From a virus, in the IMG/VR virus record IMGVR_UViG_3300009180_000137, positions 1-30,953 of that record: a stretch of 30,953 nt of DNA; one strand, 5' to 3'. The notes below the pieces were generated by a model, which worked only from the letters and a program-made list of their open reading frames with translations, ran no database searches and was not told where the DNA came from. Both the position numbers and the translations under genes were made by a program. Shown here piece by piece: positions 1 to 30,953 of the stretch; position 1 is the first letter of the stretch, and each line of letters starts with the position of its first letter.

Positions 1-625
1 CAGAATAATCTGTGCTTGCAAAAGGTGCATCAAAAACCCAGTCGAAATATTCTTGGTATGCTGGTGCTCCAGTATAAGTAAACTGTCCTCCTGTAATACC
101 TATATTCTTAGCAGATAAACCTAGTCCCGCTCCGGTTGCCCCAGTTGGGCCGGCTATAGAAACACCAGATGTTCCCGAAGTGCCAGATGCGCCATTTATA
201 CCGGAAGTACCGGATGTTCCATCGATACCAGAAGTTCCAGAAGAACCAGATACACCAGAAGTTCCAGACGTGCCATCTGTTCCGGAAGAACCTGAAATAC
301 CAGAAGTTCCACTCGAACCACTTACTCCAGAAGTTCCAGATACACCAGAAGTTCCGCTTGAACCACTTGCTCCGGAAGTTCCGCTTGTTCCGGAAGAACC
401 AGAAGCTCCATTTGTTCCATTTATTCCGGAGGTACCAGAAGTACCAGATGTTCCGGAAACACCTGCTGCCAGGATATCTGTTCCGGTAGAATCGATAGCG
501 TAAACTGCCGTTCCGTCCGTGTACATAGACACGAACCCTGCGGATGGGTTTGGGGGAGTAGACGGAACTACTGAAAAGTCTATTTGTCCGCCTGTCTGGC
601 CGACGATAAATTTAGCATTGCTCAT
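1..625 (-). CDS. Collagen-like tail fibre, N-terminal part (runs off the left edge)
   Basis: The ATG at 625-623 opens a frame that stays open to base 1, giving 208 codons. It starts 14 nt inside the end of the upstream gene. Residues 1 to about 50 (MSNAKFIVGQTGG...) have no collagen character and probably anchor the fibre to the tail, as in other phage fibres. They are followed by about 35 Gly-X-Y triplets, mostly GTS, GVS, GSS, GIN and GAS, then a GPTGATG stretch. The last 40 residues (ending ...WVFDAPFASTDYS) look like the first half of a small beta-sandwich. Collagen-like tracts in phage fibres form trimeric shafts. The C-terminus is missing; it may be the partial gene at the right edge (see findings). 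Fibre identity is well supported; receptor and attachment partner are unknown. Confidence 0.85.
   Translation of the reverse strand, partial: MSNAKFIVGQTGGQIDFSVVPSTPPNPSAGFVSMYTDGTAVYAIDSTGTDILAAGVSGTSGTSGTSGINGTNGASGSSGTSGTSGASGSSGTSGVSGTSGVSGSSGTSGISGSSGTDGTSGTSGVSGSSGTSGIDGTSGTSGINGASGTSGTSGVSIAGPTGATGAGLGLSAKNIGITGGQFTYTGAPAYQEYFDWVFDAPFASTDYS
138..465 (-). repeat. Collagen-like Gly-X-Y coding repeat
   Basis: This is an imperfect 9-nt periodic repeat in the fibre gene, seen on the plus strand as recurring ccagaagttcc-type units. It encodes GTS/GVS/GSS triplets. The same kind of repeat occurs in the fibre genes at 27220-27838 and 30676-30776. Confidence 0.9.
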
Positions 626-1283
626 AAGGGCTGAATTGTTGTTGTAAGGTTATACCTTGATTGATGATCAGGGTTGCATTATTTTCGATTGTGATAATTG
701 GGCAGTAGGTTGTGGTGTTGTTCTCGACTGTAAAAGTTGTGTTAGCCTGGATTGTGCAGGGAAACTGGTAGAGTTGGACTCCCGTTACATACACAACATT
801 GCGAAGGAATTCGTTGTCCGAAACGTAAGGAACGAACTGGACTTCTCTTTCGCATGGAACTTCTGCGTATAGGAATGCCTGACCTCTGTCTATTTCTACA
901 GCGGTTACAAGTCCACATACATCCCAGACTGTGCGGGCAAATTCCCAGAAATCTTCGTCCGTGTCCCACACCATACAGGGAAGAGGAACAGAAGGGTCTG
1001 TCGTTGGGGCGTTTAAGTTGAACACCATATACTCGAAGTTGCCTTCTGGGTAGAGGTAAACCTGGCCGTCTAAAGGAAGGTTCTGTCCATCTACTCCCAC
1101 CAAATCCACAGAAAGTTCTACACATCTAGAATTTCTTCTAACTATGCTTGGAACAACTGCAAAAGCTTCTCTCGAGTAGGAGTTGGTAAACACCACCAAA
1201 AAGAAGTTACCTACAGACTGCGAAATCGTGTCCGCGTAGATAACTAAATTGTTTTCGGAATTGGGTGTTAGATTTAACATCAT
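612..1283 (-). CDS. Hypothetical phage structural protein between major tail protein and fibre
   Basis: The protein has 223 aa and starts MMLNLTPNSENNL; two ATGs are adjacent and the second is at 1280. The N-terminal half (VIYADTISQSVGNFFLVVFTNSYSRE region) resembles an unnamed protein found next to tail-fibre genes in Bacteroidota phages; this is recalled, not searched. The C-terminus is rich in Asn and Thr with a beta-repeat look (about residues 175-215). There is no signal peptide or membrane helix. The TCATACTTAT motif lies 2 nt before the start. The gene overlaps the next fibre gene by 14 nt, which suggests coupled expression. A role in fibre attachment or at the tail tip is inferred from position only. 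Confidence 0.75.
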   Translation of the reverse strand: MMLNLTPNSENNLVIYADTISQSVGNFFLVVFTNSYSREAFAVVPSIVRRNSRCVELSVDLVGVDGQNLPLDGQVYLYPEGNFEYMVFNLNAPTTDPSVPLPCMVWDTDEDFWEFARTVWDVCGLVTAVEIDRGQAFLYAEVPCEREVQFVPYVSDNEFLRNVVYVTGVQLYQFPCTIQANTTFTVENNTTTYCPIITIENNATLIINQGITLQQQFSPYEQC

Positions 1284-1285
1284 AC

Positions 1286-1295
1286 ATAAGTATGA
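1286..1295 (-). promoter_or_regulatory. TCATACTTAT motif before the 1283 gene
   Basis: An exact copy of the recurrent 10-mer, 2 nt before the ATG of the downstream gene. It could be a phage promoter element or a translation signal; see findings. Confidence 0.5.
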
Positions 1296-1318
1296 AAACT
1301 AAAATAACTGACACAACA

Positions 1319-1341
1319 AGCCCCGGGAGAACCCCAGGGCT
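1319..1341 (-). terminator. Hairpin downstream of the major tail protein gene
   Basis: On the minus strand AGCCCTGGG pairs with CCCGGGGCT (9 bp including one G-T pair) around a 5-nt loop, 40 nt after the major tail protein stop. The following sequence is only moderately T-rich (TGTTGTGT). It is therefore a weak or partial terminator, or an mRNA-stabilising hairpin. Confidence 0.5.
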
Positions 1342-1380
1342 GTTCAGGAAAATAGATCGTCCCTTTTGCGTGTTGGGACG

Positions 1381-1914
1381 TTATGCGTTTACGAACGTGG
1401 TTCCGGTTAGGGAAGCAAGTGTTGCCACTTGATAAGCCATTGCTGGCTCCATCGCTTGTAGAACAAAAGAGTATTGGGTAGCATCTCCAGGAGCTGTACC
1501 AGTAGTGGTAGTTCCTGTTGAAATTACGCAACCTCTAGTTGCACCAACTAGCCAGTATAGGCCGTTGTTGTCTTCGAAAACTACCTTTGATGCTCTGTTG
1601 TAAGCAAGTAGTTGGATTTGAGCTCTCTTCGCAGAAGAAAGGTGTTGAACTGGGATAGTTACTTCTTGAGTGAAGAATGCGGTTCCGTTGGTGCTAGAGA
1701 TATTGAAAGTCTCTGTGAACGAAGCTACATCTTTAGCCACTTCTATTTGGTAGAAAGTTCCGGTTGCACCAGCTAAGGAAGTAATTCCTGCAGTTGCACC
1801 AGCGGTGATTGTACCTGATTCGAAGTCAGAAGAAACCCACAGTGTCTTAATACCACCGATTGCATCTAAACAATCTAGGGCTATCGCTGCAGTTAAATTA
1901 CATGTAGTTGACAT
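1381..1914 (-). CDS. Major tail (tube) protein
   Basis: The protein has 177 aa. The pattern GGIKTLWVSSDFESG, FYQIEVAKDVASFTET, FFTQEVTIPVQHL, AQIQLLAYNRASKVVFEDNNGLYWLVG and a late QAMEPAMAYQV is the layout I recognise from major tail proteins of Bacteroidota siphoviruses and prophages. It would polymerise into the tail tube around the tape measure protein. There are no membrane segments. The gene follows the major capsid gene, separated by a terminator-like hairpin, and another hairpin follows its stop. That arrangement would let it be expressed at its own level. The start is preceded by an A-rich leader with no Shine-Dalgarno, typical of Bacteroidota. Confidence 0.82.
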   Translation of the reverse strand: MSTTCNLTAAIALDCLDAIGGIKTLWVSSDFESGTITAGATAGITSLAGATGTFYQIEVAKDVASFTETFNISSTNGTAFFTQEVTIPVQHLSSAKRAQIQLLAYNRASKVVFEDNNGLYWLVGATRGCVISTGTTTTGTAPGDATQYSFVLQAMEPAMAYQVATLASLTGTTFVNA

Positions 1915-1951
1915 TGGTTTCTTTTATTTTTTTATTGGGTTGTAAATTAAA

Positions 1952-1971
1952 GGGGCCTGCGAACAAGCCCC
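1952..1971 (-). terminator. Terminator after the major capsid protein gene
   Basis: On the minus strand GGGGCTTG pairs with CAGGCCCC (8 bp, one G-T pair) with a TTCG tetraloop, followed by TTTAATTT. It starts 10 nt after the capsid stop codon and ends before the major tail protein gene. Confidence 0.7.
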
Positions 1972-1981
1972 GTTAATAAGG

Positions 1982-2926
1982 TTAGACTGTAGAAACGAAC
2001 TGAGAAGCGTAAACTGCAGTTCCCATTCTGAAGGCAGCAAGGACGTTAACGATATCCTGAGAAGGATCGTAGTACATCTTCAACTTATCTGCATCGTCGA
2101 TTAGACCAGTTCCGAAGAAAATGTATTTCTTAGGTCCTAAGATGATGTGAGTGTTTGAAGTTAATCCTGGTGCACCAAAGATAGTTACGTTAGTACCTGG
2201 CCAGATGAAAGATGCAGGAGCGTCTCCAGTGTAGTTTGTGATGTTAGGGTATTGGCTGATTAGAGCGTTACCTTTGTCCATCAATGCCTGAACTGCTACA
2301 GAGTAGTTGGTCATAGACATGTACATAACTAGATCTCTCTCTTGCTTTAGAGCGTTAGAAAGTTTGTTGATGATACCCCAGATAGAGTTAAATCCAGTTG
2401 CTACTGCCAAAGGCAAAGTGATACCAGCACCTGTTCCGCCTATGCACCCGTTACTCACGGTTGCCTGTGCAAGAAGACCGTCTAGAGATCCACCGTCACC
2501 AGCCCAAATAGTGTTTTCAACATAAGCTGAAATGTTATCCACTTTGTTGTTAGCAATAAGCTGTTCGAAAGGAACTGACTCAAGGTAAGCAGAAGGACTA
2601 AGCTGTGAAGACAACCAGTATTGGCGTAGATCTTCTGGGCAAAGTTGCTCCTTAAGCATTTTAGTTTGTACTACAAGATCAATTTGATCGAATACAGTAG
2701 AGTTTCCTGTAGCACCACCTGGACCTACGGTTGAAGCGTTAAAGCCACACGCGTAGTCTATGATGTAAGGATTAGAGTTTAGCAAGTTAATTGCTGAAGT
2801 ACCTGCAGTTTTACCAGCCTGAACAGTCAAGAATTGAACTGAGTAAGGCTTCAAAAGAGCGGCACTAATTAGGTCGGTAGATAGCTGATCAGTATAAACT
2901 GATAAACCGGTTAGATCGAATGACAT
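1982..2926 (-). CDS. Major capsid protein (HK97-fold, inferred)
   Basis: The protein has 314 aa and sits directly after the scaffold and head-protease genes, the usual place of a capsid gene. Features fitting a phage capsid subunit are the length, no coiled coil or membrane helix, a Gly/Thr-rich early segment (about residues 60-80) and a mixed alpha/beta body. The C-terminal part (GPKKYIFFGTGLIDDADKLKMYYDPSQD..., then NVLAAFRMGTAVYA) resembles the P/A-domain ends of capsid proteins in Bacteroidota phages. The A/T-rich leader lacks a Shine-Dalgarno. A terminator follows 10 nt after the stop. The call rests on context plus recalled family resemblance; fold prediction would settle it. Confidence 0.82.
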   Translation of the reverse strand: MSFDLTGLSVYTDQLSTDLISAALLKPYSVQFLTVQAGKTAGTSAINLLNSNPYIIDYACGFNASTVGPGGATGNSTVFDQIDLVVQTKMLKEQLCPEDLRQYWLSSQLSPSAYLESVPFEQLIANNKVDNISAYVENTIWAGDGGSLDGLLAQATVSNGCIGGTGAGITLPLAVATGFNSIWGIINKLSNALKQERDLVMYMSMTNYSVAVQALMDKGNALISQYPNITNYTGDAPASFIWPGTNVTIFGAPGLTSNTHIILGPKKYIFFGTGLIDDADKLKMYYDPSQDIVNVLAAFRMGTAVYASQFVSTV

Positions 2927-2945
2927 AGTGTTTTAGTTTTATTTT

Positions 2946-3551
2946 TTAGAATTTTTTGTTTGTTCTGAAAGATGCTTTAAGAGATTTTAGGTGATCAACT
3001 CTTGCATCTAATACATTTTCTTTCTCCTCTGATGGGTTAGCATTAAAGGTAGAAATTTTAGTTGCTGCCGGAGTAGCAGACATTTTTTCCATCTTTTCTC
3101 TGTAAGAAGCCATTTCTTCTTTGACTGTAGCAACTTCTTTAGCAACCTCTTCGACTGCTTCCATGCACTGCATAATCATTTTAGTCATTTCTTCTTTCAT
3201 GATTGCTCCTTCTGTTTTAACTGGCTCGTTTACTGCGTCTCCAGTTGGGGCGATCATATCTCCCTCTGCTGCCGCTTCGACTTCTACCTCAACCTTTGGT
3301 TCTGGTTTCTCTACTGCGGTGATTGTTCCTTGGGCGTCAACGGTAACTTTAACTTTGTCTTTGGTCGTGTGAATTCCTTCAGGAGCAGGTCCTCTTTCGC
3401 CAGTTTCAGATACAACAAATATCTTCTTTCCTGGTTCAAAAGCTTCCGCTTCTACTTTGGTCACCCCGTCCTCTAACATAGCTTCAGCCATCTTAACTTC
3501 CATTCCGAGAGCAATCTTAATTTGATTGATTTTTTCTTCGTAAAAATTCAT
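2946..3551 (-). CDS. Capsid scaffold-like protein
   Basis: The protein has 201 aa and is strongly acidic, with Lys/Glu-rich helical segments: residues 1-35, a Val/Glu/Lys-rich middle at about 70-100, and a predicted coiled coil at about 120-160 (MKEEMTKMIMQCMEAVEEVA and onward). The C-terminus is basic (LKSLKASFRTNKKF), as in scaffolds that contact capsid subunits. It lies between the head protease and the major capsid protein, where phage scaffolds normally sit. No domain is recognised with certainty. A TTAAGTATGA-type motif lies 33 nt before the start. Confidence 0.7.
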   Translation of the reverse strand: MNFYEEKINQIKIALGMEVKMAEAMLEDGVTKVEAEAFEPGKKIFVVSETGERGPAPEGIHTTKDKVKVTVDAQGTITAVEKPEPKVEVEVEAAAEGDMIAPTGDAVNEPVKTEGAIMKEEMTKMIMQCMEAVEEVAKEVATVKEEMASYREKMEKMSATPAATKISTFNANPSEEKENVLDARVDHLKSLKASFRTNKKF

Positions 3552-3584
3552 GGTTAAATTTTATTTTAATTTTGGGTTATATCG

Positions 3585-3594
3585 TTAAGTATGA
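3585..3594 (-). promoter_or_regulatory. TCATACTTAA motif before the scaffold gene
   Basis: A variant with one mismatch to the recurrent motif, in the 65-nt gap between protease and scaffold genes. It lies about 33 nt before the scaffold ATG, the only gene-start copy at promoter-like distance. Confidence 0.45.
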
Positions 3595-3616
3595 ATTAAA
3601 AATAAACTGGCATTTC

Positions 3617-5386
3617 TTAGATAGACTTTAGGATCTTAACTACTCTGTCGTAGATTTCCCTGTCTTTCTTGTACTGCTCGTAATCTTCTTTCTCCATAAA
3701 GTTGCCTTCGATACTAAAGCCATTGAGCTTGCCCTCTTTGATTTGCTTCCACACTGCTGCGTCTTGAACACGCATTGCCACCATCCAGGTTCCGATTGGA
3801 ACATCCAGACCATATTTGGTGTTGGCCTTGTCGTCTTCTGTTTCTACTATCCAAGTTTCCTTAACGTAAGAGTTAGCTCCGTTAGCTCCGTCGTGTTCTA
3901 CATTAGTAGATCCGTTACGAAGTTCACGCATAAACTTTTCTGCTATCTTAGCAATGGTGGCTGCAGTAAATTTAACTGCATACCTTTCCTTAGTTTTTTC
4001 GTCCACTCTAGGAATCACCATGTCCGGAATCATTGCTGGTCCTATTACGATGCGTTGGTCTTCAGAAGCGAAGTAGAGCTTAGACATTTTCTCTGATGCC
4101 TTTGGGTGCCCTTTAGGAAGTAGGTCGTTGTCTTGCTTGTAGTCCTTGTCGTATCCAGATCTGTTGCCGGCTAAGATATTTAGAAAAGCATTTACTCTCG
4201 CCATTGCCCACTGTGATCTCTGCATGCCTCTCTTGCCTGGGGTTCCTACAGAGTAGGCACCGGAGCCTCTGCGCCACACAGCTTTTAGCATTCCAAGTGT
4301 AGCTTTCTGAGAATCCTGTGGGTTCTTTTCGTTGTGTGCTTCGATCTTGTCTTTAAGAGTTTTTTCCACAGAATCAGGAACTTCTACACCTCCTCTTGTT
4401 GTTGTGCTGTCTCCGGGTTCGTTCTTTGCGGATCCAGTTCTACCTCTGTCTTCTTTGGGAATTCTTGCAAGCGGTCTGTCGCCTTTGTTACCAGATGCAG
4501 GTGCTGCGAACTTTTCTAGTTCTGGGTGGTAGCCAATATAAACTAGATTTCCTGAATTAGTAACGGTTTCTCCATCCACTTCTATTTCTGCAGGCTCTAT
4601 ATTGTCTGGAGATTCGAACCAGTATTCTACATTGTAGCCTCCGTCTGTTAGGAGTTCAACAACTAGACCTCTGTCGTAGTTCTGATCTTCTGCCTGAAGT
4701 ACAACCTTTTGCCCTCTTGGAAGTGGAATACCTTGCAGAGCATATTGGTCTTTCCGCTTTGGGATTTCATCCACATACACGGGAAGTGCAGAAACGTCGA
4801 TTGACATTTCTTCGTTACGAATTCTTTCTAGTTTTCTACTAGCCCAGTCAACTCCTGCATCTCCACCCCAAGCATCCCACATTAGTTTGCCACAGCCTTC
4901 GCCGTAGGGTGTGTCTGAATTCTGTCTGTGTCTAGCAAAAGAAGCCATGCGTGCAATGGTTTCTTCTGTGATTGGTCTACCTTTAGCCAGCTGGTTTGCT
5001 CTGGCTTTGCCGATTGGTGTTCCGCAGTCTCCCCAACCGTTCTCATCTGCCCAGTCTAGCGCACGTTGTGCTGCATTTCTGGCTGCCTGTGGGTAGTCGG
5101 TATAAGTTTCTGCTGCAAATTCTTCTGCAGAAGCCTTTTCTCTGTAGGTGTTGTAGCAGATTGCCGCAGCCTGGTCAGTTTCGTATCCTTCGTCGCCAAC
5201 TAGCTTTGCTATACAACGTGGGATAAACTCGTCTTCTGTTTCTCCAGCAGAAGGGTCCACGAACTCTTCACGTGCAAAGGCAAGCCAATTTCTCTCTATG
5301 GCAGGTATTTCTACAAGTGAAATAGCAGAGACCCCAGACTCGATCAGGTCATCTATAATTTCTAAGTCAATAATTTTGTTTTCCAT
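3617..5386 (-). CDS. Composite head maturation protease (XkdF-like C-terminal domain)
   Basis: The protein has 589 aa, long for a prohead protease. About residues 450-575 match the XkdF/S78_2-type protease pattern: VIGPAMIPDMVIPR, a NVEHDG histidine motif, YGLDVPIGTWMVAMRV, and LNGFSIEGNF with the candidate catalytic Ser. Upstream are other modules. About 37-80 has a Cys/acidic segment common in phage head proteins. About 95-195 has a Gly/Trp-rich domain (RALDWADENGWGDCG..., MWDAWGGDAGVDWASRKLERI). About 330-430 has a segment typical of another phage head domain (LKAVWRRGSGAYSVG, QWAMARVNAFLN, DNDLLPKGHP). It would cleave scaffold and capsid termini. The motif TCATACTTAA is 5 nt before the ATG, in a 20-nt gap after the tape measure gene. 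Confidence 0.8.
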   Translation of the reverse strand: MENKIIDLEIIDDLIESGVSAISLVEIPAIERNWLAFAREEFVDPSAGETEDEFIPRCIAKLVGDEGYETDQAAAICYNTYREKASAEEFAAETYTDYPQAARNAAQRALDWADENGWGDCGTPIGKARANQLAKGRPITEETIARMASFARHRQNSDTPYGEGCGKLMWDAWGGDAGVDWASRKLERIRNEEMSIDVSALPVYVDEIPKRKDQYALQGIPLPRGQKVVLQAEDQNYDRGLVVELLTDGGYNVEYWFESPDNIEPAEIEVDGETVTNSGNLVYIGYHPELEKFAAPASGNKGDRPLARIPKEDRGRTGSAKNEPGDSTTTRGGVEVPDSVEKTLKDKIEAHNEKNPQDSQKATLGMLKAVWRRGSGAYSVGTPGKRGMQRSQWAMARVNAFLNILAGNRSGYDKDYKQDNDLLPKGHPKASEKMSKLYFASEDQRIVIGPAMIPDMVIPRVDEKTKERYAVKFTAATIAKIAEKFMRELRNGSTNVEHDGANGANSYVKETWIVETEDDKANTKYGLDVPIGTWMVAMRVQDAAVWKQIKEGKLNGFSIEGNFMEKEDYEQYKKDREIYDRVVKILKSI

Positions 5387-5391
5387 TCTTA

Positions 5392-5401
5392 TTAAGTATG
5401 A
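5392..5401 (-). promoter_or_regulatory. TCATACTTAA motif before the protease gene
   Basis: A one-mismatch copy of the recurrent motif in the short gap between tape measure and protease genes, 5 nt before the protease ATG. Confidence 0.45.
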
Positions 5402-5406
5402 ATTTT

Positions 5407-7656
5407 TTACATTCTGGCAAGAGCCGATAATTTTGCATTTGCTTCTTGTTGGGAAGACATCTCAGATGCAACTACGTAGGTCTTGAAGATTGGCTGTTGT
5501 GCTTGTGCAACTTCAGGTCCTGTAGTATTACCTATAGAGTTGATAGACTCGAGGAGGGGTAGGAAATTAGCTGTTGCTCTGCGATTCATTACAAATTCTC
5601 CACCTTCCAGTTCGCCCATCGAAGTGCGGATGCCTCCCATGTTGTGCGAACGTCCGGTTAGAAGTCCACCCTCTGCATACATAGAACCCTGTGGGGAACC
5701 ACTTGCTTTTAGAGAAGATGTGTAGGTTGTTTCCTGGATCTTCTGAACTGTAGCATAACCTGCTGCGAGTGCTGCTGCTGCTGCTATTGCACCAAGAACT
5801 GGTCCAACTACTGGGATATTTGCCAAAGAAGCAAAAGCAGAAATAGAAGATTGCAAAGTGTTGATGATTGCTTGGCCAACTTGCACCTCTTTGTTCTTCT
5901 CGAAATATTTTCTGTTGATCTCGTCTGTCTCTTTGGCTGCCTGCTCTTCGTTTAGCCCCTTTGCCTTGAGGGCTTCCATCTCTCTATTCTGGTCTCTATC
6001 GTTGAATGCCTGCTGGGCATTGAAAACTTCGTTTGCTGCATCTAAGGTTCCGCCTACAATCTTCTGAATGTCATCAAGCTTCTTGTTGGTTTTATCTTCT
6101 TCGATCGCAAGTTCTTTGTCCTTAATTGCATTTAGTAGAGTTAGGTATTCGACTGAACCCTCTTCTAAAGTTAGCAGCCTTTTCTTTTCTCTTTCAAGAT
6201 CAAGTTGTTCTAATTTTGCATTTAACTCCTCTTTGTCCGTGATTTGGTCTTTTGCATCAAGTTGTAAATATAAGAAGTGCTCGTCGATAATTCTCTGAGA
6301 GTTTGTTCTCCTCCTCTCTTCAACTTCTATTGCCTTCTTGGCTGCTTCTTCTTCTGCCTTTCTTCTATCTGCAATACCCTGGTTGACAGATTTAATTAAA
6401 TCCTGCTGGGTTTTTCTATCACCTTCTACTCTCTGATTGCCAAGCTCTTGGATTTTTGCTTCTAAAGCAGTTGCAGATTTCTCATCATTGGATCTGAGTG
6501 CTTCTCTGTCTTTTTCAAACTGGACTTGGATCTGAATTTTCTTCTGTGCTGCGTCGTTTTCGATCTTGATTTTCTCATCTTCAGTCTTAGCGAAACCTTC
6601 TGCTTGGAGTTTGTCTTGATCTACTTCTGCCAGAGCTAATGCTTTCCTTGCTTCGAGATTTTTTATTTTTCTGTCAAGTTCTTTCTTCCTTAGTTCTTCA
6701 GCATCTTTATCTGCTTGTAAATTAGTTTGGGTTCTTTTAGCCTTTTCGTTTTTATCAAAATTAGTAAGATCTTTTTCCGCAAGTTTAGTTGCAGTAGAAA
6801 GGGTAGTAATTTTGTTAAGAGATTCTATAAACTCTTTATCAAGGGCTGCAGTATTAGCTTTTGCTCTTTCTATTCTACCTTTATCCTTGCTTTCATCTGC
6901 AAGTCTTTGATCTGACTCGTAAGCAACTCTATCTATTGATAATTGTTCTAAGTGCTTTCGATTTGCTTCTTCTGCCTCTTTTCTAATCTTAATAGTTTCT
7001 TCTAAAACTTTTCTCTCATCAGTTCCGCTTGCTTTGATGTAGCCTAATCTTGCTTCCATTAAAGCATTAGAATCTGATAAAGTTTGATTGTATTGCTTGT
7101 AAGCCTCGTCTGCAGTTTTTATCTTTTCGGCTTCATCTGCTGCTTCAGTAAATTTATAAATCAGTGCAGAGAGAAGTGCAGTTACTCCTAAGATAACTAA
7201 TCCAACCCCTGTAGATCCAAATGCCGCCTTGATGCCGTTGAATGCAGAAACTGCTGCAACTTTGATTGCCCCAAAAGCATCTCCTAAATCTGCCAGTGCT
7301 GTTAGACCCTGGGTAAGAGCCATTGCCGATTGGAGTTTCTGGAAAGTCTTTTCGAAGTCTTTGACATCCCCACCAACCAATCCGATTGCACCCTGCATGG
7401 CTGTGAAACCACCAGACACTGCTGCCAGACCTTTAGTTAGAGCCTGGAATTTACCCTGTTGGGTTAGTGCGTTGACTGCATCGTTTGCATCGTTGAAATC
7501 ATCTTTTAGATTTGCAACCTTTGCTGCCGCCGCTGCTACAGCTTCAGGAGTTGCATCTATGTTTGATAACAGAGCCTGATACTCTATATTTGCTTCTCGG
7601 ATCTGTGCTTTGAGGGACTGAAATCCTGTTGCGTCGAATTCTATTTTTTCTGCCAT
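5407..7656 (-). CDS. Tape measure protein
   Basis: The protein has 749 aa. It has a helical N-terminus, a Gly/Ala-rich stretch at about 75-150 and one hydrophobic helix at about 148-168 (STGVGLVILGVTALLSALIY). A very long charged coiled coil covers about 170-570, rich in Lys/Glu/Ala. A second hydrophobic segment follows (IPVVGPVLGAIAAAAALAAG), and the tail carries a GGLLTGRSHNMGG...GEFVMNRRA motif that is common at the C-termini of tape measure proteins. It sets tail length and is thought to help pass DNA through the host envelope. It lies directly after the 936-aa tail protein (6-nt gap). Usually the tape measure precedes those tail-tip genes, so the order here is reversed. Confidence 0.9.
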   Translation of the reverse strand: MAEKIEFDATGFQSLKAQIREANIEYQALLSNIDATPEAVAAAAAKVANLKDDFNDANDAVNALTQQGKFQALTKGLAAVSGGFTAMQGAIGLVGGDVKDFEKTFQKLQSAMALTQGLTALADLGDAFGAIKVAAVSAFNGIKAAFGSTGVGLVILGVTALLSALIYKFTEAADEAEKIKTADEAYKQYNQTLSDSNALMEARLGYIKASGTDERKVLEETIKIRKEAEEANRKHLEQLSIDRVAYESDQRLADESKDKGRIERAKANTAALDKEFIESLNKITTLSTATKLAEKDLTNFDKNEKAKRTQTNLQADKDAEELRKKELDRKIKNLEARKALALAEVDQDKLQAEGFAKTEDEKIKIENDAAQKKIQIQVQFEKDREALRSNDEKSATALEAKIQELGNQRVEGDRKTQQDLIKSVNQGIADRRKAEEEAAKKAIEVEERRRTNSQRIIDEHFLYLQLDAKDQITDKEELNAKLEQLDLEREKKRLLTLEEGSVEYLTLLNAIKDKELAIEEDKTNKKLDDIQKIVGGTLDAANEVFNAQQAFNDRDQNREMEALKAKGLNEEQAAKETDEINRKYFEKNKEVQVGQAIINTLQSSISAFASLANIPVVGPVLGAIAAAAALAAGYATVQKIQETTYTSSLKASGSPQGSMYAEGGLLTGRSHNMGGIRTSMGELEGGEFVMNRRATANFLPLLESINSIGNTTGPEVAQAQQPIFKTYVVASEMSSQQEANAKLSALARM

Positions 7657-7662
7657 GTGTGT

Positions 7663-10473
7663 TTAGTATGTGATGTTGACGTATGCTGTGTAAGTATTAG
7701 AAGCAGAGACTACTGCCGGGAAAGTTGCTGAAATAGGTTGGTAAGTTCCAGACCTTCCTGCTGTTGCTCCGGTTGTTCCGTTGGTTGCTAAGGAAATTTC
7801 TTGGGAGACTAAAGCTGTTCCTGGTGCGTAAGAACAGGACAGAACAACTTTTAGTCCAAACCCAGTAGGTAAATTTGGAATTTGGACAGTAAAGTCTTGC
7901 TCTTCAGAAAAAGTGAAGTTCTGAATTGTAGTGTAGGTTCCTCCTGTTCCTGCAGATGCTCCTTGAACTTCTACGGTTGTGATTGGATTTTCTATTAAAA
8001 TAGACACGATATCGCTGACCATCTGGATAACCAAAGATGCTCCCGTTGTTCCACAAGCCCCGTTGTCTGAAGCAGTAAAGCCTGACGGAAGAGCATTCAC
8101 AAGAGGGAAGAGCATACAGAGAGGTGCTGAGCAAGAAGAATCTGGCAGGGTAATAGAAGCCAAATTGCTGTCGCAGTCTACGTAGGTGTAAGTGGCTTGT
8201 CCAGCTTCAGATGCCACATTGTTGTTGCATATGGAAACTGTTCTACAAGTTGTTCCACCTGTTCCCCCTGTTGCTGCAACCGGGATAGGTCCTGGGATAG
8301 CAACCAAAGGAACTTTTACCAGTTCTGCTTTTACCAGAACATTTTCCCCAACTTCATAATCTTGGATGTTCTGAATTAGATACCAAGAGTCTTTGATCCA
8401 AACTCTATCGTTGAATCTCAAAGCTAACACGTCGCCTGGATCTAAGCGGAGGGTTAGATTTACTTTTCTGTTGAAAGGATCATACAGCCATTCTACATAG
8501 TCTGCCCAGTATTTAGTGTAGAGATCTTGGGAAGTCTGGGAAATATAAGACGAACCAGCAGACCAAAGAGCAGGTTTCGACAGATAACTAAGGCTGATTG
8601 TGGTAAACTGATCTGGTGGCCAGGAAGAGAATGGAGAAACTAACGGATAGAAGTTCTGGGCCTGTCCTGTTCCCCCACTATTTAGCCCGTTGTATAGATA
8701 CCATGGGATCGGATTAGATTGTAGCCCGTTGTAATGGAGTATTCTTGGAATCGGAGAGATTGGTTGCATCTGTCCCGAACCAGGTTGGTCTGGATCTCCT
8801 GCTTGAATTCTGCCCAAAGATGGGAAAACCCAGTTGGGATATTGGGTTGCTTTGGCAGGAATAGACTGCAGAGGGGTTGGTGCAAACTGAACATCTATAT
8901 CTTGGCTGCCCTTGATAAGCTTTATTTCAGAATCGTATTGGCGATACCAGTAGTCTGCCTTGTATTGGTCTTGCCATCTCTTGTTTAGAAAATCAGCATC
9001 TTCTGCTGCACTAAACTTTAGAATTCTCTGCTGGTCGAAGAAGACGGGAGAAGCCTGCTTGTCTGCCGACCCATCGTAGAATCTGGTCCAATCTAAAAGA
9101 TCTCCAGATTGAACCCAGTCGATCCAAGGTTCTATCACAAAAGATTTCTGCACAGTCTTGCTTGGTTCTAACACCAGATTGAACATGCGGATAATCGACC
9201 TTAGAAAATCTATCTTCTTAAGGATTGTATCGTCGGGAAGGAAGGATGAAACAATAACCTGGTTGGGTCCGTTTGAAGCGTTGAACCTTGTGTCGTAGAA
9301 AATTGCATCCGTGTTTCCAAAAGCCATCTGCTCTATGTAGAGAGAAAATCTATCTCCTGCAGTTAGCGAAGTCGAACTAAAAGTTATACCCCAACCAACG
9401 AAGAAGAAAGTTGTGCTTGTTGTGTAGATGCCGGTGGAATAATAAGGGGTTCCGTTTAGATAAACATGAACTCTAAATGCTGCGCTGCGAACTGTAGTTC
9501 CTGGAATGGGAATAACTTTAGCATAACCTGCCCAATCTAAAGTGTAAGTTCCGGTTACAGGAGCAGTCCAGGTTCTTGTTAGCAGATTGTATGCCTGGTC
9601 CTGATTGGCAATTGCTACATTGTAGGGAACTTGAATTGTCTGGGTGACAGGAACTTTGAATTCTGCAGCAGTAATCTGACACGACCCTGCATTTGCAGAA
9701 AAGGTTGCTCTAGCATCAGAATCGCAAACCATATACATGGAAGTAAAGTAGTCTGAATCTAAAAATTCAGACGTGTAAGAGTATCCTGCATCTTCCAGAA
9801 CTTTATCAAACAGCCACTTTACTCTTATTGCAGGTTTCATCTGTTCTAACGTTAAAGCAGAAGTTGCACCCTTGGTAAAAGATTCTGAGTATTGGTCGGA
9901 CAGAGTGTTTTGGATGGGAAGGTTCTTGTTGGTTCCTCCTGTTCCGTAGGTGTAGCCCCACTCGCACAGAGGGTAAACAATGTTTCCATCTTTTAGCCCC
10001 GAAGTAGCCCCGGCAGTTGCACCCCAAGATGCTGTGACGTTTGCATAGGTCAACTGGTGATTTAGCTCAGCTGCGTTGATGGTGTTCATTCCACCTTCCC
10101 CAACCGAAGATGTTAGGTCTGAGGTGTCCCCTAGAAAGTAAACTTCATACTCTATGTTGCCCGTCCTGTCGTTGGTAAACACAGATTGAAGATTTAGATT
10201 GCCGATAGAAAACAAAGCACCATCGGATAAAACCCAGGCCTCTGCTGCTGCAGCTGGATTAAAAGAAGCTCCGTTGACCGAGTAGACGTCTTGGAAGAAT
10301 TTGATGTTCTGTCCAATGCCTGGAAGTCTAAAGACCTGCGTGTAGAACGAAGAAGGGGTAAACGGATTTAGTTCCGACACCGACAAATTCATCTTTACAG
10401 GAGAATCGTCTGACAGCTGCAGAAGAACTGTTTCGTTGTTGTTGTTGACTGCGTAGAGTTGAACTTTGGACAT
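7663..10473 (-). CDS. Large tail tip/baseplate-like structural protein
   Basis: The protein has 936 aa. The N-terminus (MSKVQLYAVNNNNETVLLQL... LNPFTPSSFYTQVFRLPG) and the middle (about 415-660: PDDTILKKIDFLRSIIRMFNLV, then KADYWYRQYDSEIKLIKG, and RLDPGDVLALRFNDRVWI) look like tail-hub/baseplate proteins of Bacteroidota siphoviruses. The part after about residue 745 is a separate Thr/Gly/Ser-rich segment with Cys residues and probable Ig-like beta domains. It has no signal peptide or membrane helix. Gene spacing is tight: 1 nt to the upstream gene and 6 nt to the tape measure gene. The tail-tip role is inferred from size, composition and position. Confidence 0.75.
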   Translation of the reverse strand: MSKVQLYAVNNNNETVLLQLSDDSPVKMNLSVSELNPFTPSSFYTQVFRLPGIGQNIKFFQDVYSVNGASFNPAAAAEAWVLSDGALFSIGNLNLQSVFTNDRTGNIEYEVYFLGDTSDLTSSVGEGGMNTINAAELNHQLTYANVTASWGATAGATSGLKDGNIVYPLCEWGYTYGTGGTNKNLPIQNTLSDQYSESFTKGATSALTLEQMKPAIRVKWLFDKVLEDAGYSYTSEFLDSDYFTSMYMVCDSDARATFSANAGSCQITAAEFKVPVTQTIQVPYNVAIANQDQAYNLLTRTWTAPVTGTYTLDWAGYAKVIPIPGTTVRSAAFRVHVYLNGTPYYSTGIYTTSTTFFFVGWGITFSSTSLTAGDRFSLYIEQMAFGNTDAIFYDTRFNASNGPNQVIVSSFLPDDTILKKIDFLRSIIRMFNLVLEPSKTVQKSFVIEPWIDWVQSGDLLDWTRFYDGSADKQASPVFFDQQRILKFSAAEDADFLNKRWQDQYKADYWYRQYDSEIKLIKGSQDIDVQFAPTPLQSIPAKATQYPNWVFPSLGRIQAGDPDQPGSGQMQPISPIPRILHYNGLQSNPIPWYLYNGLNSGGTGQAQNFYPLVSPFSSWPPDQFTTISLSYLSKPALWSAGSSYISQTSQDLYTKYWADYVEWLYDPFNRKVNLTLRLDPGDVLALRFNDRVWIKDSWYLIQNIQDYEVGENVLVKAELVKVPLVAIPGPIPVAATGGTGGTTCRTVSICNNNVASEAGQATYTYVDCDSNLASITLPDSSCSAPLCMLFPLVNALPSGFTASDNGACGTTGASLVIQMVSDIVSILIENPITTVEVQGASAGTGGTYTTIQNFTFSEEQDFTVQIPNLPTGFGLKVVLSCSYAPGTALVSQEISLATNGTTGATAGRSGTYQPISATFPAVVSASNTYTAYVNITY

Positions 10474-10474
10474 G

Positions 10475-12400
10475 TTAGTAGCCTTGGGTGTTATCTGGAA
10501 TTGCCTCTACGAAGGAAACAAAGTATTGGAATAAATTTTCTCTGCGAATGGTCTGGACTGCATAGGTTGCGTCTTGGATAACTATTGCAACGGGTTCTGT
10601 CCGGTCGGGGAGATAGGCAAACACGGAAGGTGAAGCAAACATCTCTCTCAGCCAAGCAGATTCTTCTTCTGTTAGCCAGTCGGTCGAAGCCGTCCATGTG
10701 TTAGTTAGATCCATTCTAAAGACTGTTGCACCATATCTTGAGGGTTGGTTGTCCTTGACGGAGTATGAAGCTGCGGACCAGTAGCCGGGAAGTCTATAGA
10801 GGGAAGCCCTTGTTGCATTCTGCACAAAGGTGTTTCTCTTCATAAATGTAAACCAGTCTCTGCCGCCAAGCGGGTTGATCCAGGTAAATCGGATGGGCTG
10901 GAATCCCCAGCAGTTCGTGTCGTCAATGTTTAGACAAATCACTTCTGAAACAGGGGTAGCACCAAGAGAACAAGTTCCATAAGTTTCATATGGGTATAAA
11001 GCCAGACACATCTTATCGAATTCACCAGGAGCTATTGAAGTGGTAATGTTCCAGTAGTTACTAAAACAACCAAAATTACCGCAGGAGACTGTGGTGCCGC
11101 TGAACCAGCGTAAACCCAAAGCCGTGTAGGCTTTAGTTGCTGTGTGTGAAACTGTGTAGAGTTTGTAAGCACCAGAAGTTGTAACAGTAAACTGTGCGAT
11201 CTGTTCCCACTTTGCTGCATTAGAAGATGTTCCTGTTGCTCCCCAAAGGAACATGCTTGGGTGTGATCCTGCTGTTGCGTTGATGGATGGGATCTGGATT
11301 TCTATCAGGTCCCCTGTAATCACAGACATATCTCTGTAGGCCAAATCTGACCAGCCAGTGTAGCCTATTCCAAATCCTGTTGTGCAGTTGCTGTTGTAAG
11401 AAGGCTGAATGTATGGATCATTGTTCTGTAGAGTAATGCTTGGGTTAGAAGCGGGAGAAAGACCTGCGTCGTGGTAGCCAGGAAAGATGTCTCCAGGTGG
11501 CTGGGCTAAACATCCATAGTTGCCCGTGCCAAATAAAACATCTTGGTCTTCTGTGTATGTCGTAATGTCTGCCGGATTTATCTTAAAAGACGAAAGGTAA
11601 TTTTCGGGTCCTGATGCTCCTGTTGCTGGTGAAGGTGCAACTGAGCACAACGGCCAAATGCCTCCGTTTGCCACCGTGTTGTAGTAGAATTTAGAACCAA
11701 TGTAGGCGTTGTTGTTGTAGAGATCCACATTCATTGCATAAGGGAAAGTCTGTGGACCTGTTGCCGCCTCGAAGTTCCTGTTCAGCCAAGTTAAAGTAAA
11801 GTTCTCGTCGGACCTAATTGTCTGTGGAGAGTTCGGACAAGAGGTTAGAAACTTTCCGCCGGTATTAGCAACTTGCCCCAGCGCCATCTCATACTGCAGA
11901 ATATCTTCTCCGCCAGTTGCTATGTAGGTGTAATACTTCTCAGGGGACTGTGCAGAAGCCCAGACTGCCACAGGGGTTGTGGAGTTCTGTGCTGGTCTAA
12001 AATCCCCATTTGCATATAGGCCATATGCTGGTTCCCCTGCTGCCCCAAGACCGTTGTAAAGCACAGGTGTTCCTGTTGCTGTGGTGGAATACTCCTCGCC
12101 CAACAGAATGTAAACTTCGGTTGCTAAGTAGTCTCCCAAGTAGAACTTTGTGTCAGATAAGAACGGAAGGTTCTCAGGGATTTGTATTTCAGACTGACAC
12201 AGCGGCGAAACATCTATTAGCCCTTTGCCTGCTGGGTTGGGTGGAGTTTTGAATCTCAACGGTGTGTTAGTTCCAACATAGACGTCGAAGACATACCTGA
12301 ACTTGAACTGAGTGGTCTGGTCCGACTCTACCATCCACACGATGGGATTGTATGCTGGAGACCAGATAGGTGGTGATTGTAGGGTCTGGGTGATTGCCAT
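10475..12400 (-). CDS. Large minor tail protein
   Basis: The protein has 641 aa. The N-terminus (IVWMVESDQTTQFKFRYVFDV) and C-terminus (RFTWINPLGGRDWFTFMKR, then WLTEEESAWLREMFASPSVFAYL) are recalled from minor/distal tail proteins of Bacteroidota phages. The middle (about 100-470) is a Thr/Asn/Gly-rich beta region that may be a carbohydrate-binding or decoration insert. Its ATG overlaps by 1 nt (TAATG) the stop of the -1 frame of the chaperone gene, so the two are probably translationally coupled. It would sit at the tail tip next to the 936-aa protein. The precise role cannot be told from sequence alone. Confidence 0.72.
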   Translation of the reverse strand: MAITQTLQSPPIWSPAYNPIVWMVESDQTTQFKFRYVFDVYVGTNTPLRFKTPPNPAGKGLIDVSPLCQSEIQIPENLPFLSDTKFYLGDYLATEVYILLGEEYSTTATGTPVLYNGLGAAGEPAYGLYANGDFRPAQNSTTPVAVWASAQSPEKYYTYIATGGEDILQYEMALGQVANTGGKFLTSCPNSPQTIRSDENFTLTWLNRNFEAATGPQTFPYAMNVDLYNNNAYIGSKFYYNTVANGGIWPLCSVAPSPATGASGPENYLSSFKINPADITTYTEDQDVLFGTGNYGCLAQPPGDIFPGYHDAGLSPASNPSITLQNNDPYIQPSYNSNCTTGFGIGYTGWSDLAYRDMSVITGDLIEIQIPSINATAGSHPSMFLWGATGTSSNAAKWEQIAQFTVTTSGAYKLYTVSHTATKAYTALGLRWFSGTTVSCGNFGCFSNYWNITTSIAPGEFDKMCLALYPYETYGTCSLGATPVSEVICLNIDDTNCWGFQPIRFTWINPLGGRDWFTFMKRNTFVQNATRASLYRLPGYWSAASYSVKDNQPSRYGATVFRMDLTNTWTASTDWLTEEESAWLREMFASPSVFAYLPDRTEPVAIVIQDATYAVQTIRRENLFQYFVSFVEAIPDNTQGY

Positions 12401-12690
12401 TATCTTACTTGGTGTTTTGTTTGTGCCTGAACGGCCAGATTGTGTTTACGAATTTCGTCCCTCTTCCACGCAATCCAGTTGAAAGCCGAGCGTAACGGGA
12501 GGACGGATGCTCTTTCAAACTCAAGAGGATTTGCTCCTGCAATGAGATTGATGAGTCCCCACCAAGATCTTGCAGCAGAAGTTCTTCCAGGCTGTCCAGG
12601 ACGTCTTGGGATGTTCCCCTCTTCTTCTCCTTCTTCAGCAAAGAGTGAGCTGTATTCTTTAGTAATGAGTTTGCGGATTGCAAAAAAAAA
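12400..12690 (-). other. -1 frame continuation of the tail assembly chaperone after a T9 slippery tract
   Basis: Reading the T9 tract (12682-12690, minus strand GC-T9-GC) with a -1 slip adds 93 codons after the last Phe. The product contains ITKEYSSLFAEEGEEEG, SWWGLINLIAGANPLEFE and AFNWIAWKRDEIRKHN, which look like the C-terminal half of Bacteroidota tail chaperones. The frame ends with TAA at 12402-12400, which overlaps the ATG of the next tail gene as TAATG. The same coupling appears at other junctions here. The heptamer T-TTT-TTT is a standard slippery sequence. Frame-0 stays open by chance or by design for another 92 codons. Confidence 0.7.
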
Positions 12691-13202
12691 GCATTAGCAG
12701 AACGGATTGCTGTGATGGGCATGTCCATGAACAGCTCCTTGCGGGCTTCAAAGCCATCTGTGTCGTATGGCTCTAGGGTAATCTTTGCCCCTCTGTGTTT
12801 TAGAATGGGCCTATATAACACTGCTGCAATATCAGCCAGTTTGTCGTCTGCTTTGGCAGAAGTGATGATGATATCTAAGTCTGCAAATTCCCCAATAGTT
12901 AAATCTTCGACTGCAGGTAGTCCATACTTTACTCCGTCGAATTCTACAATGGGTCTGATTGCGTCTGTGTTTCCTGTGAGTTCACCGATCTGTAGGTTTG
13001 CTTCTTCCCAGACCAACAACCAGTCTGAGTAGGGAAGTTGCTTTAGAAGTTTCTGTGGGCAGTTAGTTAGGCACTCCACAACTTCGAACTCTGCTGTCTT
13101 GCTTTCTCCTTTCGCCAGGATTTCTCTTAGGCGGTAGTAGGTTCTTAGGGTCACATCCTGAAATGCGAACTCTTGTTTGTTTATTCTAAATGTTGGTTTC
13201 AT
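12405..13202 (-). CDS. Tail assembly chaperone-like protein, frame-0 reading
   Basis: The frame-0 reading gives 265 aa. Residues 1-173 look genuine (FRINKQEFAFQDVTLRTYYRL, VEDLTIGEFADLDIIIT, FMDMPITAIRSANAFF) and fit a tail assembly chaperone, which normally binds the tape measure protein before tail assembly. At codons 171-174 the gene contains a run of nine T. After it, the frame-0 product loses protein-like character while the -1 frame gains it; that alternative product would be 267 aa (see next entry). The gene overlaps the gp10-like gene upstream by 4 nt. In many phages this gene uses programmed -1 frameshifting, but a one-base homopolymer error in the sequence would look the same. Confidence 0.75.
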   Translation of the reverse strand: MKPTFRINKQEFAFQDVTLRTYYRLREILAKGESKTAEFEVVECLTNCPQKLLKQLPYSDWLLVWEEANLQIGELTGNTDAIRPIVEFDGVKYGLPAVEDLTIGEFADLDIIITSAKADDKLADIAAVLYRPILKHRGAKITLEPYDTDGFEARKELFMDMPITAIRSANAFFLQSANSLLKNTAHSLLKKEKKRGTSQDVLDSLEELLLQDLGGDSSISLQEQILLSLKEHPSSRYARLSTGLRGRGTKFVNTIWPFRHKQNTK

Positions 13203-13573
13203 TTTCCTGTGATAATTTGTCTTACTTGCTTTGCGATCTCCTTAGCTAAAATGTTTGCTATGATCTTCTCGGTGGGCTTTCCTAGGTTGGTCCAGTATCT
13301 CGGCTTGATTCCGCCTTTGCCCTTCCCTGGTCTTGGGTTCCACCTTGCACTTGGTTTTTCCCCCTTGAAGTACCTTTTGGTTCCAAGGTCTAAGAATCTC
13401 CCGTAGGTTAGATAACCTGAAACAAGGGCAAATCCATCTTCGTTTTCTACCACTTTGACAGTTATAGATCCCTGCAGATTTCCTGTTTCGCCCACTGGTG
13501 CCTGCTCCCTTAGTTTGTTCTTCACGAGAACCTCTATGCGTCTGTAGGTTGAAGTTAAATTTAGTTCTGCCAT
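13199..13573 (-). CDS. HK97 gp10-like head-tail joining/tail completion protein
   Basis: The protein has 124 aa. The pattern RRIEVLVKNKLREQAPVGETGNL, GSITVKVV, YGRFLDLGT and GIKPRYWTN matches the HK97 gp10-like family (APVDTGNLKGSI ... Y..fvd.GT ... P.f). These proteins act at the head-tail interface or in tail completion. It overlaps the next gene by 4 nt (ATGA type) and shares 1 nt with the upstream stop, so it is tightly coupled in the operon. A second reading frame of similar length over the same bases (13242-13622) is a shadow. Confidence 0.85.
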   Translation of the reverse strand: MAELNLTSTYRRIEVLVKNKLREQAPVGETGNLQGSITVKVVENEDGFALVSGYLTYGRFLDLGTKRYFKGEKPSARWNPRPGKGKGGIKPRYWTNLGKPTEKIIANILAKEIAKQVRQIITGK

Positions 13574-14046
13574 TAGAACGCTGCGTCACACAGATTAAAC
13601 GGTGAGTTGATTTGCACATCAAATATCGCCGCCCATCCTGCTAGATTGTTATTATAGGCCTCGACGAACGGGGTTATCGAAGCAATCGGGGTCATAATTT
13701 CGTATGGCACGCTTGAAGCTGCGGACATTATGACCTTGGAGAAAATGTCCTGCATGATCATCAAGGTCTCGTTGTGCGTGTTCACCTGCAGATCCTCTTC
13801 GTTCTTTGCTATGTCGCCCACGACGAACGTGAAGGTTAACACGAACTTACCGAACCTGTCCATCTCTGCATTCTCTGGGACCAAGAAGCAGAATGGGTAC
13901 CGCTGGAAAGTCTCTATGTTGGTCTGCATGTCTATGTCGCTGGGCTGTCCCACTTGGAAGTGCTTGACGCCTAGGTGGGAAAGACAAAGCTCCCCGAAAG
14001 TCTCGACGAACTGTTTGTATGTGGTTGGGTTGGTAAGTGCTGCCAT
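13573..14046 (-). CDS. Putative tail terminator/head-tail completion protein
   Basis: The protein has 157 aa. The middle (QRYPFCFLVPENAEMD, GKFVLTFTFVVGDIAKNEEDL, HNETLMIMQDIFSKVI) and end (NNLAGWAAIFDVQINSPFNLCDAAF) follow a layout seen in Bacteroidota phages directly before the gp10-like gene: predicted helix, beta hairpin with conserved Phe/Val, helix, and a final strand ending in a PF-x-x-C motif. A tail terminator-like role is inferred from the position between TerL and gp10. A TCATACTTAT motif lies 5 nt before the ATG, in the 16-nt gap after TerL. Confidence 0.7.
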   Translation of the reverse strand: MAALTNPTTYKQFVETFGELCLSHLGVKHFQVGQPSDIDMQTNIETFQRYPFCFLVPENAEMDRFGKFVLTFTFVVGDIAKNEEDLQVNTHNETLMIMQDIFSKVIMSAASSVPYEIMTPIASITPFVEAYNNNLAGWAAIFDVQINSPFNLCDAAF

Positions 14047-14051
14047 TTGCT

Positions 14052-14061
14052 ATAAGTATGA
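14052..14061 (-). promoter_or_regulatory. TCATACTTAT motif after TerL
   Basis: An exact copy of the recurrent motif within the 16-nt TerL/tail-completion gap, 5 nt before the downstream ATG. Confidence 0.5.
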
Positions 14062-14062
14062 T

Positions 14063-15304
14063 TTAGTTGAATTCTGCCGAAGGAGTTTGTCTGCCTGAGT
14101 AAACCCCGTACTTCTTGCCCTCTGCCTTGAGCATCAGAACAGCATAACGCAAGGAGTCCATTGCATGGTTCCAGTCGTCGATGGGCTTATCTGTCCCGCT
14201 TCGGTAGGCGTAGTTGTAGTACTCTTGGATTAGATTGGTCGAATCTGGGCTAACAAAGACCTGGAAGGTTCTTACTCTGTCTATTCCGGCCCTGATAGAA
14301 TCTGGACCTTTGGCCGTTGGCCTTATGTTTCTATAGCCCAGCCGCCTAATTGTCTCTATAGCCTTGGGCTCTGCTGAGTCTGCATAGATCACTGCGTCCC
14401 TCGGGATCCCCAGCTTAACCATGCGGTCGAAGACATCTTCGTTAGTTAACCCCGTCTGGTAGAGAAGCTCTTCCACCCAGAGGGACTTAGACTTCTTTCT
14501 TACCTTCAGGAGAACAGTAGGGTCTGAGGCGAACCCCCAGTCCATCCCATAGACCACCTCGGCTTCTGGGTCGGGCTGAAAGTCGAAGTGCCAGCCCTTG
14601 AAGACCTGTCCTTCCCCTATGTCCCGCCATTGCCCCAGGATGTGGTGGGCAAAGTAGTCCTCGTCTTCTTCTCGGAGGGCTTCCCACTCGGCAACCTTAG
14701 TTGGGTCTAGATTGTCCTTGTTGTCCAGGTAAGTTGTGTGGAGATACCCGTGGGTCGAAAGCCATTTAGGATTGGGCTGCCCGTCCGGAAGATAGAAGCG
14801 TTTGAACAGCCAGTGGTTTTTAGAAGTCGGGTTAAACAGAACGAAGATTCTCCTCTCCGTGCCCTTCTGTCTAAAAGAGTCCACCAGCTTTAGGTATTCC
14901 TCTTCTGACGGAAGCTCTGTTGCCTCGTCTACTAGCAGGTGGGTAACCCTAGCTAAACCCTTGCCCTTCGCCGTGATCGTCCCTTCGGCCAGCTTCATCG
15001 CGTGGGTTAGAATCAGATTGTCGTTTAGCTTATTTCGGATCTCGTCGCCCTTAATCTCCAAGTAGCCCGTAAGTCTCCACTGACCAATAAGGTCTAAGAT
15101 GTCCCGGTAGATAGAGTTGGTCAAAGCCTTACTAGTGTATCTCGCGACCACACCCCTGAAGTATTCCTTGCCCATCAGCTTCATCAGGAAGTAGGCTGCG
15201 ATGTTTGTAGACTTGCCCGAGGCTCTGCCACCACTTATGACCCAGTAGGTCTTGTCTTCATAGAAGATTGGGGCGTAAGCCTGCAGGAAAGCGAAGGCAG
15301 ACAT
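14063..15304 (-). CDS. terL: Terminase large subunit (PBSX-type)
   Basis: The protein has 413 aa, normal for the family. The ATPase domain has a Walker A GGRASGKS at 25-32 and a Walker B LLVDEA at 123-128, and NPTSKNHW at about 158-165 suits the coupling motif. The C-terminal RNaseH-like nuclease has acidic residues in YGMDWGF (D255), IYADSAEPKAI (D309) and AMDSLRYAV (D383). It packages DNA into the prohead and cuts the concatemer, docking on the portal. The portal gene lies more than 7 kb away. It overlaps TerS by 1 nt (TAATG). Confidence 0.96.
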   Translation of the reverse strand: MSAFAFLQAYAPIFYEDKTYWVISGGRASGKSTNIAAYFLMKLMGKEYFRGVVARYTSKALTNSIYRDILDLIGQWRLTGYLEIKGDEIRNKLNDNLILTHAMKLAEGTITAKGKGLARVTHLLVDEATELPSEEEYLKLVDSFRQKGTERRIFVLFNPTSKNHWLFKRFYLPDGQPNPKWLSTHGYLHTTYLDNKDNLDPTKVAEWEALREEDEDYFAHHILGQWRDIGEGQVFKGWHFDFQPDPEAEVVYGMDWGFASDPTVLLKVRKKSKSLWVEELLYQTGLTNEDVFDRMVKLGIPRDAVIYADSAEPKAIETIRRLGYRNIRPTAKGPDSIRAGIDRVRTFQVFVSPDSTNLIQEYYNYAYRSGTDKPIDDWNHAMDSLRYAVLMLKAEGKKYGVYSGRQTPSAEFN

Positions 15305-15600
15305 TAGTCTTCTGAACTTTGCTTGGGTGGTAAGATAATCTGCATCGGCTCTATGTTGGACCCATCTGCGTTCTGTAGAATGGTCGTGGTCATGTCCGGG
15401 AGAAACTTCTGGGACAACTTAGTCATCACGTTTACATAGTCCTTAGGACTGTCCACACGGATTTGCTCCAGGGCTGCCTTAAAGTTTTCTTGCTCGGATT
15501 CTAAAATGTCCGCGAACAATTGGCGGACTATAGCTGTGGTTCTGTTGGGGAGTCCGGGCGGTCTGCCTGGTCCTCCTGGGTTTCCTACTTCGAATGACAT
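15304..15600 (-). CDS. terS: Putative terminase small subunit
   Basis: The protein has 98 aa. It begins with a Gly/Pro/Arg-rich GNPGGPGRPPGLPNRTT segment of the kind found at the N-terminus of many small phage DNA-packaging proteins. A helical middle (about 20-70) and a short tail with PMQIILPPK follow. It would bind the packaging start site and recruit TerL. The call rests on the N-terminal motif and the TAATG-coupled position before TerL; no HTH is clear by eye. The start is the ATG at 15600-15598, after an A-rich leader. Confidence 0.78.
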   Translation of the reverse strand: MSFEVGNPGGPGRPPGLPNRTTAIVRQLFADILESEQENFKAALEQIRVDSPKDYVNVMTKLSQKFLPDMTTTILQNADGSNIEPMQIILPPKQSSED

Positions 15601-15646
15601 ACTGTTTTTTTCCTGTTTTTATTTCACTTTACAAATTAGCAAGGTT

Positions 15647-15853
15647 TCACTTTGCATATTGTAAATACATCTTCTTTACTTTGTTTACTACTGCCCTTCT
15701 GCACGAGCCGCAGCCTGTGTCCCTTCTGTTCTCCCCTGTAGCCTTATTGAAGATCAAGTAGACAACTTGCAGCTCTGTGGGCTGCCAGACCTTCTTGTCT
15801 GTCTCGAACCAACTTCTGTGCTGGTCAAATAGTGCTTGGACTTCTAAGCTCAT
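15647..15853 (-). CDS. Small CxxC protein of unknown function
   Basis: The protein has 68 aa, with an acidic N-terminus and a distinctive ATGENRRDTGCGSCRRAVVN segment followed by KVKKMYLQYAK. The CGSC pair may bind a metal or nucleic acid with the basic tail. I recall near-identical small proteins in Flavobacterium-type phages just upstream of terminase genes, without a known function. Its ATG overlaps the stop of the preceding 90-aa frame (TGATG), suggesting coupling. Its own stop is TGA at 15649-15647. Confidence 0.75.
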   Translation of the reverse strand: MSLEVQALFDQHRSWFETDKKVWQPTELQVVYLIFNKATGENRRDTGCGSCRRAVVNKVKKMYLQYAK

Positions 15854-16125
15854 CAGAATAGTTTTGTGTGAATCTTATCCGCCTCGTTACAAAGCCAGCC
15901 TGTCATTAACGCCAGGGGTATCGCTGTCGTCCATGGTGTCTGTAAAATCAGCAGGTGCATCGCTAAGCTCATGTAGCAAGCCAAGCAAGTCGCGCACGTT
16001 AGAGGCGGTTTGTTCAGCCTGAGCTTCTTCAGGATCCAGATGTAGGGCTGTGAGTTCAGAACTGGGGGTATTGCCATTGCAAGAACGGCAGCCTTCAGCA
16101 TATAGTTCAGGAGTAAAGAATTCAT
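15853..16125 (-). CDS. Small membrane protein with Cys motif (overlaps another frame)
   Basis: The frame encodes 90 aa with hydrophobic helices at about 5-25 and 48-75 and a PLTCATCLACYM cysteine motif just before the second helix. Small phage membrane proteins with a C-x2-C-L motif next to a helix are common in Bacteroidota phages. It starts 15 nt after the sigma-like stop and ends TGATG-coupled to the next gene, which supports it as real. A 124-aa frame (15887-16261) covers most of the same DNA with good codon character, so one of the two, or both, may be expressed. It is the only holin-like candidate in the window, but this is speculation. Confidence 0.55.
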   Translation of the reverse strand: MNSLLLNYMLKAAVLAMAIPPVLNSQPYIWILKKLRLNKPPLTCATCLACYMSLAMHLLILQTPWTTAIPLALMTGWLCNEADKIHTKLF

Positions 16126-16261
16126 TTATTATTTCTATTTTAGTTGTTGGTTTTATCTGCAGACGTTCCCTCTGTCTCATTACGTCTCTCGTCATCTTCT
16201 TCTCTTCCGTCACGAAGTAAATCTCCGTGCCCTTGAATTTCCATTTGATTTGTTTGGTCAT
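15887..16261 (-). CDS. Overlapping hypothetical protein (124 aa)
   Basis: The frame starts inside the C-terminal tail of the sigma-like gene (122-nt overlap) and covers most of the 90-aa membrane-protein frame. The N-terminus (MTKQIKWKFKGTEIYFVTEE) is typical of real proteins. The rest is acidic with a CRSC pair (about residues 58-61) and codons of the RNY type (GCT, GAT, GGC, AAT). No domain is recognised. Either it is a true overlapping gene, or it is the real gene and the 90-aa frame is the shadow. Confidence 0.45.
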   Translation of the reverse strand: MTKQIKWKFKGTEIYFVTEEKKMTRDVMRQRERLQIKPTTKIEIINEFFTPELYAEGCRSCNGNTPSSELTALHLDPEEAQAEQTASNVRDLLGLLHELSDAPADFTDTMDDSDTPGVNDRLAL

Positions 16262-16814
16262 TGTGTTTTGTTTTTATTTCTGTCTCAGTCCTAACATGTC
16301 TCCGAATTCTGTTGATTGTAAGGGAGACTGAAGTTCTGGGTATTTGAGTTGCCCTAGCCAGCGATGAAACTGTGTGGTTCTCGCTAACGAAGGTTTCGAA
16401 TAACTTTCTGTCGTACCAGGGGAGTCTTGCAAGTTCTTCTCTAACTGCATCTGCTCGCTCCATGAAGGTGGGATCCTCTTCGTAAATCTCGTCTGCATAT
16501 TCGTCTGTGATTTCATCGTTGTGTTTTCTATAAGTATGAAAGAACTCAGAAGTGGTAGACCTCCACTGATTCAAAAGTATGCGGACGATGTAAAATCTAC
16601 CACCACCTGAATCAACTATGGCTAAACAGTCCTTCTTCTTTAGAAATTCTTCAAGACAAAAGTGCAGCAGTTCCTCCGATAGATCGCTGTTGTTGGAGAT
16701 GCGAGAAGCTGCGGTCAGTAGCTCCTTGTAGTTCTCCCGCATAAACTGGTCTATCGTCACGTCCCACTTTAGTCTATTTGAAATATGTCCTCTGGACCGT
16801 TGGAGCCTTCGCAT
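16140..16814 (-). CDS. Sigma factor-like transcription regulator
   Basis: As drawn the protein has 224 aa. The layout is that of a compact sigma-70-type (ECF-like) factor. About residues 22-95 resemble region 2 (FMRENYKELLTAASRIS, SEELLHFCLEEFLKKK, FYIVRILLNQWRSTTSEF). About 118-172 resemble region 4 with an HTH (VREELARLPWYDRKLFETFV, TVSSLARATQIPRTSVSLTINRIRRHV). The C-terminal 45 residues are low-complexity charged sequence in DNA shared with another frame. The drawn ATG overlaps the winged-helix gene by 46 nt; a GTG at 16760 (codon 19) lies 8 nt after that gene's stop and fits better. It could direct host RNA polymerase to late genes. Confidence 0.72.
   Translation of the reverse strand: MRRLQRSRGHISNRLKWDVTIDQFMRENYKELLTAASRISNNSDLSEELLHFCLEEFLKKKDCLAIVDSGGGRFYIVRILLNQWRSTTSEFFHTYRKHNDEITDEYADEIYEEDPTFMERADAVREELARLPWYDRKLFETFVSENHTVSSLARATQIPRTSVSLTINRIRRHVRTETEIKTKHNDQTNQMEIQGHGDLLRDGREEDDERRNETEGTSADKTNN
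16530..16539 (-). promoter_or_regulatory. TCATACTTAT motif inside the sigma-like gene
   Basis: An exact copy in the shared orientation but within coding sequence (encoding Ser/Phe-His-Thr-Tyr). It could be an internal promoter for the overlapping genes downstream or a chance match. Confidence 0.3.
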
Positions 16815-17110
16815 ACATCTTGAACGTCCGAGAAGGTAAAAGAAAGTGATCTAGCCCCACCTTGGAACCCACGATTGATTCTGATGTAACCTTTCATCTG
16901 TAGAAGATTAAGGGTTGTAAAAATCTCATCGGGCCTAAAGTTGAATTTGTACCCTAGCCACTCGTCGGAGCTAAAGCAACACTTGTTCTGAATCGACCAG
17001 CTGAACACGTAGTTCAACAACATCTTCTCTAGGAGTGAAAGTCCTTCTTCTCTAAAGATCCAGGGATCTATTCTCAAGAGGATCGCAGCTTCTGTTCTAT
17101 CGTCTGCCAT
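16769..17110 (-). CDS. Winged-helix/HTH DNA-binding protein (putative)
   Basis: The protein has 113 aa. About residues 20-85 fit a winged helix: helix LSLLEKMLLNYVFSWSIQ, then FSSDEWLGYKFNFRPDEIFTTLNLLQMKGYIRI, where the second helix would read DNA and YIRINRGF begins the wing. Replication-initiation and repressor-like phage proteins share this layout. It is coupled (TAATG) to the 70-aa gene upstream and lies downstream of the candidate origin, so a role in origin binding or early regulation is possible. This is inference from context. Confidence 0.6.
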   Translation of the reverse strand: MADDRTEAAILLRIDPWIFREEGLSLLEKMLLNYVFSWSIQNKCCFSSDEWLGYKFNFRPDEIFTTLNLLQMKGYIRINRGFQGGARSLSFTFSDVQDVCEGSNGPEDIFQID

Positions 17111-17322
17111 TATTCTGCTCCTATCATTTTACCTATTGTGTCCAGGGTGCACGCTGTCCAGATTTGGTTTTCCAACCTTACTGGATCGTGTCCAAGCACA
17201 ACTACATTCCCTGACGGGGTTAACTTTACTTCTTGAATTAGCCATTCACGTCCTTCGACTGTGAGGTAAATTCCATCTGGCTTATCAAGCCTCTGCTTTT
17301 GGGTTCTTACTACAAATGCCAT
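17110..17322 (-). CDS. Hypothetical protein, 70 aa
   Basis: It encodes 70 aa with no recognised domain. A likely beta-rich core (GIYLTVEGREWLIQEVKL, NVVVLGHDP) is followed by a helical end. There is no signal or membrane segment. The stop overlaps the next ATG by 1 nt (TAATG), and only 2 nt separate it from the 69-aa gene upstream. The tight packing and protein-like composition support a real small early gene. Confidence 0.65.
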   Translation of the reverse strand: MAFVVRTQKQRLDKPDGIYLTVEGREWLIQEVKLTPSGNVVVLGHDPVRLENQIWTACTLDTIGKMIGAE

Positions 17323-17324
17323 TA

Positions 17325-17534
17325 CTATTTTCCTTCTCTTGTTATAGTTAGTCGGTCCCTCTTTGTTCCCTCAAGAATAAGGTCGTCGAAGTGGCCCATG
17401 TTGACGTTCATCCAGACGCCTCTCTCGTCGTTGTAGAAGCTGGACATTAAGAAGCCCAGTGAGGTAACATAAGTTCTGTCTAGGATCCAGATCCCTTCGT
17501 AGCCTTCGATTGTGTAAGTTAATTTTTTTTCCAT
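17325..17534 (-). CDS. Hypothetical protein, 69 aa
   Basis: It encodes 69 aa (EKKLTYTIEGYEGIWILD, then SSFYNDERGVWMNVNMGHFD), probably a small beta-rich protein. No domain is recognised. It is the first gene after the 344-bp repeat-rich gap, so its promoter must lie there. It heads a tightly packed run of genes down to the terminase. Confidence 0.65.
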   Translation of the reverse strand: MEKKLTYTIEGYEGIWILDRTYVTSLGFLMSSFYNDERGVWMNVNMGHFDDLILEGTKRDRLTITREGK

Positions 17535-17770
17535 ATTGTATATATCTTTTTGTTTATTTGTTACTTTTTTGTCCGGTAACAGGTTTTTGTTCTTATTTTG
17601 TTACTGGAAAACCTTATCGTATGATAGTGTGCTGTACGTTTTTCTCCAATTTATCTTTGTTTTTCCACGGTAACAGAATTTTGGTAGAGTCCTGTGTAAA
17701 TCTTATACGCTATACGAAAGCGTATTTTGTACTTAGTTTATATAGCTCTTTTATTATTTTTGTTACTTTA

Positions 17771-17796
17771 ATAAAATAGTATAAAATAGTATAAAA
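17771..17796. repeat. 10-bp AT-rich tandem repeat
   Basis: ATAAAATAGT occurs twice in tandem, followed by a partial third copy (ATAAAA). The unit is close to one helical turn and is pure A/T apart from one G, suited to easy strand opening. Confidence 0.8.
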
Positions 17797-17827
17797 ACCA
17801 CTCAGTACACTATCAAACAGTAAGGTT

Positions 17828-17875
17828 TTTCGGTAACAGAATTTTTGTTACTTTCTTGTTACTTTGTTACCGAAA
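17828..17875. repeat. Perfect 11-bp inverted repeat around TTGTTAC iterons
   Basis: The arms TTTCGGTAACA and TGTTACCGAAA are separated by 26 nt. TTGTTAC copies start at 17845 and 17856 within the spacer, and a third at 17864 runs into the right arm. It begins 3 nt after the primase-helicase stop and lacks a T tract, so it is more likely a protein-binding or origin element than a plain terminator. Confidence 0.7.
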
Positions 17876-17878
17876 TTG

Positions 17879-20206
17879 TCATACTAGAGTGTAAGAGGTT
17901 TGGTTAATAAGATCAGTTGGATCTTCAAGAGAACTAAGACCGATAGATTTCCTGGTAAACTTAAACCCTCTAACGTTAGAAGACTGTCCCCACTTAAACC
18001 ATCTTGGTGACTTTGCTCTCTTAGAAGTTAGCTTGTGGGACCCTTCTATGTTGCCAAAGTCATCTGAGATACTTTTGATAACGTTCTTCCAATCCATTTT
18101 AAATTTAAGGGCTCCTGAAATACCAACCAATTCATCTTTGTGCAAGACAATCTCTTCTGCGAAGCTAAGTTCGTTTTCAAATAGGTCCTCTAAATAAGAT
18201 TTGATCTCCCAGTAGAAGTTAGACTTGTTGTGTTCAGCAGATTTTTTAAATGCATTTGTCTTTAAAATAGATTCATCAAATCTTGTTCTTCTTCCTTTGT
18301 CTGCATTCACAGGGGTTCTATTGATTAGCCAATGTAGCATGTAGGGAATTTCCGATTCCATCTTTTTGTAAAATTGGGGATCCACCTTTTCTTTTGGAAA
18401 TTTAAGAAGCTCTCTAATCCAAAATCTAACTTCTTCCTCTTGGACTTTCATGAAATCAAGAACTTCGTTGGAGGTAATTACAAAGTGCAGGTGATTTTGT
18501 ATCTTGTATTTTTTACTAAACTTATCGTTGACCATAACATAGGGCTCTGTAATTAGGGGCTTTAACTTAGAAACAAAGTTTGGATCCTTAACAGGTTCTA
18601 TGTCGTCCATGTCTACAATAAATTTAGAAGCATATGGGCCGTTGAACGTGTCCATAAAATCTGCTACTGATGCTCTTCCCACATTAGATTCACCGAAGAT
18701 CATCGCCAGCAGTCTTGCCAAGACAGACTTGGCAGCTTCTCTATCTTTAGAAACTAACACAATAGTTGGCATTTTCCTGGTTGGCTCTGTAATCAAAGTT
18801 TGTAAATAGTCCCAAAATATTTCCCTTTGGTCTTCTTCCAATAAACTTGTTCCGAAAACGTGATTTACAAACCCTTGGATAGTTGGGAAAGACCCTTCTA
18901 CAAACTGCTCTGGTGAAAATGGTGGCTCTTGGAATGTGTTCCAGTACTTTAAAATCCTGCCATTTATTTTATCTTCAGAGGTAATTTCTTGTTCATATGC
19001 TAGCAAGCTTGGCTTAGAAACAAAAGAGGTATACTGTCTTATCTTGCCCTTCCAAGTTGCAGAACCTGTTTTAATTGTAATGTTGTCCTTAGATCTAATT
19101 TGCAGAGTTTCGATGTGTGGGTTAGAAGGGTCTTTGACTATCTCGTAAAAATCGTCTCCAATCATCACATAAGGTATATCTTGCCCTTTCAATAGGTCAT
19201 CCTCCTTAGATCTAATTTCGTCGAAGAGAGCTTTGATAGTTTTTGCCTTCATCGTCATCTCCTTGGTAATTGGAGCAATACTTTCTTTCTCCAAAGCACC
19301 CTTAAATGCAGACTCCAACCTTTCTTTGTCTCTGGATTTATTTTTAGAATTTGGATTTAATGCCAACTTTTCGTGCATCAAGACCAGAACTTCTGCCGGT
19401 GGAATTTCAATTAAACCACCTTTGATAAACTGTGCTACCCTTTTGGTAACAGACATGATTGTTTCATAGATGGTTTTATCAGAAGACTGGGACAAAATGT
19501 CCAGCTGGTAATTTAGTATTCTAAAGTCTTCTTTGATAGAAGAACCTACCCCAACATTTGGATCAAAGATGGAATTTAGAATTGCTGACACTTTTGGTTT
19601 AAAAGGGATAGCATCAGGTACGCAGTAGATATCGGGGTCGTGATTGATAAACATTGGCTGGGATAAAACAGCTTGTGAATTATCAAACGCAACTCCCCAG
19701 AGGTTTTCAAAGTGGGGGTAAACCCCTTCAAGAAGAGTTTTTCTATAAAAGTCATTGACGGCATCATCTGCAATGCCAGATAGAAAACTGCCATCTATTT
19801 TAATTAATCCCTTTAATCCAAAAGATGTAGATTTAAAACAGAGCACAACTTCTGGAGTTGTACAAATCTTATCCACAAGTAAATCCCAATCTACATCTGG
19901 GTTGTCTTTTCTGTCTATGTCAAACCCTGCAACTTCATTCCAAGTGCCGGGGATAAAACTTGTTTTGTTCCTCATCGTAAAAAGACAAGGAACTAACATG
20001 TAAGGAAATTTAAATTTCATAGATCGAACTGCATCCCTACCGTGCAATGCAAATTGTTCCCTATAATATTCTGTCATAGACTTAAGCCCTTGGTGGGTTT
20101 TAATGTCCAAGGCTAAATCTACAAGTCCAACAGTTGTTTTAGGTTCATGATCCGGTTGGAAACAATCATGATACTTGTCGTCGTTTTTAAATAAACTAAA
20201 TTTCAT
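17879..20206 (-). CDS. Primase-helicase (BT4734/VirE-like primase with D5/DUF5906-type helicase)
   Basis: The protein has 775 aa. About residues 25-140 fit the BT4734/VirE N-terminal primase module: MKFKFPYMLVPCLFTMR, the acidic GFDIDRKDN (D96, D98), and CFKSTSFGLKGLIKI. About 455-660 are an SF3/D5-like helicase: P-loop region VLVSKDREAAKSVLARLL (486-494), Walker B-like FIVDMDD (529-534), sensor FVITSN (575-580), and EEEVRFW. The P-loop lacks the usual glycines but keeps Lys-Ser. It would prime and unwind phage DNA; no DNA polymerase is visible in the window, so the host enzyme is probably used. It lies beside the origin-like repeats. The ATG at 20206 is 9 nt after the upstream stop. Confidence 0.85.
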   Translation of the reverse strand: MKFSLFKNDDKYHDCFQPDHEPKTTVGLVDLALDIKTHQGLKSMTEYYREQFALHGRDAVRSMKFKFPYMLVPCLFTMRNKTSFIPGTWNEVAGFDIDRKDNPDVDWDLLVDKICTTPEVVLCFKSTSFGLKGLIKIDGSFLSGIADDAVNDFYRKTLLEGVYPHFENLWGVAFDNSQAVLSQPMFINHDPDIYCVPDAIPFKPKVSAILNSIFDPNVGVGSSIKEDFRILNYQLDILSQSSDKTIYETIMSVTKRVAQFIKGGLIEIPPAEVLVLMHEKLALNPNSKNKSRDKERLESAFKGALEKESIAPITKEMTMKAKTIKALFDEIRSKEDDLLKGQDIPYVMIGDDFYEIVKDPSNPHIETLQIRSKDNITIKTGSATWKGKIRQYTSFVSKPSLLAYEQEITSEDKINGRILKYWNTFQEPPFSPEQFVEGSFPTIQGFVNHVFGTSLLEEDQREIFWDYLQTLITEPTRKMPTIVLVSKDREAAKSVLARLLAMIFGESNVGRASVADFMDTFNGPYASKFIVDMDDIEPVKDPNFVSKLKPLITEPYVMVNDKFSKKYKIQNHLHFVITSNEVLDFMKVQEEEVRFWIRELLKFPKEKVDPQFYKKMESEIPYMLHWLINRTPVNADKGRRTRFDESILKTNAFKKSAEHNKSNFYWEIKSYLEDLFENELSFAEEIVLHKDELVGISGALKFKMDWKNVIKSISDDFGNIEGSHKLTSKRAKSPRWFKWGQSSNVRGFKFTRKSIGLSSLEDPTDLINQTSYTLV

Positions 20207-20215
20207 GATTATAAT

Positions 20216-20506
20216 TTAAGGCTGTAAAACCCTCCATTCGCCTTTGTTATATTGAATCCAAAGTTTTTCGTATCCCCATTCATTATTTTCAATAGCACAA
20301 TATCCCATAGATTTAAAACTATCAAGAAGTTCAGCAAAAAGTTCAAAGTCTTCGACAAGATAATCTTCTTCTTCATAATTATAATGAAAAGTTGCAATCA
20401 TTAATGGTTTACTATAATCTTCGTTTATTATATCAATTCTTAGTCCTTTTATGTAGCCATAAAAATAATCTTCAGCACAGGTAAGTTTATTTAGTTTTTC
20501 CATCAT
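20216..20506 (-). CDS. Hypothetical acidic protein, about 96 aa
   Basis: The frame is open from 20551, but the double ATG at 20506/20503 is the better start. It follows an A-rich segment, gives a natural MMEKLNKLTCAEDYF N-terminus, and limits the overlap with the upstream gene to about 20 nt. The protein is acidic and aromatic (FHYNYEEEDYLVEDFELF, NNEWGYEKLWIQYNKGEW), probably alpha/beta. No domain is recognised. It sits directly before the primase-helicase gene, so a replication-linked role is possible, but nothing in the sequence shows it. Confidence 0.62.
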   Translation of the reverse strand: MMEKLNKLTCAEDYFYGYIKGLRIDIINEDYSKPLMIATFHYNYEEEDYLVEDFELFAELLDSFKSMGYCAIENNEWGYEKLWIQYNKGEWRVLQP

Positions 20507-20675
20507 TGTACATGTCTGAGATGTGTAGTTCAAGCTCGTTAATACGAGCAATTAAAGCGTCTTTAGTCCAGTAGATGTAATCATCTGCAGGGCGTTGTGG
20601 TTTGATACCTTCTGCTGCGCATTGATCCAAATAGGCCTGCAGAATAGCTACCGGGTCTTGATTTTGTTTTTCCAT
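20487..20675 (-). CDS. Hypothetical protein, 62 aa
   Basis: A small helical, acidic protein of 62 aa (PVAILQAYLDQCAAEGIKPQ, TKDALIARINELELHISDM). The C-terminal half could form a short coiled coil. No domain is recognised. It is the first gene after the terminator at 20704-20756; the leader between that hairpin and the ATG is only 28 nt and A/T-rich. It overlaps the next gene by about 20 nt. Confidence 0.6.
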   Translation of the reverse strand: MEKQNQDPVAILQAYLDQCAAEGIKPQRPADDYIYWTKDALIARINELELHISDMYNDGKTK

Positions 20676-20703
20676 ATTTTATTTTATTGTATTGTTTACC
20701 GAT

Positions 20704-20756
20704 AAAAAAAAGTCAGAATTACCAGGAGTGTTGGGCCTCCCGATAACCTGACTTTT
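20704..20756 (-). terminator. Strong intrinsic terminator after the HNH-like gene
   Basis: On the minus strand a stem of about 20 bp with a single bulge (arms from AAAAGTCAGG to GGGAG and from CTCC to CTGAC) closes a GCCCAACA loop and is followed by eight T. It lies 89 nt after the HNH-like stop. A less T-rich end on the other strand makes it mainly minus-strand. Confidence 0.85.
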
Positions 20757-20809
20757 CAAGTTGTTTGTTTTATTATCCTGACCCAACCAGAAGAATAAAC
20801 TTGTTACTA

Positions 20810-20815
20810 ATTATA
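20810..20815 (-). promoter_or_regulatory. Candidate -10 element (TATAAT) upstream of the terminator
   Basis: On the minus strand TATAGTATAATTAG contains a perfect TATAAT. No convincing -35 is seen at 17 nt (GAAACA). It would start a transcript that meets the strong hairpin before the first gene, as in attenuation. Confidence 0.3.
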
Positions 20816-20844
20816 CTATATACCTTTTCTTTTGTTTCTTTTTT

Positions 20845-21540
20845 TCACCTTACCAGCCCGTAATCTTGGACAATCTTTTTTATCCTGGATGTAGATGTCC
20901 AGCCCATGCGGTCGATGATGGCGTAGAAGGTTTGCCCCTGGTTGAACAGCCGGATAACTTCTTCTATTTCTTCTTCTGTGCTCCTGGGTTTGGATTTACC
21001 CAATGAGGTATTTTTTGGTTGCTTAGGTCTAGGGGGTAGATACTTTGCACGTGCTGACTTCAGCCATTGTGGTAATAGAAGCATGTCGTAGAGTTGCCCC
21101 CGGTCGACCCCTACCTTCTCCATTCTGTCCTCCAATTTGATTAGATGTTCTACGGAGGCTTGGATAAACCTAGCCCTTGTTCTAAGGTAGGGCTGTCTGT
21201 CTTTGGCGGATACAGGCCCAGACAACACCATGTTCTCGAACCTCGTGTCCAAAGGGTTTCCGTTCACATAGAAGAAGTGGGGGGTAAAAACCAACACCCC
21301 AGTGTAGCACTCCCAGATAATTCTGGTCTTAGTTCCCAACGACCTTCTGGTTATCTGTTCTCTAACCATCGAATTGTCCACGTTGTCGTAGACGCCATAC
21401 TTGTCGTTGTCGCAGTAGAGAACACCCAGTTGGTTTACCTTGATGTCGTGCTGGGGGTGTGGAAAGAAAATCTCCTCCTCGTGGTCTTCCAACGACGGAA
21501 ACATGCACTCAAACCAGTGCCTGGATGGGTGGACTATCAT
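20845..21540 (-). CDS. Degenerate HNH endonuclease-like protein with C-terminal HTH
   Basis: The protein has 231 aa. About residues 75-110 align by eye with the HNH core of phage homing-type nucleases (CYTGVLVFTPHFFYVNGNPLDTRFENMVLSG region; typical form is H-H-I-D-G-N-P-L-N-N-R-I-E-N-L). The first catalytic His pair appears replaced by Phe/Tyr, so nuclease activity is doubtful. About 185-230 form a resolvase-type HTH (STEEEIEEVIRLFNQGQTFY, then IIDRMGWTSTSRIKKIV). It overlaps the 61-aa HTH gene by 4 nt (ATGA), and the pair lies between two terminators, which suggests a self-contained cassette. Confidence 0.6.
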   Translation of the reverse strand: MIVHPSRHWFECMFPSLEDHEEEIFFPHPQHDIKVNQLGVLYCDNDKYGVYDNVDNSMVREQITRRSLGTKTRIIWECYTGVLVFTPHFFYVNGNPLDTRFENMVLSGPVSAKDRQPYLRTRARFIQASVEHLIKLEDRMEKVGVDRGQLYDMLLLPQWLKSARAKYLPPRPKQPKNTSLGKSKPRSTEEEIEEVIRLFNQGQTFYAIIDRMGWTSTSRIKKIVQDYGLVR

Positions 21541-21722
21541 GCCCAGGAGATACCTAAAATAACTCGACGTGCGTGGGTTTTACAGATGCCGAACAATGCG
21601 GCGATTTGTCTTTGGCTTAGACCTGTGTTCTGGTGGAGGAACCTAATGGCTGCCACATTTTCAGCGGTCAACTTTGCGTTGCCATTTCTTTCTCCTTCGA
21701 AATTACAGTTGATTTTTTTCAT
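21537..21722 (-). CDS. Small HTH protein related to HNH-endonuclease DNA-binding tails
   Basis: The protein has 61 aa. The pattern GERNGNAKLTAENVAAIRFL, then GLSQRQIAALFGICKTHARRVILG is the HTH tail usually fused to phage HNH/NUMOD endonucleases (GerNgnAKLte..v..IR.l...G.sq..iA..fgvs...v..I..g..W). Here it stands alone, directly before and overlapping the HNH-like gene. It may be a split-off domain or a regulator of the pair. Confidence 0.72.
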   Translation of the reverse strand: MKKINCNFEGERNGNAKLTAENVAAIRFLHQNTGLSQRQIAALFGICKTHARRVILGISWA

Positions 21723-21757
21723 ATAGATTCTATGTGCTGATGGACCGTTTGTTTCAC

Positions 21758-21792
21758 AAAAAACCCCCTGGAAGTTATGAGAAACCAGAGGG
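21758..21792 (-). terminator. Intrinsic terminator after the portal operon
   Basis: On the minus strand CCCTCTGG pairs with CCAGGGGG (8 bp, one G-T pair), loop of 13 nt, followed by six T. It closes the portal/connector/39-aa transcript and isolates the HTH/HNH pair. Confidence 0.8.
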
Positions 21793-21810
21793 TAATTTTG
21801 TTATGCAATT

Positions 21811-21868
21811 AGAAAAATGGGGTCAATAAGATAAAAAATGTAGAATATGACAACCACCCCCATTTTCT
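21811..21868. repeat. Inverted repeat just after the 39-aa gene
   Basis: The arms AGAAAAATGGGG (21811-21822) and CCCCATTTTCT (21858-21868) are separated by 35 nt, starting 5 nt after the stop. The large loop argues against a classic terminator. Confidence 0.6.
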
Positions 21869-21873
21869 ATTTG

Positions 21874-21993
21874 TTATAGTTTTCTGTCTGGGAAAAGTTT
21901 CTTCTTAGCAAAGAGGTAGCTTTTGAGCTTCTCTTCGTTAACCAAAGAAGACTTGTAGGTCTTGGCCAGCTTAATTTCGGTTTGTTTAGTCAT
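21874..21993 (-). CDS. Small basic protein, 39 aa
   Basis: An ATG at 21993-21991 follows the connector stop by 1 nt and gives MTKQTEIKLAKTYKSSLVNE and on to ...FPDRKL, stopped by TAA at 21876-21874. It is Lys-rich and helical with no recognised domain. It shares the portal operon and is followed by an inverted repeat and a terminator, so it is the last gene of that transcript. It is too short to classify, but position and composition favour a real gene. Confidence 0.55.
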   Translation of the reverse strand: MTKQTEIKLAKTYKSSLVNEEKLKSYLFAKKKLFPDRKL

Positions 21994-21994
21994 A

Positions 21995-22636
21995 TTAGCT
22001 GTTAGGTGCCTGATAGAAGTTCATGCCAAAGGGTTCGCAGCCTTCTGTGCCACCATACCAACCCACGTTTGCAGAATCTCTTGTGCCAACCATGGTCCTC
22101 TTCTTCCATGCGTAGGGTTGTTTCGGAGTAACCAAAGACCCAAAATACGGGTTTCCTCTTTCTGGAAGTTGTCCGTCCAACACCTGTGGTGCCACATAGG
22201 CCTGGTAGGCCCCGGGATGAAGTACCATCCACTCGATCATTCTCTTAATGTAGGTTTCACCTGCAGAGCGAACTTGCTCCATTAGAAACTTTAGCTCTTC
22301 TAGGGTAACCGATTCTGAATTTTCGGACGTTGGGGAAACCACCGACTTGTTGAAGATTTTATACTTTAGAAATGGGAGAGCGTAAAATAGCCCCCAGTTG
22401 CACATTGCGTTGCCGATGTAGTTGTCTAGGAGAAACTGGTTGTCTGCAGAAACTGTGCCCGTCACAACCTGATTCTTTAACTGCATATAGTAGGTGGCCC
22501 CAATGTAGTTTTGGAGCACGATATCCTGAGCCTGTAAAATTGATGGAATAAGGTCTGCGGGAGACACATTCTGATTAATGGAGGTGAAGGCTTTAAGTTT
22601 CTCTTCAGAAACTAGCAGTGCTAATTTTTGTGCCAT
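21995..22636 (-). CDS. Putative head-tail connector protein (Bacteroidota type)
   Basis: The protein has 213 aa. The N-terminal part (QNVSPADLIPSILQAQDIVLQNYIGATYY) and the helices that follow (FLLDNYIGNAMCNWGLFYALPFL) match the pattern of a DUF6712-like family in Bacteroidota phages that sits next to the portal and is thought to form the connector under it. The C-terminus (about 150-213) is Gly/Pro/Tyr-rich. It follows the portal gene by 3 nt and is one gene before the terminator. The connector role is inferred from family layout and position. Confidence 0.68.
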   Translation of the reverse strand: MAQKLALLVSEEKLKAFTSINQNVSPADLIPSILQAQDIVLQNYIGATYYMQLKNQVVTGTVSADNQFLLDNYIGNAMCNWGLFYALPFLKYKIFNKSVVSPTSENSESVTLEELKFLMEQVRSAGETYIKRMIEWMVLHPGAYQAYVAPQVLDGQLPERGNPYFGSLVTPKQPYAWKKRTMVGTRDSANVGWYGGTEGCEPFGMNFYQAPNS

Positions 22637-22639
22637 GTG

Positions 22640-23818
22640 TTATTCTATTGCTGTGGTTACTTCTTGACCAGCTACCTGCTGACCTTCTTCGTTGAAAATC
22701 TTCTTCGGCTGGATGTACAGTTCTGTGTCGTACCCGTAGTAGTGCATTAGACGGTCGAACACCTTTAGGAGGGTTGCCTGGTCTGGTTGGATAACTGTGG
22801 AAACAAAGTGCTGGTAGGAAACTGTAATTTCGTCTGCGTTGTTCGTGAACCCATTGGCCCCTAAGTCCTTGATTCCAAGTAGGAGGGGTGATGTAATTCT
22901 GTGTCCCGTTAAAATTCTAGAGGTAATCCTATTTTCCAACGTGATGTAGTAATCGTCGTTGGCCGAGTTCAAGGCTGTGACCTCCAAGTTGTGCTCTTTG
23001 TCGTCAGCAAAAGAAAGAAAGAACTTACCAGCCCCGTCTACTCCTGAGAAGTTAGACGCAATTTCCTGGTAGATGTCCTGGCGTTCTTCTGGTGAAGGTA
23101 TTCCATTGTGGAATTGCAGCACCAAGCTAGGATTTAACCCGTTCATTAAGTTCCAGTAGTGGAAAGAAGATATGGAAACGTCAACCTGAATATCGGTAAG
23201 AGAGCCAGAATAAGCAGGCATAGGGTAGTATTTCTGCCCAGGGTTGTGCTTAAAGAAATACAGAATTTGGTTAGGGTAAAGTGCTGCATGTGCGGGGTCG
23301 AAAGACTTATAGCCCTTAGGCTTGTAGGCGTCCTTTTTATATTTGGTCCAGTCTGCAGAGTAGTAGTACCACTCCACGCGATCTGTGTCGTAGTCGATGT
23401 GGCCAGAACGGATATCATTAAAGTCCATGTTGAACATGTCGATAATTTTATCTCCGGTTTGGTTCCAGATAATGTTTAGGGCTGCACCACCGTAAATAAT
23501 GTAGTCCAACGCAAATCTGTCGAACACGTCGTTCCAAGACTGCATGTAGTTTGCTCTCTTGAGCACGTAATCTAAATTCGGATCTACGGTCTTTAGACCT
23601 TCCCCGATCGTTGCAATGTGCTTAGACACGATGCACGACCGGTTCATAGCCGAGCCGTTATACAAAGGGGTAATCAGGGCGTTGGGGTAGAGATTGTCTG
23701 CACCGTAGTTTATCCATGATTGGCCTTTGACTTCAAAAACTCTAGCAAGCGTTGGATCTGGAACGGCTTGGGAGAATTGTTGAAAAGAAGCTTTTGGTTT
23801 GTTTTCTTTGTTCATCAT
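22640..23818 (-). CDS. Portal protein
   Basis: The protein has 392 aa. The pattern fits PBSX/HK97-type portals: an early INYGADNLYPNALITPLYNGSAMNRSCI, helical FDRFALDYIIYGGAALNIIW, then FHYWNLMNGLNPSLVLQFHNG, KFFLSFADDKEHNLEVTAL and NRITSRILTGHRITSPLLLGI near the stem region, with a helical C-terminus. Twelve copies would form the DNA channel at the head vertex, where the terminase docks. It starts the portal operon, with TCATACTTAT 2 nt before ATGATG and the plus-strand glycosyltransferase gene diverging upstream. Its separation from terminase by the replication genes is unusual. Confidence 0.88.
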   Translation of the reverse strand: MMNKENKPKASFQQFSQAVPDPTLARVFEVKGQSWINYGADNLYPNALITPLYNGSAMNRSCIVSKHIATIGEGLKTVDPNLDYVLKRANYMQSWNDVFDRFALDYIIYGGAALNIIWNQTGDKIIDMFNMDFNDIRSGHIDYDTDRVEWYYYSADWTKYKKDAYKPKGYKSFDPAHAALYPNQILYFFKHNPGQKYYPMPAYSGSLTDIQVDVSISSFHYWNLMNGLNPSLVLQFHNGIPSPEERQDIYQEIASNFSGVDGAGKFFLSFADDKEHNLEVTALNSANDDYYITLENRITSRILTGHRITSPLLLGIKDLGANGFTNNADEITVSYQHFVSTVIQPDQATLLKVFDRLMHYYGYDTELYIQPKKIFNEEGQQVAGQEVTTAIE

Positions 23819-23820
23819 CT

Positions 23821-23830
23821 ATAAGTATGA
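23821..23830 (-). promoter_or_regulatory. TCATACTTAT motif before the portal gene
   Basis: An exact copy of the recurrent motif, 2 nt before the ATGATG start of the portal gene, in a 75-nt divergent intergenic region. Confidence 0.5.
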
Positions 23831-23874
23831 AATGGACAGAAACTGACATTGGAAACATTTTTTTTGTTTAATTC

Positions 23875-23880
23875 TATAAT
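23875..23880 (+). promoter_or_regulatory. Candidate -10 of the glycosyltransferase gene
   Basis: A perfect TATAAT lies 13 nt before the plus-strand ATG, after a T-rich run. A -35 is not clear (TTGGAA at 20 nt). The gene must have its own promoter because it is the only one on this strand. Confidence 0.5.
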
Positions 23881-23893
23881 GGATATATAATTT

Positions 23894-24847
23894 ATGACAA
23901 AAGATCTAAAGAAAATTGCGACAAATTTATTACTTCACATTAACGGTGGCATTGGTAAGTGCATCATGGCTACTGCAGTTATTCGCTCATATAAAGCGGC
24001 GAATCCGGACTCGAAAGTCGTGGTAGTTTCAGGTTATCCTGAAGTGTTTGTTAATAACCCAGACGTCCACAAAAACTTTCCCTTTGCCACGGCTTACCTC
24101 TGGCAAGATTATTACGGCCAGCCTAGCTGGAACGTTTCTGCCCATGATCCTTACATGGAACAGCATTGGATTAAAAACGACAAAGTTCACCTTATAGATA
24201 TCTGGTGTGGCATGTTGGGCGTTGAATCGGTGCAGAAAACACCACTGCTTTATTTTTCTGGGCCAGAAGTTGACGAGTTAACCGCCATGATTAAAACTGA
24301 CAAGCCCTTGATGGTTGTCCAGTCGACTGGAGGGGGAAACCCTGCTGCCAGGTCATGGACTAGAAATCCACCCCCGTCGGAGTTCGAAGAGTTTATCAGC
24401 ACTTTCAAAGACACACACTTTGTTCTGCATCTGTGTCTGCCAGAAACTCCTGCACTAGTTAACTGCCACCAGAGGTTAGAAACCCTAAACCGTCGTCAGG
24501 CTATGTGTTTGATACACTATGCTGCAGAGTTTGTTGGTATTGATTCCTTTGGTCAACATGCTAGAGCTGCCAATCCAAGCGCTGGCCCTACTGTTATTTT
24601 CTTCCCACTTGCGGAGTCAGTAGATAAATTAGGTTATAGGCTGAACACGTTTAAAAACCTGGTCCCTACTTCTGAAGTTCAGAATTTACTGAAGGGTCAC
24701 CAGGACTACTATGCAACTGTGTTTAAGTTGTCTATTGAAAATGCTTCGGACAATTGTCCAGTTCCTGTTGGAACTAGATGGTTTCAATTTGGCCCAACGA
24801 TAGAACACATCAGTGGGGATAGGTATGGAATTAAAGCAAATCCTTAA
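23894..24847 (+). CDS. GT9-like glycosyltransferase (heptosyltransferase family fold)
   Basis: The protein has 317 aa. The N-terminal Rossmann half has a P-loop-like HINGGIGKCIMATAVIRSYK, then NPDSKVVVVSGYPEVFVNNPDVH, the layout of GT9 ADP-heptose:LPS transferases. The C-terminal half has VVQSTGGGNPAARSWTRNPP and MCLIHYAAEFVGIDSFGQHARAANPSAGP, matching the GT9 nucleotide-sugar site. It is cytosolic with no signal or membrane segment. It is the only plus-strand gene, has its own -10 element, and converges with the glycine-rich adhesin gene (stop codons overlap in TTAA). It could modify host surface glycans or phage fibres; the sugar and acceptor are unknown. Confidence 0.8.
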   Translation: MTKDLKKIATNLLLHINGGIGKCIMATAVIRSYKAANPDSKVVVVSGYPEVFVNNPDVHKNFPFATAYLWQDYYGQPSWNVSAHDPYMEQHWIKNDKVHLIDIWCGMLGVESVQKTPLLYFSGPEVDELTAMIKTDKPLMVVQSTGGGNPAARSWTRNPPPSEFEEFISTFKDTHFVLHLCLPETPALVNCHQRLETLNRRQAMCLIHYAAEFVGIDSFGQHARAANPSAGPTVIFFPLAESVDKLGYRLNTFKNLVPTSEVQNLLKGHQDYYATVFKLSIENASDNCPVPVGTRWFQFGPTIEHISGDRYGIKANP

Positions 24848-25725
24848 ATCGGGTAGCGAACAATAACAATCCCAGAACCTCCGCAGCCTCCGACAGCGCT
24901 AAAGTTAGATCCTCCTCCTCCACCGCCTGTATTAGGAACTCCAGCGCTTCCCACTCCGTTGGTAGCTCCAGTTCCCCCACCACCATTTCCACCTGCCCCG
25001 TTAAGAAAGTCAGCAGCACCTCCTCCACCACCTGCGTAGAAAACGTTAGCCCCTGTAATACAGGAAATTTTACCTGATCCTCCGGCTCCAGCTGTATCTG
25101 CTCCTCCACCTGTGCAAGTTGAATTACCACCGGATGCTCCTGCTCCTCCACCACCTGCTCCACCAAAGTATCCGTTAGCTGCAATATTTACTGAGCAGCC
25201 CCCACCAAATCCTTGACTTGGAGAAGTAGACGGAGTATTTCCCGCCCCACCGTTAGGAGGTGCACTTTGTGCAGCCCCTCCTGCTCCACCACCGTTTGCT
25301 CCAGCAGATCCACAACATCCTCTTAAGATAGTATTATCTATAAAACACCCACCTGCTCCGCCGCCAGCAGAAACTAAAGAGTTAAAACAAGAAGGTTGAC
25401 CGTTGGTAGAAGATGCTCCTCCAAGACCGATTGTGACTGGAAATGAACAAGACGAAAGGGAAACAGCTGCACAGCATCTCCATCCTCCTGCTCCACCCCC
25501 ACCAGACCCTGCAGGTCCAGAGCCAACTCCTGCTTTTCCTCCTCCCCCCCCGCCTCCAATAACTAAGTATTGAAAACCGGTTCCTCCTTTGAAAACTTGG
25601 AAAGTTCCAGAACATCTGAAAGTGTGAATTTTATATCCACCAGAGCAGGTAATTGTTCCTCCTGCTGCGCAGATACCAGTTCCTCCTTGAGGTGCTGAGA
25701 AAGATGATGCTGAAAATAAACCCAT
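24844..25725 (-). CDS. Glycine-rich, cysteine-containing tail adhesin
   Basis: The protein has 293 aa. A short N-terminal beta domain (KIHTFRCSGTFQVFKGGTGFQYLVIGGGGGGG) is followed by long Gly/Ala/Ser tracts and the C-terminal GGSGIVIVRYPI signature of the phage glycine-rich tail adhesin domain. Such regions form polyglycine sandwiches that bind receptors at the fibre tip. There are 14 cysteines, many in the glycine-rich part, which is odd for a virion protein. It lies 1 nt after the upstream fibre gene and converges with the glycosyltransferase gene. The receptor is unknown. Confidence 0.8.
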   Translation of the reverse strand: MGLFSASSFSAPQGGTGICAAGGTITCSGGYKIHTFRCSGTFQVFKGGTGFQYLVIGGGGGGGKAGVGSGPAGSGGGGAGGWRCCAAVSLSSCSFPVTIGLGGASSTNGQPSCFNSLVSAGGGAGGCFIDNTILRGCCGSAGANGGGAGGAAQSAPPNGGAGNTPSTSPSQGFGGGCSVNIAANGYFGGAGGGGAGASGGNSTCTGGGADTAGAGGSGKISCITGANVFYAGGGGGAADFLNGAGGNGGGGTGATNGVGSAGVPNTGGGGGGSNFSAVGGCGGSGIVIVRYPI

Positions 25726-25726
25726 A

Positions 25727-28000
25727 TTAAACGAAGTTAAGTGCGAATGTTCCTAGATAGTTTGTACCATCGTAGAATAGATTAATAACATCTATACCTC
25801 CAACGGTTGTAGTTAGGACTGGTGGGTTGTTGTAAGCCCATTTAATTGTTGGGAAAGTAATAGTGTAAGAACCTACTCCACCTTGAGTTACCTCAATCAT
25901 GTAGTTTGCTCCAGGTAAAGGATTAGAGAAAGTTAAAGTTGTAGAACCAAGTAGAGTTAAAGTTTGGTTGTTAGAGTCATTCCAGTTGACTGTTGCTGTT
26001 CCTGTAACGGTTCCGATATCATTTACTAGAGATGCACCTTGACCAAAAGCAACTAAGTTTGGTGTGTGAACTGTGTTGGCGTAGCTTGAAGTTAGGTTAA
26101 CTCCTAAAACATAAGCAGATCCGTGGCAAGCACAAGCTCCGTATCCAATCGCAACTGCACATGACGTAGTAGCATTAGCTGATCTACCTAGTACAACTGC
26201 TCCTTCTCCGTTTGCACATCCATCAAATCCAACAGAAACTGATCTTCCTACTGCTCTTTGATTATATCCCATTGCTACACCAAATGCTCCTGCATTTGCC
26301 CCAGAACCGATTGAAATTGCTGCGTCTCCGTCTGCTATATTACAAGATCCAATTGCTACCGCAGTGTATTGGTTTGCCGTAACAAATTGTCCTATTGCTA
26401 TAGATGCACATCCCTGGTTTCCTCCTACGCAAGAGTTTGTTCCTATTACAACGTTATTAGCTCCACAGTTGTTTGCTCTGATGCACGAGTTTGTTCCGAT
26501 TAAGACACTTCCTGTAATTTCGCAGTTTGGATCTGCGCAGTGGGAAATTCTTGAGTTTGTCCCAATCATAACAGTGCTGCTATGTAGAGTAGAATTTAGA
26601 CCTTGATCAGTTCCAATTATTACTGATTTGCAAGCCCCAGTTCCTCCAAAGGAAGAATAACCTAATAATAAAGATCCTGTTCCGCCAGGAAAAATTGTTG
26701 AACATGAACCTAGTACAAGAGCACAAGCAGAATAGTTTGCTGAAAAATTACCTATAACAGAAGATAAATCCTTAGAACTTAAAGTGTAAGAATTATTTCC
26801 TAATACAGTACTATAAAAACCTGTTGTGCAAGACTGATATCCCACAACTGTAGAAGATTGTCCTCCTGCTCTTGCAGCATTTCCAACAGCAACTATACCT
26901 CCATTTCCTACTCCTGAAGCACACCAACCGATAATTGTAGTGTTATCGGCATTTCCAGATTGACAGTGTCCTATACCTATTGCAAATTGTCCGGAAACAT
27001 TAGAATTTCCTATTGAAATTGAATTTACCCCTGTAGATCTAGAACAACATCCAATTGCTATATTTGCATAATCTCCTGCTCCAAACGAAGAACATGTATT
27101 AGCATTAAAACCAAGACTGACAGAATAATTTTGATTCCCAGAAGTTGCTCCAACCCCAGTAGAAACTAAGTTGGAAGTTGCTTCGACAGTAACAGCCGCT
27201 GTTCCACCAGGTGCTGCTGCTCCCGTTGGTCCTACTCCCCCAGTTGCTCCGTTAACCCCGGACGTTCCAGAAGTGCCAGATACACCAGAAGTTCCGGAAG
27301 TACCTGAAATGCCAGACGTTCCAGACGTACCGTTAGCTCCGGAAGTTCCTGACGATCCATTTACACCGGAGGTACCAGAAGTTCCAGAAGATCCAGACAC
27401 ACCAGAAGTTCCGGACGAACCCGATACACCAGAAGTTCCAGAAGAACCAGAAACACCAGAAGTTCCAGAAGATCCATTAACCCCGCTTGTTCCACTTGAA
27501 CCAGATACACCAGAAGTTCCACTTGTTCCAGACGATCCAGATACACCAGAAGTTCCGGACGAACCAGACACACCAGAAGTTCCACTGCTACCTGAAGATC
27601 CGTTTACACCAGAAGTTCCTGACGATCCAGCAGAACCAGACACACCAGAAGTTCCAGATGAACCAGACACACCAGAAGTTCCACTTGTTCCAGAAGTTCC
27701 GTTTACACCAGAAGTTCCGCTAGAACCAGAAGATCCGTTAGCCCCGTTTACCCCAGAAGTTCCGGAAGAACCAGATACACCGGAAGTCCCAGAAGTACCA
27801 GACGATCCAGCTGCACCGGTCGGTCCTATAGGTCCCCCAGTTACTGCACCAGTAAAATTAATTGTTGTTGTAGAAACTTCGAAGGGAAGTACGTTCCCGA
27901 ATCCGTCTGTTACTGGCTGGAGTGTTCCATCAGCCCCAGAAGCCCCTATGTTTAGTAGAGCCCCGTATGAGTTTTTGATTTGATCGCCTGATAAGTTCAT
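25727..28000 (-). CDS. Long tail fibre with collagen-like shaft and YadA-like head repeats
   Basis: The protein has 757 aa. Residues 1-55 are a probable attachment domain. About 56-265 are Gly-X-Y triplets (GTS, GVS, GSS, GVN), almost free of proline except at the ends. About 275-640 are 14-residue YadA-like head repeats (patterns such as SISIGNSNVSGQFAIGIG) with roughly 20 cysteines. About 640-757 form a beta-rich C-terminal domain (LVAFGQGASLVND, TVNWNDSNNQTLTL, EVTQGGVGSYTITFP). It would be a trimer. The C-terminal domain and head region are paralogous to the right-edge fibre. The motif TCATACTTAT lies 6 nt before the ATG. Confidence 0.88.
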   Translation of the reverse strand: MNLSGDQIKNSYGALLNIGASGADGTLQPVTDGFGNVLPFEVSTTTINFTGAVTGGPIGPTGAAGSSGTSGTSGVSGSSGTSGVNGANGSSGSSGTSGVNGTSGTSGTSGVSGSSGTSGVSGSAGSSGTSGVNGSSGSSGTSGVSGSSGTSGVSGSSGTSGTSGVSGSSGTSGVNGSSGTSGVSGSSGTSGVSGSSGTSGVSGSSGTSGTSGVNGSSGTSGANGTSGTSGISGTSGTSGVSGTSGTSGVNGATGGVGPTGAAAPGGTAAVTVEATSNLVSTGVGATSGNQNYSVSLGFNANTCSSFGAGDYANIAIGCCSRSTGVNSISIGNSNVSGQFAIGIGHCQSGNADNTTIIGWCASGVGNGGIVAVGNAARAGGQSSTVVGYQSCTTGFYSTVLGNNSYTLSSKDLSSVIGNFSANYSACALVLGSCSTIFPGGTGSLLLGYSSFGGTGACKSVIIGTDQGLNSTLHSSTVMIGTNSRISHCADPNCEITGSVLIGTNSCIRANNCGANNVVIGTNSCVGGNQGCASIAIGQFVTANQYTAVAIGSCNIADGDAAISIGSGANAGAFGVAMGYNQRAVGRSVSVGFDGCANGEGAVVLGRSANATTSCAVAIGYGACACHGSAYVLGVNLTSSYANTVHTPNLVAFGQGASLVNDIGTVTGTATVNWNDSNNQTLTLLGSTTLTFSNPLPGANYMIEVTQGGVGSYTITFPTIKWAYNNPPVLTTTVGGIDVINLFYDGTNYLGTFALNFV
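27220..27838 (-). repeat. Collagen-like Gly-X-Y coding repeat of the long fibre
   Basis: Imperfect 9-nt and 18-nt units encoding GTSGVSGSS-type triplets over about 600 nt. It is the longest of the three tracts in the window and likely to vary in copy number by recombination or slippage. Confidence 0.9.
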
Positions 28001-28006
28001 TTGTTG

Positions 28007-28016
28007 ATAAGTATGA
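28007..28016 (-). promoter_or_regulatory. TCATACTTAT motif before the long fibre gene
   Basis: An exact copy of the recurrent motif, 6 nt before the ATG, in the 36-nt gap after the 86-aa gene. Confidence 0.5.
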
Positions 28017-28036
28017 TTTTTGTGTTTTCTGCCGAA

Positions 28037-28297
28037 TTATGTGTTACCTGGTCCGATTGGATCTGGAAAATTAACTTCAAAGTCGGTCGGTTGGCCGAAC
28101 ACTTGGGTTAAACTTTCCGCCCATTGAATATACCAGAATGCTGGAGAATTTAGAGTTGTTTCTGCAGGTAGGACCCAATTTAGAGTTTCATCTTCTGCAG
28201 TCTTTGGTATTCCGTAGTGCTGATTGCAGAGTAATCTTGCATTGTCTGCTTCTTCCGATGTAATGTACTGATAACCTGTTATTGTCTTAGTAATCAT
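28037..28297 (-). CDS. Small tail-associated protein, 86 aa
   Basis: It encodes 86 aa. The pattern YQYITSEEADNARLLCNQHYGIPK, FWYIQWAESLTQVFGQPTDFEV is recalled from small proteins that sit between tail-fibre genes in many environmental phages; their function is unknown. It is acidic, soluble, with no signal peptide. It starts 2 nt after the upstream gene's stop. A chaperone or fibre-capping role would fit its position but is not shown by the sequence. Confidence 0.7.
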   Translation of the reverse strand: MITKTITGYQYITSEEADNARLLCNQHYGIPKTAEDETLNWVLPAETTLNSPAFWYIQWAESLTQVFGQPTDFEVNFPDPIGPGNT

Positions 28298-28299
28298 AA

Positions 28300-29136
28300 T
28301 TAGTAGATTGAATAATATGCGTTAACGTTGGACTGTATTCCTGCTGAGTTTGTAGATTGTCCAGAATCCCAGATAACCAATTCTTGTTCCAGTGCTTCTG
28401 AATAATAAGCTTGATTTTCATTATAAGCAAAAATACAACTATAAATATCTGCAATAGCCGAAGCATTGTTGCTTAGAGCAAGAGACGAACCATTTCTCCA
28501 AATCTGAGAAGTTGATGTTGTAATTGTAGTTCCAAATAGAACTTCATATGCAGTAGATGAAATACTAGAATTTGGAAAAGAATAATAATTTTTCCACTGA
28601 AAATAAATGTTGTTGTCATCCCAATGAGCAAGCAAAGGACCTGCAATTGTAACAGCATTCCCAGAAAATCCAGTCATCCTATCTGTAATTGCAGTCTTCT
28701 TTTTTCCAACCAAAAGTTGAGCAACTTCTGTAGTTGTAAAAGCAGTGAATGTCATCAGAGATCTGGTATTTAGAGCGTAAATGGTAGGTTTAGAATTGAT
28801 GGTCCAAATAACTCCATCAGCTGCTATTTGAGGTTGAAATAAAGCAGTTGTTTGGGTAGCATTAGCCCCATTACCACTTTGATCATACCAGGTTGTTATA
28901 AAGCCATTATTTGCTCCAACAAATGTAGTTAATGCAGAAGTATCTAAATCTTCTCCTACAAATCCAATATCCTGTTCTGCATTATCAGAAGATCTTCTAA
29001 CTCTCAAAGCAGATCCAGCATAAGTAGAAGATAATTTTCTAACAGAATAGGCTCTTTTAGCTCCTGGATAAGCATCAAGAAGTAAGGTTGCTCCCCCACC
29101 AGCAGCCTTCAGAAAAGTGAATGGTGTAGTAAACAT
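28300..29136 (-). CDS. Tail protein with arabinofuranosidase-B-like/LamG-like domain
   Basis: The protein has 278 aa. Residues about 20-120 (LLLDAYPGAKRAYSVRKLSS, then TYAGSALRVRRSSDNAEQDIGF, NGFITTWYDQSGNGANATQT, PQIAADGVIWTINSKPTIYA) match the segment of AbfB-type concanavalin-like sandwiches that is very common in phage tail proteins. The rest is beta-rich (LLAHWDDNNIYFQWKNYYSF). It probably binds cell-surface polysaccharide. Hydrolase activity is doubtful because only part of the AbfB catalytic domain is present. It lies 1 nt after the fibre gene and is part of the adhesin cluster. Confidence 0.82.
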   Translation of the reverse strand: MFTTPFTFLKAAGGGATLLLDAYPGAKRAYSVRKLSSTYAGSALRVRRSSDNAEQDIGFVGEDLDTSALTTFVGANNGFITTWYDQSGNGANATQTTALFQPQIAADGVIWTINSKPTIYALNTRSLMTFTAFTTTEVAQLLVGKKKTAITDRMTGFSGNAVTIAGPLLAHWDDNNIYFQWKNYYSFPNSSISSTAYEVLFGTTITTSTSQIWRNGSSLALSNNASAIADIYSCIFAYNENQAYYSEALEQELVIWDSGQSTNSAGIQSNVNAYYSIY

Positions 29137-29137
29137 C

Positions 29138-30953
29138 TTAAGAGAAGTTTAGATTAGCATTACCAAAGTAGCCAGTTACACCTGCTATGTAAACCAAAGA
29201 AACTGCGTCCGTTGCTCCAGCTGCTGTCGACAAAGTTGGAGGTGTTCCACCCGGCCATTCTACATCTGATCCCCACGAAACCGTCTTGCCTCCTGTTCCT
29301 CCCTGAGTTAGGAAGAGGGTGTAGACTGCCCCGTCGATCGGGTTAGACTTAGTTAGTGTGGTGATGCTGGAAGTCAGAGTTAGCGTCTGAATGTTAGAGT
29401 TGTCCCAGTTGATGGTTGTTGTGCCACCGGTAGAACCTATAACGTTGGTTAGAGATGCAGCTTGACCGTAAGCTACTAAAGAATTAACGTGCGTTGTGTT
29501 TGCTCTGGTTGAAGAAAGACAAGCTCCAATAACTGTTGCATTTACGTGCGTTGAACAAGATCTATATCCAAAAACTTGTGCGCATAGTGCAGTAGAACAA
29601 GAGATTGCTCCAATAGTTGTTTGATAACCATCATATCCCCCACCTGCTCCAGTGTTCCTTACTGTATATCCTATAGCAATACCACCACTACTATCAATTG
29701 AACTACTGCTCCATCCAATAACGACCGAAGTTTCACTATTAAAAATACAACTTGCCAGTCCTATTAAAGTGTTTCCTCCTTTGTTTACATTGCCGCAACT
29801 AAGTAGTCTTGTTCCAAAAGCTACATCTGGATTATCTGAATCTAAAACTGTAACACAACTTCCAACTCCAACGTTATTTTGGATTGTGTTGTAAAGATTA
29901 GAAGAAACTACAACTTGATCACCTATTGCAACTGCTCCATTTCCTGTGTTAGCTCCCCTCCCAATTATTACGCAAGATTCTCTACCGATTGCAATTGAAA
30001 TATTTTGTGTAGAAGAAGCTGCCTGCCCAATTACTATAGATCTTGATCCGGTGGTCTGTGCTGAATTACCAATCACAACTGAGTTGCAAGCCCCGGTACC
30101 TCCGACAGAAGAAGAACCTAAGACTATGGTGCCGGTTGCTCCTGGGAAAACTTTTGATGCAGTTCCGATTGCTGTAGAACAAGCAGAAGTAGAACAAGAT
30201 AAATTTCCTATTACAATTGCGCAAACTGCTGTTGTAGATGTTGTAGCATTTCCATCTCCGTTGCCTAAAGCAATAGAAGAATCTCCACAATTACAAATAC
30301 CAAATCCGATTGCAATACCTTTACATGCAGAAGATCCAGAAACTACTCCTATTGCTATTCCATAATCGCAACATGCTTTAGCGTAGTTTCCTACTGCAAG
30401 AGCAGAATCAGAACCACAAGCAAGAGAATTTTGTCCGAGTGCAATATTTCCTTGACCAACTGCGCAAGCATAAGAACCAACTACTGTTGTTGCTCTCCCT
30501 GGTAATCCACCAACTTGTGAGTTAGAAATTGCTCCAGATCCAATTGCAATGTTGCCATCATTGTTTTGAACAGTAGAATTATATCCAATAGAAATTGAAG
30601 TTGAACTTGTTGCTGTTGCTCCAACCCCAGTAGAAACTAAAGAGTTTGTTTGCTCAATGGTAATTGGAGAAGATATCCCCGATGCTCCAGTTGCTCCGTT
30701 TACCCCGGAAGTTCCTGACGTTCCGCTAGTCCCAGAAGTACCTGACGTTCCGGATGAACCATTCTGTCCAGGAACTCCAGTTTCTCCGAATGCTATTGCT
30801 TGGATTGTTCCAACCAAGTCGGAAAGAGCCCCAGGAGAAAATAAATCTGTAAAAGTAATTCTTACCCCAGAAGCAGTTTTATTGGTTACGATTATATTTG
30901 CAAGCCCTGAAATACTTAGATCAAATGCATAACCGCCGGAGAAAGATCCAGAC
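29138..30953 (-). CDS. Long tail fibre, C-terminal part (runs off the right edge)
   Basis: The frame is open to the window edge, giving 605 codons. A TTG at 30817 is in frame but is not needed as a start. Upstream of it the frame reads SGSFSGGYAFDLSISGLANI and VTNKTASGVRITFTDLF, the second half of a small beta-sandwich. Then come a short Gly-X-Y tract (30676-30776), cysteine-containing YadA-like head repeats over about 370 residues, and a C-terminal domain (SLVAYGQAASLTNVIGS, TINWDNSNIQTLTL) paralogous to the 25727-28000 fibre. The true N-terminus is probably the gene at the left edge. It heads the fibre operon as visible here. Confidence 0.88.
   Translation of the reverse strand, partial: SGSFSGGYAFDLSISGLANIIVTNKTASGVRITFTDLFSPGALSDLVGTIQAIAFGETGVPGQNGSSGTSGTSGTSGTSGTSGVNGATGASGISSPITIEQTNSLVSTGVGATATSSTSISIGYNSTVQNNDGNIAIGSGAISNSQVGGLPGRATTVVGSYACAVGQGNIALGQNSLACGSDSALAVGNYAKACCDYGIAIGVVSGSSACKGIAIGFGICNCGDSSIALGNGDGNATTSTTAVCAIVIGNLSCSTSACSTAIGTASKVFPGATGTIVLGSSSVGGTGACNSVVIGNSAQTTGSRSIVIGQAASSTQNISIAIGRESCVIIGRGANTGNGAVAIGDQVVVSSNLYNTIQNNVGVGSCVTVLDSDNPDVAFGTRLLSCGNVNKGGNTLIGLASCIFNSETSVVIGWSSSSIDSSGGIAIGYTVRNTGAGGGYDGYQTTIGAISCSTALCAQVFGYRSCSTHVNATVIGACLSSTRANTTHVNSLVAYGQAASLTNVIGSTGGTTTINWDNSNIQTLTLTSSITTLTKSNPIDGAVYTLFLTQGGTGGKTVSWGSDVEWPGGTPPTLSTAAGATDAVSLVYIAGVTGYFGNANLNFS
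30676..30776 (-). repeat. Short collagen-like coding repeat
   Basis: About eleven Gly-X-Y triplets (GSSGTSGTSG... GVNGATGAS) between the sandwich domain and the head repeats of the right-edge fibre. Confidence 0.85.

Follow-up and report, generated by a model that had tools for sequence, protein, structure and literature searches.

The current analysis points to a 344-bp intergenic gap immediately 3' of a primase-helicase gene as, in all likelihood, a phage origin of DNA replication, with iterons to which that same primase-helicase would bind through its C-terminal winged helix. The gap belongs to a 30,953-bp virus contig, which was analyzed over its full length and is referred to here as the window, and it fills exactly the space between the minus-strand ORFs 17325-17534 and 17879-20206 (Table 1). 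The TerL encoded by this record resembles those of Bacteroidota phages among others, including phages of Nonlabens, Cellulophaga, Bacteroides, and Riemerella. Elsewhere in the record, three minus-strand ORFs (2-625, 25727-28000, and 29138-30817) encode proteins with collagen-like SGTSG repeats, which are probably tail or fibre proteins.

The key feature of the gap is its content of TGTTAC/GTAACA words. Nine are present, where 0.56 would be expected and no more than four appeared in any of 2000 dinucleotide shuffles, and the other 30 kb of the record contain only ten further copies. A sequence-only reading of this DNA had listed nine TTGTTAC/GTAACA elements; all of them were found, with TGTTAC being the core common to the nine and TTGTTAC occurring in six. 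The words are divided into four on the primase side, four on the far side, and one within an AT-rich core, which peaks at 90% A+T between 17750 and 17789. The iteron nearest to the primase gene starts within about 9 bp of its stop codon, and two members of the same set are separated by an 11-bp step (17846 to 17857). An 11-bp perfect inverted repeat (17828-17838 and 17865-17875) flanks this primase-proximal set, and a 15-bp direct repeat, CGGTAACAGAATTTT, occurs at 17668 and again at 17831. Both of these elements, together with a 10-bp tandem and a small hairpin, had been claimed earlier, and each was located in the gap. What had been overlooked is a much longer imperfect inverted repeat with 49-nt arms, which spans the AT-rich core and whose best gap-free core surpasses 30 of 30 shuffles (z 8.8). 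As single-stranded DNA, the gap as a whole also folds unusually well (z -4.4). GC skew along the record exhibits no inflection at the gap and so lends an origin there no support, though this measure is confounded by the one-sided orientation of the genes. Separately, the short elements ATACGATA and GATAGTGT are common to the gaps of the window and of loci L014, L016, L017, and L044, though the iterons of these gaps differ.

Table 1. Features in and around the proposed origin (positions in the 30,953-bp window)
Feature	Position	Strand	Basis or remark
First ORF of the downstream operon (g69), 69 aa	17325..17534	-	75-87% identity in relatives with another array or none
Tenth TGTTAC copy, inside the 5' end of ORF 17325-17534	17464..17469	-	may be chance
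Entire gap following the primase-helicase gene on its 3' side, proposed as replication origin	17535..17878	.	iterons and relatives
Iteron set B, distal	17557..17677	.	TGTTAC cores 17559+, 17576-, 17599+, 17670-
Long imperfect inverted repeat, left arm, 49 nt	17595..17643	+	78% complementary to right arm
Small hairpin ATACGCTATACGAAAGCGTAT	17705..17725	+	terminator-like on the + strand only
AT-rich core with ATAAAATAGT tandem 17771-17790	17730..17809	.	proposed melting site
Lone TGTTAC iteron within the AT-rich core	17761..17766	+	
Long imperfect inverted repeat, right arm	17794..17842	+	
Iteron set A, primase-proximal	17831..17872	.	TGTTAC cores 17833-, 17846+, 17857+, 17865+
Primase-helicase, 775 aa, proposed initiator	17879..20206	-	BT4734-like N-terminal domain residues 64-194; DUF5906 / D5-type SF3 helicase 485-584
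C-terminal winged-helix-like region, residues 663-751, proposed iteron-binding domain	17954..18220	-	model and exchange in relatives

The proposed initiator carries the Pfam BT4734-like N-terminal domain and DUF5906, the latter at 50.7 bits against a gathering score of 27.6, and it scores below the cut-off for the P4-family primase C-terminal domain (TIGR01613; 20.1 bits against 108.7). The AlphaFold2 model of the full protein (mean pLDDT 82) finds its closest solved fold in the C-terminal region of the NrS-1 polymerase (6k9c, 3.8e-15) and also matches the SaPI5 primase-helicase (7ola, 1.6e-7) as well as other D5-type viral helicases. On this model, the SF3/D5 fold is clear. Residues 663-751 are predicted to follow the order helix-strand-helix-helix-strand-strand, as in a winged helix. 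When the C-terminal part was modelled alone (pLDDT 77), it matched residues 452-561 of SaPIbov1 Rep (8tch) with a modest Z of 5.0, a level at which unrelated folds score likewise, and the Rep match stands among other winged helices. A Foldseek search with this C-terminal model alone returned no significant match, and the P4 alpha domain was absent among the matches listed. The Walker A motif of the SF3 domain (residues ~484-496; 18719-18757, minus strand) is degenerate, reading SKDREAAKS where relatives have SEEQGTGKT and similar sequences; it is without the glycines of the relatives but retains the K and S, so the ATPase of this protein may be altered.

It is evident that arrays in the equivalent place accompany many other genes of this family. 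An alignment of seven SF3 genes retrieved 80 loci, from which 33 representatives sharing <90% identity were surveyed for a 7-mer recurring within 350 bp downstream of the stop codon. Such 3' arrays were found at P<=0.01 in 24 of the 33 and at z>3 in 21; among the controls, z>3 was reached by 0 of 29 regions 5' of the gene and by 3 of 274 windows elsewhere (paired Wilcoxon p=5e-7). The other nine have no array at P<=0.01 and amount to about a quarter of the surveyed relatives, so a rule that these genes are followed by an array is not universal. The array words differ from one relative to the next (GTAACA, GGTTAC, GTACGA, TGTAAA, AGTAAT, TGTCCC, GTTTAA, TTGTTA, and others), but they are often spaced at 11 bp and often have in common a GT that precedes variable bases. 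In Apibacter muscae, a Bacteroidota genome contig that was the one locus obtained from a single-protein scan, eight copies of TGATGCA occupy the equivalent place. In the comparison with relatives proposed by the sequence-only reading, arrays do recur in the equivalent gap of many relatives, but with other motifs, and in relatives of only about 20-32% identity. A peptide-pattern search of the viral collection yielded no close relatives of the primase, so it is upon relatives at this distance that the comparison of repeat conservation is based. Inverted repeats were also considered as a common feature; they are present in many of the relatives but are less general than the iterons. Two of the loci, L061 and L021, are without iterons 3' of the SF3 gene and instead have an AT-rich stretch bounded by AAAGGACTAT and ATAGTCCTTT with further complementary parts. 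This stretch resembles the stem-loop origin of pRN1, although a gap-free test was not significant (P 0.07).

A link between the C-terminal domain and the array comes from two groups of these relatives. The L070 group comprises 18 loci, mostly with AGTAAT arrays, and the L074 group comprises five loci with TGTAAA arrays. Across the 64 cluster pairs between the two groups, DNA identity is 93% along the helicase gene until about 370 bp ahead of its stop codon and 62% from there to 240 bp after it, a stretch that is 89% identical within the L070 group. These boundaries were defined on the L070/L074 profile before being used for all 64 pairs, and the pairs are not independent of one another. In the L070/L074 pair itself, identity returns to 67-98%, mostly 83-98%, across the next 1.5 kb, while the downstream genes vary in other pairs. 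Thus, the two groups differ both in the final ~120 codons and in the entire array but not in the rest of the gene, and this joint difference constitutes sequence evidence that the C-terminal domain reads the array. We presume that the two form an exchangeable, co-evolving pair, as judged from the relatives and not from the present record, and such co-evolution would account for each phage lineage having its own iteron word in the equivalent place. One candidate specificity residue lies five positions before a YIRKVL-type helix, where Asn is found in 13 of 13 loci with TGTAAAA arrays and Gln in 19 with other words, counts that are uncorrected for kinship (for example, L065, L067, L074, and L092 versus L105, L106, and L100). 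When motif similarity was correlated with protein identity window by window along the alignment, the result was uninformative, because relatedness dominates.

The converse comparison, among phages that share the downstream operon and terminase but possess other replication genes, bears on what the array belongs to. A TerL scan provided 50 loci, the closest of which include L003, L004, L007, L038, and L043; all five retain g69, TerS, and mostly the small winged-helix (wHTH) gene, but their replication genes differ. L038 has another SF3 gene and six copies of GAAACA, and L004 has another replication gene and six copies of GTGACA within a large inverted repeat. L003 and L007 encode a small wHTH protein and a helicase-like protein, with gaps of just 33 bp and 27 bp, respectively, ahead of g69, and no array was found in the stretches scanned. 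L043, with yet another gene set, has no enriched word in its gap and only GGACACAC-type repeats that lie partly inside the preceding ORF. Judging from these sequences, the array tracks the replication gene rather than the downstream operon. A scan for the 69-aa downstream gene recovered three loci only, each on a contig that was already known. When the iteron DNA pattern was searched in viral contigs, two matches arose without the architecture of an array and were taken as chance.

These comparisons bear upon the possibility that the gap is an operator or promoter, in which a small winged-helix or sigma-like protein would bind GTAACA and control the operon from 17534 downward. The gap is the sole sizeable intergenic space ahead of that operon, it contains six sigma-70-like matches against 2.1 expected, and genes nearby encode a small wHTH-like protein (16769-17110) as well as a protein of 224 aa (16140-16814, minus strand) that weakly matches sigma-70 region 4 (E 0.0097) and is conserved in many relatives. 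The sequence-only reading had named a winged-helix protein, beside the primase-helicase, as a candidate binder; for the small winged-helix protein this role is now unlikely, since copies 86-94% identical to it are found in L003 and L043, which have no array despite their conserved g69. Likewise, the operon of L003 and L007 starts directly after the replication gene, arrays follow SF3 genes irrespective of the downstream content, and no Bacteroidetes-type promoter match is present in the gap. As the array is replaced or absent where the replication gene differs while the operon and terminase are kept, we regard an operator as improbable. The same reasoning applies to a packaging (pac/cos) site recognized by the terminase, whose genes are on the same strand at a distance of about 2.2 kb. 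In the nearest relatives that have another array or lack one, however, TerS and TerL are conserved at about 72-96% identity, and arrays follow the SF3 gene. A packaging site would be extremely surprising, and the terminase was set aside as a binder, being conserved where the array is not.

Two further explanations place the repeats with the primase gene itself. They could be recognition sites at which the primase initiates primers, rather than binding sites of an initiator. The primase of NrS-1 does recognize TTTGGTTA, a word inside the NrS-1 array, and the CCPol-MP of SCCmec primes efficiently at iterons; in L070/L074, however, the change of motif accompanies that of the C-terminal domain, with ~93% identity over the rest of the gene, and in SCCmec it is as duplex DNA that the helicase C-terminal domain binds the iterons. 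Priming at the repeats would be compatible with an origin and not exclusive of it, but it is quite improbable as the full account. The repeats might also be a by-product of hairpins in a terminator or other 3' element of the primase transcript, for which the strong single-strand folding of the gap (z -4.4) could be cited. Yet the sole terminator-like hairpin is found on the + strand, opposite to transcription, and the iterons, present in both orientations, are more numerous than any single hairpin would require, which makes this explanation very unlikely. A replication origin is much better supported than the operator which the sequence-only reading had named as the main alternative, given that the array goes with the replication gene and that arrays of other motifs are found in the equivalent place in relatives.

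The replication origin we propose has close parallels among characterized systems. SaPI Rep and SCCmec Cch2 both recognize, through their C-terminal domains, iterons located directly downstream of their own genes (PMC7581432), and in PICI origins an AT-rich region lies between two sets of iterons (PMC6092414). Similarly, the present gap lies immediately 3' of an initiator-helicase gene, four iterons lie to either side of its core, which reaches 90% A+T, and the initiator matches the SaPI5 primase-helicase (7ola) and SaPIbov1 Rep (8tch) in fold. The SaPI initiator has a C-terminal DNA-binding domain (PMC7581432), to which the predicted winged helix, with its modest fold support, would correspond here. 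Unlike those satellites, which need a helper phage, the present record encodes TerS, TerL, portal, capsid-like, and tail-like proteins, the TerL and portal having relatives in other phage contigs, and its initiator combines BT4734_N with DUF5906. Cch2 is likewise a helicase of the D5 type, and its C-terminal domain in isolation binds iterons that directly follow the gene (PMC7581432), but it is encoded in a staphylococcal cassette with three AAGTG iterons only, as opposed to nine copies of another word in a phage. Phage P4 alpha is described as a single protein with primase, helicase, and repeat-binding winged helix (PMC4234260), although its primase is of the TOPRIM type rather than BT4734-like. 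In plasmid pRN1, the origin is similarly located directly downstream of the primase-helicase gene (ORF904) (PMC4234260), but as a ~100-nt stem-loop without iterons, whereas iterons dominate here and a long inverted repeat is present as well. If the process resembles that of SaPI Rep and Cch2, the primase-helicase would bind the two iteron sets through its C-terminal winged helix, upon which two hexamers would assemble, the AT-rich core would melt, and the helicase would load itself. The N-terminal domain of the same protein may then prime synthesis. The position of the array, its words, and its symmetry can be read from the DNA itself, and their co-variation from the relatives.

Arrays of this type are also encountered among annotated and cultivated phages. 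Among 15 annotated phage records that contain related genes, five proved to have a 3' array exceeding 200 shuffles and the other ten did not; a tblastn search with L098 in annotated phages gave no match. The arrays comprise 12 copies of AAGTGTA right after the primase of NrS-1, 11 of TGTGCGG in Stenotrophomonas phage S1, nine of TGTCTGA in Halomonas phage H4907, eight of CCCTGCA in Moraxella phage Mcat4, and five of TGTGTCG in Pseudomonas phage PG1. NrS-1, whose polymerase is the closest solved fold to the present initiator, is similar in having its array 3' of the gene, but it differs in its word and in the location of the array within a stretch annotated as NRS1_29. The NrS-1 polymerase needs the primase recognition site TTTGGTTA in its template (PMC8718748, PMC7102993), and the sole exact copy of this site in the NrS-1 record is at 17198, within the array. 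The array occupies most of the hypothetical ORF NRS1_29 (L152, AB746912, 17055-17456), the translation of which is a repetitive, Lys/Asn-rich product, and NRS1_29 may not be a gene. In phage S1 (L139, EU849489), the annotated gp2 (2454-2804) overlaps the array, in which five copies face one way and six the opposite way about a central gap; this stretch is possibly an origin annotated as a gene.

Considering these observations together, it seems fairly probable that self-loading D5-type initiator helicases with a cognate 3' iteron origin are widespread in independent tailed phages and not only in satellites, that the C-terminal domain and array are exchanged as one cassette, and that the origin of NrS-1 is located at ~17060-17375. 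We found no earlier report of a 3' iteron layout for these phages among the open-licence papers found. A layout once called peculiar to satellites here occurs in complete tailed phages that encode structural proteins of their own. As origins are unknown for most uncultured phages, a simple rule, namely to look directly behind the primase-helicase gene for a word present 6-14 times, yields candidate origins in dozens of them and also points to candidates in several cultivated phages, including one with a crystallised replicative enzyme. Exchange of a ~120-residue domain along with its array further provides pairs of protein and site from which a recognition code might be read. If cassette exchange does operate in this manner, phages with genomes that differ in little else would thereby gain different origin specificities.
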